A DNA stretch of 64,000 bases from positions 1 to 64,000 of the forward strand of contig CAIXUZ010000020.1 in NCBI GenBank assembly GCA_903922735.1. The letters run 5' to 3'. Shown here one piece after another: positions 1 to 64,000 of the stretch (the stretch's first letter is position 1; each line of letters starts with the position of its first letter). Source of the stretch: an uncultured Verrucomicrobia subdivision 3 bacterium (lineage in GTDB: Bacteria > Verrucomicrobiota > Verrucomicrobiia > Limisphaerales > UBA11358). The notes beneath the pieces are model-generated. The model searched no databases and was not told where the DNA came from. It was given only the letters and a program-made list of their open reading frames with translations. A program made the position numbers and the translations under genes.

Positions 1-367
1 GCGCGAACGCATCATCCAGCCGCGGTGACTCCTTGATGACCGCTGGCTTGCCGGTCCTGAGCCAATGGTCAATCGCCGTCAGCAGATCCTGGTCGCGCTC
101 CAACCGCTTGAACCCTGCCTCCGCAATGGCCACCTGTTCATCGGTGAGCCGAGTAGCCCGCAGCGCCGCGCTGCCGTTGGCCGCGTGGAATTCCCCCTCC
201 AGCTCGGTATAACGCAACTGCGCCTCCTGCGGGTCCACGTAGTTCTCGCGGATGCGTTCCCCATTCCGTTTGATGCCGCTGACCCGCCAGCTCGTGGTAT
301 CCGTACGCGGGTTGGTGAACTTAAGAATCTTGAACCTTTGCCTCGGAGCCTTCATATTGCTTGGCAT
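1..367 (-). CDS. Partial N-terminus of a probable tyrosine recombinase/integrase
   Basis: An open frame runs from ATG at 367 (or the in-frame ATG at 355) off the left edge, about 120 residues. The start reads MPSNMKAPRQRFKILKF, followed by a segment SWRVSGIKRNGERIRENY and then a helical, charged stretch. This layout (short beta strands stating how arguments are read, then a helical core-binding domain) resembles the N-termini of verrucomicrobial phage-type integrases as I remember them; the catalytic R-H-R-Y residues would lie outside the window, so the family cannot be confirmed. If right, the window starts at the edge of an integrated element. No Shine-Dalgarno motif is obvious. Confidence 0.45.
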   Translation of the reverse strand, partial: MPSNMKAPRQRFKILKFTNPRTDTTSWRVSGIKRNGERIRENYVDPQEAQLRYTELEGEFHAANGSAALRATRLTDEQVAIAEAGFKRLERDQDLLTAIDHWLRTGKPAVIKESPRLDDAFA

Positions 368-456
368 AGTATCCGATTGAACACAATCTGTCAACCGTAA
401 GGCAACTGCTTTTTTCAAATCACGAAATGCTTAGCAAATCACTATATTAGCGGAGT

Positions 457-514
457 CCCGTTGGGATTGGCCGATCTGGCTGGGCTGAGTGATGCCATCC
501 CCGTTGGGATTGGC
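457..514. repeat. Short direct repeat in an otherwise empty intergenic region
   Basis: The 15-mer CCCGTTGGGATTGGC occurs at 457-471 and again at 500-514. It lies in the 546-bp stretch between the integrase start and the prepilin-like gene (368-913), which holds no convincing gene, only this repeat and the hairpins listed next. Confidence 0.6.
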
Positions 515-548
515 TGCTTTCCAGTCCGCAGAATGCCCAAACACCAGG

Positions 549-659
549 CCCTCTCCTCCCTCGGGGGAGGAGAGGGAGAAGCCGCCGCGTCTCGCGCGGG
601 GCCTACCTTAATTCAACAGCAGTGCTCCCCGACCCTCTCCCCTTCGGAAGGGGAGAGGG
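549..659. repeat. Pair of GC-rich perfect palindromes (REP-like)
   Basis: Two hairpins share a core. The first pairs CCCTCTCCTCCC (549-560) with its exact complement at 565-576 across a TCGG loop. The second pairs CCCTCTCCCC (633-642) with GGGGAGAGGG (650-659) across TTCGGAA. Neither is followed by a T-run, so they are not ordinary terminators. A similar pair occurs at 52.5 kb, which suggests a dispersed family. Confidence 0.7.
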
Positions 660-721
660 AGAAGATTCGGCAGCTTTTGGTGGTATCGTGCCGGTCGGAA
701 AATCCCCAGCATACGCGTGGA

Positions 722-764
722 TTTCACGCATAACGCGTGAAAAGTTCACCCACGCGTGTGGGTG
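722..764. repeat. Two adjacent hairpins of unknown role
   Basis: TTTCACGC (722-729) pairs with GCGTGAAA (735-742), and CACCCAC (747-753) pairs with GTGGGTG (758-764) across a GCGT loop. They sit about 150 bp upstream of the prepilin-like gene at 914. There is no T-run. They could be protein sites or mRNA leader structures. Confidence 0.55.
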
Positions 765-913
765 GACATGCGAATTTCCTAAGCAAATCGCAGAAATGAG
801 GCTGGCACCGTCATTGCTTATAGAGAAATCGAATGGGTTGACAGCGTGGACGGCCTCGGTCCAGTTCGCGGTCTGTTTGCCTAAGAAACAAACTAAGAAA
901 CCATTGTAAATAT

Positions 914-1702
914 ATGAAAAACCTACGCAAGAAGATCGGGGCTTTCACTCTTATCGAGTTGTTAGTCGTTATCGCCATCATCGCCATCCTGGCCGCCCTT
1001 TTGCTCCCGGCACTCGCCCGCGCGAAATCCAAGGCACAACGTATCAGTTGCACGAACAGCCTGAAGCAAGTCGGCTTGGCGTTCCGCACCTGGGCTATTG
1101 ACAACGACGGCAACATGCCGATGGCAGTTACTGGCGCTGCCGGTGGCGCTTCAAATCATCGCGGCGTGTATGCTAACACTGCGAGCCAATTGACCAGCTT
1201 TGGTCCATTCGGCTACTTCATGTGCATGTCGAACGAATTGACGACCCCGAAAGTCCTGTTCTGCCCGTCGGAAGCCGAGAGCAGCACACGGCAGGTCGCA
1301 TCCACCTTCGCCGGAACTGTTACCGCCGGCACGGCCAGCACAGTCCCGTTCACCAACAACCTGAACATCAGCTACTTCGTGGGCGCTGATGCCACCGAAT
1401 CCAACCCCCAGATGTTCCTGACCGGCGATCATAACCTCGGCAACGGCAACCCGCCGACCACTATGTTTAACCCGGCTCCCGGGAGCGCCGCCGGTTCCTG
1501 CCAGGTTCTGACCACCAACAACGTGAACGTTGGTTACACCGACAGCATGCACTCGAAGCAGGGCAATGTCGGCTTGTCCGACGGCAGCGTGCAGGGCTTC
1601 ACCCGCTCCCGCCTGCAGGACGCCCTCAAGAACACGGGCGACGCCTGGAACACGGCTGTTGGCAGCTTGGCCGCGGGCAACAACCGCCTCCAGCTCCCCT
1701 AA
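914..1702 (+). CDS. Prepilin-like secreted protein with H-X9-DG domain
   Basis: A 262-residue protein with a type IV prepilin start: basic leader MKNLRKKIG, cleavage site [11 protein letters not shown], then a hydrophobic helix of about 20 residues. The C-terminal part has [12 protein letters not shown], which fits the H-X9-DG pattern of the prepilin-associated domain that is very abundant in Planctomycetes and Verrucomicrobia. By family knowledge it would be processed by a prepilin peptidase and assembled in, or exported through, a pseudopilus; its function is not known. It stands alone and ends in a strong terminator at 1734-1763. No pilus or secretion gene is adjacent, but a GspE-type ATPase lies at 17.5 kb. 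Confidence 0.85.
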
Positions 1703-1733
1703 GCTGAGTATCCTGACTTAAGTCCTTTAGAAC

Positions 1734-1763
1734 AAAAAGGGCATCCGCAAGGATGCCCTTTTT
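1734..1763. terminator. Bidirectional rho-independent terminator
   Basis: The arm AAAAAGGGCATCC (1734-1746) pairs perfectly with GGATGCCCTTTTT (1751-1763) across a GCAA loop. It has A- and T-runs on both sides, so it can stop the prepilin-like gene from the left and the convergent epimerase gene from the right. Confidence 0.9.
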
Positions 1764-1775
1764 CTTTGTACACGC

Positions 1776-2783
1776 TCAAGCCCCCGCCGCCGCTGTTCGC
1801 TCGATGATGGTCTTCAGGGGGGTGTTTGGGCGAAAGCCAACGGTTGCTTCGAGCTTGTCCACCAGGGGCTTTCGTCGGCGCATGTCGTCGAAGCCGGGCT
1901 CGTAGGCCTGGCTGTAGGGGACCAATTCGACGCTGGAGGTTGATCCCAGGATTTCGATCACCTTCGCGGCCAGGCCGCGGATGGAGATTTCTTCCGTGCT
2001 GCCGATGTTGAACACCTGGCCGCGGGCAGCCGGACAATTGGCCAGGCGCACGAGGGCCTCAACGGTGTCGCCCACGTAACAGAAGCAGCGCGTCTGCCGT
2101 CCGTCGCCATAGACCTTCAGGGGTTGGCCACTGCGGGCCGCCGCAATAAACCGTGGCAAGACCATGCCGTAGCGCCCGGTCTGCCGGGGGCCGACGGTGT
2201 TGAAGAAGCGCGCGATGACCACCGGCAAGGCCCGTTCCTTCGCGTAAGCCAGCGCCAGGAACTCGTCCATGAGCTTCGAGCAGGCGTAGCTCCAGCGCGC
2301 CTGGTGCGGCGGGCCGATCAAGAGGTCGTCCTCCTCATCGAACGCCTCCTTCCGGCTCTTCCCATAGACTTCAGAGGTCGAGGCCAGCAGCACCGGCACG
2401 CCACGAGGCGCCGCGGCTTCCAGCACCACCTCCGTCTCGTGCAGATTCGTTTGCAGCACATGGATCGGCGAGCGCACCACCAGGTCAACCCCGACCGCCG
2501 CCGCCAGGTGATACACCGTTTCGGCCTCCGCCACGAGGTGTGCCACCCCGGGACAGCCTGAAACCTTGGACTGAATCACCCGCAGCCGGGGATGCCCGCT
2601 CACCGCGCGCAGGTTCTCCAGGCTGCCGGTGGAAAGATCGTCCACCACCACCACGGATTTGCCGTCGGCCAGGAGCCGCTCGACCAGGTGGGAGCCGATG
2701 AAGCCGGCACCGCCGGTGACTAGGACGTGATGCGTGATGCGGGATTCGTGATGCGGGATTCGCGATGCGGGATTCGTGGTCAC
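1776..2783 (-). CDS. NAD-dependent epimerase/dehydratase (UDP-glucuronate decarboxylase-like)
   Basis: A 335-residue extended short-chain dehydrogenase. The Rossmann motif VLVTGGAGFIGSH is near residue 20, the substrate-site Ser region is STSEVYG, and the catalytic pair is in YACSK. RFFNTVGPRQTGRYGMVLPR fits UDP-xylose synthase or dTDP-sugar enzymes, so it probably makes a nucleotide sugar for surface glycans; the substrate is not certain. Translation must begin at the GTG at 2783-2781, because the next 20 codons contain no start. Those codons (RIPHHESRITHH) are read out of a 7-bp repeat array, so the N-terminal extension looks acquired. The GTG overlaps the stop of the upstream four-helix-bundle gene by 4 bp. 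Confidence 0.85.
   Translation of the reverse strand: MTTNPASRIPHHESRITHHVLVTGGAGFIGSHLVERLLADGKSVVVVDDLSTGSLENLRAVSGHPRLRVIQSKVSGCPGVAHLVAEAETVYHLAAAVGVDLVVRSPIHVLQTNLHETEVVLEAAAPRGVPVLLASTSEVYGKSRKEAFDEEDDLLIGPPHQARWSYACSKLMDEFLALAYAKERALPVVIARFFNTVGPRQTGRYGMVLPRFIAAARSGQPLKVYGDGRQTRCFCYVGDTVEALVRLANCPAARGQVFNIGSTEEISIRGLAAKVIEILGSTSSVELVPYSQAYEPGFDDMRRRKPLVDKLEATVGFRPNTPLKTIIERTAAAGA
2724..2779. repeat. Heptamer tandem array A (left end of cassette 1)
   Basis: Eight consecutive 7-mers of the form T(G/T)CG(T/G/C)GA run without interruption. The segment ACGTGATGCGTGATGCG at 2725-2741 is the exact reverse complement of 3290-3306, on the far side of the four-helix-bundle gene. The array is inside the epimerase reading frame and encodes its first residues. 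Confidence 0.85.
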
Positions 2784-3274
2784 GGGAGCGGGGGGTTTTG
2801 GAGCAGGGCTTTCAATTGTTCTTCATTTATGGGTTGCTCTGGATCAGCACCGTAAGCGGGACTTTCTTCTCGGAAGGTAACGCTGCGCTGGTCGGGGATC
2901 ATTGTGAGCAGGAGTCGAATGATTTGGGTCAGGAGGCGTATCCGGTGTTCTGCAACAGCCTCTCCCAGCACATGGCGTCCATTGTAATACCAGCCACGGC
3001 TTTCCCGAGCGGAGCCGAGAGCATACTCATAGAAGTGAGCGCGATCCCGGCCACCGCCACGGGAATACCCCTCAGAAATATTGGCGGCGATGGAGCCTAA
3101 AGCCCGGTAGAGCTGATCCGACACTTCCAGTGTGCGTTTGTCCCTCAGGAGCTTGGTGACATCGTGCCAGCCCAACTCGGACATGAAAAGAGCCAACCGG
3201 TATGCTTCCACTCTCCAGAGCACATCGCCGGTAATATCAGCCGGTACCGACTTAATCCATTCATCGTAGTTCAT
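2780..3274 (-). CDS. Four-helix-bundle protein (S23/IVP family), cassette 1
   Basis: A 164-residue, helix-rich protein of the four-helix-bundle family first noted in 23S rRNA intervening sequences and related to the Avd accessory protein of retroelements. The family core runs from the helix WRVEAYRLALFMSELGWHDV through SDQLYRALGSIAANISEGYS to FYEYALGSARESRGWY, followed by a long C-terminal helix and a 30-residue tail. Its cellular role is not known for stand-alone members. The gene lies between perfect 17-bp inverted repeats built of 7-bp units (2725-2741 and 3290-3306), with no reverse transcriptase or rRNA gene nearby, and appears to be the cargo of a small cassette. Confidence 0.8.
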   Translation of the reverse strand: MNYDEWIKSVPADITGDVLWRVEAYRLALFMSELGWHDVTKLLRDKRTLEVSDQLYRALGSIAANISEGYSRGGGRDRAHFYEYALGSARESRGWYYNGRHVLGEAVAEHRIRLLTQIIRLLLTMIPDQRSVTFREESPAYGADPEQPINEEQLKALLQNPPLP

Positions 3275-3284
3275 AATCCCACCA

Positions 3285-3312
3285 AATCACGCATCACGCA
3301 TCACGTTTCACA
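3285..3312. repeat. Heptamer tandem array B (right end of cassette 1)
   Basis: Four 7-mers: AATCACG, CATCACG, CATCACG, TTTCACA. The part at 3290-3306 is an exact inverted copy of 2725-2741. The amidase stop codon (3310-3308) lies inside this array, so the element abuts the end of that gene. Confidence 0.85.
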
Positions 3313-4462
3313 TCCCCCTGCACCGCTGCAACGCCTTCGCCACCACCTCTGCCATCCTCTGCCTGTAAGCCGGGTCGGCGATCCGCCTGGCTTCCAGCGG
3401 GTTTGAGAGGTATCCGCCCTCGATCAGGATTGCCGGGCGCTTCTGGCCGCGGAGCACGCCGAGGTAGCGGGCGCGGCGGACGCCACGATCGTGCCGGCCG
3501 TTGACCTGCAACAGGGAGCGATGCACCCAGGAGGCCACCAGGAGGTTCTCCGCGTCAAAGGCATTGTTCGGAAAGACCAGCGCCGGGTCGTCCTGGTAGC
3601 CACGGGTGATGCCGGAAGGCATGCCGGCCGGGGTCAGGCAGTAGGTTTCGAGGCCGGATTCACGGCTATTGGGGGCGGCAGAGTTGAAGTGGAGGCTGAG
3701 GAACAGGGCGGCTTTGTGTTCCTCAGCAAAGGCGATGCGGTTTGAAAGCGACAGGTGGACATCGTTGCTGCGGGTGAGGAAGACCTGCCAGCCGTTGGTG
3801 GCAAGCATTGCCCCGAGCCGGCGGGCCCAATCGAGCGTGAACTCGCGCTCGTAGCGGCTTCCCAGCACGCTCCGGGTTCCCGCATCGTCGCCGCCGTGCC
3901 CCGGATCAATGACAATAACCGGGTTGGTGCGGAAAGAGGCCATAGGCGCGCCGGTGAGCAGCGGCTGCAGGGTCTTCTTCAAATCCAGCGCGTGAACAAA
4001 CGGCTGCCCTTCGCTCATCTGGGGGGCGAACCCCAGCCAGACTTGCACGCCGTCCCAATGCGCGAGCTGCATGCCGATGCGGACAACGAACACCCCGTTG
4101 CTGGTGGTCAGGGCGTAGGCGGGCGAGGGGATCAGGCCCACCTGGCAGGGCGCGGAGAACCCGTTTGCCTTGCACCAGCGCTGGAGCGGCACCCAGGCTT
4201 CGGCGACTTCGTTGGTTGGCGCCGGCGGGGGGGCAGGCGCGGGCGCAGGGATGGGGGCTGACGGTGGCGGAGAGGGGGTCGGTGCGGGCGCGGGAGGAGC
4301 AGCCGGCACCGGGGCGGTGCCTACTGCCGTTTCGCTCTGCCAGTCCGGCACGCGCTCCCCTCGCCGTCGCGCGTCGGTGGCGCAACCCGCCAGCAGGAGA
4401 GCGAGCAGGAACAAGGCAGCGGCGGGCACCGACGCCAACCTTTTGCGGGGATCTAACACCAT
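3308..4462 (-). CDS. N-acetylmuramoyl-L-alanine amidase (Amidase_3), lipoprotein
   Basis: A 384-residue zinc amidase that would cut the amide bond between MurNAc and the stem peptide of peptidoglycan. The N-terminus is a lipoprotein signal ending LLALLLAGC, followed by a proline/alanine-rich linker of about 35 residues, a middle domain, and the catalytic domain from residue about 195. Zinc and catalytic residues are visible in VIDPGHGG, RYEREF, FLSLHFN and ILIEGGYLSN. The length is typical of lipid-anchored AmiC-like enzymes. The gene stands alone on the minus strand; its stop lies in the heptamer array that borders cassette 1. Confidence 0.9.
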   Translation of the reverse strand: MVLDPRKRLASVPAAALFLLALLLAGCATDARRRGERVPDWQSETAVGTAPVPAAPPAPAPTPSPPPSAPIPAPAPAPPPAPTNEVAEAWVPLQRWCKANGFSAPCQVGLIPSPAYALTTSNGVFVVRIGMQLAHWDGVQVWLGFAPQMSEGQPFVHALDLKKTLQPLLTGAPMASFRTNPVIVIDPGHGGDDAGTRSVLGSRYEREFTLDWARRLGAMLATNGWQVFLTRSNDVHLSLSNRIAFAEEHKAALFLSLHFNSAAPNSRESGLETYCLTPAGMPSGITRGYQDDPALVFPNNAFDAENLLVASWVHRSLLQVNGRHDRGVRRARYLGVLRGQKRPAILIEGGYLSNPLEARRIADPAYRQRMAEVVAKALQRCRGM

Positions 4463-4595
4463 GCCATTTTGCGGAAGCGCGGGCGTGACTCAAGCTGATT
4501 CGATAACGCCCGCGCGCGCGTCTTGGATTCTTCCAAAACCACCACCACTGGGCAATGGGAGCCTTGTCCGCTCCCGGAGCGCAGTCAACCCCCAA

Positions 4596-4613
4596 GCGGA
4601 CAAGAATGTCCGC
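4596..4613. repeat. Small dispersed hairpin GCGGACA-AGAA-TGTCCGC
   Basis: A perfect 7-bp stem with an AGAA loop in the 422-bp intergenic region 4463-4884, which has no credible gene. The same core (GACAAGAATGTC) recurs at 13860-13879 and, inverted, at 13802-13821, so it belongs to a dispersed family. Confidence 0.65.
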
Positions 4614-4771
4614 GCTCCGAAAAATCGAAGGTGCGCACACCGCCGGCGCACGATCTCCGACAAGACCATCGCAAGCTCCATCGGTGCGGCATGGTGGCGC
4701 GGGATAGCGGAAATGTCACTCCTAACGGAGTTGGGCTTGGCGGACTACTGTCCTGCCGGATCGGGCCTCGG

Positions 4772-4820
4772 TTTTCGGATTTCCTTCGGGCTTCGGATTT
4801 CGGCTTTCGGATTTCCCTTC
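4772..4820. repeat. Heptamer array E upstream of ubiX
   Basis: Seven consecutive 7-mers, the most regular being TCGGATT, TCGGCTT, TCGGATT. It lies 65 bp upstream of the UbiX start, where promoter elements might be expected; none is clear. Confidence 0.6.
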
Positions 4821-4884
4821 CGGGGTTACGCTTGCCCATTGGGCGGAGCGCGGCCATAGTCTCCCCGAATCACGATTCGAACAT

Positions 4885-5454
4885 TTGTTGTCCTTGAGAT
4901 TACTTGTCGCCATTACCGGAGCCAGCGGCTCGCTGTACGCCCAGCGCCTGCTCGATAACCTCGACGCCGGGCAGCACGAGATTCGCGTGGTGCTCAGCCG
5001 TTATGCGCCGGTGGTGATCGCCGAGGAAATGCCGGGGGGGCTGCGACTGCCGCCCGGCGCCATCGAGCACAACCTCAAGAGCATGAACGCTCCCTTTGCC
5101 AGCGGCTCGAACGCGCCGGACGCGATGGTGATCATTCCGTGCAGCATGGGCACGCTGGGCCGGATCGCCCACGGCTACAGCGAGGATGTCCTGCTCCGAG
5201 CCGCCGACGTGGTGCTGAAGGAGAGGAAGAAGCTCATCCTCGTGCCCCGCGAGACGCCGCTGAACCTGATCCACGTGAAGAACTTCGAGCTTCTGATCCA
5301 GGCGGGGGCGACGATTCTTCCGGCCAATCCTTCCTTTTATACCCGCCCGCAGACGGTGGAGGCAGTGGTGGACACGGTGGTGGCGCGGGTGCTGGATCAC
5401 CTGGGGGTGGAGCATGAGCTGGCGGGACGGTGGAAGGAAGAGAGGGAAGTATGA
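4885..5454 (+). CDS. ubiX: UbiX-family flavin prenyltransferase
   Basis: A 189-residue protein that would attach a dimethylallyl group to FMN, making the prenyl-FMN cofactor of UbiD-type decarboxylases. Family motifs are seen in order: VAITGASGSLYAQRLL (flavin phosphate loop), IIPCSMGTLGRIAHG, ERKKLILVPRETPLN and PANPSFYTRP. The start is a TTG at 4885, with two further TTG codons just after; no ATG is available. A UbiA gene follows 590 bp on, separated by a four-helix-bundle cassette, so the pair probably serves quinone synthesis (in this phylum most likely menaquinone through the futalosine route). UbiD is not in the window. Confidence 0.9.
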   Translation: MLSLRLLVAITGASGSLYAQRLLDNLDAGQHEIRVVLSRYAPVVIAEEMPGGLRLPPGAIEHNLKSMNAPFASGSNAPDAMVIIPCSMGTLGRIAHGYSEDVLLRAADVVLKERKKLILVPRETPLNLIHVKNFELLIQAGATILPANPSFYTRPQTVEAVVDTVVARVLDHLGVEHELAGRWKEEREV

Positions 5455-5490
5455 AGTTTAAGAAGAAGGGGAAAGGAACAACTAAGAAGG

Positions 5491-5518
5491 AACAGGAAAC
5501 ATCCAACATCCAATATCG
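5491..5518. repeat. Heptamer array C (left end of cassette 2)
   Basis: Four 7-mers: AACAGGA, AACATCC, AACATCC, AATATCG. AACATCCAACATCCAA at 5498-5513 is the exact reverse complement of 6010-6025, across the four-helix-bundle gene. Confidence 0.8.
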
Positions 5519-5546
5519 GGTGGGGGAATTGACGGGGGAGGAGGCG

Positions 5547-5987
5547 GTGGGTGGGTGGGAGTTGCGGGATGAGGAAACTAGGAGGCGGAGGTTCGACCTT
5601 GAGGAACGGTTGTTGGAGTTTGCCTCAGTGGTGATTGATCTTTCGGAGAAGCTGCCGAACTCGCGAGCCGGGAACCACGTTGCCGGTCAGTTGCTGCGGT
5701 CCGGCACGTCTCTCTACCCGAACCATGGGGAGGCTGAGGAGGCGGAGTCACGTGATGATTTTATCCACAAGCTCAAGATATGCCTTAAGGAACTGCGCGA
5801 GACACGTCGCTGGGCACGCCTTATCAACCGCAAAGCCTGGGCAAAGAACGATGCGACGCTGGCTGTTGTTCTTGCCGAGGTTGATGAGTTAGTGCGTATT
5901 TTCTTCTCGAGCATTCAAACCGCCAGGCCGAATGCTCTAGCCGAAAAACATCGGTCCTCTAACTGTCGTCCCTCCACCACAAGCTAA
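5547..5987 (+). CDS. Four-helix-bundle protein (S23/IVP family), cassette 2
   Basis: A 146-residue member of the same family as the gene at 2780-3274 but clearly divergent. Core segments are RFDLEERLLEFASVVIDLSE, HVAGQLLRSGTSLYPNHGEA and DDFIHKLKICLKELRETRRW, matching the usual first, second and third helices. A longer frame starts at 5451 (ATG overlapping the ubiX stop), but it would translate the heptamer array. The GTG at 5547 has a strong purine-rich Shine-Dalgarno sequence (GGGGGAGGAGG) just upstream and begins immediately before the conserved part, so I prefer it. The gene is flanked by inverted heptamer arrays and splits what looks like a former ubiX-ubiA pair. Confidence 0.75.
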   Translation: MGGWELRDEETRRRRFDLEERLLEFASVVIDLSEKLPNSRAGNHVAGQLLRSGTSLYPNHGEAEEAESRDDFIHKLKICLKELRETRRWARLINRKAWAKNDATLAVVLAEVDELVRIFFSSIQTARPNALAEKHRSSNCRPSTTS

Positions 5988-6002
5988 CCCCCCAATTGCC
6001 GA

Positions 6003-6044
6003 TTCGATGTTGGATGTTGGATGTTCGATGTTGATCTTCAGATG
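6003..6044. repeat. Heptamer array D (right end of cassette 2)
   Basis: Six 7-mers: TTCGATG, TTGGATG, TTGGATG, TTCGATG, TTGATCT, TCAGATG. The part 6010-6025 is an exact inverted copy of 5498-5513. The last unit contains the probable ATG of ubiA (6042-6044), so the array reaches the start codon. Confidence 0.8.
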
Positions 6045-6938
6045 TTCACTCTCATAACCAAGTGGGCTTCCTTCGTGAAGTTCTCCCATACCATCTTCGC
6101 CCTGCCTTTCGCCCTGGCTGCCATGGCGGTTGCGGCTCGCGACCGGCGCGGGTGGCCGGGGTGGCGGACGTTCGGGCTGATCCTGGCCGCGATGGTCTGC
6201 GCGCGCACTTGCGCCATGGCCTTCAACCGGATCGTGGACCGCAAGTTCGATGCACTGAACCCCCGCACCGCCGGACGGCACCTGCCGGCGGGGCAGATCA
6301 GCCTGTTCAGCGCGGTGACGCTCTGCGCGCTGGCGGGGGCGGGGCTGGTTGCGGCGAGCTTTCTGCTCAATCCGATCTGCTTTTGCCTGTCGCCGGTCGC
6401 GCTGGGTGTGATTTGCTTTTACTCGCTGACCAAGCGGTTTACCGATTACACCCATTTCTACCTGGGGCTGGCCCTGGCCCTGGCGCCGATCGGGGCGTGG
6501 CTGGCGGTGAAGGGAATCCAGGTCTCAATCATGGAGATTCTGCAGATGATTGTGCTGGCTGGGGTCGTGGTGCTCTGGCTGGTCGGGTTTGACATCATCT
6601 ACGCGCTGCAGGACTACGAGTTCGATCGCCAGCATGGCCTGCACTCCCTGGTGGTGGCGTGGGGGCCCGGGAACGCCCTGCAAGCCGCCTTCCTGGCGCA
6701 TCTCCTGATGTGCGGGCTCCTGCTGCTCTTCGGATTGCTGTGCCGGTTCCGCGTCGCCTACCTCGTCGGCTGGATGATTATCGTCGGCTGCCTGGTCCTG
6801 GAGCATTGGATCGCCCGCCGCCGCAGCCTGGACTGGATCAACGTCGCCTTCTTTCGGCTGAACGCGGTTGTCAGCGTCGTCTTCCTGGCGGTCACCCTGG
6901 CCGAGATCATCTTCCAGGGCGGGTTCTGGGTGAGGTAA
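6042..6938 (+). CDS. UbiA-family polyprenyltransferase
   Basis: A 298-residue membrane prenyltransferase with about eight hydrophobic segments. The first Asp-rich substrate motif is NRIVDRKFDALNPRTAGR and the second is DIIYALQDYEFDRQHGLHS, both binding the magnesium-diphosphate of the polyprenyl donor. The family includes UbiA and MqnP; because of the UbiX neighbour and the phylum, a role in menaquinone synthesis is likely (inference). An ATG at 6021 is in frame but lies in the heptamer array; ATG 6042 begins just before the conserved sequence. No Shine-Dalgarno sequence is visible, perhaps because the array replaced the native leader. Confidence 0.88.
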   Translation: MFTLITKWASFVKFSHTIFALPFALAAMAVAARDRRGWPGWRTFGLILAAMVCARTCAMAFNRIVDRKFDALNPRTAGRHLPAGQISLFSAVTLCALAGAGLVAASFLLNPICFCLSPVALGVICFYSLTKRFTDYTHFYLGLALALAPIGAWLAVKGIQVSIMEILQMIVLAGVVVLWLVGFDIIYALQDYEFDRQHGLHSLVVAWGPGNALQAAFLAHLLMCGLLLLFGLLCRFRVAYLVGWMIIVGCLVLEHWIARRRSLDWINVAFFRLNAVVSVVFLAVTLAEIIFQGGFWVR

Positions 6939-7068
6939 CACAGCGCGGAACGATTGAACACCAGCCACCCCATTTGTGCAGGCATTACACTCGACCTGTT
7001 CATTGGCGGGGCCTAAGCGGAAGGCATGAAGTGATGTCCGAGCAGAATATGCTGCAAATACACCCCTA

Positions 7069-7302
7069 ATGTTAAACTACAGCGCAATTCAGGATGACCG
7101 GGTCCGGAATCGCGCGCCGGGCATGAGCGCCGTCGCCGATTACACCGCGCCGCCGCTCATGGTGCCGCTCCTGCGCAGCCGGGACGCGGCAACGTTGGCG
7201 GCTGAACTGTGCTCGAAGCCATCCGGGTGGAGCTGGCCCAACGCTTTGGAGCGCGTCAACGACGTCCCGAAGTCTCCGCGCGGCACTAGGCGGGGCGATT
7301 AG
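7069..7302 (+). pseudogene. Possible remnant of a PTS IIA-like gene
   Basis: In the 406-bp gap between ubiA and miaA a 77-codon frame contains YTAPPLMVPLLRSRDAATLA, which resembles the first helix and strand of PtsN-type IIA domains. After about residue 45 the resemblance stops and there is no active-site His region, so if it is real it is a truncated relic. This is a recollection of the family pattern, not a search result, and chance is not excluded. Confidence 0.22.
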
Positions 7303-7344
7303 GAACTTCTCGACCCGCAGCCAGGGCCAGCGCTTCCACTGAAC

Positions 7345-8259
7345 ATGAAACAACTTGTCGTCCTACTCGGGACAAACGCCTCCGGGAAGAGCGACCTCGG
7401 CATTCGCCTGGCGCAACACCTCGGCGGCGAAGTTGTCTCCGCCGACTCACGGCAGGTTTATCGCGGCTTGGACCTAGGCACCGGCAAGATCACTCCGGCC
7501 CAGGCCGGGACGGTGAAGCACCACCTCATAGACGTCGCCGATGTGTCCGAGTATTTCTCGCTGGCGCAGTATCAGCGGGCCGCCTACGGCGCCATTGACT
7601 CCATTGGGGGAGCCGGGAAGCTGCCCCTCCTCGTTGGCGGAACCGGCTTGTACATCAGCGCCATCGTCGAGGGCTATGAGCTGGTGGATGTCCGCCCGAA
7701 TGAGGCGCTGCGGGCGGAGCTCGAGCCCCTTCCGCTCGCCCAGTTGGTCGGGCGGCTTGAAAAGCTCGACCCGGAGGCCGCCGGCCGCATTGATCAAGGC
7801 AACCGGCGCCGGCTCATACGTGCCATCGAAATTGCCTCCGCCGGCTGCGCGAACGCTTCCGCCCGCATCAGCTCCCCGCGATACACCTGCCTTCAACTCG
7901 GATTGACCTGGCCGCGCGAAATCCTCGAGAAACGAATCGAAAAGCGCCTCCGGGAGCGCCTGGTCCACGGAATGGTCGAGGAGGTCGCCGGGCTCCGCTC
8001 CCGGGGGGTGTCCGACCTTCAGCTCGACAAGCTGGGCCTGGAGTACCGTTATATAACGCGGTATCTGCGCGGAGAGCTGGGCACGCTCGACAACCTGTGC
8101 CTTCAGCTCGGAGTGGCCATCCGGCAGTTCGCCAAAGGGCAGCTCACCTGGTTCAAGAGAGACAGCCGCATTATCTGGCTGGACCCCTTCAAAGACTACT
8201 TTCAGGAAGCCTGCGAGCGCATCCGGGAATGGGAGGAAACACTCCCGCCGACGCCATGA
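7345..8259 (+). CDS. miaA: tRNA dimethylallyltransferase, copy 1
   Basis: A 304-residue MiaA that would add a dimethylallyl group to N6 of A37 in tRNAs reading UNN codons. Seen in order: P-loop GTNASGKSD, DSRQVYRGLDLGTGK, HHLIDVADVSEYFSLAQY, LLVGGTGLYI, and the C-terminal helix KGQLTWFKRD. The usual P-loop is GPTA(S/G)GKS, so the Asn after Thr-less Gly is a small departure. A second, quite different miaA is at 39921-40901. Starts at ATG 7345 following an intergenic gap; the next genes are on the other strand. Confidence 0.9.
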   Translation: MKQLVVLLGTNASGKSDLGIRLAQHLGGEVVSADSRQVYRGLDLGTGKITPAQAGTVKHHLIDVADVSEYFSLAQYQRAAYGAIDSIGGAGKLPLLVGGTGLYISAIVEGYELVDVRPNEALRAELEPLPLAQLVGRLEKLDPEAAGRIDQGNRRRLIRAIEIASAGCANASARISSPRYTCLQLGLTWPREILEKRIEKRLRERLVHGMVEEVAGLRSRGVSDLQLDKLGLEYRYITRYLRGELGTLDNLCLQLGVAIRQFAKGQLTWFKRDSRIIWLDPFKDYFQEACERIREWEETLPPTP

Positions 8260-8269
8260 CCGATGCGGG

Positions 8270-8665
8270 CTATCCGCCCGCGAATACGGGGCGGAAGTTT
8301 GCCTCGCTCAGAATACGGGCAGCCTCCTGGCGCTTATCCCCCTGAATCTCGATCTGGCCGTTCTTTACGGTGCCGCCCGTTCCGCAGGCTTTCTGCATCG
8401 CCTTGGCAAGCTGCTCCTTCTCAGGCAGGCCGATGCCGACGAAGCCCTTGATCACCGTCACCGTCTTCCCACCGCGCCCGGCCTTCTGCCGGATGATGTC
8501 CACGCGGCCGCGGTTCTTGCGCGCCGGCCCGGGTTCCGGCCGCTGCCCGGAATCCGCGGGCGGGCTTTCCGCGCCCGGCGGGAGCCCCTCAATGGATAGA
8601 GCCTCAAAAGGATTGTGGCCGAAGCTCTGTCCGCCGTCCGTGGGAATGCGTTCAGGGTTGCCCAT
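8270..8665 (-). CDS. SUI1/YciH-family translation initiation factor
   Basis: A 131-residue protein with an unstructured N-terminal half and a C-terminal SUI1 domain (about residues 50-128): GRGGKTVTVIKGFVGIG, CGTGGTVKNGQIEIQGDKR, then ILSEANF. Bacterial YciH is homologous to eIF1 and affects start-site fidelity. ATG 8665 gives MGNPERIPTDGG; the frame extends 16 codons upstream but that part shows no family features. It converges on miaA with a 10-bp gap and follows yajQ. Confidence 0.85.
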   Translation of the reverse strand: MGNPERIPTDGGQSFGHNPFEALSIEGLPPGAESPPADSGQRPEPGPARKNRGRVDIIRQKAGRGGKTVTVIKGFVGIGLPEKEQLAKAMQKACGTGGTVKNGQIEIQGDKRQEAARILSEANFRPVFAGG

Positions 8666-8739
8666 GCGTTGTTTGGAAAGCCTGCCGGACCTCTTAGCCT
8701 GTCTTGCGATCAAGAGGCATCACGACGGTTCTCCCTCTC

Positions 8740-9225
8740 CTAATCCCGGAAGTTCGTGAACTGGAGCGCCACCGGGAACTCTTTTGCCCGCGCCGCGGCG
8801 ATCACCGATTGCAGATCGTCCCGGCTCTTGCCGGTGACGCGGACCTGCTGGTCCTGGATCTGCGTGGTAACCTTGAACTTGGATTCACGGATGAAGCCGG
8901 TGACCTGCTTGGCGATCTCGGTCTCCAGGCCCTGCTTGATCTTGATCACCTGCCGCGAATGCCCCAGCGGCGATACGTCCGGCTCGCACTGTTCGACGTT
9001 CTTGAGGCTGATATTGCGTTTGGAGATCTTGCCGATGACAATCTCGTTCAGCGCCTTCAGCTTGAAGGCGTTATCGGCGGAGAGCTTGATCTCATTCTTT
9101 TCGAGCACGATGGTCGCGTTGGCGCCTTTGAAATCGAACCGGTTGGCCAATTCCTTGTTGGCAATATTCACGGCATTCTCGATTTCCATCGAGCTGACCT
9201 GGCTGACAATATCGAATGATGGCAT
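8740..9225 (-). CDS. yajQ: YajQ-family nucleotide-binding protein
   Basis: A 161-residue protein matching the full length of YajQ: MPSFDIVSQVSSMEIENAVN at the start, RFDFKGANATI, KIKQGLETEIAKQV and the ending FPVALQFTNFRD. The family has two ferredoxin-like domains and binds nucleotides, with c-di-GMP binding shown in Xanthomonas; the role here is inferred only. It probably shares a transcript with the SUI1 gene 75 bp downstream. Confidence 0.92.
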   Translation of the reverse strand: MPSFDIVSQVSSMEIENAVNIANKELANRFDFKGANATIVLEKNEIKLSADNAFKLKALNEIVIGKISKRNISLKNVEQCEPDVSPLGHSRQVIKIKQGLETEIAKQVTGFIRESKFKVTTQIQDQQVRVTGKSRDDLQSVIAAARAKEFPVALQFTNFRD

Positions 9226-9267
9226 GGCAGCATTCTAATCGGCGGCGCGAAAAGGGGAAGGCTTTTT

Positions 9268-9629
9268 GATCCGCAGGCCAACCCATCGTCGAACCGGCAG
9301 GCCTGGCTCGCGAAGCTCGCCCAGTTGCGCCAGCGGCTCTCCACTGGCAAGATAGGCCTCACCGTCGAACAGATTCTCGACGAAGACCGCGGCAACTGAG
9401 GGCATGAGCTACTGGGACACCTCCACCCTTGGCAAGCTCTCGGGTGGAGGCTGAATTCAACGCCATAATGGCCACGTGCTATCGCCATACCCCTCCGCTG
9501 CCCATCCGCACGCTGGATGCCCTGCACTTGGCATCGGCTCGGGCTGACAACCAGATCGAGCTGGTCGCTACCGACAAACGCATGCGTGACGCTGCAAAGC
9601 TTCTCGGCCTCTCCCTTTTCCCTGTATAA
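9268..9629 (+). pseudogene. Decayed antitoxin-PIN toxin pair
   Basis: Codons 9268-9399 give a tail of an antitoxin-like protein ending GLTVEQILDEDRGN and a TGA. Five bases later an ATG at 9404 begins MSYWDTSTLGKL, the usual start of a PIN-domain ribonuclease with its first Asp, but a frameshift and large internal deletion join it to the PIN C-terminus (LDALHLASARADNQIELVAT and DKRM) in the frame ending at 9629. The antitoxin has no start and the toxin lost its centre, so both genes are dead. VapBC-like by organisation. The gap 9226-9716 holds nothing else except a possible -10 (TATAAT at 9625-9630). Confidence 0.7.
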
Positions 9630-9670
9630 TTCAGCGCAACGCACTGACGGAAGAAACTGCTCCCTTTTTG

Positions 9671-9704
9671 GTCCCCGCTGCGCTACATTGTGTCCAGCGG
9701 GGAC
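9671..9704 (+). promoter_or_regulatory. Leader hairpin immediately before the RNA helicase
   Basis: GTCCCCGCTG (9671-9680) pairs perfectly with CAGCGGGGAC (9695-9704) across a 14-nt loop, ending 12 bases before the ATG at 9717. The start has no Shine-Dalgarno sequence. A TATAAT box at 9625-9630 could make this a leader structure. DEAD-box helicases often control their own mRNAs, so autoregulation is possible (inference). It is followed by T-rich sequence, so a weak terminator is an alternative. Confidence 0.45.
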
Positions 9705-9716
9705 TGATTTGTTTTC

Positions 9717-11678
9717 ATGACAACCAAACTATTTTCTGAACTGGGGCTTTCGAGCGAAGTGCTGAAGGCCATTGACAAGCTCGGTTTCGAGCAGGCGGCG
9801 CCCATTCAAGCGGCAGCAATCCCGGTGTTGCTGCAAGGCAAGGACGCCGTGGGCCAATCGCAGACCGGCTCCGGGAAGACCGTGGCCTTCGCCGCGCCGG
9901 CAATCGAGAAGGTCGTCGTGGAGGAACGCACCACGCAGGTGCTGATCCTATGCCCGACGCGGGAGCTGGCCGTGCAGGTCTCGGAGGAGGTCCACAAGCT
10001 GGCGCTCTTCAAGCGCGGACTCCACGCGCTGCCGATCTACGGCGGCCAATCCTACGACCGCCAGCTCTTCGGCCTGCGCCAGGGCGCGCACATCGTCATC
10101 GGCACACCGGGCCGGATCATGGACCACATGCGCCGCGGCACGCTCCGGCTCAACACGGTCAAGATGGTCGTGCTCGACGAGGTGGACGTCATGCTGAACA
10201 TGGGTTTCCGCGACGACATCGAGCTGATCCTCCAGGGAACGCCCAAAGAGCGGCAGACGGTCTTCTTCTCGGCAACGGTCCCGCGCCCGATCCAGCAGTT
10301 GATCGAGAAATACTCGCACGACCCGCAGAGCATTCGCATCGAGCAGAAGGCGATGACGGTGCCGACGGTCGAGCAGGTCTTCTACGAGGTGGACCGCCGT
10401 TTCAAGGTGGATCTACTGACGCGCCTCATTGACATTCACGATCTCAAGCTCGGCATCGTCTTCTGCAACACCCGCCGCATGGTGGACGAACTGGTGGAGC
10501 ATCTCAACGCACAGGGCTACTCGGCGGACCGGCTGCATGGGGAAATGACCCAGGCTATGCGGGACCGCGTGATGAACAAGTTCCGCAAGGCTGGCCTGGA
10601 GTTTCTGGTCGCCACCGACGTGGCGGCGCGCGGCATTGACGTGGAGAACATCGAGGTCGTGTTCAACTACGACCTGCCCTATGACGGGGAGGATTACGTG
10701 CACCGCATCGGGCGGACCGGCCGCCAGGGCCGCAGCGGACGGGCGATCTCATTCGCCTCGGGGCGCGAGGTTTTCCAGATTCGCGCCATCGAGCGCTATG
10801 TGGGCACGCGGATTCACCGCGCCAAAGCCCCCACCGTGGATGAAGTGGAAGAGGCCCGCGCCAATGCCGTGCTTGACAAAGTTCGCGCCACGCTCAAGAG
10901 CGGGGAGTTCAAGCGGCAGGACCAGCTTGTCGAGCGCCTGCTCGAAGAGGGCTTCAGCTCGACCGACATTGCCTCCGCGCTGCTGCATCACTTGCAGGGC
11001 GGGGAAGGCGCTCCCGCGGCCAAAGCCCCGCGTGAGGAAGCGGAGCGGCCGCGCCACGAAAGGCCCGCATATCCGCCCCGGGAAGGGCGTCACGGCTCCT
11101 ATGAAGAGCGGCCTCGGCGCAACCGCGATGAGGCCCCCCAGCGGCGGGAGCGTCCGCCGGAGCCCCCGCGGCGCGTCATTGCCCCCCGTCCGGCGGTGAA
11201 GGAGATTGCCAGCCCGGCCAAACCCACGCGGCCGGAAGTTGCACCTCCGAGGTCGGAAGTTGCACCTCCGAAACCGGAGGTTGTGCCCCCAAGGCCGGAA
11301 GTTGCGCCTCCGAAACCGGAAGTTGTGCCCCCAAGGCCGGAAGTTGTGCCTCCGAAGCCGAAAGTTGTGCCCCCAAGGCCGGAAGTTTCCCAACCTTCCG
11401 AGCCGGGTCCGGCCCACCCGCCCAAAGTTATCCGTCGGCTGCCGGAAGGGCAGACCTGCCTGCATATCAACGTGGGCTCTGAGAACGGCCTTTCAGAAGG
11501 CGACATCGTGGGGACCATCCTGGGCGAGACGGGTTTGCCCCGGACGATCATTGGCGCCGTGGACATCCGGGAGCGTCATCTGTTTGTTCATGTGGCTTCC
11601 GAATACGCCAACAGCATCATCTCGAAGCTGAATCGCACTCAGATTAAAGGCCGCCGCACCAAGGTGAAAATTGCGTAG
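9717..11678 (+). CDS. DEAD-box RNA helicase (DeaD/CsdA-like)
   Basis: A 653-residue ATP-dependent RNA helicase for structured RNA or ribosome assembly. Motifs in order: Q-motif region [13 protein letters not shown], motif [21 protein letters not shown], motif [21 protein letters not shown] and [11 protein letters not shown]. Motif II is DEVD, not DEAD. After the helicase core (about residue 370) comes a charged linker, seven copies of a seven-residue Pro/Val repeat (11235-11381), and a C-terminal DbpA-type RNA-binding domain (about residues 575-650, [19 protein letters not shown] to the end). It is followed, with overlap, by an L7Ae-like gene and then a small zinc-finger gene, forming an RNA-binding set. 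Confidence 0.93.
11235..11381 (+). repeat. Seven 21-bp in-frame repeats (heptapeptide EVxPPxP)
   Basis: Seven contiguous 21-nt units encode [49 protein letters not shown] in the linker between the helicase core and the RNA-binding tail. High DNA identity among units points to recent slippage or recombination, so copy number may vary between strains. Confidence 0.85.
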
Positions 11679-12064
11679 TGAAAACACCAGGTCCAGTCAG
11701 GCCGGTGGAACGGCTGTTTCCGTTTGTATTGCGCTCGCGCAACCTGCTGGTGGGACGCGAAACGCTGCGGCGCAGCAAGGGCCGGTTGCACTTCGTGTTA
11801 ATCACACACGACCTGTCCGAGAAGAGCCGGGACGCGGTGCTTGCCGACTTCACCCACTACCCGGTCGTGCAACACTACATGTCAGAGGATCTGGAGCGAT
11901 TCTTCGGGCTCAGGGGAACAAAGGTGATCGGCTTCGAGAAGTCCGGCCTGGCCCAGTCCATTTACGCCGAACTGAAGCAGCATCGGCTCAATAAACCGGA
12001 GCAGCCGGCGGCGGGCCCGGCTCTCCCGGACGCTCCGGAGCAACCGCGAGCCGCCAAACCGTAG
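11678..12064 (+). CDS. L7Ae/L30e-like (YlxQ-type) RNA-binding protein
   Basis: A 128-residue protein starting at GTG 11678, overlapping the helicase stop (TAGTG), so translation is probably coupled. The fold-defining stretch is LLVGRETLRRSKGRLHFVLI, then DLSEKSRD, and the late segment LERFFGLRGTKVIGFEKSGLA, which matches the way YlxQ/L7Ae proteins present their RNA-binding loop (charged turn after a hydrophobic strand, then a Gly-rich helix). The last 30 residues are Pro/Ala rich. The family binds kink-turn RNA in archaea; the bacterial members' targets are mostly unknown. Assignment by pattern only. Confidence 0.6.
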   Translation: MKTPGPVRPVERLFPFVLRSRNLLVGRETLRRSKGRLHFVLITHDLSEKSRDAVLADFTHYPVVQHYMSEDLERFFGLRGTKVIGFEKSGLAQSIYAELKQHRLNKPEQPAAGPALPDAPEQPRAAKP

Positions 12065-12110
12065 CGGCAGCCATTTATTCCATGCGCCCACCAGAATTTG
12101 ATGGTAAATT

Positions 12111-12419
12111 ATGACAACGAAAACTTCTTTCAACAGTGGAAAAGGCGGGCGAGGCGGCAGGAAAGGCCCGCATCCCGGCAAAGGTCCCAAAGGCAAAAAG
12201 GCGGGGGGCCGGGGCCGGGGCGGAAGCCGGATCGCAACTGAGCCTCTCATCGAACAGCCGGTTGCCGACTCGACCGACACGGTGCCGTGCCGGATCTGCG
12301 GCTACCCGGTTGACCCCCAGCGCATGCACCCGCACATGGTGCGATTCCATGGCGTGCCAATCCGCGCGCGGGTTGCGTGGGCGGAAGCGGCCCCTCCGAA
12401 CACGGGCAAAGTCGGCTAG
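12111..12419 (+). CDS. Small basic protein with C2H2-like zinc finger
   Basis: A 102-residue protein whose first 45 residues are Gly/Lys/Arg rich (GKGGRGGRKGPHPGKG and a similar run) and whose C-terminal half has CRICGYPVDPQRMHPHMVR followed by FH. The Cys and His spacing is C-X2-C-X11-H-X4-H (or X9 if the first His is used), similar to eukaryotic and Ros-type C2H2 fingers. The basic tail suggests nucleic-acid binding. It follows an RNA helicase and an L7Ae-like gene and may share their transcript. I do not recognise a named family. Confidence 0.65.
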   Translation: MTTKTSFNSGKGGRGGRKGPHPGKGPKGKKAGGRGRGGSRIATEPLIEQPVADSTDTVPCRICGYPVDPQRMHPHMVRFHGVPIRARVAWAEAAPPNTGKVG

Positions 12420-12484
12420 CTGCCGCGTGGGAGGGTGCCAGCGTGCCAGCGTGCTCTCACGTTTCACGCCCCCAAACGTACCTA

Positions 12485-13567
12485 TCAGAGCCGGCCTAAC
12501 CGCAGGTCCGTTTCGAGCTGGCGGAGGTCTTTGGGTAATTCCGCAACCCAGCTTAACCGGGTGCCCGGTCGGTCTGGATGCTCTAGGGTGAGAACTTCCG
12601 CGTGCAAGGCCTGGCGCGGGAATTCCGTCGAGCCCGGGGTCCGCTCACGCACTCCTGGGTTGTAGGTACGATCCCCGATCAGGGGAAGCCCGGCATTTGC
12701 CGCTTGGACGCGGATTTGATGTTTCCTTCCCGTCTCCAACCGGAGCCGCAGTTTGGTGACGAAGCGGGTGCCGCCCACAATGGGGTACTCGGCAATGACT
12801 TCGTAGTGGGTGATGGCTTCGCGGACCTCGGAGCCGGCAACACGTGCCTGGGCTTCAGAAATGACATGCTGGCGGAGTTCGTCCCGGCTTAATTGCAGCC
12901 ATTGCCGCCAGCAGCCCTTGGGCGCGCTGGACCTCCCCTCCACAAACGCGACATACTCCCGCTTCATGGTGTGCTCTTTAAGCTGCTCGATGAGGTGGTG
13001 GCGCGCCGCGGGGTTTGTGGCCATGCAGAAGACACCGCTGGTGTATTGGTCCAGACGATGAACCGGCAAGGGTTGCAGCCGCTGATAGGCCGGGGGCAGC
13101 GATTTTGCGGCCACATTGCGGTCCTGGGCCTTGAGTTGGCCGGTCAGGAAGTCGGCAAGGATGCTCAGGGCGGAGAGGTCGCCGTCGGCGGCCGGCACCG
13201 AGATGAGGCCGGGCCCCTTGTTGACGATCGCGAGGGCGGGATCCAGATAAAGCAACGAAACGCGGGGATGAATCTGCCACCCGGAACCACAATCCAGGGT
13301 GGTGGCGTGGCGAGCGCGCAACTCGATCGTATTGCCAGGGTCGGGGACGGGCTGGTGGGGCTTTCGCATGACCACGCCCCCGATGCTCACGCGGCCCGCC
13401 AGAATCCATTGCTTGGCGCGGCTCTTCGGGGTATCGGGATGCTTCCGGAGCAGCCAATCCAGCAAGGGGCGGGCATCCGTTTTGCTCAGAGGGCCGATCA
13501 ACCGGTGTCCCCTTTCGGTTCCCCCGCCCTCGACCGGGAGCCTTCCGTCATCCGCCGCGACAGTCAC
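12485..13567 (-). CDS. RluA-family pseudouridine synthase with S4 domain
   Basis: A 360-residue enzyme for uridine-to-pseudouridine change in rRNA or tRNA. The N-terminal S4-like RNA-binding part is LDWLLRKHPDTPKSRAKQWI to about residue 85; the catalytic Asp lies in PLPVHRLDQYTSGVF; later family motifs are ETGRKHQIRVQ and GDRTYNPG. An insertion of about 20 residues follows KEHTMKREYVAF. The start is a GTG at 13567. A second RluA-type gene without this S4 domain is at 35421-36182. The target position cannot be read from sequence. Confidence 0.88.
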   Translation of the reverse strand: MTVAADDGRLPVEGGGTERGHRLIGPLSKTDARPLLDWLLRKHPDTPKSRAKQWILAGRVSIGGVVMRKPHQPVPDPGNTIELRARHATTLDCGSGWQIHPRVSLLYLDPALAIVNKGPGLISVPAADGDLSALSILADFLTGQLKAQDRNVAAKSLPPAYQRLQPLPVHRLDQYTSGVFCMATNPAARHHLIEQLKEHTMKREYVAFVEGRSSAPKGCWRQWLQLSRDELRQHVISEAQARVAGSEVREAITHYEVIAEYPIVGGTRFVTKLRLRLETGRKHQIRVQAANAGLPLIGDRTYNPGVRERTPGSTEFPRQALHAEVLTLEHPDRPGTRLSWVAELPKDLRQLETDLRLGRL

Positions 13568-13571
13568 AGGT

Positions 13572-13733
13572 TCACTTCAAGTCTGATTTCCGGTTGCGTA
13601 ACCGTGACAAGGTGGAGCGGGTAGCCATTTCCCGGCGGCGCTGATCCGAGAGTTGATCGGTGCGGAGTTGACGATCACTCAGCTCTCCCGGTTTAGTCGT
13701 GGACTTCTTGGATCTCGGCGGACGATATGGCAT
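13572..13733 (-). CDS. Possible small basic protein upstream of the pseudouridine synthase
   Basis: A 53-codon frame from ATG 13733 begins MPYRPPRSKKSTTKPGELS and is rich in Arg, Ser and Thr; it stops 4 bases before the GTG of the pseudouridine synthase, a spacing usual for operon partners. No Shine-Dalgarno sequence and no recognisable family, so it may be noise. The remainder of the gap 13734-13944 holds only the inverted repeat at 13802-13879. Confidence 0.25.
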   Translation of the reverse strand: MPYRPPRSKKSTTKPGELSDRQLRTDQLSDQRRREMATRSTLSRLRNRKSDLK

Positions 13734-13801
13734 TGGTGCAATATCGCATTGAGGCGGGGCATAAGCGAGCAAGAACCTTTACATTCGCACGGCGCGGAGG
13801 A

Positions 13802-13879
13802 GCGCCGACATTCTTTTCGGCCGGTTCAGAGTGGCCGCGCATGGGCAACCTGGGAACACGCCGACAAGAATGTCAGCGC
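13802..13879. repeat. Inverted repeat of the GACAAGAATGTC family
   Basis: The 20-mer at 13802-13821 and the inverted 20-mer at 13860-13879 match at 18 of 20 positions, with 38 bp between. Each arm carries the GACATTCTT/AAGAATGTC core also seen at 4596-4613, so the element is a larger form of the same dispersed repeat. Confidence 0.7.
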
Positions 13880-13944
13880 CCCCCCCAACACCTCGCGAAG
13901 GCGTCCCGCACGGGAACCCGGCCCGGTCCGCAGGCAGCGGCCGC

Positions 13945-14390
13945 TCAGGCGGCGCACCGGGCGGTGAGCTGCACGACCTGTTTCTCCAAATCACGCAGGC
14001 GATGCAGCAGTTGCGGCAACTGCTGCATCGCGATCATCTGGCGTTTGGCCTGCCGGTCTGGAGCGGCCGGGGTGCCGAGCACACGGCCTCCGTCGGGAAT
14101 GTCACGCATCACGCCCGACTTTGCGCCAATCACGGCCTGGTTGCCGACCTGCAAATGGTCCGCAATCCCGGATTGCGAGGCTACCACGACGTAATCCCCC
14201 AGATGGGTGCTGCCGGCAACACCGACCTGCCCCATGATCAAACAGTGCCGGCCCATGACCACGTTGTGAGCCACATGGACGAGGTTGTCAATCTTCGTGC
14301 CCACTCCGATGACAGTGGAGCCGAGCGTGCCACGGTCAATGGCGGTATTGGAGCCAATCTCGACATCGTCGCGGAGGGTGGGATGGGGCG
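13945..14390 (-). pseudogene. lpxD: lpxD fragment, N-terminal half missing
   Basis: The frame matches the C-terminal half of UDP-3-O-acylglucosamine N-acyltransferase (lipid A synthesis): [35 protein letters not shown] with the catalytic His region, [32 protein letters not shown] and the C-terminal helix. A full enzyme is about 340 residues; here similarity begins abruptly near 14385. The frame stays open to an ATG at 14472, but those 30 residues come from low-complexity sequence and do not resemble LpxD. The gene is therefore cut at a rearrangement or assembly junction. Confidence 0.8.
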
Positions 14391-14552
14391 AATTAGGGCG
14401 AAACTGGGCGAAAAGGGCCGAATTATTGGGGGGTTTGGACGAAACTGAGGGTTGGCGGGAGGATTGAGACAAAACCTTTCAAAACGCCCGGATTTGAATA
14501 GGTTTGAGACAAATTTACGGGGTATTAGGGGGCCGTTAGGACGGCTTTAAGC
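14391..14552. other. Low-complexity junction sequence
   Basis: On the minus strand this stretch carries loose repeats of TTTCGCCC and TTCGGCCC, giving strong purine/pyrimidine asymmetry, followed by AT-rich sequence. It separates the cut lpxD from the next ORF and matches neither neighbour. No gene or RNA is seen. Confidence 0.5.
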
Positions 14553-14885
14553 CTAACCCAGGAAGATGTGGAGGCGGGGGCGGAGGCCCAGGGCGTAGGC
14601 GAGGTTTTTCTTTCCCTGGGATTCGAAGGCGTCGCAGGCTTGGAGGGCGAGTGGGACGTCTGGGCTGTCGCGGTGGATCTGGTCGGTGAGTTTGAATCCG
14701 GCCTGGCCGCGGACGATGTCGGTGCCCATGCTTTCGGCTACATCCCGAATCTTTCGCTCGGGCCAGCCGAGGGCGGCGGCGATTTGGCGGCGGGTTTGCC
14801 AGCCGTTAGTATATAGGTGGGCGCGGAGGGTGGCTTTGTCCTGGTCGGCGTCGGTGGGGGGGAAGAGGTCGGGTTGGGCTTGCAT
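14553..14885 (-). CDS. Small HTH-like protein of unknown function
   Basis: A 110-residue protein: MQAQPDLFPPTDADQDKATL, then GWQTRRQIAAALGWPERKIR, which looks like a helix-turn-helix (helix, Gly-containing turn, helix), and SQGKKNLAYALGLRPRL near the end. It resembles small accessory proteins I have seen in phage or plasmid regions but I cannot name a family. It lies between the two broken genes and its start overlaps, in another frame, the extended tail of the GH13 gene. A hairpin with arms TTAGG/CCTAA surrounds the stop. Confidence 0.5.
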   Translation of the reverse strand: MQAQPDLFPPTDADQDKATLRAHLYTNGWQTRRQIAAALGWPERKIRDVAESMGTDIVRGQAGFKLTDQIHRDSPDVPLALQACDAFESQGKKNLAYALGLRPRLHIFLG

Positions 14886-16546
14886 GGGATAGCCGATTGC
14901 CGATTGCCGATTGCCGATTGGGCAAGCGCCAGTGAGTTTTCTTTTTCAACGTCCGTGTTGACCAAAATCAGGACGGAATCCTTGCCTTCCGCCGATTCAC
15001 GGAGCAGGGCATAGACCGGCGCGTCAGGCGCGCTCAGGCGAGTGAGTTTCGCACCGTCAAAAAAACAGGGATGGTCGGAGATGAGCCGGTTCAACCGACC
15101 GAGTTCGGGGACGAGGTTATCGGTGCTGTCCCAGTTTAGGCCGGTGTTGCCGTGGACGCGGATTTTTTCCGCTGCCAGCCATTCCACGCCGCAGGTAAAG
15201 CCGAAGCCGCCGCCAGGACTGGTCAGCGCGCAAAGGCGGTTTCGCAGCAGGGACCACGCGCGGCCTTTGTCGGCGAGCCGGCTGTTGTCGTGGGTTTCAC
15301 TGTAATGGACATAGCTGCCGATGCGTTCATTCTGGCGGTTGGCATAATCGAGATACCACGCGACGTCCTGGCCGGAATAATTTTGAAACAGCTCGGAGTA
15401 AGCCCACTGCATGCCGCCCTCGGTAAGCAGACTTTCCGTGGCTTCCCACGAGCCACCGAGGCCTTCAAGCAGAAAAATTGTTTCCGAAAATTCGTCCTGC
15501 ACGCGGGCAACGATGTATTGCCAGGCGGGAGTGGGGATTTTATAACCGGCGTCACAGCGAAATCCATCCACGCCCCGGCGGCACCAGACGAGCAGCGAAT
15601 CGGCGACGAGATCCCAGAGTTTCACGTCGTGCTGTTCGAGCTCGACGAGGTCTTCCCAAACGGTACCCCATGCGCCGGGACTGGCAAAATCGCCGTCAGT
15701 TTTCTTTAGGAAAAATTCAGGGTGATTTTCCTGCAAGGTTGAACCCCAGCCGGTGTGGTTGATGACGATGTCGATGAACACCCGCGCGCCGAGCGAATGC
15801 GCTGTCTGGGTGAGTTCGCAAAACTGGTCGATGCCGGTAGTGCGTTTATCAAACTCGACTAGGGCGGGATCGACCGCCGTCAAATCCAGCGCGGCGTAAG
15901 GGCTGCCGAATCGTCCGAACCGTGCGTAGGTCGTGGGCGTGGGATGCACGGGCAGCAAATGAATGATGCGGCAGCCAAGCCGGTTGACGATGTGCGGCAA
16001 CTGGTGCGTGAGATCGCGGAATTTTCCGGATGGCGGCAGCGTGGCGTAGCCTTGGGATTCAAGGGATTTTAATTCGGCCTCGAGTTTGGCGTTGGCAGTG
16101 GATGCCAGATTTTTGGTTGGACCGAGAAGCCGGGTGAAGGCGCAGTAAATGGTGTTGGCGGTGCGGGAAAAGTCCGGATGAACGCAAATGCCCACGTCGG
16201 AACCAGCCGGCCAATGCTGCCAGTTTTTTTCGTCGAGCAGATAGGCTTTGGCCTTGAAATAGCCGACCTCGGCGAGCGGGAGTTCGATTTGCCAGCCGTC
16301 GGCGGTGGGCTGCATGGGCAGGTCGCGCCAGGAAGCGCCGGCGGCGGTAGCGCCCCCGGCGTGGGCGGCGATGATTTCGCGGCGTCGGAGGGCGGCGCGG
16401 CCGAGATTGGTGCGGAGACGCGCCGACTGCCTGGCGCGGACGGCGGATTTTTTTTCGTCGCGCAGCGTGAAAATAATTTTGTCCCCGACAAAACGCAGCA
16501 GGCGTTCGCCGGTGGCGGGGGTCATGGTTGGCGCGGGTGCGTCCAC
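14738..16546 (-). CDS. GH13 alpha-amylase-family protein, C-terminally truncated
   Basis: A 602-codon frame. Residues 1-80 form a beta domain; the (beta/alpha)8 barrel follows with conserved regions DIVINHTG, GVDGFRCDAGYK (nucleophile Asp), FLLEGLGG (acid/base Glu) and YSETHDNSR (transition-state Asp). It should act on alpha-glucans such as glycogen. From about residue 543 the frame enters a perfect 7-bp repeat (SAIGNRQSAI) and then runs in a wrong frame over the neighbouring ORF, so about 60 residues are not native. Related verrucomicrobial proteins are, to my recollection, often longer with a glycosyltransferase part; that part is absent here. Confidence 0.85.
   Translation of the reverse strand: MDAPAPTMTPATGERLLRFVGDKIIFTLRDEKKSAVRARQSARLRTNLGRAALRRREIIAAHAGGATAAGASWRDLPMQPTADGWQIELPLAEVGYFKAKAYLLDEKNWQHWPAGSDVGICVHPDFSRTANTIYCAFTRLLGPTKNLASTANAKLEAELKSLESQGYATLPPSGKFRDLTHQLPHIVNRLGCRIIHLLPVHPTPTTYARFGRFGSPYAALDLTAVDPALVEFDKRTTGIDQFCELTQTAHSLGARVFIDIVINHTGWGSTLQENHPEFFLKKTDGDFASPGAWGTVWEDLVELEQHDVKLWDLVADSLLVWCRRGVDGFRCDAGYKIPTPAWQYIVARVQDEFSETIFLLEGLGGSWEATESLLTEGGMQWAYSELFQNYSGQDVAWYLDYANRQNERIGSYVHYSETHDNSRLADKGRAWSLLRNRLCALTSPGGGFGFTCGVEWLAAEKIRVHGNTGLNWDSTDNLVPELGRLNRLISDHPCFFDGAKLTRLSAPDAPVYALLRESAEGKDSVLILVNTDVEKENSLALAQSAIGNRQSAIPCKPNPTSSPPPTPTRTKPPSAPTYILTAGKPAAKSPPPSAGPSERFGM
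14893..14920. repeat. Heptamer array F: four perfect CCGATTG units
   Basis: Four identical CCGATTG units end to end. They lie exactly where the GH13 coding sequence loses similarity to its family and 8 bp from the start of the small HTH-like ORF, marking the right side of the junction region. Confidence 0.9.
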
Positions 16547-16663
16547 AGCGGATTTTTAGCAGATGGGATGGGGTGGGAAAATGCGAAAAGTGATTTTGTT
16601 TGGGTTGCGTTGGCCGCGGCGGCGATTTAAGGTGGCGGGGAATTTGGTAATAATAATGACGAT

Positions 16664-17512
16664 ATGGCGACCGCCGCATTGAATCCCGCAGAAGAATCTC
16701 AATTGATGCAGACGATTGAGTTTTTCGAGGTGATTACCCAGACGCAGCCGGACGATACGAATTCGCTGGAAATCCTCAAGGAGGCTTATTCGAAACTTGG
16801 TCGGGAGCAGGATGTGGTGAACACTTCGAAGCGGATTGCCCAGGCGTATTTGCAGCTGGGGCAATTGTCGTCGGCCATTCTGGAATACGAGACCGTGTTG
16901 CAGCGGCGGCCCGAAGATGCGGACGTGCGCGCCGCGTTGAAGCAGATCGAGGAAAAAGCAAGCAATTCAGTATTGCAACCGACGCTGGAAGCGGCACCTC
17001 TGGCCTCGGTCTCCGAGACGACGATGCTCCGGCGCAAAACCAAAGCCGCCGCGGTTGGGGAGGTTGACGATGGCCGCAAGACGCTCTACAAAATTTTTGT
17101 GGAGAGCAAAGTCATCACGGCCGGCGATTTTGATTTGTGCTGGCATAATGTGGATTTAATGCTGCCGCCGACTGACGTGATTGAGCCGTTTATCCAGACG
17201 CTGCACGAAAAAGGGATTCACCTCACCGACAAGTCATTGCGGCTGCTAGTGGAAAAATCCCGGCTGCCGTATCTGCCGCTTGACCGCTATGACGTGGACA
17301 TGGATCTGGCTCGTGGGTTTCCGGCGGATGTGTGCCGGCGCTGGTGTGTCCTGCCGTTTGACCGGATGAGCAAATCCATTTTGGTGGCGACGGCCAACCC
17401 CTTTAACCAGCAGGCGGCGAAAGAACTGGCGGAGGCGACTACGCACCGGTTGCTCTGGTACCTGGCCTCGCCCGTTGACATCGTTTCCAACCTGCGCAAG
17501 GCGTTCCGCTGA
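16664..17512 (+). CDS. TPR plus GspE N-terminal (MshEN-type) domain protein
   Basis: A 282-residue protein. Residues 10-100 are TPR-like helices (AYSKLGREQDVVNTSKRIAQ, then AYLQLGQLSSAILEYETVLQ); residues 125-282 resemble the N-terminal domain found in front of GspE/PilB ATPases (LPLDRYDVDMDLARGFP, then DRMSKSILVATANPF). It lacks an ATPase domain. It ends 2 bp before the GspE-like gene, so both are co-translated, and it probably works as a partner or regulator of that ATPase; c-di-GMP binding is known for MshEN domains but was not checked. The 117-bp gap upstream is a divergent promoter region shared with the GH13 gene. Confidence 0.75.
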   Translation: MATAALNPAEESQLMQTIEFFEVITQTQPDDTNSLEILKEAYSKLGREQDVVNTSKRIAQAYLQLGQLSSAILEYETVLQRRPEDADVRAALKQIEEKASNSVLQPTLEAAPLASVSETTMLRRKTKAAAVGEVDDGRKTLYKIFVESKVITAGDFDLCWHNVDLMLPPTDVIEPFIQTLHEKGIHLTDKSLRLLVEKSRLPYLPLDRYDVDMDLARGFPADVCRRWCVLPFDRMSKSILVATANPFNQQAAKELAEATTHRLLWYLASPVDIVSNLRKAFR

Positions 17513-17514
17513 CC

Positions 17515-19260
17515 ATGGCCAAAATCAAATCATTTGCCGAACGTATCGCCGACGCCCTCGTCGAGGACGGGTTGTTGAGCCCCAACCAGATCGAGGAACT
17601 CCTGGAGCGTCAGAAAAAAGAAGGTGCGCGGCTGGTCAAGCTGATCATTGACAAGGACAAACAGTATGTCAGTCCGGATGATTTGGCGGTATCCATGGGG
17701 CGGGTGCTGAACGTCGCCCCTATCAACCTTGCCCGGATCAACATTCTTCCAGACGTGGTGGATTTGGTTCCCCGCGAAATGCAGCGCAATCACAAGGTCG
17801 TTCCGGTCACCCGCCTGGAAAACAAGTTGTTTTTGGCGATGGCCGACCCGCTGAACGTCCTCGCGCTCGATGACGTCAAGCGGATCACCAAGTTGGAAAT
17901 CACCCCGCTGATTGTTTCCGAAAAGGCGGTCACCGACAAACTCAACGCGATTGATGCCTCCAAGAGCGGTTCCATGGAGGACCTGATTCAGGACGCGCAG
18001 AAGAAAAATGATGCCGACGCGGAGGGCGACACGATTGAGTCCATCAAGGAAGCGGTCGAGGAAGTCAACCTGGATGCGCTGGCTGCTTCCAGCGAGGAGG
18101 CGCCGGTCATCAAACTGGCCAACCTGATCGTTCTTCAAGCCATCAAAGACCGCGCCAGCGACATTCATCTGGAGCCGTTTGAAAAACAAATGCGCCTGCG
18201 CTACCGCATTGACGGTGTGCTGCTGGATGCCACCCCGCCGCCCAAACAAATGCAGCTCGCGCTGGCATCACGTTTCAAGATCATGTCGAACCTCGACATT
18301 GCCGAGCGCCGTTTGCCGCAGGACGGGCGCATGCGCGTCAAGGTGAGCGGACGTGATTTCGATTTGCGCGTTTCAGTTTTGCCGACCGTTCACGGCGAAA
18401 AAATCGTGCTGCGCGTCCTCGATAAATCCAATTTGTCCGCCAGTCTCGACAAGCTGGGACTTGACGAGGGTACGTTCAAACAGTTCAAGAGCGCGATTGA
18501 CGCGCCGCATGGCTTGATTCTTGTCACCGGCCCGACCGGTTCCGGCAAGACGACGACGCTTTATTCCGCGCTAAACGAGCTGAATAATCCAACGTGGAAC
18601 ATTGTCACCGTGGAAGATCCGGTGGAATTTCAAATCCCCGGCATTAATCAGGTGCCGACCAAAAAGGATATCGGCCTTTCTTTCGCCAATGCCTTGCGTT
18701 CCATTTTGCGTCAAGACCCGGACATCATCATGATCGGGGAAATTCGGGATACCGAGACGGCGGAAATCGCCATCGAAGCCGCACTCACTGGCCATCAAGT
18801 GTTGTCCACGATGCACTGCAATGACGCCCCCGGTGCCATCGCGCGTCTCGATGACATGGGCATCGCGCCATTTTTGATTTCATCCTCCGTGATTTTATCC
18901 TGCGCCCAACGGCTCATGCGCCGCATCTGTTCGCATTGCAAGGAGCCGGTGACCTATCCGGCGAAGATGTATGAAGACCTCGGCATTGATCCGGTGATGT
19001 TTGAAAATGTCCCATTGTTTCGCGGTCGCGGCTGTGACCGGTGCAAACAGTCTGGCTACGTCGGGCGGATGGCGATCATTGAAGCCATGACGGTAACGGA
19101 TCAAATCCGCAAACTGGTTATTGCCCGCGCCAGCACTCGCGAAATGGCCAAGCTAGCGGTCAATCAAGGAATGCGCACACTCCGCATGGTGGCACTGGAT
19201 CGCGCCCGAGATGGTATCAGCACCCTTGAACAGGTTTATGTGGGGACCTCGGCGTATTAA
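17515..19260 (+). CDS. GspE/PilB-family secretion or pilus assembly ATPase
   Basis: A 581-residue hexameric ATPase that would power pilin polymerisation in a type II secretion or type IV pilus machine. The N-terminal domain ends near residue 150; an acidic linker follows; the ATPase has SDIHLEPFEKQMRLRYRIDG, Walker A GPTGSGKTTT, the Asp box VEDPVEFQ, Walker B IIMIGEIRDTETAEIA and the His box. Two CXXC pairs (ICSHC and GCDRC) form the zinc site usual in GspE/PilB and absent in PilT. No pilin, GspF or PilQ gene lies next to it, though a prepilin-like protein is at 914-1702. Confidence 0.93.
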   Translation: MAKIKSFAERIADALVEDGLLSPNQIEELLERQKKEGARLVKLIIDKDKQYVSPDDLAVSMGRVLNVAPINLARINILPDVVDLVPREMQRNHKVVPVTRLENKLFLAMADPLNVLALDDVKRITKLEITPLIVSEKAVTDKLNAIDASKSGSMEDLIQDAQKKNDADAEGDTIESIKEAVEEVNLDALAASSEEAPVIKLANLIVLQAIKDRASDIHLEPFEKQMRLRYRIDGVLLDATPPPKQMQLALASRFKIMSNLDIAERRLPQDGRMRVKVSGRDFDLRVSVLPTVHGEKIVLRVLDKSNLSASLDKLGLDEGTFKQFKSAIDAPHGLILVTGPTGSGKTTTLYSALNELNNPTWNIVTVEDPVEFQIPGINQVPTKKDIGLSFANALRSILRQDPDIIMIGEIRDTETAEIAIEAALTGHQVLSTMHCNDAPGAIARLDDMGIAPFLISSSVILSCAQRLMRRICSHCKEPVTYPAKMYEDLGIDPVMFENVPLFRGRGCDRCKQSGYVGRMAIIEAMTVTDQIRKLVIARASTREMAKLAVNQGMRTLRMVALDRARDGISTLEQVYVGTSAY

Positions 19261-20291
19261 AATGGACGTTGGTTCTGCACGCCAAAAGCCGGTGACGGCG
19301 AATCGGAAAGCCACGGTGGAGGTTTGGTAAGTCCGGTTGGTTTGGCCCCCGCGGGCAGCGAATAGGGGCTGGTGATTTTGGGCAGGGGATTAATACCGGT
19401 CGGTTTGCTGATGCCGCTCTGCAACGGCGTATAGGAGCGTCCCGCCGGATTAAACAGCGGTACGGGTTGCAGGTTGGGATTGGGCACTGGTATGGGGTTC
19501 TGGCGTGCGGTGGTAGTCACGGATTTTTCCTGCGGGAAAGGCGAGTCCATCAGGGCGCGAAAACGATCCATTGCCGCCACCCGTTCCAAATCAATTTTTG
19601 GTGCCGGTGCTGGCTGGGTGAATGGATTATTCCATGCGACGTCAGCCTTTTGTTCCGGGCTGAACAGGTTGCCGGAAGCGGCCTTCAGAAGTTGATTGAA
19701 ATATTCCGTGGAGCCAAGTTTTGGCTTTTCTGTTTGACGAGATGTGCGGTCATTCTCCGTCTGTTCGCGAAAGGGATTGTCTGGTGAATCACTGCGCATC
19801 AATGCCGCGTTTGACTGGCGGTTCGTGGGTGAGTTGGAAGCGCCTTCGTGAGTCTGTCGCAATAAAAAACGCTCTTCGGCTGTCAATTTCTCATTAAATT
19901 TCGGATTGGGCAGGCCCAGAATTTGTTCCGGCGTGGGCACGCCCAGAATTTCTTCCGGCGTCAGCAGGGTCCAATTTTTCCGGGCATCGAGAGCTTTTTT
20001 CCACCGCATCGCTTCGGCGGGGGAAATGGTGCTCGTCGTGGGCGAGCCCGGCAAAATGTCGTATGATTCAGCGGTAGATCCATTGAAAAAAGGCGTCGGG
20101 GCGTTGAAAGAGCCTGCCCCGCCAGAGCGTTGTGACGATGGCGGCATGAAGGAATTGGCTTTATCCGCAATGTTGTCATCCGCCGGTTTGGAAAAAATGA
20201 TCTTCTGTTGGGCGTCAACGTCGGAGACCGCAACCCCCGCCATTAACACGACGGAAAGCCACAGTTTTGAGCTGGTCGGACAAAGAATCAT
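19257..20291 (-). CDS. Secreted proline-rich protein of unknown function
   Basis: A 344-residue protein with a signal peptide (LWLSVVLMAGVAVSDVDAQQ) and a low-complexity mature part rich in Pro, Asn, Ser and Thr. One ordered stretch, WTLLTPEEILGVPTPEQILG, then LTAEERFLLRQTHEG, may fold as helices. It overlaps the end of the GspE-like gene by 4 bp tail to tail. No family recognised; such proteins are common in verrucomicrobial genomes. The 129-bp gap 20292-20420 holds a direct repeat of AAAATGAATTC (two copies) and no gene. Confidence 0.7.
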   Translation of the reverse strand: MILCPTSSKLWLSVVLMAGVAVSDVDAQQKIIFSKPADDNIADKANSFMPPSSQRSGGAGSFNAPTPFFNGSTAESYDILPGSPTTSTISPAEAMRWKKALDARKNWTLLTPEEILGVPTPEQILGLPNPKFNEKLTAEERFLLRQTHEGASNSPTNRQSNAALMRSDSPDNPFREQTENDRTSRQTEKPKLGSTEYFNQLLKAASGNLFSPEQKADVAWNNPFTQPAPAPKIDLERVAAMDRFRALMDSPFPQEKSVTTTARQNPIPVPNPNLQPVPLFNPAGRSYTPLQSGISKPTGINPLPKITSPYSLPAGAKPTGLTKPPPWLSDSPSPAFGVQNQRPF

Positions 20292-20420
20292 TTAAATCTG
20301 AAACGCTAGTTCATAAGACAGCACCCGTCAAAAATGAATTCAAAATGAATTCAACAAAGTTCACCGCCGCGAGCGGCGGCGCTGCCCATCCTAAAATTCA
20401 TTTGCTACCGGCAGCCGGAA

Positions 20421-20666
20421 CTATTGCCGCTCGTATTCGCCTTTGCCCAGGCGTTTATAGACCTGAAAACCGGACTTCTTTGCGTCCGAGATGGAGAGCG
20501 GCTTGAGTTTGTGCGGCGTGCTGAAGCCGGAAATGATCTTCCGCACCGGTTTTTTGCACGCCGGACATTTGGTCAAGGGGGCGGCAGACAAAGGGCGGTT
20601 CAGCGTGAACGTTCCGCCGCACACCTTGCACTCGCCCTCGCAGAGTTCGTATTCGTACAGTGGCAT
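20421..20666 (-). CDS. FmdB-family zinc ribbon protein
   Basis: An 81-residue protein beginning MPLYEYELCEGECKVCGGTF and containing CPACKKPVRKIISGF. The two CXXC pairs form the zinc ribbon of the FmdB family of putative regulators, whose role is unclear. It lies 3 bp after the slipin gene and is probably the last gene of the NfeD-slipin operon. Confidence 0.88.
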   Translation of the reverse strand: MPLYEYELCEGECKVCGGTFTLNRPLSAAPLTKCPACKKPVRKIISGFSTPHKLKPLSISDAKKSGFQVYKRLGKGEYERQ

Positions 20667-20669
20667 CCC

Positions 20670-21446
20670 CTATTTTTTCAAAAACGCGCTGAACAAGTCA
20701 ATCGGCAGCGGCAGGAATGTCGTCGTGTTGTGTTCGCTTGCCATTTCGCGCATGGTCTGTAGATAGCGCAGTTGCAGCGCAATCGGCTCCTTCGCGATCA
20801 GTCCGGCGGCCTGCACCATTTTTTCGGCGGCCTGAAATTCGCCTTCGGCATTAACCACTTTCGCGCGACGTTCGCGTTCAGCCTCGGCCTGCTTGGCCAT
20901 TGCGCGTTTCATGCTGTCCGGCAGCGACACTTCCTTCACTTCGACGGCCGTGACTTTGATGCCCCAAGGCTCGGTCTGCTTGTCGATGATCTCCTGTAAT
21001 TTCTGGTTGATGACGTCGCGCTGCGACAGCAGTTCGTCCAGCGCCGACTGGCCGAGCACGCTGCGCAAGGTCGTCTGGCCGATGAGCGAGGTCGCCTTCC
21101 AGAAATTTTCCACCTTCACCACCGCCGCGTTCGGGTCCACGACGCGGAAATAAATCACCGCGTCCACCGTGGCCGGCACGTTGTCGCGCGTCATGATTTC
21201 CTGCTTGGGCACGTCAATGGTCACCACGCGCAAATCCATCTTCACCATCTTGTCCACCACGGGAATCAGGAAAATCAACCCCGGTCCTTTTGCGCCTTGC
21301 AATTTGCCGAGCCGGAAAATCACACCGCGCTCATATTCACGCAGAATGCGGATGGCCTGCGGCAGGACAAAGATGACCAGGATGACCGTGATGGCGATGA
21401 CCGAGTAAAAGCCGCCTTTAATAATCAGACCGATGAGTTGTTCCAT
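20670..21446 (-). CDS. Slipin / stomatin-like SPFH membrane protein
   Basis: A 258-residue protein with one N-terminal membrane helix ([20 protein letters not shown]) and an SPFH domain: [58 protein letters not shown], ending in a helical coiled region [16 protein letters not shown]. Slipins form membrane rings and are paired with NfeD proteases; the NfeD gene is 10 bp upstream, which supports a joint role in membrane protein quality control. Confidence 0.92.
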
Positions 21447-21456
21447 AATTTTTAAT

Positions 21457-22731
21457 TTAGTTTTTATGTTTCACTTTCAAAGTCAGGCCCTCGATGCCAG
21501 TGATTTCCACCGGCTGGCCCGCTTCCACGGGCGTCGCGCTAACGGCGTTCCAGATTTCGCCTTCAATGAACACCTTGCCGCCCGCCGAATCAATGCGCGA
21601 TTGCGCGTTCACCACTTTTCCAATCATTGTGCCGGTGCCGGTCTGGGCCGGTTGAAACTGTGCGCCGATGCCTTTGCCCACGATGAAAATGAAAAACGCC
21701 GCTGTCACCGCCGTTGCCGGCAAAATCCAAGCGAGCGACAGTTGGTAGCCCGGCCCACCGTGGTTGAATAGCATCAGCGCACCAAGGAAAAACGCGATCA
21801 TGCCGCCGGTCGTCAGCACGCCGTGCGTCGAGGCGAACACATCTGCGATGAACAGCAGTATCGCCAGCCCGATGAGCGCCAGCCCGGCGACGTTCACCGG
21901 CAGGATCGCCGACATGTAAAGCACCAGCACCAAAGCAATTGCGCCGACCACGCCCGGCAGAATCGCGCCGGGGCTGCTCAGTTCGCCGATGAATCCGTAA
22001 ATAACCATCAGCATCAGGATGAACATCACTTCCGGCCGTAAAAAAACCTGGGCAAACCGCTCCCATGATTGCATCGGGATTTCCGTGACGGTGGCGCCGG
22101 TGGTTTTCAAGGTCTTGCCATTGACGACGTGCCCGTTTAATTGTTTCAGTAAATCCGCCATGTCATCGGCGATTAAATCAATCACCTTCCCTTCGAGCGC
22201 TTTTTCCGCCGTGGTCGCCTTGCTTTCCACGACGGCGGCTTTGGCCCACTGGACGTTGCGATGCCGCTTATCGGCGATCGTTTCGATGAAACTGGACGCG
22301 TAGTTTTCCATCTTTTGCTTCATCACTTCATCCGTTTTTTCAACCCCGCCACTCGCGCCGATTTCCACCGGATGCGCTGCGCCGAGACTGGAGTGAGGTG
22401 CCATCACCGCAATGTCCGCTGCCAGCGTAATGAACACCCCCGCGCTGCCTGCGCATGCCCCGGACGGGGCGACGTAAACGACCACGGGAATTTTCGCCGC
22501 GTAAAAACTCTGGACGATTTGCTTGGTGGATTCGAGCAGGCCCCCCGGGGTGTCGAGTTGGATGATGAGACATTCGTCGTTCCCTGCGGCGGCGGTGTCG
22601 AGGGCGCGGGAGATGTAACTGGCCGTGGCCGGACCGATGGCCCCGTTAATTTTAATCAGCCCGACCTGTTCGGCGTGAACCGTCGCGCCGAGAAGCAAAC
22701 CCAGAACTGCAATGAAGCCGAATCGATTCAT
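21457..22731 (-). CDS. NfeD-type membrane serine protease (ClpP class)
   Basis: A 424-residue protein. A signal sequence is followed by a ClpP/crotonase-like protease domain with [15 protein letters not shown], the nucleophile in [13 protein letters not shown] and the Lys region [10 protein letters not shown]; four to five membrane helices occupy residues about 235-345; the C-terminal NfeD domain (OB fold) includes [17 protein letters not shown] 22731 ([15 protein letters not shown]) is preferred over an upstream ATG at 22752 because it starts the signal peptide. Partner of the slipin downstream; the stomatin operon partner family cuts stomatin-like proteins. Confidence 0.92.
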
Positions 22732-22782
22732 AAATAACTGCCGCACTGCCACCCTAGCAAAAACTCCGGCTGCTGACCAATG

Positions 22783-23091
22783 TTAATTGGCCAGTTGCGA
22801 ATGAACTAATTCACACATCTTCAAGGTCAATGGGTCTTTCATTCCATAATAAACGCATTGGCCGTCCTTTTTCCGGGTGAGGATGCCGGCCGAGGCCAGC
22901 AGCGCGAGGTGTTTGGACACATTGGCCTGGGTGGCCTCCACGGCGGTAACGATGTCGTTCACGGTCTGCGGCCCCTGGCAGACGGCTTGCAATATCTTAA
23001 GCCGCATCGGTTCGCCCAGGAGTTTGAAGTGCTGGGCGATTTGCCCGAATTCGTCGTCGGAAAGCGGGCGCTTCTTTTTTATGTTTGACAT
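22783..23091 (-). CDS. ArsR-family repressor, likely autoregulated
   Basis: A 102-residue winged-helix protein: FKLLGEPMRLKILQAVCQG, then VNDIVTAVEATQANVSKHLA (recognition helix) and GILTRKKDGQCVYYGMKDP. Cysteines at about 38, 80 and 93 could form a metal or thiol switch; the first sits near the helix position used by thiol-sensing ArsR proteins such as BigR/SqrR, but not at the same residue. The gene is divergent from the RND operon; its ATG overlaps an operator at 23090-23109. It probably represses the operon until a metal, sulfane sulfur or other thiol-reactive signal is sensed (inference). Confidence 0.9.
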   Translation of the reverse strand: MSNIKKKRPLSDDEFGQIAQHFKLLGEPMRLKILQAVCQGPQTVNDIVTAVEATQANVSKHLALLASAGILTRKKDGQCVYYGMKDPLTLKMCELVHSQLAN

Positions 23092-23119
23092 ATAACTATA
23101 TGGTTATATATTCATATAA
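23085..23119 (+). promoter_or_regulatory. Promoter with ArsR operator for the efflux operon
   Basis: TTGACA (23085-23090) and TATATT (23107-23112) are spaced by 16 bp and face the DUF2892-RND operon. The perfect inverted repeat ATATAAC-N6-GTTATAT (23090-23109) fills the spacer, and a second palindrome TTATAT-ATTC-ATATAA (23104-23119) overlaps the -10. Binding here would block RNA polymerase. The 9-mer ATTCATATA is shared with the site before the second ArsR gene. Confidence 0.65.
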
Positions 23120-23154
23120 CAAAACGAAGTTTGGTTCAACCAAAAACTGATTTT

Positions 23155-23388
23155 ATGAAAATGCAACTCATCATTCGCCGGTTCGCCGGCACCTTCATCC
23201 TGGCCAGCCTGTTGCTGGCGCATTACCACAGCCCGAACTGGCTTTGGTTCACAGCGTTTGTCGGCTTCAACCTGCTGCAATCGTCGTTTACGAACTTTTG
23301 CCCGCTCGAAATGATTTTGAAAAAGCTCGGAGTCGGCGGCTCGTGCTGCGCCAGCGAGAAAAAGTCTGACAATTCCTGTTGCTCGTGA
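23155..23388 (+). CDS. DUF2892-like small membrane protein with Cys-rich tail
   Basis: A 77-residue protein with two membrane helices (TFILASLLLAHYHSPNWLWF and the following FNLLQSSFTNFCPLEMILKK) as in the DUF2892/YgaP membrane domain, which in other bacteria is often fused to rhodanese. Here the rhodanese is a separate gene at the other end of the same operon. The tail has two CC pairs (GGSCCAS and NSCCS) that could bind metal or carry sulfur. First gene after the ArsR operator. ATG 23155 preferred to the upstream 23131 frame start. Confidence 0.75.
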   Translation: MKMQLIIRRFAGTFILASLLLAHYHSPNWLWFTAFVGFNLLQSSFTNFCPLEMILKKLGVGGSCCASEKKSDNSCCS

Positions 23389-23405
23389 CATAGTAGCATT
23401 ACTTC

Positions 23406-24422
23406 ATGAAGCGATTTCTGATATTAAACGCCATCGTGGTCGGGGCGTTGGTGTCCGGCTGTCACCAAAAACCGAAGCTGGACCAAATGGAGCTTCCTTT
23501 CGCGACGGTTCGCGTCCAGAGCGTGGAACGCAAAACGCGTGCCGCCACGGAGGATGTTGTGGGCACGGTGCGCCCGAAGTTGAGCGCAGTCATCGAGGCC
23601 AAGGTGAGTGGCCGCATTGAGCAGATGCTCGTCGTGCCCGGCCAAACAGTAAAAGCTGGCGAGCTGCTGATCCGGCTTGACGACCATGAAATCCAATCGC
23701 GGTTGGACCAGTCCGCCGCCGCCCGGCAGCAGGCTGAGAGTGATTTGAAGCGGTTCACCACGTTGCTGGAGCAGAAAATTCTCTCGCAGTCGGAGTTTGA
23801 CGGTGCGCAATCCAAGTTCCGCATGGCCGCCGCCGCCGAGTCCGAGGCAAAGACAACGTTGGGTTACACCAGAATATCGGCCTCGTTTGATGGCGTCATC
23901 ACGCACAAGCTGGCGGATGTAGGCGATCTTGCCCTGCCGGGTAAACCGCTGTTGCAAATGGAGAATCCCGCCACGCTGCGCTTCGAGGCCGATGTGCCGG
24001 AGGCGATCATCAGCAATCTTAAGCTGGGCGACAAGTTGACCGTGCGCGTGGCTGCCGTTGGGGAAATGAAGGGCGTGGTTGCTGAACTCTCGCCGGCGGC
24101 CGATCCCAACAGCCGCACATCATTGGTGAAGCTGGATTTGCCTGGTGCGGCTGGTTTGCGTTCCGGTCAATTCGGCCGTGTGGCCGTGCCGGTGGGGGAA
24201 ATCACCGCGATTTATATTCCCGCTGCGGCCGTGATTCAGCGCGGACAGATGGAGATGGTTTTCGTAGTTGCCCAAGGGCATGCACATTTGCGTCTCGTCA
24301 AGACCGGCCGGCCGGTTGGCAACGAAGTGGAACTGGTCTCGGGCTTGAATTCTGGCGAACCAATCGTGACTGAAGGCGTTTCGGCTTTGGCGGATGGACA
24401 ACCCGTGAAGATCCTGCCGTGA
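23406..24422 (+). CDS. RND efflux periplasmic adaptor (MFP), lipoprotein
   Basis: A 338-residue adaptor linking an inner-membrane RND pump to an outer-membrane channel. The signal ends VSGC (lipobox). The lipoyl half-motifs are [20 protein letters not shown] and [15 protein letters not shown], flanking a coiled-coil hairpin; beta-barrel and membrane-proximal domains follow ([20 protein letters not shown]). Its stop overlaps the pump's GTG start, and it is 17 bp after the DUF2892 gene. Outer-membrane channel gene not present. Confidence 0.92.
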
Positions 24423-27400
24423 AAGCCAGCCATGACCAATCACCGGAGGCGCATTCCGGCATTGCGGGTCGGATTGCGCAGGCGTTCATTGATTCCAAGC
24501 TGACGCTGCTCATCATCATTGCCTCCATGCTGCTCGGCCTCTTTGCCGTCATCATGCTGCCGCGCGAGGAGGAACCGCAGATCAAGGTTCCGATGGTGGA
24601 TGTAATGGTTTCCATGCCGGGCTTTCACGCGAAGGAGGTCGAGGAACGCGCGACGCGACCGATGGAGAAATTGCTCTGGGAAATCCCCGGCGTGGAATAT
24701 CTCTATTCGACTTCCAGTGAGGGCCAGTCGCTGGTCATCGTACGGTTCAAAGTCGGCGAAGATATGGAAAGCAGCCTGGTGAAGCTGAACCAGAAGTTGC
24801 AGCAGAATTTCGATCGCATCCCGCACGGCGTTTCCATGCCGCTTATCAAGGCGCGGACGATTGATGATGTGCCGATTCTGGCGCTGACTTTTCACAGCGC
24901 CCGCTACGACCATCTGATGTTGCGTCGCCTTGTGTCCCAAGTGGATGATGCCTTGAAACAGGTTTCGCAAGTCGCTGAAACGACGCTCAGCGGTGGCGCG
25001 CATAGGCAGGTGCGCGTGCTGCTTGATCCCGTGCGGCTGGCTTCGCGCAATCTTTCACCCGCCGGACTGGTGTCGATGTTGCAGCAGGCGAACAAACAGT
25101 TTTCCGCCGGCGGCCTGACGAGTGACAATCGTGAAGTCATGATTGAAACCGGCGCGTTTTTGCAGACGGCCGAGGACGTGGGCAACGTGGTGGTGGGGGC
25201 GTATTCCGGCAAGCCGGTCTACCTGCGTGCCGTGGCGGACATTGTGGATGGTGCGGAGGAGGCGAGCCAGTATGTGTTTTTTGGCAATGGAGCGGCGAAC
25301 AAAATTACCGCTGATGAACCCGCGGTGACGTTGAGCATCGCCAAGCGGCCCGGGGCGAATGCCATTTCCGTGGCGCATCAAGTTCTGAAGAAGTTGGAAA
25401 CGCTGAAGGGCGTCATCATTCCGGCGGACGTCTTTGTCAGCGTGACTCGAAACTATGGCGAGACGGCGGCGGAGAAATCCAACGAATTGCTCTGGCATAT
25501 GCTGCTGGCGGTCGTGAGTGTCTCCGTGCTGATTCTGCTGGTGCTGGGCTGGCGCGAGTCGGGCATCGTGGCCTTGGCGATTCCGGCGACTCTGGCGCTG
25601 ACGCTGCTGGTCTTTTATCTCTACGGTTTTACCCTCAATCGCATCACGCTGTTCGCGCTGATTTTCTCCATCGGCATTCTGGTGGATGACGCCATCGTTG
25701 TTGTTGAGAACATCGTTCGTCATTTTCATCTGCCACAAAACCAGGGTCGTAGCCGCATCCCCGTCGCCGTCGAGGCCGTGGGCGAAGTTGGGAACCCGAC
25801 GATCCTCGCCACGTTCGCCGTGATTGCCGCTGTGCTGCCGATGGCGTTTGTCGGCGGGCTGATGGGGCCGTATATGCGGCCCATTCCGATTGGCGCGAGC
25901 GCCGCGATGTTCTTTTCACTGGCGATTTCCTTCATCGTTACCCCGTGGGCGGCCATCCGCATCTTGCAATGGCGGCGCAAACCCAGTTCGCCTGGCAATC
26001 ATGCGCCGGGGCACGAGGCGGCGGGCGGAAAACTTTTTGACCGGATGTATCGCGGATTGATGACGCCATTGATCGCCAGCGCGAAACGACGTTTCCAGTT
26101 TCTCGCCGCGCTCGTCATATTGCTATTGGTCTCGCTGGCGCTGGTTTATGTCGGCTGGGTGAAGGTGAAAATGCTGCCGTTCGACAACAAGAGCGAATTT
26201 CAGATCATCCTGAACATGCCGGAAGGCAGCTCGCTCGAACGCACTGCGCAATGCGCTCGTGAAATGGCCGCTGCGGTCCGCAGGGAACCGGAAGTGACGG
26301 ATTATGAGGTTTACGTCGGCACGGCGTCGCCTTTCAACTTCAACGGTCTCGTGCGCCATTATTTTATGCGGCGCGGTGCGAGCGTTGCGGATTTGCAGAT
26401 TAATTTGGTTCCGAAAGGTGAGCGCAAGGCTCAGAGTCACGATATTGCCAAGCGGGTGCGGCCGCGCGTGGCGGAGATTGCTAAAAAGTTCGGCGCTCGC
26501 GTCGCCGTGGCCGAAGTGCCCCCCGGCCCGCCGGTGTTGCAAACTTTGGTGGCGGAAATTTACGGGCCAACCGAGGAACACCGGCACGCGCTCGCGCAAA
26601 AGGTTGTTGATATTTTCCACACGACGCCCGGAGTTGTGGATACGGACTGGTATATCGAGGCCGACCAGCCGAAAGTTGAGTTCGTGATTGATAAGGAAAA
26701 AGCCGCGCTGCATGGCATCAGTGCGGAGACGATTTCGCAGACGCTACAGATCGCCGTGGGCGGCGAATCGGTGGATTTACTGCATGTTCTGAAGGACAAG
26801 GAAGACGTGAACATCGTCCTGCAACTGCCGCTCGCCAGCCGCAGCCACCCGGAGGAATTGCTCGCCTTGCGCGTGCGTTCCGGCGACGCCAACGCGTTGC
26901 CCGAACCGGCGAATGCCGGCACATCTTCGCCGCTGGTGCCGTTGCGCGAACTGGTGAAAGTGCGGCCAACCATTACCGACAAGAGTATTTATCACAAGAA
27001 CCTCATGCCCGTAACCTATGTCATCGGCGATGTCGCGGGCGTGGTGGAAAGCCCGGTTTATGCGATTCTGAAAATGAATGACGCCCTGGCGAAGCTGGAT
27101 ACCAGGCAATTTGGCGGCGACGGCACGAAGCTGAAAATCCTCAATGCCGCCATGCCTTTCACCGACCAGCAGCCGGCGATGAAATGGGATGGCGAATGGC
27201 ACATCACAATTGAGGTGTTTCGCGACCTCGGGCTCGCATTTGCCGCCGTGCTGGTGCTGATTTACATTTTGATGGTCGGCTGGTTCAAGTCGTTCCTTAC
27301 GCCGTTGATTGTCATGATTGTGATTCCGTTTTCGCTCATCGGGGTTTTGCCGGCGCATGGAATGTTGCACGCCTTTTTCACCGCCACCTCGATGATTGGC

Positions 27401-27718
27401 TTCATGGCGGGCGCGGGCATCGTGGTGCGCAACTCCATCATCCTTGTGGATTTCATTGAGATGCGATTGGCGGATGGACATCCACTGGCAGAGGCGGTGG
27501 TGGAAGCGGGGATGATTCGCTTCCGGCCCATCATGCTCACCGCGCTGGCGGTGGTGGCGGGTGCGCTGGTGATTCTTGCGGACCCGATATTCCAAGGACT
27601 GGCAATCGCGTTGATGGCGGGCAGTCTGATTTCCATGTTCACTGCGCCGGTGCTGGTGCCGCTGTTATATTTCATGGCAAACAATCGCAGGCCAGATGCT
27701 AAAGCCACCAAAAACTAA
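24419..27718 (+). CDS. RND-family efflux pump (AcrB/HAE1 type)
   Basis: A 1099-residue proton-driven exporter with 12 membrane helices and two large periplasmic loops. The proton-relay Asp pair is in [20 protein letters not shown]. The position of the essential Lys of AcrB TM10 is taken by Arg ([19 protein letters not shown]). Overall features fit the hydrophobe/amphiphile class more than the heavy-metal (CzcA) class, but substrate is not readable. Starts at GTG 24419, overlapping the adaptor stop. Context (ArsR control, rhodanese, Cys-rich proteins) suggests export of a thiol-reactive or sulfur-linked compound (inference). Confidence 0.93.
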
Positions 27719-27722
27719 AATT

Positions 27723-28097
27723 ATGAATTGGACTTTTCTACTGATCATTGCGGTGTTGGTCGTGGTGGTATTTACGATAAAAGGAGCCGGCCAAATTTCT
27801 GTCAAGGATGCGCAGTCACACCTGAAAAATGGCGCGCTGGTGATTGATGTGCGCAGTCCCGGTGAGTTCAACGCCGGCCACCTGACCAACGCCATTAACA
27901 TCCCCTTGGACGAAATCACCACCGCTGTGCCACAACGAGTGAAGGATAAAAGCCGGGTGCTACTGTTGCATTGCCAGAGCGGAATGCGCAGCAGCATGGC
28001 TCAGAAAAAATTGATCAGTCTTGGTTACACCAACGCTTTCAACCTCGGCTCGTATGGCCGGGCTGAAAAAGTTGCCGGCATAGGCGGCGGCAACTAA
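27723..28097 (+). CDS. Membrane-anchored rhodanese
   Basis: A 124-residue protein: one N-terminal membrane helix (WTFLLIIAVLVVVVFTIKG), then a single rhodanese domain with DVRSPGEFNAGHLTNAINIP and the active-site loop HCQSGMRSSMAQ, whose Cys takes up sulfane sulfur. ATG 27723 gives the helix directly; an upstream ATG at 27696 overlaps the pump. The domain would face the periplasm or cytoplasm depending on topology. Fifth gene of the ArsR-controlled operon; with the DUF2892 protein it makes the split equivalent of YgaP. Confidence 0.9.
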   Translation: MNWTFLLIIAVLVVVVFTIKGAGQISVKDAQSHLKNGALVIDVRSPGEFNAGHLTNAINIPLDEITTAVPQRVKDKSRVLLLHCQSGMRSSMAQKKLISLGYTNAFNLGSYGRAEKVAGIGGGN

Positions 28098-28140
28098 CCC
28101 GGTCGCCCAATCCACCCGCTCCAGTTCAACCCGGCGCTTT

Positions 28141-28524
28141 ATGAAAGAACACGCGTTATCCGTCTTTCGGAAAGATCCCGAACGACTCAACTGCGCTCAA
28201 TCGGTCCTATATGCCTGGCGCGAAGTATCCGGTGACACATCCATTGCACTCGCTGAGGTGAAACCTTTCCGCGGCGGCCGGGCACTGGACGGACTCTGCG
28301 GCGCGCTGCACACGGCTTGCATGGTCGCGTCCGATCAGGCGGAAACATTAAAGGCGGTTTTTGCCGCCTGGCTCGGCTCGCTTTCCTGCAAAGAGTTGCG
28401 CGCGGCCAAAATGCATCCGTGTGAAACCTGTGTCGGGCGGGCGACGGATCTGCTGGAACTCCAAATCCAAGGAGACGCGGGATGTGGCCCGGCGGTGGAA
28501 ATGCTCGCCCGCCGCCATGAGTAA
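28141..28524 (+). CDS. C-GCAxxG-C-C family protein
   Basis: A 127-residue protein with the signature cysteines of this putative redox or metal-binding family: ERLNCAQSVLYAW, LDGLCGALHTACM (close to the GCAxxG box), SLSCKELR and CETCVGRATDLLE. Function not established; homologues occur near redox and respiratory genes. The gene follows the rhodanese by 43 bp and overlaps the next gene by 8 bp. Confidence 0.88.
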   Translation: MKEHALSVFRKDPERLNCAQSVLYAWREVSGDTSIALAEVKPFRGGRALDGLCGALHTACMVASDQAETLKAVFAAWLGSLSCKELRAAKMHPCETCVGRATDLLELQIQGDAGCGPAVEMLARRHE

Positions 28525-28981
28525 CAGTTTTGTCCGACGCGGCGGCTGGTGGGTGGTGGGACAATTACTGCTGCTGCTGGCCATTGCTGGCCTGGGAATG
28601 TCCTGTCGCGCGACTATGAACCTGCATCTGGGGTTTTCTTTCGGCGTGGTTTTTCTCGTGACCTCCGCAATCTGCGGCATCCCCGGCGCGCTGACATTAG
28701 GGCGAAACCTGACGCCTTATCCCAAGCCATCGGCTAACGCACGGTTTGTCCAGCACGGTATTTACGCTCTGATCCGGCATCCGCTTTACACCGCCGTCTT
28801 TTGCGCCGCTGTGGGTTGGTCGCTGGTTTGGCAAAGCTGGCCGGCTTTGGCCGCTTCCATGGCGCTGGGTCTCTTTTTCGACGCAAAGGCCCGGCACGAG
28901 GAGGGTTGGCTGAGGCAGAAATTTCCAGAATATGCGGGCTATGAGCGATGCGTGCGGCGATTCATCCCTTGGATTTATTGA
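28517..28981 (+). CDS. Membrane methyltransferase of the ICMT/PEMT type
   Basis: A 154-residue integral membrane protein with four hydrophobic segments. The C-terminal catalytic pattern is clear: VQHGIYALIRHPLYTAVFCA, then DAKARHEEGWLRQKFPEYAG and YERCVRRFIPWIY. Relatives methylate isoprenylcysteine, phospholipids or thiols with S-adenosylmethionine; some bacterial members act on small thiols or isoprenoids, so substrate is open. ATG 28517 overlaps the upstream stop. Last gene of the operon and convergent with the second ArsR gene. Confidence 0.85.
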   Translation: MSNSFVRRGGWWVVGQLLLLLAIAGLGMSCRATMNLHLGFSFGVVFLVTSAICGIPGALTLGRNLTPYPKPSANARFVQHGIYALIRHPLYTAVFCAAVGWSLVWQSWPALAASMALGLFFDAKARHEEGWLRQKFPEYAGYERCVRRFIPWIY

Positions 28982-28994
28982 GGCGGATAGCCGT

Positions 28995-29336
28995 TCAAAT
29001 CTCCGGATGAAACACGGCGGCGATGCATTTCGCGTCCTTGGCCATCTTGCCGCAGACCAGATTGCACAGGGAAAAAACAATCGGATCGGCGATTTCGTAG
29101 CGGATGGAGGTGCCGTCACGCTCCCGTTTCACCAGCCGGTGGTCATGAAGGATGGTGAGCTGTTTGGAGACGTTGGCCTGCTTCATGGCACAGGTTTTGG
29201 CCAGCTCGTTCACCGTCAGCGGCCCGCTCTGAAGCGCCTGTAGTAGCGCCAGCCGGCTGGCTTCGGACAGGACGGCAAACAGGCGGGCGACCGCCGCCAG
29301 CTGGCCGGAAGGCAGTTTTTTCTTCTGGGCACTCAT
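28995..29336 (-). CDS. Second ArsR-family repressor
   Basis: A 113-residue winged-helix regulator: FAVLSEASRLALLQALQSG, VNELAKTCAMKQANVSKQLT (recognition helix), LVKRERDGTSIRYEIADP. Cys residues are in KTCAM and in SLCNLVCGKM and KCIA near the C-terminus. GGAG lies 7 bp before ATG 29336, which fixes the start (an upstream ATG at 29342 would be too close). Divergent from the multihaem cytochrome gene, with an operator-like palindrome between, so it may control that gene, itself, or both. Confidence 0.9.
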   Translation of the reverse strand: MSAQKKKLPSGQLAAVARLFAVLSEASRLALLQALQSGPLTVNELAKTCAMKQANVSKQLTILHDHRLVKRERDGTSIRYEIADPIVFSLCNLVCGKMAKDAKCIAAVFHPEI

Positions 29337-29436
29337 GTTCATTCTCCGATCAGTTTTAGGTGTCAAGTTGTCTGGTTTCTGGGCAATGGCAAGCGGCAAT
29401 ACTGGACAGGCGGTTTTCCGCCGCGCCAATGATTCC

Positions 29437-29470
29437 TATATGAGTATCTATTCATATATAAACATTGACA
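29437..29470. promoter_or_regulatory. ArsR-type operator and -35 before the cytochrome gene
   Basis: TATATGA (29437-29443) and TCATATA (29452-29458) form an inverted repeat with an 8-bp spacer. TTGACA at 29465-29470 faces the cytochrome gene; the best -10 nearby is TATATC (29486-29491, 15-bp spacing), which is weak. ATTCATATA (29450-29458) also occurs at 23110-23118 in the first operator. Confidence 0.5.
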
Positions 29471-29540
29471 CCATAGCAATGTAAATATATCAGTGCTCTA
29501 AATAATTGGCATTAGAACTGCATAAGCCAGATAACATCCT

Positions 29541-31964
29541 ATGAAATTTAGATATATTTTAGCGGCCATGGTTGTTTTGCCTGTCACCCTCCTGGCCGCT
29601 GGCAGTCAGTTGCTCGGTTGGAACAACCTCGGCATGCATTGCATGGACAGCGATTACTCGGTGTTCAGCATTCTCCCGCCCTACAACACCATCGAGGCCC
29701 AGCTTATTGTGGGCGGGAAGCTGGTTACGAACGGCAGCGGTTACACGGTCACCTATCAGGCGGTGGTCGACGCCAGCGGCTCACTTAATTCCACTGCCAT
29801 GGGCAAGGGTAATTATTATTCCTATGCCACCGCGCTTTACGGGGCCGTGCTGGGGCCGGAGGGTGGGCTGGCAGGTTGGAATATGCCCGGCACCAACAAC
29901 ACGCCGCAGGGAATGCTGTTTGAGGCGACGAATCACCCCGCCGCCGGCGTAGCCACGCCGGTGAACTGGTGGCGCGCGGAAGGCATCCCGATTTCGCCCT
30001 ACGACGACGCGCGCAATAAAAATCCGTATCCGATGATGCGGCTCATCGCCAAAAGCGGTTCCACGCCCATCGCGACGAACGACATCGTGCTGCCGGTGTC
30101 CGATGAAATGGACTGCCGCGCCTGCCATGCCTCGGGTACAATGGCGGCGGCGCAGCCCGCCGCCGGCTGGGTTTGGAGCGGCATATCTGAACGCGATTTT
30201 CGCCTTAATATTTTGCGGCTGCACGACGAGCATCAATTTTTGCAGCACGGGGCTTTGTATTAGGCGGCGCTGGCAGCTCGGGGTTTCAATCCGCAGGGGC
30301 TTTATCGCGGCGTGGTGGCGGATAACAAGCCGGTGCTTTGCGCGGCGTGCCATGCATCCGAAGCGCTCGGTGCGCCGAGTTACGGGACGATTCCGCAACT
30401 GACCACATCGGTGCATTCCTTTCATGCCCATGTCATTGACCCGCTGTCCGGCATGAAGCTGGACAGCTCGGCAAACCGTACAGCCTGTTACCGCTGCCAT
30501 CCCGGCTCCGCCACGAAATGCCTGCGCGGTGCGATGGGCGGCGCGATGGCGGCGGACGGCTCGATGGAAATGCAATGCCAGAGCTGCCACGGCAACATGA
30601 GCCAGGTTGGATCGGCGAGCCGGGTGGGCTGGTTCATGGAACCCAATTGCCAGCAATGCCACAGCGGCACCGCCACCCACAACAACGGCCAGATCCGCTA
30701 CACATCCGCGTTCACGGACACGAACACCTGGAGCCCGCGCACCAATGTGGATTCCACCTTTGCCACCACGCCGAATATTCCGGCGGCGGGAATTTCGCTG
30801 TACCGGTTTTCCCTCGGCCACGGCGGATTGCAATGTTCCGCCTGCCACGGCTCCACCCACGCGGAATTTCCCAGCACGCACGTCAACGACAATGTGCGGA
30901 ACATCAAGCTCCAAGGCCACGCTGGCGTGATGGCGGAATGCACCGCCTGTCACACCACCATGCCCTCGACGGTTAACGGCGGACCGCATGGAATGCATCC
31001 CACGGACAGCAACTGGATTTCCGGGCACCATGATTTGATCCAGGGCAACCTCGCGCAGTGCCAGGCGTGCCACGGCACGGATTATCGCGGCACGGTGCTG
31101 TCGCGCGCCCAGAGCAGCCGCACGCTGGTCGTCAGTTTTGACGGGGGTGTCCGGGTTACCAACAACCTGTTCCGGGGTGCGCTGATCGGCTGTTACACCT
31201 GCCACAACGGCACGGATACCAGCGCAGCTAACACCAGCACACTACCCACAGTGAGCGGGATTGCCGGCAGCACGCCCGACAACATGCCGTTGAATCTGCC
31301 CGTCGCCGTCACCCCGGCCGCCGCGACGCTGCGGATTATTTCGCAGCCGGCAAACGGCTCGCTCGGGATAAGCAATAAAGTGCTGACTTATTTCCCGGCG
31401 GCGGGTTTCACTGGCAGCGATACATTTACCTATGCCGCATGGGATGGGGCAAAGAATTCATTGCTCACTACCGGCATCGTGACGGTGACACAGGGCCCAT
31501 ATTCATTGGGGATTGTTGCGCATGGTCCCGCGAATTCACCGTCCGGCTGGCCGGTCGCGTTTGCCGCTGTGCCGTCAGTCACCAATTATGCGGGTCCCGT
31601 GACGTTCAGTTGGCATTTTGGCGATGGATCGTCTGCCAGCACGAATCAATTTCCCACGCACACCTATGCTAATTCCGGCATTTACTCCTGGAGCGTGACG
31701 GCAACGGCAGCCAGCGCCATTGCGTCAGCCAATGGCAGCATCACGGTGACTGGGCCGGCAAATCTGGGAATTGTGAATTCTGGAGGGCAGAAAGGATTGT
31801 TTTTACCAAACAGTCCATCCGTGATCATCGAAGAAGCTCCGACGCTCGGCGTTAATGCCAATTGGCTGCCGGCGACGAACCTTCCACCGGCTAACGGTGG
31901 CGTGGTGATAATCCCGGTGTCGGAAGCTGGTACAAAGTTCTATCGCGTGCGGCAGGCCTGGTGA
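29541..31964 (+). CDS. Secreted nine-haem cytochrome c with in-frame TAG
   Basis: One reading frame of 808 codons broken by a single TAG at 30261-30263; the flanking sequence ILRLHDEHQFLQHGALY and then AALAARGFNPQGLYRGV stays in register. A signal peptide starts the protein. Nine CXXCH haem sites are seen: CRACH before the stop, then CAACH, CYRCH, CQSCH, CQQCH, CSACH, CTACH, CQACH and CYTCH. After them come an Ig-like domain and a PKD domain (FSWHFGDGSSASTNQFP). It would move electrons outside the cytoplasm, perhaps on the cell surface. Without read-through, the first part (240 residues) has only one haem. A CAG-to-TAG change or a sequencing error is the simplest explanation. Neighbour of an ArsR gene. 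Confidence 0.85.
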
Positions 31965-31965
31965 T

Positions 31966-32118
31966 TTAATTTTCGCCGCTGCCATGGCCGGCGCACCCGC
32001 AGCCGGCCAGTTGGATGCAATCCGCGCAGAGAAATTTGCCGGCGAATTCCATCACCTCAAAGCTGCCGCAGCGTTCGCAGCCGGCGTCTTCTGCTGAATT
32101 GGATGGTTTGTTTTCCAT
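31966..32118 (-). CDS. Small double-CXXC zinc-ribbon-like protein
   Basis: A 50-residue protein: MENKPSNSAEDAGCERCGSF, then LCADCIQLAGCGCAGHGSGEN. Two CXXC pairs 19 residues apart look like a zinc ribbon, with an extra CGC and His at the end. Start ATG 32118 is chosen over an upstream one that lies in repeat sequence. Ends 2 bp from the cytochrome gene's stop. Function unknown. Confidence 0.6.
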   Translation of the reverse strand: MENKPSNSAEDAGCERCGSFEVMEFAGKFLCADCIQLAGCGCAGHGSGEN

Positions 32119-32136
32119 GATTTCTTTGGCTGCGCT

Positions 32137-32217
32137 GGTGGGGCGAGCGTCCTCGCGAGCCGTCATCACCAGGCCTTGAATGCGTCAAGGCCGGCTCGCG
32201 TGGACGCTCGCCCTACC
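32137..32217. repeat. 81-bp element with 26-bp terminal inverted repeats
   Basis: The left arm 32137-32162 and the inverted right arm 32192-32217 match at 24 of 26 positions, and an inner hairpin GGCCTTGA/TCAAGGCC (32172-32179 with 32185-32192) lies between. The shape is that of a REP or MITE-like element. It sits between the zinc-ribbon gene start and the trpE stop. Confidence 0.8.
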
Positions 32218-32227
32218 GGAGATGGAT

Positions 32228-33730
32228 TCAGGCCTTCCCAAATCCCTCCGCCATCGCCACGGCTTTGCGCATGGCCATGGATTTATTGATCGTCTCCTGA
32301 TATTCGCCTTCGGGTGTGGAGTCGTTCACCCAGCCGCCGCCGGCCTGCACGTAGGCTTTTCCGTCCTTGATGAGCGCGGTGCGGATGGTGATGCAGGTGT
32401 CCGTGTTGCCGTTGAAGGAGAAATATCCCACACAGCCCGCGTAGGTGCCGCGTGTGGTCTGCTCCATTTCAGAAATGATTTGCATCGCGCGGATTTTGGG
32501 CGCGCCGCTGACCGTGCCGGCAGGGAAGGTCGCGCGCAGGAGGTCATAATTCGATTTGCCGGCGGACAGTTTGCCTTCCACCTGTGACACGATATGCATG
32601 ACGTGGCTGTAACGCTCGATGAACATCAAGTCTTTCACTTGCACGCTGCCGAAATCACATACGCGGCCGATGTCGTTGCGGGCGAGATCCACGAGCATGA
32701 CGTGTTCGGCACGTTCCTTCGGATCGGCGAGCAGCTCTATTTCCAGCGCCTTATCTTCGTCCTCGGTCTTGCCGCGTTTGCGGGTGCCGGCAATGGGGCG
32801 AATCTCCACTTTGCCTTCCTCGCAGCGGACGTGCAGTTCCGGCGAAGCCCCGACCAGCGCAAAGCCGTCCAATTCCAGCAAAAACATGTAGGGCGAGGGA
32901 TTCACGCTGCGCACGGCGCGGTAGATATCCACCGGCGACGCCGTGGTGGGCGCGGAAAAACGCTGCGAACCGACCACTTGGATGATGTCGCCCGCCGTGA
33001 TGAATTTCTTGGAGGCCTCGACGTTCGCAAAAAACTTTTCCTTGGTCTGGTTCGATTCAAAGGGCAGGGGCGCGACTTCATCCGGCAGCGTCACCGGCTG
33101 ATGCTCGCTCGGTTGTTCGAGCAGCGAGACGATGCGGTCAATTTCACTCGTCGCATTTTCGTAGGCGTCGGCGGGAGATTCTGTGTCATCCAGAATGGCG
33201 TTCACGAGGATGGTGATGGTCTGCTGGGCGCGGTCGAACGTCAGCAGCTGGTCGGCGATGAGGAAATACATGACCGGCGTCTTTAATTCATCCAGGGGCG
33301 GGCGCGGGACAACGGGCTCCACGTCATGGATGAATTCATAGCCAATAAAACCAATCGCGCCGCCGGTGAAACGCGGTAATCCGGGCGTGGCCACGGCGCG
33401 AAACTTTTTCATGATGCGCTCGACAATTTCGAGGCCGTCCTTCACGTCCCTGCCGACGACGGCGCTTTCGATGATGCGGCCGTTTTCGATGACCTGCACA
33501 TGCTGGCCGTCCTGCCGGATGACGGCACGCGGATTGCAGCCGACAAAGGAGTAGCGCCCGACATGCTCGCCGCCTTCCACGGATTCAAAGAGGAACGATT
33601 CGCCTTGGCCGCGGATTTTGCGGTAGGCCGAGAGTGGCGTTTCAAGGTCGGCCAAAATGCGTCGCGCCACAGGGATCAGATTTCCCTGCGAGGCGAGTTT
33701 CTGAAATTCATCAAGGGTCGGCGAATACAT
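32228..33730 (-). CDS. trpE: Anthranilate synthase component I
   Basis: A 500-residue enzyme that turns chorismate into anthranilate with ammonia from TrpG, the first step of tryptophan synthesis. The N-terminal part has the feedback site region (LETPLSAYRKIRGQGESFLF); the chorismate-binding domain has SPELHVRCEEGKVEIRPIAG, RKRGKTEDEDKALE, HVMLVDLARNDIGRVCDFGS, ATFPAGTVSGAPKIRAM and GGWVNDSTPEGEYQETINK. ATG 33730 (MYSPTLDEFQKL) fits family starts; two ATGs up to 33766 are in frame. Other trp genes are not in the window. Confidence 0.95.
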   Translation of the reverse strand: MYSPTLDEFQKLASQGNLIPVARRILADLETPLSAYRKIRGQGESFLFESVEGGEHVGRYSFVGCNPRAVIRQDGQHVQVIENGRIIESAVVGRDVKDGLEIVERIMKKFRAVATPGLPRFTGGAIGFIGYEFIHDVEPVVPRPPLDELKTPVMYFLIADQLLTFDRAQQTITILVNAILDDTESPADAYENATSEIDRIVSLLEQPSEHQPVTLPDEVAPLPFESNQTKEKFFANVEASKKFITAGDIIQVVGSQRFSAPTTASPVDIYRAVRSVNPSPYMFLLELDGFALVGASPELHVRCEEGKVEIRPIAGTRKRGKTEDEDKALEIELLADPKERAEHVMLVDLARNDIGRVCDFGSVQVKDLMFIERYSHVMHIVSQVEGKLSAGKSNYDLLRATFPAGTVSGAPKIRAMQIISEMEQTTRGTYAGCVGYFSFNGNTDTCITIRTALIKDGKAYVQAGGGWVNDSTPEGEYQETINKSMAMRKAVAMAEGFGKA

Positions 33731-33836
33731 GGCGGCAAGCATGAAGAATTCAGCCGGAAGAAACAAACAATTTGCAGCCCGGGCGGCGCGGCGGGTTATG
33801 ATTGTCTGAATGACGGGGATGCTCCAAACTGGTTAC

Positions 33837-34028
33837 ATGAACGAAACGATACAGTGGCCGCCGGGTGAATTTACGATCAATGAAGCCGTGAGTATGAACC
33901 CGGCCTTCTCGCAGGCCGTGGTCAGGAAAAAACTTTCGGACGCGCTGGCCGCCAAAGCCATTGTCCAGACGCAGAAAGGGAACGAAAAAATCAAAGGCAA
34001 ATTTCAGGTGGTCAAATCTCTCAGTTGA
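33837..34028 (+). CDS. Small conserved-looking protein, function unknown
   Basis: A 63-residue protein from ATG 33837: MNETIQWPPGEFTINEAVSM, then FSQAVVRKKLSDALAAKAIV, then a basic strand KGKFQVVK. The helix-strand layout could be a small winged-helix domain, with a recognition helix at AFSQAVVRKKLSDAL. It lies 4 bp before the rhamnose mutarotase gene, so it is probably expressed with it. No family recognised. Confidence 0.5.
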   Translation: MNETIQWPPGEFTINEAVSMNPAFSQAVVRKKLSDALAAKAIVQTQKGNEKIKGKFQVVKSLS

Positions 34029-34031
34029 ATT

Positions 34032-34346
34032 ATGAATCAAACCGCTTTCCTGATGAAATTGAAACCGGGTGTCGCTGCGGAATATAAACAACGGCACGAT
34101 GAAATCTGGCCGGAGCTGGCGGCGGAATTAAAAGCGGCTGGCGTTTCCGATTATTCCATTTTCCTCGACGAACAAACCCTCACGCTGTTTGCGGTGCAAA
34201 AGTTGAGCGATGACAACACGGCCGCCGCTTTGCCCAAGACACCCGTCGTTCGTAAATGGTGGGATTATATGGCGCCATTGATGGAGACTAATTCCGATCA
34301 TTCGCCCGTCACCAGTCCGCTCCGCGAGGTTTTCCATCTTGATTAA
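34032..34346 (+). CDS. rhaM: L-rhamnose mutarotase
   Basis: A 104-residue protein of the RhaM/RhaU family, which interconverts alpha and beta forms of L-rhamnose. Family features: FLMKLKPGVAAEYKQRHDEI with the active-site His, then SDYSIFLDEQTLTLFAVQKL and VVRKWWDYMAPLM followed by LREVFHLD. Length is normal. Next gene, 48 bp on, is a TIM-barrel isomerase-like protein, so both may belong to deoxysugar use. Confidence 0.92.
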   Translation: MNQTAFLMKLKPGVAAEYKQRHDEIWPELAAELKAAGVSDYSIFLDEQTLTLFAVQKLSDDNTAAALPKTPVVRKWWDYMAPLMETNSDHSPVTSPLREVFHLD

Positions 34347-34394
34347 AGAAAATAAATTGATATGCTGGCGTTTCGATTCCCCAAAAATTTGATT

Positions 34395-35237
34395 ATGAAA
34401 TACATCCGCTACCTGCCCTTGTTCGCCCTCGTTCTTGCCACCAACCTCCAGGCTGATCCGATTCCGGAAAACCTTCGCCAAAACGGCTGGTTCATCGGCG
34501 CCCAGGCTTACACCTTCAAGGAATTCACCGCCTTCGAGGCCATTGCCAAAACCAAGGAAGCCGGCGGCAACGTGATCGAGTTCTATCCGGGCCAGATTCT
34601 CAAGCCCGGCTCGACGAACAAGGTTCATCACACCATGTCAGCCGCCGCGATGGCTGAACTCAAGGCCGAGTGCGTCCGCCAGGGCGTCCGCCCCGTGAAC
34701 TACGGCGTCATTGCTGCCAAGAGTCCCGAGGACGTCCGTGCCATCATGGAATTCGCCAAGAAAATGGGACTGTATTCGGTTTGCACGGAATCCACCGAGC
34801 TGATTGCCGCGTGGGAAGCGAACGCCAAGGAGTTTGATCTCAAAGTGGCTTTCCATGAACACGGCGGCTCGATGAGCAACCCCAAGTATAAAGTCTGGAA
34901 CCCGCTCTACATTCTCGGCGTGGTGGAAAGCCGCGATCCGCATGTGGGTGCCTGCGCCGACCTCGGCCACTGGTGCACCTCCGAGCTCAAGCCGGTCGAA
35001 TGTCTCCGCATCCTCAATGGCCGAATCATCAGCGTTCACCTCAAGGATAAAGCCACCTATGGCAAGGCTCCCGTGGTGGTGGCCGGCCAGGGCGTGGTGG
35101 ATGTCGCCGCATGCCTCGAGGAATTGAAGAAGCAGAAATTTGACGGTCACATTTCCGTTGAGCACGAAAATGACTGGAAAGACAGCGTGCCGCAGGTTCG
35201 TGCCGACATTGATTTCGTCAAAGCCCACGCGAAGTAA
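34395..35237 (+). CDS. Secreted sugar phosphate isomerase/epimerase-like protein
   Basis: A 280-residue xylose isomerase-like TIM barrel with a signal peptide (MKYIRYLPLFALVLATNLQA). Barrel strands and likely metal ligands are in AKTKEAGGNVIEFYP, VAFHEHGGSM, GACADLGHWCTS, GRIISVHLKDKAT and DGHISVEHENDW. Export is unusual for an enzyme class that is mostly cytoplasmic but common for verrucomicrobial and planctomycete relatives. ATG 34395 starts the signal; an upstream ATG at 34362 adds 11 residues. A tRNA-Arg gene on the other strand follows 7 bp later. Confidence 0.87.
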   Translation: MKYIRYLPLFALVLATNLQADPIPENLRQNGWFIGAQAYTFKEFTAFEAIAKTKEAGGNVIEFYPGQILKPGSTNKVHHTMSAAAMAELKAECVRQGVRPVNYGVIAAKSPEDVRAIMEFAKKMGLYSVCTESTELIAAWEANAKEFDLKVAFHEHGGSMSNPKYKVWNPLYILGVVESRDPHVGACADLGHWCTSELKPVECLRILNGRIISVHLKDKATYGKAPVVVAGQGVVDVAACLEELKKQKFDGHISVEHENDWKDSVPQVRADIDFVKAHAK

Positions 35238-35244
35238 AGGCAAA

Positions 35245-35321
35245 TGGTGCATCCGGCAGGACTTGAACCTGCAACCTTCTGATCCGAAGTCAGAAGCTCT
35301 ATCCAATTGAGCTACGGATGC
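35245..35321 (-). tRNA. tRNA-Arg (anticodon TCG)
   Basis: The complement strand folds as a full cloverleaf: acceptor GCATCCG/CGGATGC, D arm GCTC/GAGC, anticodon stem TCTGA/TCAGA with loop CTTCGGA (anticodon TCG, reading CGA-type Arg codons), T arm GCAGG-TTCAAGT-CCTGC, discriminator A and an encoded CCA (35247-35245). Confidence 0.95.
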
Positions 35322-35420
35322 CTGAAATCATTTTGCAATGAAACCTGCGTCTGTAAAGACTGTCTTGCGGTGTGTACAAGAGGCTTTGCAGCGGGATTCA
35401 TAAATCATTAAGCTTTGGCA

Positions 35421-36182
35421 ATGGCGAAACCCAATTTCATCGAACTCCCGGGCTGCGACGCCATTCCCATCATCTATGAGGACCGCTCCGTCCTGGCGAT
35501 TGATAAGCCGCGTGGCTGGATGCTTGTTCCGGATTCATGGCGCAAGACCAATTGGAATCTCCAGACGGCGATTGATTCGTCCATCCGCGCCGATGATTTC
35601 TGGGCGCGTTCGCGCAACCTGACTTATCTGCGGCACGTCCACCGGCTTGATGCGGACACCAGCGGCGTGATGTTGTTTGCCAAGAACGTCGGCGCGATGG
35701 AGGCGATGGGCGATTTGTTTGAATCACGCCGGATGGAGAAAACCTATCTCGCCGTCGTCCCGGGTGCGCCGAGGGAAAACGAATGGACCTGCACCCTGCC
35801 GCTCGGCCCCGATCCGAAGCAATTCGGTAAAATGCGCGTGGATCAATCCGAGGAAGGCAAGGAATGCGAAACGCGTTTCCGCGTCCTGCAAAAAAACGAG
35901 CGCTTCACCCTCATCGAGGCGAGCCCGCTGACGGGGCGCACGCACCAAATCCGGCTGCATCTGGCGGAATCCGGCACGCCCATCATGTGCGACGAACTTT
36001 ATGGCCGGGTGGAAAAAGGTTTTCGCCTCGGCCTGCGCGCCGTGCGGCTGGCGTATCGCGACCCCTTCATGCGGCGGCCGGTGAACATCATCGCGCCAGC
36101 GGAGTTTTTTCTGGGCGAATACGGCTTCAAACTTTCCGAGGAACAGCGGAAAGAAAAGTGGTCTTATCGTCCGCCGGTTTAA
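35421..36182 (+). CDS. RluA-family pseudouridine synthase without S4 domain
   Basis: A 253-residue enzyme that starts directly with the catalytic domain: IIYEDRSVLAIDKPRGWMLV, active Asp in RHVHRLDADTSGVMLFAKN, EKTYLAVVPG, SPLTGRTHQIRLHLAESGTP and DELYGR. ATG 35421 is preferred over an in-frame TTG at 35415. Target (23S rRNA or tRNA) not known. Stands alone; a different RluA-type protein with an S4 domain is at 12485-13567. Confidence 0.9.
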   Translation: MAKPNFIELPGCDAIPIIYEDRSVLAIDKPRGWMLVPDSWRKTNWNLQTAIDSSIRADDFWARSRNLTYLRHVHRLDADTSGVMLFAKNVGAMEAMGDLFESRRMEKTYLAVVPGAPRENEWTCTLPLGPDPKQFGKMRVDQSEEGKECETRFRVLQKNERFTLIEASPLTGRTHQIRLHLAESGTPIMCDELYGRVEKGFRLGLRAVRLAYRDPFMRRPVNIIAPAEFFLGEYGFKLSEEQRKEKWSYRPPV

Positions 36183-36273
36183 GGTGATTTTTTCCGTTCT
36201 TTTCTGCCATAACAACCGAGCAGGACAAGCGCTGGTGGTTTTCGCCGGAACCGGCACGGCGTCCAGTCATTGA

Positions 36274-36879
36274 TCAGGCAGTGGTTGTTTTTGCCGCAGC
36301 TTGTTCGGCGGCAAACTGAACCATGAGTTCCCGTCGTCCGAGGAAACGGACCGGATGGGTTTGTGCGAAAGCCTTGGCCGCTTCGTCGGGCAGGCCGAGG
36401 CTGACGATATACGCGATGTCGGCCAGGGCTTTTTTACGGTTTTCTTCCGCGGCTTGAATGTGGGCCAGATTGATAATCGGTTCATGCCAGCGGCCGGTTT
36501 CAAAAACCAGGGTCCGGCCGGATTTGACGACGCGCACGCCAAAGCCCATTTCTTTTTCCACCGGCGTGCAGGTTTCGACGAGATATTCCTGTTGTTGCAT
36601 GATTTGCGCCAACGTTTGATTCAGCAAATCCGTCGGCATGGCGTTGATCCAAGACATGGAATGCGTTGTCGTGCCCAGCCCGTAACGGCTCGCCTCGACA
36701 CCGGCAAGGGTCATGGTGGCGGCAAAACAGCCGCCTTGGATATTGCAGATCAGCGCGCTGTAAACACTCCAGGGGAGCAGTCCAAAACTGTAAATTGTGC
36801 ACCAGCCACTCAAGCCCAATCCGACCAGTTGCCACGGCTTGACCCGGCTCAACAAGGGGGCGGAAATTGTGTTCGTCAT
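36274..36879 (-). CDS. Putative membrane-associated protein of unknown function
   Basis: A 201-residue protein. Residues 15-60 contain one or two hydrophobic segments (LVGLGLSGWCTIYSFGLLPW, then SALICNIQGGCFAATMTLAG); the rest is soluble and mainly helical, with HEPIINLAHIQAAEENRKKA and LGLPDEAAKAFAQTHPV. No family recognised. Amino-acid composition is normal for a real gene and the start is 75 bp downstream of a terminator that closes the preceding transcript. Confidence 0.65.
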   Translation of the reverse strand: MTNTISAPLLSRVKPWQLVGLGLSGWCTIYSFGLLPWSVYSALICNIQGGCFAATMTLAGVEASRYGLGTTTHSMSWINAMPTDLLNQTLAQIMQQQEYLVETCTPVEKEMGFGVRVVKSGRTLVFETGRWHEPIINLAHIQAAEENRKKALADIAYIVSLGLPDEAAKAFAQTHPVRFLGRRELMVQFAAEQAAAKTTTA

Positions 36880-36953
36880 AAAAATCCTGTTAACACCATG
36901 ACCAGCAGCAATCAGGCCAAATCGGCCCGATTATTTCCAAACGATATAAAAAA

Positions 36954-36973
36954 GGCGGGGAATTTACCCCGCC
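36954..36973 (-). terminator. Minus-strand rho-independent terminator
   Basis: GGCGGGG (36954-36960) pairs with CCCCGCC (36967-36973); on the minus strand the stem is followed by the U-run templated by AAAAAA at 36948-36953. It would end transcripts coming from the nuclease operon at 39.1-37.5 kb, which would then include the 21-bp array in a long 3' tail. Confidence 0.7.
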
Positions 36974-37156
36974 AGCGGCCTTATTTGACGCAAAACACCG
37001 GAAATAACATCCTGCCAGCCTGACCGTTCTCTGATTTGGCGAAAAGGGCGACTCTTTCCCCCAATGCCCTTCAGGATGTAAATATAAATGACAGTCGCCA
37101 TCCGATATGGACAGTCTGCGACATCGGCAGCCTGTCCGGAGCGTGAAACAACGTGT

Positions 37157-37277
37157 TTCCGCTCGGGAACAATGATGTTCCGCTTGGGAACAATGATGTT
37201 CCGCTCGGGAACAATGATGTTCCGCTCGGGAACAATGATGTTCCGCTCGGGAACAATGATGTTCCGCTCGGGAACCA
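37157..37277. repeat. Array of five 21-bp palindromic tandem repeats
   Basis: Five full units of TTCCGCTCGGGAACAATGATG (the second has one change, C to T) and a partial sixth from 37262. Each junction can pair two ways: GGAAC-N6-GTTCC and TTCC-N5-GGAA. There are no unique spacers, so it is not CRISPR. Because 21 is a multiple of three, the array stays open in most frames (peptides NDVPLGN, VPERNII and others). The 647-bp gap 36880-37526 holds only this array and the terminator at 36954. Confidence 0.9.
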
Positions 37278-37526
37278 CTTGGTTTGCGGCACAAAAACAG
37301 CCATTTTGGAAGCCAAAAGTGTGAAAATACCCCAAAAAGTGTCAAAAACCCGGCTTTTCCATCAGTCCGCCGGCCAAAATCATGCCGGAAGCGGTTTTGA
37401 AGGTTTTGGACGGAGATTTGAAGACCTTGGACCTTTCAGGTGAAGGGGTTGACTGGGACTACGAAGCAAACACGTCCCAGCCGAACACGGAGAAGGCGAA
37501 ATAAGGTCTGAGGAGGCGGAGGGGTT

Positions 37527-37985
37527 TCAGCACTTGTTGTCTGGGTTTAATGCACTGGTGCCCCAAAATTTCTCCAAAGATTCCATTGTTATCTTGCTGC
37601 GTAACTCGACCCGTTCCGCCACTTTGGGAGATAATCTCGGTGACGTGTGCAAGACTATTTTTGGTAATGTGCCATTCTTCAAACGGTTCTCATACGAATG
37701 TTCTTTTCTGCACCGATTGATGATGGTTGTTTCCTCAACTGCCGCTCCCATTGTCCAGTAAAGCAAACCACCATTTTCAAAATAGATGTAAGTCACATCA
37801 TAAAAATCGCCTTCGGAACCGTTGGCGCGGATGTGGCAAACAAGCTGTTCAAATAGGTTTTTATTAACTCGCTCACGGACAATGTATTCATGCGGCCACT
37901 CGGGCATGGTCTTTGCAAAAGTCCACTTTTCGGTGTCGATGAACTTTTGCAGGTTTTCGGGCAGTGAAGCTCGAGTGGCACTCAT
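37527..37985 (-). CDS. Partner protein of the PD-(D/E)XK nuclease, unknown function
   Basis: A 152-residue soluble protein. Its best-defined parts are WTFAKTMPEWPHEYIVRERV, then FEQLVCHIRANGSEGDFYDV and GGLLYWTMGAAVEETTIINR. I recall the same pattern (a PHxY motif, then YWTMG and a T-x2-INR end) in small proteins scattered among bacteria without a known role. The ATG overlaps the nuclease stop by 4 bp (ATGA), so the two are translated together. Base composition looks more AT-rich than the neighbours, which suggests acquisition. Confidence 0.7.
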   Translation of the reverse strand: MSATRASLPENLQKFIDTEKWTFAKTMPEWPHEYIVRERVNKNLFEQLVCHIRANGSEGDFYDVTYIYFENGGLLYWTMGAAVEETTIINRCRKEHSYENRLKNGTLPKIVLHTSPRLSPKVAERVELRSKITMESLEKFWGTSALNPDNKC

Positions 37986-39121
37986 TTCGTTTTTTGGATT
38001 GGTGGCAATTTGGCAAGCGGTTCAGCTATGTTTCTCAACTGGTTTACAACTGACCTGACAACCTGATCTTTTTCTTCGCCAGTTGGCAATTCAATTGCGA
38101 CGGCATACACATTGCCATCCTTGGAGCCCAAATAATGATTAATGGCAAAGACGTTATTGCGAGTCGCCCACGGGTCCAAAAGGCTACGCACTTCTGGTGC
38201 GCGCCCAAATTCCCATTCATTGAAGATGAGCCAAAGTGGAGTCAGGCCATGCTCTTTCCAAAGTTGAAAATCTGTTCCAATCCACGCTCCTACAGATTGA
38301 GCTTCTGGAAAGCAAACGTATCTTCCAATGCTGCTCCATGTATGCGTTTGAGTGAGCCGGCCTTTTTTTGAGTTTTCTTCCTTCGAGGTGTTTGTGCTAA
38401 GAAAACCTTTCTTATTTGAGGTGTCCGAAACAGCCAAATCCACAGCTTCTTGCACTATCTCGCTTAATTGGAGCAATAATGCAGGCGTTCTTTGATCCGT
38501 TACTTCTATGCGCGACATGGGCTGAAAAGCATGGCTATCAGCCGAGTCGCAGAGAGAGCGTAGTTGCTTGAGGTCGTTTTTGGTATCGGGCTCTTCTTCT
38601 AGCTCCGCTTCTATCGCACTGAGCAACCTTGCCCACGAAGTAAGGGCAAGCGCAGGGCCAAGATTGGTTCCCAATGAACGAAAAACGCCGACAGAGTTTT
38701 CTCGGTTTGAGATTGAAATATTGGACTCCGCAAGACTGCGCATAAGTTCACGCCACACCGTTGATTCACGGGCTGCGGGAACTACCATGAGTAAAACTGA
38801 CGATTGGGGATGCTCTGCAAGGCGTTTGAGGTAAGTGACAGGCTGGTTCTCGGTCAACCCAGCCCAAAACTTGTTTTCGATAAAAACACGCGTAACCATG
38901 CCATCGTCTCCTCGCATATCGGGACGTGCTTCACCTTCCGTTTGTTGGGTGCAGAATTGGAGGTTACCTGGCAAGTCGGAATTTATACCTCGAAGCAGTT
39001 TCATTAGCCCGTGTTTGGCCGACTCGCTGGAATTAAGAATAAACGCAAGCGCATCAGTAGCGATGTTCTCATATTGGTTGGAGAAGCTCTTTTGAATGAT
39101 ATGACTGAAGACGGTGTTCAT
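37982..39121 (-). CDS. PD-(D/E)XK-family nuclease-like protein
   Basis: A 379-residue protein. An N-terminal helical part ends in GEARPDMRGDDGMVTRVFIE followed by NKFWAGLTENQPVTYLKRL: Asp of the PD motif, then E-N-K, then the Gln-containing helix, which together make the PD-(D/E)XK nuclease core. The C-terminal 200 residues look like a separate alpha/beta sensor or recognition domain (SIGRYVCFPEAQSVGAWIGT, then WLIFNEWEFGR). Such stand-alone nucleases with a small coupled partner are often phage-defence units; nothing here proves that. Base composition is more AT-rich than around. Confidence 0.75.
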   Translation of the reverse strand: MNTVFSHIIQKSFSNQYENIATDALAFILNSSESAKHGLMKLLRGINSDLPGNLQFCTQQTEGEARPDMRGDDGMVTRVFIENKFWAGLTENQPVTYLKRLAEHPQSSVLLMVVPAARESTVWRELMRSLAESNISISNRENSVGVFRSLGTNLGPALALTSWARLLSAIEAELEEEPDTKNDLKQLRSLCDSADSHAFQPMSRIEVTDQRTPALLLQLSEIVQEAVDLAVSDTSNKKGFLSTNTSKEENSKKGRLTQTHTWSSIGRYVCFPEAQSVGAWIGTDFQLWKEHGLTPLWLIFNEWEFGRAPEVRSLLDPWATRNNVFAINHYLGSKDGNVYAVAIELPTGEEKDQVVRSVVNQLRNIAEPLAKLPPIQKTK

Positions 39122-39147
39122 TGATTTCTTTCTCTTTGCTCTTGTGG

Positions 39148-39837
39148 TTAATTTGCTTCCCTCGGCCTCTTGACGACGACTTCAATCTCCGCCTTGTTCT
39201 TCGCAATCGTGTTGGCCGGGAGAATGCCGCGCCAGAAGACGTTCGGGTAAACCACCGCGTTGCGCCCAAGAATGCTGCCGGGGTTCAGCACGGCGTTGCA
39301 GCCGGCTTCCGCGCGGTCGCCCATGAGCGCGCCAAACTTGCGCAAGCCGGTGTCGCGCGGCACGCCGTCCACCTCCACCTCGATGTTGCCGGGAAATAAT
39401 TTCACGTTGGAAATCTTCGCCCCCGCGCCGAGATGCGCCTTGTGGCCAAGAATAGAATCGCCGATGTAATTGTAATGCGGCACTTGCACACCGTTGAAGA
39501 GCAGGGAGTTCTTCAGCTCGGAGGAATTACCCACCACGCAGTCGTCGCCGATGATGACGTTCTCGCGGATGTAGGCGTTGTGCCGGATTTGGCAGTTCTT
39601 CCCGATGATGGCCGGGCCTTTGATCATCGCGCCGGGTTCCACCACCGTGTCCGCACCAATGATGACGCGATTGCCGATGGTGGCACCGGGAAAACGCAGG
39701 GCCGCGTTTTGCGGCGGGATGTTGGCGAGGTAGGCTTCAATCTTCTTGAGCGCTTCCCAGGCGTAATGGCAGCCGTCGAAGAGGGTGGCGTGCTGGGTTT
39801 GATCGAGGTCAAAAAGTTCAGCGACGGTGAAGTTCAT
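39148..39837 (-). CDS. Left-handed beta-helix (hexapeptide) acyl/nucleotidyltransferase-like protein
   Basis: A 229-residue protein whose middle is a run of hexapeptide repeats: ATIGNRVIIGADTVVEPGAM, IIGKNCQIRHNAYIRENVII, GDDCVVGNSSELKNSLL and AHLGAGAKISNVKLFPGN. The closest pattern I know is the C-terminal acetyltransferase half of bifunctional UDP-GlcNAc/glucose-1-phosphate enzymes, without the nucleotidyltransferase half. A trimeric acyltransferase or sugar-nucleotide partner is likely. It ends 26 bp from the nuclease gene start. Confidence 0.8.
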   Translation of the reverse strand: MNFTVAELFDLDQTQHATLFDGCHYAWEALKKIEAYLANIPPQNAALRFPGATIGNRVIIGADTVVEPGAMIKGPAIIGKNCQIRHNAYIRENVIIGDDCVVGNSSELKNSLLFNGVQVPHYNYIGDSILGHKAHLGAGAKISNVKLFPGNIEVEVDGVPRDTGLRKFGALMGDRAEAGCNAVLNPGSILGRNAVVYPNVFWRGILPANTIAKNKAEIEVVVKRPREAN

Positions 39838-39920
39838 GCGGGCAGGCTAGGCGAAACGGCGGCGGCGGAAAAGCGAAATGGAAACGAGGGGGAACAACCC
39901 ATGCGTCGTACCTGATTTGC

Positions 39921-40901
39921 CTAATGCGGCCAGCGCGCCAGCGTTTCGTCCGCTGTTTCGCCGGGTTTTAGTTCCAGCCACACGCAATTGCCGTGGCGCC
40001 GGAACCATGTCAGTTGCCGTTTGGCAAAATTGCGCGTGCGGGCTTTCACCAGTTCGATGGTCTTGGCCAAATCATGTTCGCCGCGCAGATGCTCCACCAC
40101 CTGCCGGTAGCCGATGGCTTGCATCGCAAACATGTTTTCCGCCAGCCCGCGCTGGAACAATTCGCGCGTCTCCGCGACGAGTCCGCGCTGGAACATCTCA
40201 TCCACGCGGACATTGATGCGCCGGTGCAAATCTTCTGGCGTCCGTTGGAAACAGATGAGCTTTCTTTCCGCGGTCTCGACGCGCAGCGTCGTCCATTCGG
40301 AGCGTTGTTCGGAATACTTTTTCCCAGTGAGCCGGATGACTTCGATGGCGCGGATGACGCGGCGCGGATTCTGTTTGTCGATTTTCTCGTAAGCTGCCGG
40401 ATCGCGTTCGCGCAGTTCGTCCAGCAAGGCGGCGAAGGGCGCGGCTCTCAGTTCCGCGCGGAGCTTTTCATCCGCCGGCGGCGCTTCGCCCAGGCCTTCG
40501 AGGAAGGCCTTGAAATAAAGCCCGGTGCCGCCACAGAAAATCGGCGTCCGCCCGCGCGACTGGATTTCCGCCACCGCTTTTTCCGCATGGTGGACAAACT
40601 GCGCGGCGTCGAACGCTTCGCTCAAATCGCAGAGGTCGAGCAGGTGATGCGGCACGCGGGCGCGTTCCGCTGCCGTCGGCTTGGCGGTGCCGAGGTCGAG
40701 GCCGCGATAGACCTGCATCGAGTCCACGGAGATGATTTCACCTCCGATTTTTTCCGCCAGCGCCAGCGCCACGGCGGATTTCCCAACAGCAGTCGGGCCG
40801 GCCAGAAAGACCGGACGAAGATGGAGGATGGAGGGAGGAGGATGGAGCGGATCCCTCTCCGCGTTGCGAGTCGGCGAGCCATGGGGAGAGGTGTCGGCCA
40901 T
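39921..40901 (-). CDS. miaA: tRNA dimethylallyltransferase, copy 2
   Basis: A 326-residue MiaA with the standard P-loop AGPTAVGKSAVA, DSMQVYRGLDLGTAKPT, HHLLDLCDLSEAFDAAQFVH, IFCGGTGLYFKAFLEGLGEA and the C-terminal FAKRQLTWFRRHGNCVWL. It is clearly different from the copy at 7345-8259 and closer to the common form. The first 28 residues (from ATG 40901) come partly from a heptamer array and are not family sequence; no start lies between them and the P-loop. Follows lgt by 3 bp, so the pair is an operon. Confidence 0.92.
   Translation of the reverse strand: MADTSPHGSPTRNAERDPLHPPPSILHLRPVFLAGPTAVGKSAVALALAEKIGGEIISVDSMQVYRGLDLGTAKPTAAERARVPHHLLDLCDLSEAFDAAQFVHHAEKAVAEIQSRGRTPIFCGGTGLYFKAFLEGLGEAPPADEKLRAELRAAPFAALLDELRERDPAAYEKIDKQNPRRVIRAIEVIRLTGKKYSEQRSEWTTLRVETAERKLICFQRTPEDLHRRINVRVDEMFQRGLVAETRELFQRGLAENMFAMQAIGYRQVVEHLRGEHDLAKTIELVKARTRNFAKRQLTWFRRHGNCVWLELKPGETADETLARWPH
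40821..40848. repeat. Heptamer array G in the miaA copy 2 leader
   Basis: Four 7-mers: ATGGAGG, ATGGAGG, GAGGAGG, ATGGAGC. They encode PPPSILH-type residues at the N-terminus of MiaA copy 2, just before the P-loop strand, so the array has extended the protein. Confidence 0.75.
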
Positions 40902-40904
40902 CTT

Positions 40905-41750
40905 CTATCCTCGCTTGGCTCCAACCTGACGTGAACGCCAAATCCACAGGATGACGCCCGCCGTAAAAATCCCGATGCTTACGACTTGCGCCGAGGTCAG
41001 TCCGGCATGGATGTGGTCGGCTGGATAATCGCCCCGAAACAATTCCGCCGTGGAGCGGCAGATGGCGTAACCGATGAAATACAGCGCCAGAATTTGACCG
41101 TCGCGAGACTTGGAGGATGGAAGGCTGGCACTGCTGCCTTTTTCCATCTTCAATCCTCCAACTTCAATCCTCGTTTTCCAGCGGCGGCGGAACAGCCAAG
41201 CCAGCGCGAGATACAAAATCAGATTCAGCAGCGCATCGTAAACCTCCGTCGGATGCAGCGCCGCGCCGTGGGTTTCGTGGCTGATGGGGAAGTGGATGGC
41301 CCAAGGCAGATCGCAGGCGCGCCCGTAGCAGCAGCCGTTGAGCAGGCAGCCGATGCGTCCGAATACGCTGCCCAGCGCAATGCTCGGCGCGAGGATGTCG
41401 GCGATTTTCCAGACCGGCAGTTTTTTCCACATCAGATAAACAAATCCCGCCACGGTGGCGCCGATGAGCCCGCCGTAATAGACGAGGCCGCCGTGCTGGA
41501 GCATGAAGATTTCCGAGAACGGCTGGCTGGCGAATTCTTGTTGCCAGTAAGTCGTCACATAGACAAAGCGCGCGCCGACAATGCTGCCAACCAGCAGCCA
41601 CAGCGTCACATCGGCGATGGTTTCTCCGGAGACGTTCGCGATGCGGGCGCGCCGCGTTGCGGTCCACAGCCCGGCGAGGAAGGCCAGCGCCATCATTACG
41701 CCATACCAGCGGATGGGCAACGAACCTAGATGAAAAGCAATCGGATGCAC
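40905..41750 (-). CDS. lgt: Prolipoprotein diacylglyceryl transferase
   Basis: A 281-residue inner-membrane enzyme that moves diacylglycerol from phosphatidylglycerol to the lipobox Cys of prolipoproteins. Family features: IRWYGVMMALAFLAGLW, LVGSIVGARFVYV, HGGLVYYGGLIGA, the signature FGRIGCLLNGCCYGR and GQILALYFIGYAI. An extra loop of about 25 residues (RIEVGGLKMEKGSSASLPSS) between two membrane helices is encoded by a heptamer array with partial inverted copies; most family members lack it. It is compatible with function because it lies in a loop. Confidence 0.93.
   Translation of the reverse strand: MHPIAFHLGSLPIRWYGVMMALAFLAGLWTATRRARIANVSGETIADVTLWLLVGSIVGARFVYVTTYWQQEFASQPFSEIFMLQHGGLVYYGGLIGATVAGFVYLMWKKLPVWKIADILAPSIALGSVFGRIGCLLNGCCYGRACDLPWAIHFPISHETHGAALHPTEVYDALLNLILYLALAWLFRRRWKTRIEVGGLKMEKGSSASLPSSKSRDGQILALYFIGYAICRSTAELFRGDYPADHIHAGLTSAQVVSIGIFTAGVILWIWRSRQVGAKRG
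41145..41172. repeat. Heptamer array H inside lgt
   Basis: Four 7-mers: CATCTTC, AATCCTC, CAACTTC, AATCCTC. A shorter inverted relative (TTGGAGGATGGAAGG) lies at 41110-41124, so the inserted segment, about 65 bp, is flanked by related inverted arrays and is in frame with lgt. Confidence 0.75.
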
Positions 41751-41799
41751 GGTGAAAAGTTAGAACGGCGCGGCGAAAAATGGAATTTGAAACTGCGGT

Positions 41800-42720
41800 T
41801 CAGTTTTTGTTCGTCGCGACGGTTGGCCGGGGAATCTTCGGGGAAACTGGTGCAGCGTGCGGGATGATACTGGGTGGCACCATGGCGGGCGGCATTGGCG
41901 ACCATGGCGGGACGCGGGCCACCAAATCACGCCAGGCCTGACGTTCCTTCGGTGGCAATTGGGACCAGCGTTCGGCGCTCTTCAAGAACTCCGCGCGTTC
42001 GGCGGTGCTCATGCCGGAAAACTTGGCGTAATTGCGGAGGCATTGAAACCGTTGCTGCGGCGGCAGTTGCTCGAATGCTTTCAAGGTTTTCTCCATCTGA
42101 GCGCGTTCCGCCTCTGACAGCGAGTTGAGAGTTTGCTGCTTTTCTGCGTCCGAGAGTTCAAAAAAACTGTTGAATTGCTCCGCAATTTTCTGATGCGCCG
42201 CGTCGGTGGCGGGATGGTTCGTGGTTTCCACGCTGGCGAAATAATGCAGCGTCTTGTCGTTCGCCAGAAATTCTTGTTGCACGGGCGGCGGCAATATATC
42301 CCATTGCTCGAGCCGTTTTTTGACCAGGTTGCGCAGATCTTCCGGCACCAATGCCAGCCGCACCTCGCGGTCGGTGTGGGGTGCGCGCAATAGCGGGGTC
42401 AGATACCAGCGCAATTCCGTCGCGCGCAGTCGCAGTTCGCGTTCATCCGGACCAAGCGCCTGATATTCGCGAACTTTGGCGAGAATGCGGGCGCGGCTTT
42501 CCGGTGTGCGATTGGTCAACGAATCGGCGCGCTCCTTCAGCGGCATGGCCAGTAATTGCCGGAAAAAACTCACCGGGGACTGCGCCTGCGGCAGCGGCGG
42601 CATCAGGTTGGTGATCGCGGGGATTTTTTTAACAAGGTCGGGGGACGGCGCGTTTTGCGCCTGTGCAGTAGAGAATGCGGCGATCGCCAGAAAAAAAACA
42701 GACTGAAGCAGCCGGCTCAT
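41800..42720 (-). CDS. Secreted DUF3106-like protein
   Basis: A 306-residue protein with a signal peptide (LLQSVFFLAIAAFSTAQAQ) and a helical body with repeated acidic-basic helices of the DUF3106 kind: LSDAEKQQTLNSLSEAERAQ, LPPQQRFQCLRNYAKFSGMS, ERAEFLKSAERWSQLPPKER. The last 40 residues are Pro rich. Function unknown; the upstream partner is a single-pass protein that resembles anti-sigma factors, and the two overlap by 4 bp. Confidence 0.75.
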   Translation of the reverse strand: MSRLLQSVFFLAIAAFSTAQAQNAPSPDLVKKIPAITNLMPPLPQAQSPVSFFRQLLAMPLKERADSLTNRTPESRARILAKVREYQALGPDERELRLRATELRWYLTPLLRAPHTDREVRLALVPEDLRNLVKKRLEQWDILPPPVQQEFLANDKTLHYFASVETTNHPATDAAHQKIAEQFNSFFELSDAEKQQTLNSLSEAERAQMEKTLKAFEQLPPQQRFQCLRNYAKFSGMSTAERAEFLKSAERWSQLPPKERQAWRDLVARVPPWSPMPPAMVPPSIIPHAAPVSPKIPRPTVATNKN

Positions 42721-43181
42721 TGCAACGCCGCGAGCAGTTCGCCGTCCGCGCGGGCTGGCAGGTTCATGCGCTGGATGGCGTCGAGGTTTTCCAGCACCTC
42801 GATGCTGGGCAATGGCTGTGAACTGGCGAGCCGGACCACGGTTTTTGCCAGCGTGATCTGATGCGCATGGCTTTCATAACGCTGGATGCTGACCCCGGCA
42901 AAAATCAAAACGGCGGTAGCCACGGCGAAGCGCGGCCACAATTGACGCCAGTTCAAAGTCCAATCGCGGGAACGGCTTGTTTGGTTTTCCTCCAAGTCAA
43001 CCGCTGCCAGAACGCGGGCGGTGAAATTGGAAGGCACATGGGCGTCAGGAATTTTTAACAGCGAAGCGGTGAGGCGGGCTTCCACCTCCAGCTCCGGGCT
43101 GCCTTTCAGCGTGCCGAGTTCGGCGGGCGAAAGGCTCTTGCGCCAGAGGGCTTCGCGCGGGTCTGAAGAATTGTTATTCAT
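42717..43181 (-). CDS. Single-pass membrane protein, anti-sigma-factor-like
   Basis: A 154-residue protein with a soluble N-terminal half (REALWRKSLSPAELGTLKGS), one membrane helix (FAVATAVLIFAGVSIQRY) and a short C-terminal part. The layout and the DUF3106 neighbour are typical of a sigma/anti-sigma cluster, but no sigma factor gene is next to it: the upstream 162 bp are empty and hemE follows on the other strand. ATG 43181 (MNNNSSDP) is preferred to a start 13 codons upstream. Confidence 0.65.
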   Translation of the reverse strand: MNNNSSDPREALWRKSLSPAELGTLKGSPELEVEARLTASLLKIPDAHVPSNFTARVLAAVDLEENQTSRSRDWTLNWRQLWPRFAVATAVLIFAGVSIQRYESHAHQITLAKTVVRLASSQPLPSIEVLENLDAIQRMNLPARADGELLAALQ

Positions 43182-43343
43182 CGCTTCAGGTTGAAAACCG
43201 GTGTTCGGGCAAAGTTGCAAATATTTTTGCCGATTTTTGCTGCTTCACCGGTGCGACCAACTAATAGCTGCGTCGGTAGCGCCAAATTCTGAAAAGCTGC
43301 TGTCCATCAGCAGCAGCTTATGCTATCTATAACGGCCAATTTG

Positions 43344-44396
43344 ATGAACTTGAACGCTGAAAAACCCGCCAATTCCCGCGAACGATTCAACCGCGCCGCC
43401 CGCTGCCTGCCGGTGGATCGTCCGCCGATGTGGCTCATGCGCCAGGCCGGACGCGCGTTGCCGGAATACCGCAAGCTCAAGGAGACCTACACCTTCGTCC
43501 AGCTTTGCCAGAATCCCGATTTGGCCGTCGAGGTCACGCTCCAGCCGGTGCGTCGGTTTGGTTTCGATGCCGCGATTTTGTTTAGCGACATCCTTGTGAT
43601 TCCCGAAGCGATGGGCCAGACATATCATTTCAAGGAAACCGGCGGCGTGCAGATGGACTTCGCCGTCACCAGCAAGGCGGACATTGAAAAACTTTCCGTC
43701 GAACACGTCTGTGAACGGCTGAACTACGTCGAGCAAGCGCTGAAAATTCTCCGAAAGGAACTCGGCGACCAGACGGCGTTACTCGGCTTCACCGGTTCGC
43801 CGTGGACACTGGCGACGTTCATGATGGAAGGCGCAAGCGTGCCGAAATACAGCCGCGCGCTGCAACTCTTCCGCGAGGACAAAAAGACGTTTTTCGGCCT
43901 GCTCGAAAAACTCACCGCCGCCGTCACCGCGTATCTGAAAATGCAGATCGCCACGGGAATTGACGCACTGCAAATTTTCGACAGCCACGGCGGACACCTT
44001 GCGCCGACGGAATTTCAGGAAGCCAGCGGTCGTTGGACAGATGAAATCATAGCCAACCTTGGCGGCCAGGTGCCCGTCATCAATTTTTCCCTCGGCACGC
44101 ACGGCAACTGGCCCGACCTCATTGCCAGCGGCGCGAGCATTCTCGGCATTGACTGGCAGACTTCAATTGCCGAAGCGCGGAAAATCATTCCATCCCACAT
44201 CGCCATGCAGGGCAACCTTTCACCGGCACATATCGCCGAGTCCACGCCGGACGTGGTCGCGGCGGAGACGAAGAAGGTTCTTGAAACCATGCGCGGGCGG
44301 CCCGGGCACATTTTTAACCTCGGCCACGGCCTGACGCCTGGGGCAAAACTGGAAAATATCGCCGCCTTGGTGGAAACTGTGAAAGGTTTCAAATAA
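43344..44396 (+). CDS. hemE: Uroporphyrinogen decarboxylase
   Basis: A 350-residue enzyme that removes four carboxyl groups from uroporphyrinogen III to make coproporphyrinogen III. Family features: RPPMWLMRQAGRALPEYRKL (substrate Arg residues), FGFDAAILFSDILVIPEAMG, GFTGSPWTLATFMMEG, LQIFDSHGGHL and GHIFNLGHGLTPGAKLENI. ATG 43344 is preferred; ATG 43320 is also in frame. First of a four-gene run for the late haem pathway. Confidence 0.95.
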   Translation: MNLNAEKPANSRERFNRAARCLPVDRPPMWLMRQAGRALPEYRKLKETYTFVQLCQNPDLAVEVTLQPVRRFGFDAAILFSDILVIPEAMGQTYHFKETGGVQMDFAVTSKADIEKLSVEHVCERLNYVEQALKILRKELGDQTALLGFTGSPWTLATFMMEGASVPKYSRALQLFREDKKTFFGLLEKLTAAVTAYLKMQIATGIDALQIFDSHGGHLAPTEFQEASGRWTDEIIANLGGQVPVINFSLGTHGNWPDLIASGASILGIDWQTSIAEARKIIPSHIAMQGNLSPAHIAESTPDVVAAETKKVLETMRGRPGHIFNLGHGLTPGAKLENIAALVETVKGFK

Positions 44397-44401
44397 TCTT
44401 G

Positions 44402-44465
44402 GTAGCAGCGGACGTGAGTCCGCTCCATTGAAATGAAATTAGAACCGGCTCACGTCGGTTGCTAC
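44402..44465. repeat. 64-bp element with terminal inverted repeats before hemN
   Basis: The 23-mers at 44402-44424 and, inverted, at 44443-44465 match at about 18 positions and share GTAGCA ends and a GACGTGAG core. It fills the whole hemE-hemN gap and ends 10 bp before the hemN ATG, so hairpin formation could affect hemN translation or act as a weak terminator. Looks like a dispersed REP-type element. Confidence 0.75.
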
Positions 44466-44475
44466 AATTTACGAA

Positions 44476-45852
44476 ATGAAAACGCTCAATGTAGATCTTG
44501 ATCTGGTGCGCAAATACAACGTGGCCGGGCCGCGTTACACCAGCTATCCGCCGGCGACCAAGTTCACCGATGCCGTGACATGGGAGCAGCTTTCCGCGAA
44601 GATCGAGGACAACAATCGCACCGCGCGCGATCTCTCGGTCTATTTCCATATCCCGTTCTGTGAAACGCTCTGCTGGTTCTGCGGCTGCACCACGGTCATC
44701 ACGCTCAACCACGACAAGGGCATGGCCTACATCGAGGCCCTCGGCCGCGAAGTCGCAAAAATGGCGCCGATGCTCAACAAGGAGCGCAAGGCCGTTCAAC
44801 TCCACTTCGGTGGCGGTTCGCCGACGTTTTTGCGCCCGGACGAAATTCGCCGGCTCGGCGAAATCATACACAAGCATTTCACATTCGCGCCGGACATCGA
44901 GGCGAGCGTGGAGGTAGATCCGCGTCGGCTCACGCGCGAGCACATGGTGGCCTTAAAAGAAATCGGCTTCAATCGCGCCTCGATGGGCGTGCAGGATTTT
45001 AATCCGACCGTGCAGCAGGCGATCCATCGTATCCAGCCGCGCGAAATGACGCAGCAGGCAATGGATTGGATGCGCGAACTAGGTTACAACTCGATCAACC
45101 TTGATCTCATCTACGGCCTGCCGCATCAGACGCCGGCGACGTTCAACGAGACGCTCGACGCCGTTTTGGAAATGAAGCCCGACCGCCTCGCGGTCTTCAG
45201 CTACGCGCATGTTCCGTGGATCAAACCGGCGCAGAAAATTCTCGAAGAGAAAATATTGCCCACGCCCGAATCGAAATTGGAAGTGCTCAAGCTCGTCATC
45301 GAACGGCTCACCGCCAACGACCAATACGTCTATATCGGCATGGACCATTTCGCCAAGCCGAACGACGAGCTGACGATTTCGCAGCGCGAGAAAAAATTGC
45401 AGCGGAATTTCCAAGGCTACAGCACGCGTGCCGGTTCGGACATCTACGCCTTCGGCATGAGCGCCGTGTCGCAAACGCCTGATGTCTATTGGCAAAACGA
45501 AAAGGAGCTGCCGAAGTGGCAGGCCGCCGTGGACGCCGGCAAAGTGCCGCTGCACAAGGCTTATATCGTGAGTGACGAGGACAAGATCCGCCGCGAAACC
45601 ATCATGCGGACAATGTGCGACCTCTCGCTGGACTTCGCCGCGATGAGCGCGAAGCTCGGCATCAACTTCGAGCAGCATTTCGAGAAGGAACTCGTCTTGC
45701 TCGCGCCCTTTGCCGCCGACGGCCTCGTGAAGCTCAAGTCCGGCGGCCTCGAAGTAACCGACGCTGGCCGCCTCTTTATCCGCAACATCGCGATGTGTTT
45801 CGACAATACGCTCGGCGCGGTGAATGAGCGCAGACATTCCAAGACGATTTGA
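44476..45852 (+). CDS. hemN: Oxygen-independent coproporphyrinogen III oxidase
   Basis: A 458-residue radical-SAM enzyme that makes protoporphyrinogen IX without oxygen. The iron-sulfur motif is CETLCWFCGC (CX3CX2C plus one more Cys) after VYFHIPF; SAM-site Gly-rich sequence HFGGGSPTFL follows; later HemN-specific parts are RIQPREMTQQAMDWMRELGY, YIGMDHFAKPNDEL and QRNFQGYSTRAGSD. The last separates true HemN from HemW-like proteins. Its stop overlaps the next frame; hemY follows 5 bp on. Confidence 0.95.
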   Translation: MKTLNVDLDLVRKYNVAGPRYTSYPPATKFTDAVTWEQLSAKIEDNNRTARDLSVYFHIPFCETLCWFCGCTTVITLNHDKGMAYIEALGREVAKMAPMLNKERKAVQLHFGGGSPTFLRPDEIRRLGEIIHKHFTFAPDIEASVEVDPRRLTREHMVALKEIGFNRASMGVQDFNPTVQQAIHRIQPREMTQQAMDWMRELGYNSINLDLIYGLPHQTPATFNETLDAVLEMKPDRLAVFSYAHVPWIKPAQKILEEKILPTPESKLEVLKLVIERLTANDQYVYIGMDHFAKPNDELTISQREKKLQRNFQGYSTRAGSDIYAFGMSAVSQTPDVYWQNEKELPKWQAAVDAGKVPLHKAYIVSDEDKIRRETIMRTMCDLSLDFAAMSAKLGINFEQHFEKELVLLAPFAADGLVKLKSGGLEVTDAGRLFIRNIAMCFDNTLGAVNERRHSKTI

Positions 45853-45857
45853 TTTGG

Positions 45858-47216
45858 ATGAAATCCGTCGCAATCATCGGCGCTGGCATCACGGGGTTGA
45901 CCGCTGCGTTCTATTTAAAACGTCAGGGCGTGCCGGTCACGATCTATGAAGCGGGCGGGCGCGTCGGCGGTGTTATCCAGTCCATCCGCAAGGACGGTTT
46001 TCTCGCCGAGTTCGGGCCGAACACGATTCTCGAAACATCGCCCAAAATCGCGCAGCTCGTCCGCGATGCCGGCCTTGCAGCGCGCAAGCTCGCCACTGAC
46101 CCGAAAGCCGAGGCGCGCTTCGTCGTGCGCTATGGTCGTCCGATTGAGATGCCCGGCAAGCCGCTGGGATTTATCACCACGCCGCTGTTCACCGCCAAGG
46201 CCAAGCTCGCCGTCCTGCGCGAGCCGTTCATCAAGCCGCGTCGCGATGGCGTGGAAGAGAGCATCGGTCAATTCGTCGTGCGCCGGTTCAACCAGGAATT
46301 TCTCGACCACGCGATTGACGCGCTGGTGGCCGGCATATACGCCGGCGACCCGCACAAGCTCTCGCTGCCGCATGCGTTCCCCAAGCTCAAGGCGCTGGAA
46401 GATAACTACGGTTCGATGATCAAGGGCCAGATTTTCGGCGCGCGCGACCGCAAGAAATCCGGCGAAGTCGCCAAGGACCGCGCCGCTAAATTTTCCTTCG
46501 ATGAAGGCTTGCAGGTGCTACCGGACACGCTGGCGGCGCTGCTCGGCGATTCACTCAAACTGAATGCTCAGGTGGTGAAACTTACGCAAATCGCCAACGG
46601 TTGGCGGGTGACGACGGCACAAGGGGAAGCAGAATTTAGCGTCGTGATTTATTGCGGCACGGCCTACAAGCTGGCGCAGCTTAATCTGGAAACCAATTCG
46701 CCGGTTGATCTTTCGGCGTTCTCCGAAATCAGCTATCCGCCGGTCGGGGCGGTCGTATTGGGTTTCCGGCGCGAAGACGTGGCGCATCCTGCGTGCGGTT
46801 TCGGGATGCTGATTCCAAAGATCGAAGGTTTCAAAATTCTCGGCACAATTTTCTCTTCGGCGTTGTTCCCGGATCGCGCGCCAGCGGGCCACGTCACCTT
46901 GACCAGCTACATCGGTGGCGCGCGTTATTCCGAGCTCGGATTACTCCCGCCGGAAAAACTCATCGAGGTCACGATGGCTGATTTGTGCGTATTGCTGGGC
47001 GTGAAAGGCCAGCCGGTGTTTGCCCATACGAAGACTTGGCCGCAGGCCATTCCACAATACAACGTCGGCTACGGCAAATACCGCGACCTTCTGAATGAAC
47101 TTGAGGCGAAGAATCCAAACCTGTTTTTCGCCGGGCATTATCGTGATGGCGTCTCGCTAGGGGATTCGATTGTTTCCGGCGTGAACATTGCGGAGCGCGT
47201 GGGAAAACTTCTTTAG
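45858..47216 (+). CDS. hemY: Protoporphyrinogen oxidase (FAD, HemY type)
   Basis: A 452-residue flavoprotein that oxidises protoporphyrinogen IX to protoporphyrin IX. The N-terminal FAD site is IIGAGITGLTAAFYLKRQG with YEAGGRVGGVIQS; the C-terminal FAD contact is NLFFAGHYRDGVSLGDSIVS. HemY-type enzymes use oxygen, while hemN is oxygen independent, so the cell can probably make haem over a range of oxygen levels (inference). ATG 45858; a TTG 9 bp upstream is in frame. Confidence 0.92.
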   Translation: MKSVAIIGAGITGLTAAFYLKRQGVPVTIYEAGGRVGGVIQSIRKDGFLAEFGPNTILETSPKIAQLVRDAGLAARKLATDPKAEARFVVRYGRPIEMPGKPLGFITTPLFTAKAKLAVLREPFIKPRRDGVEESIGQFVVRRFNQEFLDHAIDALVAGIYAGDPHKLSLPHAFPKLKALEDNYGSMIKGQIFGARDRKKSGEVAKDRAAKFSFDEGLQVLPDTLAALLGDSLKLNAQVVKLTQIANGWRVTTAQGEAEFSVVIYCGTAYKLAQLNLETNSPVDLSAFSEISYPPVGAVVLGFRREDVAHPACGFGMLIPKIEGFKILGTIFSSALFPDRAPAGHVTLTSYIGGARYSELGLLPPEKLIEVTMADLCVLLGVKGQPVFAHTKTWPQAIPQYNVGYGKYRDLLNELEAKNPNLFFAGHYRDGVSLGDSIVSGVNIAERVGKLL

Positions 47217-47295
47217 CCACAGATTTGCACAGATGAAACATAGATTTTCGGAAAAGAGTTTTTGAATCTGTGACCATCTGTGTTTATCTGTGGCT
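47215..47295. repeat. 81-bp element with 21-bp terminal inverted repeats before hemH
   Basis: Arms 47215-47235 and 47275-47295 match at 18 of 21 positions (core CCACAGAT and CACAGATG). It begins inside the hemY stop codon and ends 9 bp before the hemH ATG, filling the gap. Similar CCACAGAT repeats are, to my recollection, common in verrucomicrobial intergenic DNA. Confidence 0.75.
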
Positions 47296-47304
47296 GAATT
47301 TTTT

Positions 47305-48315
47305 ATGAGCAAAGCCATTCTTTTGGTCAATCTCGGTTCCCCGGACTCACCGTCCGTCCCCGATGTGCGCCGTTATCTCAATGAATTTCTGATGGATGGA
47401 CGCGTGATCGACGTTGCTTGGCCGATCCGCCGGTTTGTCGTGGGCATGATTCTCATCAAGCGCCCGCATGAATCCGGCGAGGCATATGAAAAGATCTGGA
47501 CGAAGGACGGTTCGCCGCTTGTTGTCAGCAGCCGCAATGTGCAAAAACTTTTACAGGCGCGCCTGTCCGTGCCGGTGGAACTGGCAATGCGTTATCAGAA
47601 TCCGTCCATTGAATCCGCCGTGAAAAAACTGGCGGCCAAAGGCGTGACCGAAACCCTGCTTATCCCGCTGTTTCCGCATTACGCGATGTCCAGTTACGAA
47701 ACGGCCGTGGTGCGCGTGGAAGAAGTAGTCAAAAAACTCGCGCCGCAGATGAAGCTTACCGTCCAGCCGCCGTATTACAATCACCCCGATTACATCGCGG
47801 CGCTCGTCGCCAGTGCGCAGGATTATCTCAAAGATTACGATCATTTGCTCTTCAGCTATCACGGAATTCCCGAGCGCCATCTGCTCAAGTCCGACCCGAC
47901 CGGTTGCCATTGCTTGAAGGTGGAGAATTGCTGCGAGGTCGCCAGTCCCTCACACAAGACTTGTTATCGCGCGCAATGTTTCGCTACGACGCGTGACTTT
48001 GTGAAGCTGGCCGGCGTTCCCGAAGGCAAATATTCTATTTCGTTTCAATCGCGTCTCGGCAAAGACCCGTGGCTCAAGCCTTACACGGATTACGAGCTCG
48101 CGCGTCTGCCCAACGAAGGGAAAAAACGCATTCGCGTCATTTGTCCCGCGTTTGTCTCCGACTGTCTGGAGACCATTGAGGAAATCGGCATGCGCGGCTG
48201 CGAGCAATTCATGGCGGGCAACGGCAAGGAATTTACGCGCATACCGTGTATGAACGAACATCCGGCGTGGATTGCCGCACTGGAGAAAATGGCCGGGAAA
48301 TTCCTGGCGGCGTGA
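47305..48315 (+). CDS. hemH: Ferrochelatase
   Basis: A 336-residue enzyme that inserts ferrous iron into protoporphyrin IX (or acts on coproporphyrin III in other phyla). Features: ILLVNLGSPDSPSVPDVRRY, LAMRYQNPSIESAVKKL, FPHYAMSSYETAV, the metal-site His in LLFSYHGIPERHL and the late acidic motif CPAFVSDCLETIEEIG. A Cys cluster at residues about 200-225 (GCHCLKVENCC, CYRAQCF) could hold a 2Fe-2S cluster as in some ferrochelatases. Ends the haem run. Confidence 0.93.
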   Translation: MSKAILLVNLGSPDSPSVPDVRRYLNEFLMDGRVIDVAWPIRRFVVGMILIKRPHESGEAYEKIWTKDGSPLVVSSRNVQKLLQARLSVPVELAMRYQNPSIESAVKKLAAKGVTETLLIPLFPHYAMSSYETAVVRVEEVVKKLAPQMKLTVQPPYYNHPDYIAALVASAQDYLKDYDHLLFSYHGIPERHLLKSDPTGCHCLKVENCCEVASPSHKTCYRAQCFATTRDFVKLAGVPEGKYSISFQSRLGKDPWLKPYTDYELARLPNEGKKRIRVICPAFVSDCLETIEEIGMRGCEQFMAGNGKEFTRIPCMNEHPAWIAALEKMAGKFLAA

Positions 48316-48324
48316 GCGGCGGAT

Positions 48325-48927
48325 TTACTTCTTCGGATTGCTGTGGCCGAATTTAAGCCGGACGGTTTCCTGCAAACGGCCGAGAAAGGTTTTCTTCGCC
48401 TCGGCTTTTTTACTGACGATGCGCTCACATTTCTGATGGCAGATGCAGCAGAGGATCAGTGTTTTGCCGCCCTTGATGCGCAGCATCCGCACACAGCCGC
48501 TGCACATGGCTTCGTGGCAGACGGTGCATTGATAAGTGGCGCGTTGTTCCGGGTGTCGTGGACAGACTATCCCGCCATCAGGAAGAACCACCGGTGGTTT
48601 TGGCGTCTCGCGTTCAATTTTTGGGATGGATATATTGACCTCGGTGGATTCAACGAGCAGCTCCACCTCACCCAGGCTTAAGATCTGGCCGGGATCCAGC
48701 CACGCTTCCATGACGGGTTCGCCGTTGATGAATGTTCCGTTGGTGGAGTTGCAATCATGGACATATACGCCGTCGTCCGACAGCGTTAATTCACAGTGCA
48801 GCGTGGAAACGGTTTCGTGGTCTATGCAGATTTCATATTCCTCGTCGCGTCCGACGCGGTTGACGCCCAAGGATAATGAAATCACCCGGTTCCCAAAGCC
48901 TTCCGACTTGATTGCGAGTCGCGCCAT
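48325..48927 (-). CDS. FHA domain protein with B-box-like zinc finger
   Basis: A 200-residue protein. Residues 1-90 are an FHA domain (phosphothreonine binding): NRVGRDEEYEICIDHETVST, LHCELTLSDDGVYVHDCNST, NGTFINGEP. After a short linker comes a Cys/His module, CPRHPEQRATYQCTVCHEAM then CSGCVR and LCCICHQKCERI, that resembles a B-box or similar cross-brace zinc finger. ATG 48927 (MARLAIKSEG) is preferred to an upstream ATG. FHA proteins read Ser/Thr kinase signals; no kinase is nearby. Confidence 0.88.
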   Translation of the reverse strand: MARLAIKSEGFGNRVISLSLGVNRVGRDEEYEICIDHETVSTLHCELTLSDDGVYVHDCNSTNGTFINGEPVMEAWLDPGQILSLGEVELLVESTEVNISIPKIERETPKPPVVLPDGGIVCPRHPEQRATYQCTVCHEAMCSGCVRMLRIKGGKTLILCCICHQKCERIVSKKAEAKKTFLGRLQETVRLKFGHSNPKK

Positions 48928-48980
48928 AAACTTCCAGAGAAAAAGTTGCCATGGAACGTGTGCCAAAGGCGAGGTAAAAA

Positions 48981-49343
48981 TCAAGCCGGAGGGTGTTGAA
49001 CAAAGGCGAAGTCGGCTACGATTTTACCGCCAATAAGATGTTCCTGAATGATACGTTCCAGTACCGTCGGGCTGCAGCTGTGATACCACGTGCCTTCGGG
49101 ATAAACCACGGCAATCGGCCCGCGCGTGCAGACGCGCAGGCAGTTGGCCCGGGTGCGAAAGACGAGCGGGTTTGGGCCGACGAGGTTTAGTTCCTTCAGC
49201 CGGGTTTTTAGATAATCCCATGCGGCGAGGGTTTGCTCGCGCGGACAGCATTTGGGTTCATCGGCGTCGGTGCAGAGAAAAATGTGGCGGCGATATTTTT
49301 CGAGGCCGAGCGATTCAACGGCGGCTTTGAGTTCATCTTTCAT
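48981..49343 (-). CDS. Thioredoxin-like [2Fe-2S] ferredoxin
   Basis: A 120-residue protein: [20 protein letters not shown], then [20 protein letters not shown] and [14 protein letters not shown]. The Cys positions (C-x7-CC and C-x3-C) fit the thioredoxin-like ferredoxin family (as in NuoE and Clostridium/Azotobacter 2Fe-2S proteins). It would carry electrons in the cytoplasm. ATG 49343 preferred. Follows the EamA transporter by 90 bp. Confidence 0.87.
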
Positions 49344-49434
49344 TTTCAAGAATCTGCCACAGCGACGCAATTAACGCAGGAGAAAAATCAGGCCCGATTG
49401 GCTTCCTTTGGATTTTGTGACTCGATGGCGGAAG

Positions 49435-50352
49435 TTATCGGGAATACGTCAGCGCAATCACGCCGCCCACCGCCACGAGTGCGCCGGTCAGTGAGCGCCA
49501 GCCGATTCTTTCACCTTCGATTATTCGCGTCATCGGCAGCAGCACGATGGGCGTGGTGGCGATGATGGCGGTGACGATGCCGGCTTGCGTGGTCTGGAGG
49601 GCCCATTGCATGCAGGTCACGCCGAGGGTCTGGCCGGAAAGGGCGTTGATCAGCACCCAGGGCCAGATGCGCACCCATTTGTCCCGGGAGATTTGCAAGG
49701 TGTCGCCGGAAAATGCCGGACCGTGCGCGTGGGCGGAACGGGATTTGAAAATGAGCAGGGCCATCGTGGGAATCAAAATGCCGCCGAGCACCCGTTGGTA
49801 ACCGGTGGTGCCGGCGTCCACCTGCATCCCGGCCGCCGCGATGGCGGCGTAGCCTTTGCGGATGACGACGGCACCCAACGCGGCCCCCAGCGCGGCAAAG
49901 ACGCTGGCGGTGAGGCCGATTTCCCAGTCGCGCTGGGAAATCTTTATATGGTCACCGGGTGCGAGCGCGATGGCGACCCCGGCCAGAATCACGCCCACGC
50001 ACAGGATTTCCGGCAGGTTCAACCGGGTCCCGAGCCAGAGCCATTCAATCAATGCGGCGAACGGCGCAGTGAGACATTGCACCAGCAAAATGGTGCGGCG
50101 GCTGCCGAGCCGGGGCAGGGCCTGAAAATATGCGGAATCGCCCAGGCCGATGCCAAAAAGTCCGCTTAACATGAACCATTCCGGCGCGCCCATGAAACCG
50201 TGGCCGAAGGTGAACGCCCACCCGGTCAGGAAAATTGTCGCCAGCGTGATGCGCCAGAAATTTGCCTCCACCCCGCCTACTTGTTTCGCGGTGCGATAGC
50301 CGCAGATGGCGGAGGTGGCGAATAGTAGCGTGGTGAGAAACGCGGCGAGCAT
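49435..50352 (-). CDS. EamA/DMT-family transporter
   Basis: A 305-residue protein with about ten membrane helices in two EamA repeats (FGIGLGDSAYFQALPRLGSR and ALSGQTLGVTCMQWALQTTQ are the end of each half). Family members export metabolites; substrate unknown. Its ATG overlaps by one base the stop of the upstream hypothetical gene. A second EamA gene is at 52777-53694 in the other orientation. Confidence 0.87.
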   Translation of the reverse strand: MLAAFLTTLLFATSAICGYRTAKQVGGVEANFWRITLATIFLTGWAFTFGHGFMGAPEWFMLSGLFGIGLGDSAYFQALPRLGSRRTILLVQCLTAPFAALIEWLWLGTRLNLPEILCVGVILAGVAIALAPGDHIKISQRDWEIGLTASVFAALGAALGAVVIRKGYAAIAAAGMQVDAGTTGYQRVLGGILIPTMALLIFKSRSAHAHGPAFSGDTLQISRDKWVRIWPWVLINALSGQTLGVTCMQWALQTTQAGIVTAIIATTPIVLLPMTRIIEGERIGWRSLTGALVAVGGVIALTYSR

Positions 50353-50681
50353 CAGAGTTGCTCGTAATATTCGTCGGGACCGATGTCGGAAGAATTATTG
50401 CTCTCCACCTTCAGCCCGCTTTCGGTGAGGATTTTTTCAATGTCGGGCGCAATCCAGCGGCCGCCACCCTTCTTCTTGTGTGCGGGCTTGACGCGGTAGC
50501 GGCCCATCGCGTCGCTTTCCAAAATACTGCGTTCCTTCATGGAAATCAGGATGGGGATGGCCCACTCGGGATCTTCGTGAAAACGTTTTTTATTGCCCGC
50601 GCGCCGGCAGATTTCCGTCGTGCCGACATATTCCTTGCCCCAGGTTTTGAGGTAATTAAAAATTTCTCGCTCGTCCGCATC
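50352..50681 (-). CDS. Small winged-helix-like protein of unknown function
   Basis: A 109-residue protein from ATG 50681: MDADEREIFNYLKTWGKEYV, GTTEICRRAGNKKRFHEDPE, WAIPILISMKERSILESDAM, GRYRVKP. The succession of helices with a final beta hairpin suggests a winged-helix DNA-binding fold, but no family is recognised. Overlaps the downstream transporter start by one base. A longer frame starts at a TTG (50723) and is less likely. Confidence 0.7.
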   Translation of the reverse strand, partial: DADEREIFNYLKTWGKEYVGTTEICRRAGNKKRFHEDPEWAIPILISMKERSILESDAMGRYRVKPAHKKKGGGRWIAPDIEKILTESGLKVESNNSSDIGPDEYYEQL

Positions 50682-50790
50682 CATGCCGTAAGTCTGCAAA
50701 AAAATGCCACCCGCGTCGAGCAATTAGCTAAACCGGCGTTGTTCCGCCATTGCCAACCCCCTCGCTTCAATTTACGATTCTCAGCCGTTC

Positions 50791-51747
50791 ATGTCCGAAT
50801 ATAAAGTCCAGTTTGAGGTCTTCGAAGGCCCGCTCGACCTCCTTCTTTACCTCATCAAGAAGGAGGAGGTGGACATTTACGAAGTCAATCTCACCAAGCT
50901 CGCCACGCAATTCATCGAATATGTGGACTTGATGCGGCAGTTCGACCTCGAAGTCGCCGGCGAATTCCTCGTGATGGCCTCCACGCTCATGTATATCAAG
51001 AGCCGCGAGCTGCTGCCCGTGGACCAGCAGGTGCAGGTCGAGGCCGAGGATGAAGGCGAGGATCCGCGCTGGGAACTCATCCGCCAGCTCGTCGAATACA
51101 AAAAATTCAAGGATGCCGCCGCAACCTTGCAAACACTGGAGGAGCGCCAGGAAAATGTCTTCCCGCGCCTGCCGGGGAAAATTGAATTTCCATCCGAAGC
51201 CGAACCGGCGAAGCCGGAAGTGGGCATCTTCGACCTGCTGAACGCCGTCAATTCCGTGCTTCGCCGCTTTCAGGAAAAGACCTCCGGCCAGCGGGAAATT
51301 TACGAAGATAAGTGGACGGTCAGTGAAAAGATGGAGTTCGTCCTCAAAACCATCACCGAACGTGCGACGGTGAAATTTTCCGAGCTGTTCGAACAGGCCG
51401 CCAATCGCGCCGAAGTCGTCTGCACCTTTCTCGCCATCCTGGAATTGATCCGGCTCCGGCAGCTCGCCTGCGTCCAGCCGGAGCCGTTTGCGGAAATCGA
51501 AGTGAGCAAGGCGGTCGCTCCCGTTGAGCCGATGGAAGTGGTCGCCCCTGTGCCTGAAGTTGAAGCTCAAACTGAAGACCGGTCTGTCGCTTCGGCACCT
51601 GAAACGACCGCCGCCGAGACCGAGGAGGAAGTCGAAGTCGAAGATGAAGATGAATACGACGACGACGACGATGAGGATGAAGAGGATGAGGAGGATGAGG
51701 AGGAAGGCGAAGGCGAAACTGAAAACGAAGAGCAAAAACCGAAATAA
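50791..51747 (+). CDS. scpA: Segregation and condensation protein A
   Basis: A 318-residue kleisin that joins SMC heads in chromosome condensation. Family features: YKVQFEVFEGPLDLLLYLIK, then VDIYEVNLTKLATQFIEYVD, FLVMASTLMYIKSRELLP, and the C-terminal winged helix FVLKTITERATVKFSELFEQ to LELIRLRQLACVQPEPF. After it there is an unusual 75-residue tail with a long Asp/Glu run (residues about 280-312), not part of the normal kleisin. scpB follows 8 bp on. Confidence 0.93.
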   Translation: MSEYKVQFEVFEGPLDLLLYLIKKEEVDIYEVNLTKLATQFIEYVDLMRQFDLEVAGEFLVMASTLMYIKSRELLPVDQQVQVEAEDEGEDPRWELIRQLVEYKKFKDAAATLQTLEERQENVFPRLPGKIEFPSEAEPAKPEVGIFDLLNAVNSVLRRFQEKTSGQREIYEDKWTVSEKMEFVLKTITERATVKFSELFEQAANRAEVVCTFLAILELIRLRQLACVQPEPFAEIEVSKAVAPVEPMEVVAPVPEVEAQTEDRSVASAPETTAAETEEEVEVEDEDEYDDDDDEDEEDEEDEEEGEGETENEEQKPK

Positions 51748-51755
51748 CTTTTACG

Positions 51756-52469
51756 ATGGAACTGAAATACATTCTGGAATCGCTGCTGTTCTCCGCCCAA
51801 AAACCGATGAGCGTGAAGGAGCTTCGCGACGTTTTTGCCAATGCCGCCAGCGAGGAAAACGCTGCGGACGAGGCCAAGGCGTTTAAAAAAGTCAAAGAAG
51901 ACGATCTGGTCGCCGCGCTCGAACAGCTCGCCGCCGAACACGAAACCGCCGCGCGCAGCTACCGCCTCGCGTGCGTCGCGGGCGCGTGGCAGTTCGTCAC
52001 CCAGCCGGAATTTTCGCCGTGGCTTCGGGCGCTGGTCGGCGTGAAAAATCGCCCGTCGCGGCTTTCGCAGGCGGCGCTGGAGACCCTCGCCATCATCGCG
52101 TATCGCCAGCCGGTCACGCGCGCCGAAGTGGAGCAGGTGCGCGGCGTGAACGTGGACGGCACGATGCAGACGATTCTGGAACGCGGCCTCGTGGAGCAGA
52201 GCGGCCGCGCGGAAGTTGTCGGCCGTCCGGCGCTTTACAGCACCACGCCGTTGTTTTTGGAATACTTTGGCCTGCGTGGCCTGGAAGATTTGCCCGCAGC
52301 GGATGAACTACGCCGCATTCCGATTGAAAAGCCGGTTGCGCCCGTCACTGCGGATGCCGGCCTCGCGACGGTGCCGCCGGAACAATTGCGTCTGGATGAA
52401 GCGCCTCAGGCCAACGAAGCGGAACCGCCCGCCGCCACCGCCCCATCGGAAACTCCCGCCGCGAATTGA
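51756..52469 (+). CDS. scpB: Segregation and condensation protein B
   Basis: A 237-residue protein with two winged-helix domains that binds ScpA: LKYILESLLFSAQKPMSVKE at the start, then LSQAALETLAIIAYRQPVTR, AEVEQVRGVNVDGTMQTILE and GRPALYSTTPLFLEYFGLRG, all diagnostic. The last 45 residues are Pro/Ala rich. Works with ScpA and SMC (not in window). Confidence 0.95.
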   Translation: MELKYILESLLFSAQKPMSVKELRDVFANAASEENAADEAKAFKKVKEDDLVAALEQLAAEHETAARSYRLACVAGAWQFVTQPEFSPWLRALVGVKNRPSRLSQAALETLAIIAYRQPVTRAEVEQVRGVNVDGTMQTILERGLVEQSGRAEVVGRPALYSTTPLFLEYFGLRGLEDLPAADELRRIPIEKPVAPVTADAGLATVPPEQLRLDEAPQANEAEPPAATAPSETPAAN

Positions 52470-52517
52470 ATTCTGTAGCCGTAGAATCAGCCGGTGACGT
52501 TTTCCCTTCACCCCGGT

Positions 52518-52642
52518 CCTCTCCTGCTGGGAGAGGGGGAAAGGTTTCCCGCCTTGTCCGGAACGGCGACGGGATTTTACTCGCCAATCAAGCGCGTTTT
52601 CCGAACGCATCCAGCGGCTGTTTCTTCTCCCGGCGGGAGAAG
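52518..52642. repeat. GC-rich hairpin pair, REP-like, in a 307-bp gap
   Basis: CCTCTCC/GGAGAGG (52518-52524 with 52530-52536) and CTTCTCCC/GGGAGAAG (52624-52631 with 52635-52642). The core is related to the palindromes at 549-659. The gap 52470-52776 shows no gene. They could stop the scp transcript, but there is no T-run. Confidence 0.6.
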
Positions 52643-52776
52643 GTCAGGATGAGGGGGATGCCCCGCTCCTCAGAAGTTGCGGCCATAGGTTTACTTAAAC
52701 TGCTTTAGCCCCGGGTCGGCACCATTCGTATAATTTTTTATTGGCAACTTCCCTGCCTGCCGATTAACTCCATTTT

Positions 52777-53694
52777 GTGTCTGATCGGAAAAACAATTCA
52801 ACCATTGCTGGCAGCCTGCTGCTCGTTGTCTTTTTGTGGGGCGGCAACAATGTCGGCACCAAGTGGCTTGTCACCACCTGGTCGCCGATTTGGACGGGGG
52901 CGACGCGGTTCCTCATCGCCGGAATTATTCTGCTCACCATTCTGCGCCTGACCCGTTGGCTGGGCAAATTTCAACCGCTCAATTCCCGTCAGCATCACCA
53001 GCTCTGGTTGCGCGGCGGATTAAGCCTGGCGGCTTACGTCGTCGCTTTTTGCTGGGCGCTCAAATTGACTGCCGCCTCGCATGTGGCGCTTTACATCGGC
53101 GCCTCACCGGTCTGGGCGTTGCTCATCGAGGATCGTCCGCGAAAAAGCTGGCCGAGCATCCGCCGCTACGGTGCGGCGCTATTGGCGATGTCCGGCGTGC
53201 TGGTCTTGTTCTGGCCCGCATTGAAAACCGCTGGCTTCAGTCTCGCCGGTGAAATTTGCGGGCTGCTCTCCAGCTTGCTCTGGGCGAATTATAATCACCA
53301 AAGCCGCTTCCTCACTCGCGCCCTCAGCGGCCTTGAGGTCGCCGCCCATTCGATGTGGATGTCCGGCGTCATCCTGCTGCCGCTGGCGCTCATCGAAATC
53401 GCCCCGCGCGGCCTCGCGCTCGACGCGCCGCATCTCGGTGTGCAATGCCTGAACATTGTTTTGGGCAGCGTGGTTCCTTATGCGTTGTGGAACTCCGCGC
53501 TGGGCCGCTGGCAGACCAGCCGCGTGATGCTGTTCAATAATCTCATTCCGCTTTCGACCGGCCTCTGGGCGCATTTCTGCCTCGGCGAACCCATCACGCC
53601 GACTTTTTGCGCGGCGATGATCCTGATCGTCGCCGGCGTTTTGCTTGGCCAGATGGATTGGTCGAAAATATTCAAACTGCCGGAAAGTTTTTAA
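52777..53694 (+). CDS. EamA/DMT-family transporter, second copy
   Basis: A 305-residue membrane protein with ten predicted helices. First-repeat features are LLVVFLWGGNNVGTKWLVTT and AASHVALYIGASPVWALL; second repeat ends NNLIPLSTGLWAHFCLGEPI and LIVAGVLLGQMDW. Starts at GTG 52777 (no ATG upstream in frame). Substrate unknown. Distinct in sequence from the copy at 49435-50352. Confidence 0.87.
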   Translation: MSDRKNNSTIAGSLLLVVFLWGGNNVGTKWLVTTWSPIWTGATRFLIAGIILLTILRLTRWLGKFQPLNSRQHHQLWLRGGLSLAAYVVAFCWALKLTAASHVALYIGASPVWALLIEDRPRKSWPSIRRYGAALLAMSGVLVLFWPALKTAGFSLAGEICGLLSSLLWANYNHQSRFLTRALSGLEVAAHSMWMSGVILLPLALIEIAPRGLALDAPHLGVQCLNIVLGSVVPYALWNSALGRWQTSRVMLFNNLIPLSTGLWAHFCLGEPITPTFCAAMILIVAGVLLGQMDWSKIFKLPESF

Positions 53695-53706
53695 CCCCCG
53701 CTGCTT

Positions 53707-54078
53707 ATGGACCTCAAAAACCTGGACGAAGTGCCGCCCTTCACCACCAAGGATGGCTCGGAAATCCGTGAACTGCTCGCATACCGCAACTCCACCATCC
53801 GCAACCAAAGCCTCGCCGAGGCACGGTTGCCGGTGGGCGGCGCAACGCAGGAACATTATCATCCGCGCGCCGAGGAGATTTATTACATCACTCACGGCGT
53901 CGGAAAAATCCGCATCGGTGGCGAAATTCGCGAGCTGAAGGCTGGCGACGCCATCGCCATTCCGCCCGGCCGGAAGCACAAACTTTGGAACACGGGTGGC
54001 GAAGTCCTGCGCCTGCTTTGCTGCTGCGCGCCCGCTTACGAGCACTCCGACACGATTATAACGGAAAAAGATATTTGA
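53707..54078 (+). CDS. Cupin-domain protein
   Basis: A 123-residue single-domain cupin. Metal-site motif 1 is HYHPRAEEIYYITHGVGKIR (two His, Glu, Tyr positions) and motif 2 is AIPPGRKHKLWNTG. Could be a sugar or small-molecule enzyme or a sensor; substrate not readable. It lies 12 bp after the EamA gene, so may be in its operon. Confidence 0.87.
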   Translation: MDLKNLDEVPPFTTKDGSEIRELLAYRNSTIRNQSLAEARLPVGGATQEHYHPRAEEIYYITHGVGKIRIGGEIRELKAGDAIAIPPGRKHKLWNTGGEVLRLLCCCAPAYEHSDTIITEKDI

Positions 54079-54109
54079 ACCCGCGTCCGCCGGGTCCTAC
54101 GCTGCTGTC

Positions 54110-54970
54110 ATGCGCGGAGATTTGGCCAGGGCCTTTGAGTTGGCGAACACCCAGGTGTTTCGTCGCGCGTCGCTGCCAAAATCCTGCACCGATTTATTCG
54201 GGCGGAAGTTATTCCTCGCCATCCTTACCATCCAGGGTCTCGGCGCGTTTGCGCTTATTACCCTCGGCGTGATGCTCAATAAATTCAACGTGGCCCGCAG
54301 CGTGGTCCAGCCGCGCGTGCGTCACGAAATTTCCCGGGCCGGAGTCGCTTTGCTGCCGATGTTCCTGTTCATCGCGCTGGCCCTTGGATTTCTGGTGGTC
54401 GGGCAGACGGTTTCCGCGCTGGCGAAGGTCGGCGCGACCAATTATCTCGGCTCCACCATGGTGATTGTCATCGTGCGCGAACTCGGTCCGCTGCTGACCG
54501 CGGTGCTGGTGCTGGCGCGCGTCGGCACGGCGAACGTGATCGAACTCGGCACGGCGCGCGCGCTCGGCGAAGTCGAGGCGCTGGAGGCGCTGGGGATTGA
54601 TCCGGTGCATTACCTTATCGTGCCGCGGGTCATCGGCATGGCGCTGGGCATTTTTGCGCTGACGGTCTATCTGATCATCGGTGCGCTGGGCAGCGGTTAT
54701 CTGTTCGCTTTCTTGCAGGATGTGCCGTTGGGACCGGGCGATTATTTCAAACAAATCGCCGAGGCGCTGAACTGGCTGGACTTTGCGCTGCTGGCGTTGA
54801 AGACGGTGGCGTTCGGATTTTTCATCGCCATCGTGACGTGTTACCACGGCCTCGCGCAGCCGCTGCGGCTGGAGGACGTTTCGCGCGTGGCGGTCCGCGC
54901 CGTGACGCAAGGCGTCATCGTCTGTGTACTGGTGGATGCGGTGTTCATCGTGCTTTATCTCGTCACATGA
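54110..54970 (+). CDS. mlaE: MlaE-family lipid ABC transporter permease
   Basis: A 286-residue permease of the system that moves phospholipids between the two membranes. Family signature GSTMVIVIVRELGPLLTAVL, then RVGTANVIELGTARALGEVE, ALEALGIDPVHYLIVPRVIG and the last helices ending CVLVDAVFIVLYLVT. About five membrane helices. Its stop overlaps the ATP-binding gene by 4 bp. Confidence 0.92.
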   Translation: MRGDLARAFELANTQVFRRASLPKSCTDLFGRKLFLAILTIQGLGAFALITLGVMLNKFNVARSVVQPRVRHEISRAGVALLPMFLFIALALGFLVVGQTVSALAKVGATNYLGSTMVIVIVRELGPLLTAVLVLARVGTANVIELGTARALGEVEALEALGIDPVHYLIVPRVIGMALGIFALTVYLIIGALGSGYLFAFLQDVPLGPGDYFKQIAEALNWLDFALLALKTVAFGFFIAIVTCYHGLAQPLRLEDVSRVAVRAVTQGVIVCVLVDAVFIVLYLVT

Positions 54971-55755
54971 GCGGAAACATTTCTCATCCTGCGGTCATCG
55001 AAATGAGTGCCGCCCGCATCGGCGCGCTGCGCGATACGCTGCTCACCGTGGTTGCGGACGTGGATTGGTCGGTGTCGCCGGGCGAATTCTGGGTGGTTGC
55101 CGGCCGGCAACATTCCGGCAAAAGCGATCTGCTGCTGCATGCGGGCGGCTTGATAACGCCGTCCCGTGGCAGCTGCCGCGTATTCGGCTGCGAAACGAAG
55201 AATTTTGGCGAGGCGCAGATCGCCGAGCGGTTGCGCATCGGGTTTGTTTTCGCCGGCGGGAATCTGTTCAACCAGCTCACCATCGCGGAGAACGTCGCGC
55301 TGCCGCTGCGCTACCAAAAAAATTGCCCCTTGGCGGAAGTGGCGCGGGTGGTGGAAGAATTGCTGGAGCTGCTGGAGCTCGCGCCGTTTGCGGACAACAC
55401 GCCGTCCAACCTGACCGCAAACTGGCGGCAGCGTGCGGCCCTGGCCCGGGCGCTGGTGCTCCAGCCGGAATTGCTGCTGCTGGATAATCCGCTCGGCGGT
55501 CTCGATGGGCGCCACCGTCAATGGCTGCTGAAATTTTTGGATCAGCTATGGGCCGGCCATGAGTATTTTGGCGGTCGCCCGATGACGCTGGTGGTGACGA
55601 CGGATGATTTGCGCAGGTGGCAGCATCCGCAGTGGAAATATGCCGTGCTGGAGGAAAAGAAATTTTCCGTTCTTGGCGCGTGGTGCGAAGTAGTGGCCGC
55701 CCGCAGTCCCGCCGTAAAAGAATTGCTGGCCGAGCCGGTTGCGACAACAATCTGA
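54967..55755 (+). CDS. MlaF-like ABC ATPase with degenerate catalytic motifs
   Basis: A 262-residue ATP-binding subunit. Walker A is intact (GRQHSGKSDLL). The signature that is normally LSGGM/Q reads LTANWRQ, and Walker B reads LLLLDNPLGGLDG, where the catalytic Glu after the Asp is Asn. The H-loop region is VVTTDDLRRWQHP, without a clear His. It therefore can bind ATP but may hydrolyse it poorly, or a different Glu may take over. Overlaps mlaE and is followed 12 bp on by the MCE gene, so the transporter is complete. The frame is open upstream to 54838, but MSGNISHP at 54967 is the natural start. Confidence 0.85.
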   Translation: MSGNISHPAVIEMSAARIGALRDTLLTVVADVDWSVSPGEFWVVAGRQHSGKSDLLLHAGGLITPSRGSCRVFGCETKNFGEAQIAERLRIGFVFAGGNLFNQLTIAENVALPLRYQKNCPLAEVARVVEELLELLELAPFADNTPSNLTANWRQRAALARALVLQPELLLLDNPLGGLDGRHRQWLLKFLDQLWAGHEYFGGRPMTLVVTTDDLRRWQHPQWKYAVLEEKKFSVLGAWCEVVAARSPAVKELLAEPVATTI

Positions 55756-55767
55756 CGAGACCATTAT

Positions 55768-57069
55768 ATGCCACTGCAAGATTTGACCCCGCAACTCCGC
55801 ACCCGTCTCAACCAGGTGGAGCGCGCCGTGGGCTGGTTTGTGTTTTTCGCGGCCGTGTTGCTGCTGTTCGGTTTCGGCTATTACATTTACCACACGGCCG
55901 AGCGCAAGGGTTGGTTTGTGGAAAAGGCCGAATTTCGCACTTATCTGCAAAGTTCGGCCGGTCTTAAAGTGGGCGATCAGGTTTTGATGATGGGTTCGCC
56001 GGTTGGACAAATCACAAAAATTTTCCCGATGCCGCCGGATGATCGCAGAAATGTCCAGGTGGATTTCGAGATTCGGGCGCCTGACTTTCGCTATATCCGT
56101 TCGGGCGGTTCGCAAGTGAAAGTCAACGCGGGTTTTCTCGGACAAAGCCAGTTGGAAGTAACGCGTGGCACGATTGGCACCTTTGCGGTCGCCGTCACTC
56201 AGCCGGTCTTCCGCAAGACCATTGACGAACTTCGCGCGCTCGTCGCCGTTGAAACGAACCAGTGGCAGCTCTCGCAATATGTTTACGACACCCATTCGAA
56301 CCTGGTTTTCATTCCGTATCAACCTTACGCAGGACTGACGCTGTCTAATCTGGATTTGCTGGCGGCGCTGAATCTCGAATCGAACGTGGTCTATGCCTAC
56401 AATAACCAGAAGAACAGCAAACACGTCGTCGCCGTGTGGCGGAATGAGTTCCGGCGTTACGAGAGCTACGATCACTTGAAAGACCCGCCCGTGGAATTGC
56501 CGGCGTTGGAGTCCGTGCCGATTGCCGAGCGCCTGGACCAGATTATCGGGCAGGTGCAAAACGCGCTGCCGGGAATTCTTTCCCTCACCAACAAAATCGC
56601 CGCCGTGCTGGATAACGCCGCGAATGCCACGGCGAATTTGAACACCGCCATCGTCGCCGCGCAGCCGCTGGTCACGAATTTTGCCGTCATCAGCGGCGAG
56701 TTGCGCGGGCCGGGCGCGCTCGGCGTCTGGGCGCTGGGCACGAACGCGCCGTTCCAATTGGAATCCGCGCTGACTAATGCCAACACGCTGCTGGTGAACG
56801 TGAATACAAACCTGAATCAACTCACTGAAGACATCACCCTGACGCTGCTCAACGTCGCCAATATCACCAGCAATCTGAACGCCCAGGTGCAGGCCAACCC
56901 GAACCTGCTTGGGACTCTCGGTAAGACCATCGCCGACGCCGACGACATGGTGCAGGGATTGAAACGCCACTGGCTGCTGCGCTCGGCGTTCAAGGCGAAG
57001 ACCACCAACGCGCCCGCGGCAACTGCGCCGGTGACCAAACTAACGACACCGCGCGGGGCGGGGCAGTAA
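55768..57069 (+). CDS. mlaD: MlaD-type MCE-domain lipid-binding protein
   Basis: A 433-residue protein with one N-terminal membrane helix (VGWFVFFAAVLLLFGFGYYI) and an MCE domain: FRTYLQSSAGLKVGDQVLMM, GSPVGQITKI, then VKVNAGFLGQSQLEVTRG. A helical, partly coiled C-terminal region (residues 260-400) is longer than in E. coli MlaD. MCE proteins form hexameric rings that bind lipids in the periplasm. Third gene of the mlaE-F-D operon. Confidence 0.9.
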   Translation: MPLQDLTPQLRTRLNQVERAVGWFVFFAAVLLLFGFGYYIYHTAERKGWFVEKAEFRTYLQSSAGLKVGDQVLMMGSPVGQITKIFPMPPDDRRNVQVDFEIRAPDFRYIRSGGSQVKVNAGFLGQSQLEVTRGTIGTFAVAVTQPVFRKTIDELRALVAVETNQWQLSQYVYDTHSNLVFIPYQPYAGLTLSNLDLLAALNLESNVVYAYNNQKNSKHVVAVWRNEFRRYESYDHLKDPPVELPALESVPIAERLDQIIGQVQNALPGILSLTNKIAAVLDNAANATANLNTAIVAAQPLVTNFAVISGELRGPGALGVWALGTNAPFQLESALTNANTLLVNVNTNLNQLTEDITLTLLNVANITSNLNAQVQANPNLLGTLGKTIADADDMVQGLKRHWLLRSAFKAKTTNAPAATAPVTKLTTPRGAGQ

Positions 57070-57080
57070 GGCGGCTTTTA

Positions 57081-58040
57081 CTAAACCGTCTTCCGGCTGT
57101 TCCGGTACCATTCCACGAAGAGCGGAATTCCCTTGGCCGCCTTCACCTGCGGATTGTAGCCGAGCATCTTTTTCGCCTTGGAAATGTCGGCGTAGGTGAT
57201 GGGCACATCGCCGGGCTGAAGCGGCTGGCGGTCAATGACCGCTTTCTTGCCGAGCGCCGATTCGATGAGCGCGATGAGTTCGGAAAGTTTCACCGTTTGC
57301 GATTCGCCGAGGTTGAAGACTTCAAAGCCGAATTCCTGGCGTGTGCAGGCGAGGATGCCTTCCAGAATATCCGTGATGAACGTGTGATCGCGCGCCGTGC
57401 TGCCGTCGCCGAACACGGGAATCGGTTGGCCGGCATCAATCAGCTTCGTGAACTTATGGATGGCGAGGTCGGGCCGTTGGCGCGGGCCATAGACGGTGAA
57501 GAACCGCAGCATCGCCACGTCCATGCCGTAGATGTGATGATAGACGTGGCCGAGCGCCTCGCACGCCAGCTTGCTTGCGGCGTAGGGCGAGACGGCGGAA
57601 AAAATCGGGTCGCTCTCGCTGAACGGCACCTTTGCGTTCACGCCATAGACGGATGAGGACGACGCAATGGTGATTTTTTTGCAGCCGGTCTTGCGCGCGG
57701 CTTCAAGGATGTTGACCGTGCCTTCCACGTTCACACGCTGGTAAAGCGCGGGCTGCTCCAGGCTCGGCCGGACGCCGGCGCGGGCGGCGAGGTGGATGAC
57801 CTGGTCAAATTTCGTGGCGGCAAACAGGGCGTTCACCGCGCTGGTCTCCGTGAGGTCGCCGGGGACGAAGGTGAACGGCCGGCCGAGCGACTGGATGTCC
57901 GCCAGCGTGCGGCGCTTGATTTGCGGGTCGTAAAAATCGTTGAGGTCATCGAAGGCCCAGACGCGGTGGCCATCGCGGAGGAGTCGTTCGCAAACGTGCG
58001 AGCCGATGAAGCCCGCGCCGCCGGTGACGAGAAAATTCAT
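57081..58040 (-). CDS. UDP-glucuronate 4-epimerase-like NAD-dependent epimerase
   Basis: A 319-residue extended SDR enzyme: FLVTGGAGFIGSHVCERLL, the FDDLNDFYDPQIKR stretch after the first strand typical of the UDP-glucuronate 4-epimerase group, catalytic SSSSVYG and YAASK, and VYGPRQRPDLAIHKF. It would convert UDP-glucuronate to UDP-galacturonate for surface polymers (inference). Ends 11 bp from the mlaD stop, convergent. Another epimerase of the decarboxylase type is at 1776-2783. Confidence 0.9.
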   Translation of the reverse strand: MNFLVTGGAGFIGSHVCERLLRDGHRVWAFDDLNDFYDPQIKRRTLADIQSLGRPFTFVPGDLTETSAVNALFAATKFDQVIHLAARAGVRPSLEQPALYQRVNVEGTVNILEAARKTGCKKITIASSSSVYGVNAKVPFSESDPIFSAVSPYAASKLACEALGHVYHHIYGMDVAMLRFFTVYGPRQRPDLAIHKFTKLIDAGQPIPVFGDGSTARDHTFITDILEGILACTRQEFGFEVFNLGESQTVKLSELIALIESALGKKAVIDRQPLQPGDVPITYADISKAKKMLGYNPQVKAAKGIPLFVEWYRNSRKTV

Positions 58041-58309
58041 GGGTCAACGCTAGCAACTGAAGGGGAAACTGTCGAGAACGCAGGAAATTCTTAAAAGTGG
58101 CAAACGTCAATTGCCCGTGCAATCTATCCTATTGGTTGTAGCGGTGGTTTGTGAACGCCGTTTTTTGACCTCAGTCGCGCGAAGGGTGCAAGAAAAAATG
58201 AGGAACTTTGCAGCTTATCTCCTTAGGAGGCGTATAGCGTATCACTAAAACCATAAACCCGACGCCTTGCGCGTCTAAATCATGGACAAAACATCCTTTG
58301 GAAGCCCTC

Positions 58310-58418
58310 CGCAATCCCAGCGGGTGGCAAAACAACGTTTTTTTGGTCACCGCAATCCCAGCGGATGGCAAAACAACGTTTTTTTGGTCATCGCAATCCC
58401 AGCGGATGGCAAAATAAG
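58310..58418. repeat. 41-bp tandem repeat, about 2.7 copies
   Basis: Units begin with CGCAATCCCAGCGG at 58310, 58351 and 58392 and each of the first two carries a run of seven T after AACAACG. Copies differ at few positions. They lie in the 519-bp gap between the epimerase and the TPR gene (58041-58559), which has no convincing gene. Spacing is not that of CRISPR. Confidence 0.85.
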
Positions 58419-58559
58419 CCTCCCCAGGCATCCGCAAAACCGGCGGACATCATCGGAAGTTTCGGATGCCATCTTTAATAAAATCACTCATCCGCCTCTT
58501 AACAGCGAGGTCGCCGGCTGATTTTGCAGGCTGTTTCCTTGTTTGTAATTCTTTATAAT

Positions 58560-60302
58560 TCAAGGCGCGGCCACCGGCGCGCCTTTATCGGCGAGCATTT
58601 TTTCCAGTTCGGGATTGCGGGGTTGGCCCAGGTCGATCGCCTTTTGGTAATGCCAGCGGGCCAGCGCCGGCACCGGGTTTTCCTGGCTCAAATAAATCAC
58701 GGCGAGATTGTTGTGCGCCGGCGCGTAGTTCGGCGCGAGCTGGATGGCCCGGCGCAAGGCCGCTTCCGCCTGCGGTCGCAGGCCTTTGTGGCTCAAGGTC
58801 ACGCCAAGATAGTTTTGGATTTCCGGATTATGCGCGTCAATTTCGGCGGCGCGGCTCAAGACGTTGCAGGCGTCGTCATATTTTTCCTGCCGGAATTTCA
58901 AGTAGCCGAGTGTGGAAAGATTATAGGGGTCATCCGGGTTTTGCGCGATGGCGGCTAGAATGTGTTTCTCTGCATCGGCGAGTTTGCCTTGCTGCAATTC
59001 AATCGTGGCCAGATTGGCTAGCACGAGTCCGTTGTTCTGGTCGCGATTGAGGATTTTCAGATAGTCCGCCTGTGCCTGATCAAATTCACGGTTGGCAAAA
59101 TGCCGTTGCGCGGAGGCCACCAGCTCGGCGGAGCCGGCCGGCAATTGCTGGATAGGGCGCTGGAGGGGTTCGGGATTGGCGGTTGCTGGCGCATCCTGCT
59201 TGAACATCGCCAGCTCTTGCGCCGAGTAAGGCACCGGTTTGGATTCCGCCACGCTCACCCGCGAGCGCAGGATTTTTGCCTCCTCGGCCAGGGCGGCCAG
59301 TTGTGCGGTGGTGGCTGAGGTGTTTGGAGTGGGCTTTTGCTTTTTCGCCGCCGCGAGTTGCTGGCGAAACTCTTTGCGCTGCGATTCAAACTCGTCAGCC
59401 TGTTTGCGCAGCTTTATTTCCAAAGATTCTTTTTCCTGCGCGCTGGTGGCGGTAGCGGCTTTCAACGTGGCTATCTGGCTGCGGGCATCCGCCAGTTCCG
59501 CCGGCGACGGAGATGGCGCGCGGGCGTTTTTCGGCGCGACCTGCAAGGCGGTGATTCGATCTTTCAGCTTTGCGTTCTCGCGATTCAGCCCCGCCAGCGT
59601 TTCGGCGTTGGTGGCGGTAGCGGCGGCAAGGCTGGCCTGGAGTTTTTCGTTTTCCGCCGCGAGTTTGGCCGCGAGCGCCAGTTCGGCGGAATATTTCATG
59701 GTGGCAGCCGCCAGTTCCTGCCGGACTTTCGCCAGGGCATTGGTGTCGGCAACGACAGCCTTTTGTGCCTGCAAGCGGGTGACTTTGAGCAGCTCGTTTT
59801 CCTTCATCAGCCAGCGGATCTGTTCCTGTGCCCGGGTAAGTTCCGTGGCGTCCACCATGGCGGGCTGCGCGGTGAGCGCTTCTTTTAATCTGGCCTGCAA
59901 GTTTGCAATGACCTCTTGCGCCGCCTGCAACTGTGACTGCAAGGTTTCCGCCGGCGCGGCTGGTGTTGTGGCATTTTCGCTGGGCTTGCCGGCTGCCGTC
60001 GCCGTGACCTTGGGAGCGGGAATCTGCCTGTTGATCGCAGTGATTTTTTGCGTCAGGTCAGTGAGCCGATAGTTGACCACATTCGGGCTCCAGTTGGGGA
60101 ATTGTTTCTGCAGCCGCTGTAATTGTTCTTGTGCCGTTTCAAAAACCGCCAGCGCATCGCCCGGATGGCCGGCGCTGACTAAGGTGTCAGCCTCTTGGAT
60201 GAGGTTGTATATGCCGATATATTTTTCATCCGCCAGTTGCTGTGCTTGCGCGGTCGCCAGCAGGGCCAGCAGCAGCAGCAGGGTCGCCGGGAATAATTTC
60301 AT
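58560..60302 (-). CDS. Secreted coiled-coil TPR protein
   Basis: A 580-residue protein: signal peptide (MKLFPATLLLLLALLATAQA), an N-terminal TPR-like pair, a long coiled coil from about residue 120 to 330, and five TPR units at the C-terminus, e.g. DDAYNLSTLGYLKFRQEKYD (approximate), DAHNPEIQNYLGVTLSHKGL and APAHNNLAVIYLSQENPVPA. It would be periplasmic. Role unknown; PVC bacteria have many such proteins. Alanine- and glutamine-rich linkers are usual. Confidence 0.85.
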   Translation of the reverse strand: MKLFPATLLLLLALLATAQAQQLADEKYIGIYNLIQEADTLVSAGHPGDALAVFETAQEQLQRLQKQFPNWSPNVVNYRLTDLTQKITAINRQIPAPKVTATAAGKPSENATTPAAPAETLQSQLQAAQEVIANLQARLKEALTAQPAMVDATELTRAQEQIRWLMKENELLKVTRLQAQKAVVADTNALAKVRQELAAATMKYSAELALAAKLAAENEKLQASLAAATATNAETLAGLNRENAKLKDRITALQVAPKNARAPSPSPAELADARSQIATLKAATATSAQEKESLEIKLRKQADEFESQRKEFRQQLAAAKKQKPTPNTSATTAQLAALAEEAKILRSRVSVAESKPVPYSAQELAMFKQDAPATANPEPLQRPIQQLPAGSAELVASAQRHFANREFDQAQADYLKILNRDQNNGLVLANLATIELQQGKLADAEKHILAAIAQNPDDPYNLSTLGYLKFRQEKYDDACNVLSRAAEIDAHNPEIQNYLGVTLSHKGLRPQAEAALRRAIQLAPNYAPAHNNLAVIYLSQENPVPALARWHYQKAIDLGQPRNPELEKMLADKGAPVAAP

Positions 60303-60415
60303 GCGTTGTGCATGATGCCAGAGGGAATTTTTTTGGCAACCATGTCGCCGGAATGTGCCCCGGCCGACGGTTGACCGGTGGCATCGGTTTTGTTATCGTC
60401 CCGCCCAGTTGCGTC

Positions 60416-61039
60416 ATGAAATCCGCGTTGAACCAGCACGTTTTGGTTTTAAACCGGCTCTGGCAGGCGGTCAACGTCTGCACTGCCCGCCGCGCCCTCA
60501 CGCTGCTCTTTCAAGGTCAGGCTCAGGTCGTGATGAACAATCCCGACGGCTCGTTTCGCACCTTTAGTTTTCAGGAGTGGCGCGATGTTTCGGCCGACGC
60601 GCCGCACGATGATTCCATCCACGCGATTTCGTTCCGCATCCGCGTGCCCCGCATCATCCTGCTCTTCATGTATGACCGGATGCCGAAGAAAGAGGTGAAG
60701 TTCACGCGGCACAACATTTTTGAGCGCGACCAGAACACCTGCCAGTATTGCGGCCAGGTTTTTGACCGGAGCGAATTGAACCTTGACCACGTCACCCCGC
60801 GCGACCGCGGCGGTCCGACGACGTGGGAGAATATCGTCTGCTCCTGCATCGCGTGCAACACCCGCAAGTCCAACCGTACGCCCAACGAAGCAGGCATGAA
60901 TCTCGTTCGCAAACCCAAGCGCCCGAAATGGCGGCCGTTTGTACAGATCAACTTCACGCTGCACCGGCACGACAGCTGGAAACATTTCGTGGACCTTGCC
61001 TATTGGAACGTGGAACTCGGCGAGGACATCACGCCGTAG
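60416..61039 (+). CDS. HNH endonuclease-family protein
   Basis: A 207-residue protein. An N-terminal domain with ALNQHVLVLNRLWQAVNVCT, then the HNH module: CQYCGQVFDRSELNLDHVTP with the catalytic His, RGGPTTWENIVCSCIACNTR with the Asn and second zinc CXXC, KSNRTP. The match to the plain, widely distributed single HNH protein (not restriction-linked) is close. ATG 60416 is preferred over an upstream one, as it begins the family sequence. Natural target unknown; 113 bp of intergenic DNA separate it from the TPR gene. Confidence 0.88.
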   Translation: MKSALNQHVLVLNRLWQAVNVCTARRALTLLFQGQAQVVMNNPDGSFRTFSFQEWRDVSADAPHDDSIHAISFRIRVPRIILLFMYDRMPKKEVKFTRHNIFERDQNTCQYCGQVFDRSELNLDHVTPRDRGGPTTWENIVCSCIACNTRKSNRTPNEAGMNLVRKPKRPKWRPFVQINFTLHRHDSWKHFVDLAYWNVELGEDITP

Positions 61040-61086
61040 CCGCGCATTGACTTCGCGAATTTCATGGTTAGGATTTTAAAACTCTT

Positions 61087-61161
61087 GGCGTGCTCGTCTA
61101 TCGGCTAGGACAACGGATTCTCAATTCGTGAAGACGGGTTCGATTCCCGTGCGCGCTACCA
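61087..61161 (+). tRNA. tRNA-Glu (anticodon CTC)
   Basis: Cloverleaf with acceptor GGCGTGC/GCGCGCT (two G-T pairs), D arm GTCT/GGAC, anticodon stem ACGGA/TTCGT with loop TTCTCAA (anticodon CTC, reading GAG), T arm ACGGG-TTCGATT-CCCGT, discriminator A and an encoded CCA. It follows the HNH gene by 47 bp and is transcribed in the same direction. Confidence 0.93.
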
Positions 61162-61269
61162 ATCTTCAATCAAAAGCAAAAGTTCGCCTTCACCACTGTC
61201 GTTTTTCAGTTTAATCCCAGGCTGGCTTTTACGTCCGATCCGAACTGTGGCGGCGGCGTCTGGTCGGCA

Positions 61270-61983
61270 TCACTGTGCATTTTTCTTTTTGCCAGCGGGT
61301 TTGGCGGCGGGGGCGGCGACTTTCTCGCCCGGCTTCGGCAGCGTGGCTTTCACGGCTTCCCAATCGGGGTTAAGCGTGGCCTCGCAGATCTTAAGATTGC
61401 GGAAGTCCACGGATTGGCCGCCGACGGTGAAGCCGGGGGCCATGCGGTCTTGTTTGAACAGGTCGCTGCTGCCCCAGGCGGTAAGGTCGTCCACCTGGCC
61501 GAGCATCGTGTCGCCCACCATCTCCATGCGAACTTTGTGCCAGGTGCCCGGCGCGAAGTCGGCGGCGAGACGCGCGAACACGATGGCTTTGTCCGGACCG
61601 TCGTGGTCATTGTCGTCGCGCTGCACCGTCACGAATTTCGGTGTGATCATGATGCGCGCCATGTGGTCCTTGACGGCGTTGATGGAAAGACTGGTGGACT
61701 TGGCGCCTTCAAACTTGAATTCATATTCGATGATGAAGTCGGGGAGCTTGTTGGGCAGGCGTGTCACGGCGCCGTGCTTGTCCTCGGGTTTTTCCGAACC
61801 GCGCATGACGCCGTTGGCGGCCGCCCAATCTCCCTTGGCGGTTTTCCACGGGGCGGCTGGCGCGGTTTCGAGCTTGTTTTCATAGATGACCTTGCCCGAA
61901 ACGGCGAGCAGTGGCTTGTCTGCGGCGCGGGCGATCGCCATCGAGGCGATGACGAGGGCGGCGAACAGGAGTGAGGTTTTCAT
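61270..61983 (-). CDS. Secreted DUF1080-like (3-keto-disaccharide hydrolase-type) protein
   Basis: A 237-residue protein: signal peptide (MKTSLLFAALVIASMAIARA), then a beta-sandwich with GDWAAANGVMRGSEKPEDKH, LPDFIIEYEFKFEGAKSTSL, GTWHKVRMEMVGDTMLGQVD and GGQSVDFRNLKI. This is the layout of the DUF1080/LamG-like family that is abundant in PVC bacteria and may cleave or bind sugars. The tail is Lys/Ala rich. The 286 bp upstream (61984-62269) show nothing. Confidence 0.82.
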   Translation of the reverse strand: MKTSLLFAALVIASMAIARAADKPLLAVSGKVIYENKLETAPAAPWKTAKGDWAAANGVMRGSEKPEDKHGAVTRLPNKLPDFIIEYEFKFEGAKSTSLSINAVKDHMARIMITPKFVTVQRDDNDHDGPDKAIVFARLAADFAPGTWHKVRMEMVGDTMLGQVDDLTAWGSSDLFKQDRMAPGFTVGGQSVDFRNLKICEATLNPDWEAVKATLPKPGEKVAAPAAKPAGKKKNAQ

Positions 61984-62269
61984 GGCTGGCGGGAGCGGGA
62001 ATTTTACGTTTGTCTTGATGTGAGTTTTGGGTTGGTGATTTTGACTTTGTCGCCGGCCGTTCGGTTTGTCCAGTGTAATTCGGAATTGATGTTACCGGAA
62101 AGCGCGGCGGAATGTTGCTTTGAAGCGAATATCTCAGAGATGAAATTTCACCGGCGGCAGCTGCCATTTGGGTGCCTGGACATCAATGATGTCCGCCGGC
62201 TAAGGAACTGAAACGGGCGTCACCACCACCGCCCTTGCCCAGCGCTGATCCACGGTTCAATATTCCAGC

Positions 62270-63178
62270 GTGCAACCGCCACCCCTGCCGCACCCGGCAA
62301 CGTCCGGCATCCGACAGATTCCCGTCCGTACCCGCCGTCAGGCGATGGACTGGAGTCTCGTCCTTGCCAGTCAGGGCATCGAACATACGATTGACCGGGA
62401 CGACGCCACCGGCTGGATGTTGACCGTTACGGAAACCGACTTTGAGCCGGCAATGAAACAAATCTGCCAATACCGTTTGGAAAATCGCCACTGGCGCTGG
62501 CAGCAGCCAGTCTTCCAGCCCGGTTTGATTTTCGACTGGCGTTGCTGCGGCTGGGTATTGCTGATTTTTTCCTTTTATGGCTGGAGCGCAGTTCGCGCTG
62601 ATTTGCGGTTGACGGGCCGGATGGACGGAGTCGCGCTGGCGCAGGGTGAATGGTGGCGTTTGTTCACCGCCACCTGGCTGCATGCGGACGTTGCGCATCT
62701 GGCGACGAACATGGTGTTTGGATTTTTGCTGGTCGGGCTGGTCATGGGCCGCTACGGCTCTGGGGTGGGTTTGCTCGCCGCCTATCTTGCGGGGGTGGCC
62801 GGAAACCTCGCCGTCGCTTTGGTTTACGGTGAAAACCATCGGGGCCTTGGGGCGTCGGGCGTGGTGATGGGGGCGCTGGGTTTGCTGGCGATCCAGTCCG
62901 TGGCCCTGCTGCCACGACCGCGCACCCATGCCTTCAAATATTTTGCCAGCGGCATTTTTGCCGGGGTGCTCTTGTTCGTGTTCCTGGGGACAAGTCCGGA
63001 GGCCGACGTGGTTGCCCACCTCGGCGGATTCATTGCGGGCCTGGTCCTCGGTTCGCTTCTGGCAACCTCACCCCGGCTAGCCCGTCGGCCACGGATGAAT
63101 CTCGCCGCCGTCGTCATGTTTGGTGTTCTCATCATTCTGCCGTGGTGGTGGGGACTAACGCACGCCGGTTCGCGGTGA
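62270..63178 (+). CDS. Rhomboid-family intramembrane serine protease
   Basis: A 302-residue protein with six or seven membrane helices. The first-loop motif is EWWRLFTATWLHADVAHLAT, the catalytic Ser is in GENHRGLGASGVVMGALG and the catalytic His in VAHLGGFIAGLVLG. The start is uncertain: GTG 62270 is the first possible codon, ATG 62345 (MDWSLVLASQGIEH) begins the likely conserved N-terminal domain, which is related to the domain at the front of GlpG-type proteins. Substrates unknown. Confidence 0.88.
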   Translation: MQPPPLPHPATSGIRQIPVRTRRQAMDWSLVLASQGIEHTIDRDDATGWMLTVTETDFEPAMKQICQYRLENRHWRWQQPVFQPGLIFDWRCCGWVLLIFSFYGWSAVRADLRLTGRMDGVALAQGEWWRLFTATWLHADVAHLATNMVFGFLLVGLVMGRYGSGVGLLAAYLAGVAGNLAVALVYGENHRGLGASGVVMGALGLLAIQSVALLPRPRTHAFKYFASGIFAGVLLFVFLGTSPEADVVAHLGGFIAGLVLGSLLATSPRLARRPRMNLAAVVMFGVLIILPWWWGLTHAGSR

Positions 63179-63235
63179 ACGATAATTGGATTTGGCATGC
63201 TGGTTATGCCGGATTCTCTGTTACCTTGGCGGACT

Positions 63236-63454
63236 ATGAAAATCCTCATCGAAGACGTGGAATCCCTAAAATACTTCACCGGCGAAGGACTATGGGCCAA
63301 AAAAGTATCCGAAGCCCAGTGCTTCCCCGGAGCCAGCCTGGCCATGCAGGCGGCGAAACAAGCTCCCATCGGCAAATTCAATATTGTTGCCTTCATCTCC
63401 GAGAACAACCAGCTCATCAATCTTAACCATGGCCACGGCAAAGGCGTGGTGTGA
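63236..63454 (+). CDS. Small hypothetical protein
   Basis: A 72-residue protein from ATG 63236: MKILIEDVESLKYFTGEGLW, then AKKVSEAQCFPGASLAMQAA and PIGKFNIVAFISENNQLINL. Two beta strands with a helix between. I remember the same pattern as a recurrent small verrucomicrobial protein; no function known. A longer frame begins at 63197. Confidence 0.6.
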   Translation: MKILIEDVESLKYFTGEGLWAKKVSEAQCFPGASLAMQAAKQAPIGKFNIVAFISENNQLINLNHGHGKGVV

Positions 63455-63602
63455 ATTCGCGCCGCCCTCAGCCCGCGCGGCTGAGGGGCGGGTGATAGAA
63501 ACATTTCGTCAACCATGCTGGCGAGGTCATCAACCGCAAGTGGGAATGATCGTCCGCGATGCCCGGGATTCTCTGAGGCTGGTAGACTGGAAACTGGATC
63601 GG

Positions 63603-64000
63603 TTATTTCAGCAAATCGCCGAACGCGGGCAAAAGTTCGTATTTTTTCTGCCAAGGGGTATACATCAATCCGCGTACCTTGGGCGTCTGCTCCGCTAGTT
63701 TGAGCCAGCCTTTGACACTTTTGAGGTCATCGGCGTCGTAATAGCAGGCGACCAGCATGGCGAACCCTGCGTCGGCGAAAAACTTCAAACTCTCCGCCCT
63801 CGGCTCGCCGCCCCAGACGGCGATGGTCAGGTCTTTCGGGATGTGTTTCCATGAACCGGTGAAGTCGCCTTCGACGAGGTAGTAGTTGCCGTGGGCATTT
63901 TGGTTCGGGTCGAGCATGTCGCTCCAGATGAGTACTTCCACGCCGGGCATATATTTGCGAAGAATTTGTGTTTGCTTGGTGATGCACTCTCCCAGTACCT
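63603..64000 (-). CDS. C-terminal part of a gene cut by the right edge
   Basis: The frame is open from the window edge to the stop at 63603 (about 132 residues): CITKQTQILRKYMPGVEVLI, then WSDMLDPNQNAHGNYYLVEG, TIAVWGGEPRAESLKFFADA, and KVRGLMYTPWQKKYELLPAF. It looks like the end of a TIM-barrel glycoside-hydrolase-type protein (WSDM after a strand, AVWGG later), but the catalytic residues are outside. The gap 63455-63602 shows nothing. Confidence 0.6.
   Translation of the reverse strand, partial: VLGECITKQTQILRKYMPGVEVLIWSDMLDPNQNAHGNYYLVEGDFTGSWKHIPKDLTIAVWGGEPRAESLKFFADAGFAMLVACYYDADDLKSVKGWLKLAEQTPKVRGLMYTPWQKKYELLPAFGDLLK

Follow-up and report, generated by a model that had tools for sequence, protein, structure and literature searches.

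S23 four-helix-bundle genes framed by inverted heptamer arrays: a candidate class of small mobile elements in bacteria

Why does a small four-helix-bundle gene lie between two inverted arrays of 7-bp repeats, in the narrow gap between two protein-coding genes? The question is raised by a 64,000-nucleotide stretch of verrucomicrobial DNA (the window), in which S23a, an S23/IVP-family gene of 164 aa (2780-3274, minus strand), is located between an N-acetylmuramoyl-L-alanine amidase gene (PF01520; 3308-4462, minus strand) upstream and an NAD-dependent epimerase gene (PF01370; 1776-2783, minus strand) downstream, all three genes pointing in one direction. Family membership of S23a follows from its matches to PF05635 (E = 2.3e-13; 50.7 bits, cut-off 33.8) and to TIGR02436, “four helix bundle protein” (E = 7.8e-16; 58.3 bits, cut-off 24). 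A single search for the S23a subfamily yielded 5140 homologues at E<=1e-3. The structure model of the S23a monomer (pLDDT 56) is too uncertain for use.

An earlier note on this DNA had placed the S23 gene between ACGTGATGCGTGATGCG (2725-2741) and its exact inverse (3290-3306); reading of the sequence confirms both the pair and the span. The full inverted pair comprises 22 nt with 95% complementarity. As also claimed, the arms are built of 7-bp tandem units. The 5' arm, upstream of the gene in its own sense (3285-3306, minus strand; repeat and inverted-pair search), consists of GTGATGC heptamers with 2.9 exact units at 3286-3305, and the 3' arm (2725-2778, plus strand) is an inverted array of 7.6 units, variants of GTGATGC and GGGATTC. 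The cassette extends, as described, from the first residues of the epimerase to the amidase stop: the stop is only 1 bp from the end of the 5' arm, and the epimerase ORF (GTG at 2783) takes its first codons from the 3' array, which encodes the N-terminal residues MTTNPASRIPHHESRITH, followed by HVLVTGGAGFIG. The match between the arms, with a score of 19.5, is more than chance, given that arms swapped between cassettes, the null used throughout, reach a score of at least 18 in 0.4% of cases. No known recombinase is encoded between the cassette ends; S23a matches PF05635 only among Pfam families, and a plus-strand ORF that overlaps it (2765-3100) matches no Pfam family. The complementary ends enclose an S23 ORF and are predicted to form a stem, as in the definition of the intervening sequences (IVS) of 23S rRNA. 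No 23S rRNA gene surrounds the cassette: an Rfam scan of the window detected two tRNAs only, and the neighbors are protein coding.

About 2.3 kb away, a second cassette has the same design with another heptamer. Here S23b (ORF as listed 5430-5987, plus strand; S23 domain about 5607-5897) occupies the gap between genes for a UbiX-like flavoprotein (PF02441; 4885-5454, plus strand) and a UbiA prenyltransferase (PF01040; 6021-6938, plus strand). Its upstream arm (5498-5518, plus strand) carries the heptamer AACATCC, and the true start of S23b is probably inside the listed ORF, 3' of this array. The inverted downstream arm, with GGATGTT/CGATGTT units (6003-6032, start about 6003, minus strand), contains the ATG of the UbiA ORF.

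The S23 family is present in 35 of 40 genomes (the source genome and 39 relatives). In the source genome, with an estimated assembly contamination of 5.6%, eight PF05635 matches were found; by the period-7 score, five have arrays on both sides, two on one side and one, L008, a match under the Pfam cut-off, on neither. Among the source genome and its relatives, 82 of 87 distinct S23 domains, those with at least 200 bp on both flanks, were scored; the relatives' loci were the best ones plus stronger ones hand-picked among the matches listed, with weaker matches under-sampled. Arm scores of at least 14 were obtained for 59 of these 82 genes compared to 1.5% of swapped arms, and for 68 of 78 genes scored among the best 80 of at least 589 loci in named genomes (query, a five-sequence alignment) compared to 2.2%. 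At a score of at least 12, the fractions are 69/82 and, for the same best 80 of at least 589 named loci, 72/78, versus about 5% of swapped arms; the earlier note had proposed a count of such arrays at other S23 genes as a check. According to record titles, the best 80 named loci come from Verrucomicrobiota, Planctomycetota, Bacteroidota, Acidobacteriota, Gammaproteobacteria, and others. By these scores, the anatomy of cassette 1 is clearly general.

The arrays are specific in both period and position. Around the 87 S23 domains, period-7 arrays occur at 3.01/kb within 150 bp and at 0.14-0.19/kb at distances of 0.5 to 5.5 kb; across both S23 sets, the values are 3.0-3.1/kb (up to 150 bp) and 0.10-0.21/kb (beyond 500 bp). 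Periods 5, 6, 9-13, and 15 are near flat around S23, and period 8 is mildly raised. The heptamer differs between unrelated cassettes, and in the source genome and its relatives the median arm match is 16 within a cassette vs 9 between cassettes. Array length has a peak at 29-31 bp, partly shaped by the score threshold, which drops arrays under about 20 bp; 4-5 units make up 88 of 99 arrays in one relative, G001, and 38 of 59 at the named S23 genes (best 80 of at least 589 loci). An alternative is that the arms are ordinary microsatellites located next to S23 genes by coincidence; in its favor, PMC4692102 describes an excess of heptamer tandem repeats in many bacteria. However, the arms match within and not between cassettes, their length is peaked, and genes for ParE toxins, a comparable small family in the same genome set, lack such arms (0/24 of the 30 loci, even at score 12) and have no period-7 array within 300 bp (24 loci). 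Based on the swapped arms, the other periods, and the ParE control, chance and plain microsatellites were rejected, and we consider this explanation hardly credible.

If the cassette is an insertion, related genomes should differ in its presence at the same gene junction. The amidase was found in all 49 genomes of the genus, the source genome included, and 30 loci were fetched; the orders amidase-epimerase and UbiX-UbiA are conserved, and the respective gaps could be read in 28 and 21 loci. The 28 amidase-epimerase gaps, including that of the source genome, comprise 17 bare stop-start overlaps, three S23 cassettes, three single arrays or short array-like scars (L082, L089, and L104, the latter weak), one gene-less inverted pair with units of about 8 bp (L106), and four others, one of 7 bp and three with other short sequence. 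In all 17 bare loci, the distance from the amidase stop to the position that aligns with residue 19 of the epimerase is exactly 11 bp, as fits a stop-start overlap, which reads ATGA in 16 and GTGA in one. The three cassettes, in the source genome, G015, and G005, encode three different S23 proteins; those of G015 and G005 are 45% identical, and neither has significant similarity to S23a (BLASTP). The UbiX-UbiA gap contains an S23 cassette in eight of the 21 loci (two kinds), a bare overlap in four, gene-less heptamer pairs in two (L089 and L091), a longer-unit gene-less pair in one, and other sequence in six. The proposal of the earlier note, a small unit inserted between two older genes and devoid of a known transposase, agrees with these bare gaps and with the lack of a known recombinase. 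That note had also named two observations that would speak against mobility, a cassette in all relatives and other S23 genes without arrays; in both cases, the opposite was found.

A close homologue of S23a (E<=1e-15) is present in two of the 49 genus genomes, the source genome and G001. The G001 protein is 70% identical to S23a, and its gene lies in a gap between genes for two MacB-like permeases; the arms there consist of GTGATGC units and start at the permease stop. At this junction, for which the second permease was found at 29 of 30 loci, nothing is inserted over about 45 bp in 25 of the 29 loci that could be read, L425 has a gene-less inverted pair with 8-bp units, L428 has a pair of the GxxExxY type (see below), and L404 has another insert. 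The amidase-epimerase gap of G001 contains a single array with a heptamer other than GTGATGC. Judged from sequence, the cassette 1 family occupies two places, both bare in most readable relatives. Presence and absence of the insert are clear at all three operon junctions, at which single arrays, scars, and gene-less pairs were read by eye. The arrays at these junctions are too variable to fix the element ends, and any reading of a target-site duplication is indistinct.

Gene-less copies of the arms also occur. In 1.2 Mb of G001, 99 period-7 arrays were detected (score of at least 13) vs 0-13 for each of the periods 5, 6, and 8-12, along with seven S23 genes, all with arms scoring at least 14.5. 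An inverted partner within 290 bp (score of at least 12) exists for 44 of 114 arrays at that score, a count that includes the arms of S23 cassettes lying no more than 290 bp apart; in the control, in which a foreign array was tried at the same places, 25 of 883 had a partner. We picked 26 gene-less pairs by hand from the array table, with loops mostly of 11-50 bp, and compared them to the resident arms (nine arms, from 14 S23 matches; L017 was under threshold) and to sets of equal size sampled from 63 foreign cassettes. The mean match is 16.4 to resident and 10.5 to foreign arms; 14 of the 26 pairs, one of them with a weak score of 9.5, match the resident set better than at least 95% of the foreign sets, and the other 12 were not matched to the nine arms used. 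In the source genome, the S23b heptamer pattern has 55 + 68 = 123 overlapping matches (several per array) compared to none for the reversed control. The S23b heptamer family is abundant there, and that of cassette 1 is rare, with GTGATGC arrays at cassette 1 and one further place, so that the cassette 1 family is not spreading in this genome. G035, where no S23 gene was found, has seven period-7 arrays in 334 kb, with a single heptamer accounting for nearly all of them; this amounts to 21 per Mb vs 83 in G001. G011 has none in 36.5 kb, and these lengths give little basis for comparing genomes that have S23 with those that lack it.

A rival explanation has the arms moved by a trans-acting Y1 (HUH) transposase of the RAYT type, with S23 as a passenger. 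Y1_Tnp matches are indeed present in 36 of the 40 genomes, including the source genome. However, in a whole-flank comparison covering 32 of 37 S23, 21 of 30 GxxExxY, and 24 of 30 Y1 loci, a period-7 array was found within 1 kb of 0/24 Y1 genes, which have other, palindromic inverted repeats nearby. Moreover, G007 and G016 contain S23 and have no Y1 match (in assemblies 91% and 73% complete), and the gene-less heptamers match the arms of resident S23 genes. We regard mobilization by Y1 transposases as highly improbable.

Another conceivable agent is a reverse transcriptase acting in trans, S23 playing the part of Avd in a retro-element. S23 and Avd presumably are related pentameric four-helix bundles, and within operons the unit has the sense orientation. 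Against it, RVT_1 was detected in 16 of the 40 genomes, the source genome included, and is missing from 24, among them the S23-rich G001 (14 S23 matches; 97% complete), G005 (11), G026 (11), and G024 (10). No reverse transcriptase is encoded near cassette 1; the one RVT_1 match of the source genome is on contig C38, and the window is on C20. Because reverse transcriptases are missing from those 24 genomes, a route resembling diversity-generating retroelements is very unlikely.

The position of the cassettes in operons is itself informative. Among 133 cassettes with arms scoring at least 13, 108 have readable neighbors on both sides (simple longest-ORF calling). Between two same-strand genes, 78 are in sense and 6 in antisense orientation, numbers that do not represent independent events because the set includes orthologous cassettes; the remaining 24 are between opposite-strand genes, and the background of same-strand neighbors is 190/295. 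In 73 of 96 cases, the start of the arm lies within -14 to +16 bp of the stop of the upstream co-directional gene. The protein is kept by selection, as indicated by dN/dS of 0.05-0.10 in 8 of 10 hand-picked orthologous S23 pairs (those with estimable dS); for the remaining two pairs, pN/pS is 0.08 and 0.15. In hand-picked orthologous cassettes, the arms co-vary weakly (own 18.7, crossed 16.8). At the sequence level, the sense orientation, the purifying selection on S23, and the gene-less copies matching resident cassettes are well established.

The sense bias and the location at stop codons would also suit an element acting in RNA, with S23 binding the arms in operon mRNA, much as TRAP binds repeated triplets, or RNase III cutting a panhandle formed by the arms, and with spread by ordinary recombination. 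Furthermore, RNA folding predicts a terminal stem made of the two arms of cassette 1 (z -3.3), and the 23S IVS of Coxiella (PMC4990558) carries GACAGAT heptamers ahead of its S23 ORF, has a stem of 28 bp at its termini, and is cleaved by RNase III. An RNA role alone leaves unexplained the gene-less pairs that are scattered through a genome and match its resident cassettes, nor does it account for one cassette family at two places, and the sense bias is equally expected of a promoterless mobile gene. We see this as the main rival, less than likely though worth serious consideration; an RNA role and mobility could also both apply.

In our assessment, the cassettes rather likely are small mobile elements of a widely distributed class, whose S23 pentamer would read about five cores at 7-nt spacing. 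The proposed unit would consist of one S23 gene and two inverted arms, each of about 30 bp made of 7-bp (sometimes 8-bp) tandem units, and its gene-less derivatives in the same genomes would be two arms around a loop of mostly 11-50 bp. S23 is the candidate agent since the data call for a factor that recognizes the heptamer of its own cassette, works on inverted pairs whether or not they enclose a gene, and is under selection, and S23 is the gene inside. Each of the five subunits of a homopentamer would read one short core, 7 nt from the next, on one arm, which would be bound as a single strand or hairpin of DNA (or RNA). For the solved S23 relatives 2gsc and 2rld, five chains are listed each, and 31 bases accommodate five 3-nt cores at 7-nt spacing. 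A weak shared logo, TTSARNN (T, T, G/C, A, G/A), was derived from 95 of the 133 arms (period 7, equal length) and exceeds 30 of 30 shuffles; the C content of the upstream arm is low (12.5%). S23 has no enzymatic motif that we are aware of. Because neither a reverse transcriptase nor a Y1 transposase is a constant partner, we propose that binding by S23 would drive movement and that the bound hairpin would reach a new site through replication or through cutting and joining by host enzymes. Insertions would survive mostly at stop/start junctions inside operons and in the sense orientation; there S23, presumably devoid of its own promoter, could be co-transcribed, and the next gene could start from the arm. 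Given that heptamers differ between unrelated cassettes, a readable protein-to-repeat code may exist.

In its broadest form, which we advance tentatively and hold to be just short of probable, this reading would make S23 pentamers the sequence-specific array readers and the agent that moves a whole superfamily of elements lacking any known recombinase, with the rRNA IVS as its 23S branch, the excess heptamer repeats of bacteria as its debris, and the 9-11 bp GxxExxY cassettes as a parallel superfamily. A very common family of “function unknown” would gain a concrete context and a testable candidate ligand, and one cause is offered for heptamer repeats published without a partner protein. If the reading is true, there is a class of mobile elements whose only protein is no known recombinase, and the old riddle of the 23S rRNA IVS finds its place in a larger family.

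The comparison with known systems bears on how new this class is. The 23S rRNA IVS of Coxiella, Leptospira, and others share with the cassettes the S23 ORF and terminal inverted repeats and, in Coxiella, heptamers upstream of the ORF; the cassettes described here differ in that they lie between protein genes, exist in many copies with different heptamers, and have gene-less pairs. In the part of PMC4990558 covered here, the number of Coxiella IVS heptamers varies between strains, earlier ideas of IVS as transposition remnants or mobile elements are cited, and a link of free-standing S23 genes to heptamer arms is absent. Heptamer tandem repeats have been described as GGGAATC in Xanthomonas (PMC4692102), TAACTGA in Beggiatoaceae (PMC4679880), and as elements of Geobacter metallireducens (PMC2700814). 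In the portions of these papers covered here, they resemble the arms in their 7-bp units, often in 4-5 copies, and partly inverted pairs, and are discussed in terms of G-quadruplexes, post-transcriptional regulation, or regulator binding, with no partner protein; the word S23 has no occurrence in the three main texts. Two Xanthomonas S23 loci among the best 80 of at least 589 named loci (L226 and L253) have arms of the GGGAATC type. Our search of open-licence PMC papers found none that joins free-standing S23 genes with inverted heptamer arms. The genes of the GxxExxY family (PF13366, PDDEXK_3) likewise have cassette-specific inverted arms (score of at least 14 in 19/21; null 5.2%), with units of about 9-11 bp instead of 7 and a different protein family, and appear to form a parallel class.

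The closest parallel is the REPIN/RAYT system, in which the gene for a Y1 HUH transposase (TnpA-REP) is flanked by palindromic inverted repeats and gene-less pairs are scattered. Common to both is a resident gene between inverted repeats, with gene-less pairs of its repeat scattered through the genome that carries it. Gene-less pairs that match the resident gene, a REPIN trait, are present for the S23 class in G001 and for the S23b heptamer in the source genome; for cassette 1, they were not seen in the source genome, where one further array only was found. The protein here is S23 (PF05635), not a Y1 HUH transposase, and the repeats are tandem 7-bp arrays, not palindromic REPs. Since protein and repeat type both differ, we rate the class as new, though working like REPIN/RAYT; a stricter reader could call it a variant of that system.

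Genes of the GxxExxY family (PF13366) are flanked by inverted, cassette-specific arms (loci L108-L137) in the same genomes that carry S23 genes, the four-helix-bundle genes (PF05635) located between inverted heptamer arms. The arm units at GxxExxY genes are about 9-11 bp long, commonly start with TTAACC, and yield arm-to-arm matches with a score of at least 14 at 19 of 21 loci. Together with their arms, these genes look like a second class of elements, parallel to the S23 cassettes. Two pairs of inverted arms without a gene (L086 and L428) were judged by eye to resemble the GxxExxY kind.

The UbiX-UbiA gap, which in the window contains the second S23 gene (S23b), is occupied in three relatives (L087, L088, and L095) by an insert of another kind, roughly 450 bp long and with no S23 match. 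Three relatives (L404, L408, and L412) carry an additional S23 gene at the opposite flank of the first MacB-like permease, perhaps marking another insertion junction of the same operon.

A tandem-repeat search of the window identified a GATTGCC heptamer array (14888-14920; 4.7 units), distant from both S23 genes; the same heptamer also flanks an S23 gene of the S23-rich relative G001 (C9:296766). A single TTCGGAT-type heptamer array (4761-4815) lies between the amidase and UbiX genes. Tandem repeats with longer units lie at 37157-37275 (21 bp; 5.7 copies, 97% match) and at 58308-58437 (41 bp).

The source assembly encodes a second amidase (52% identical to that of the window) with an S23b-like gene nearby (84% identical within the domain), at G000:C60:182747-184862 (L007); the corresponding region of the window is 3308-5987. 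Given the estimated contamination of this assembly (5.6%), one of the two amidase/S23b contigs may come from another organism.

Inverted palindromic repeats, many of them including TAGCCC, lie on both sides of the Y1 transposase genes of these genomes (L138-L167), as would be expected of RAYTs, the Y1 transposase partners of REPINs.
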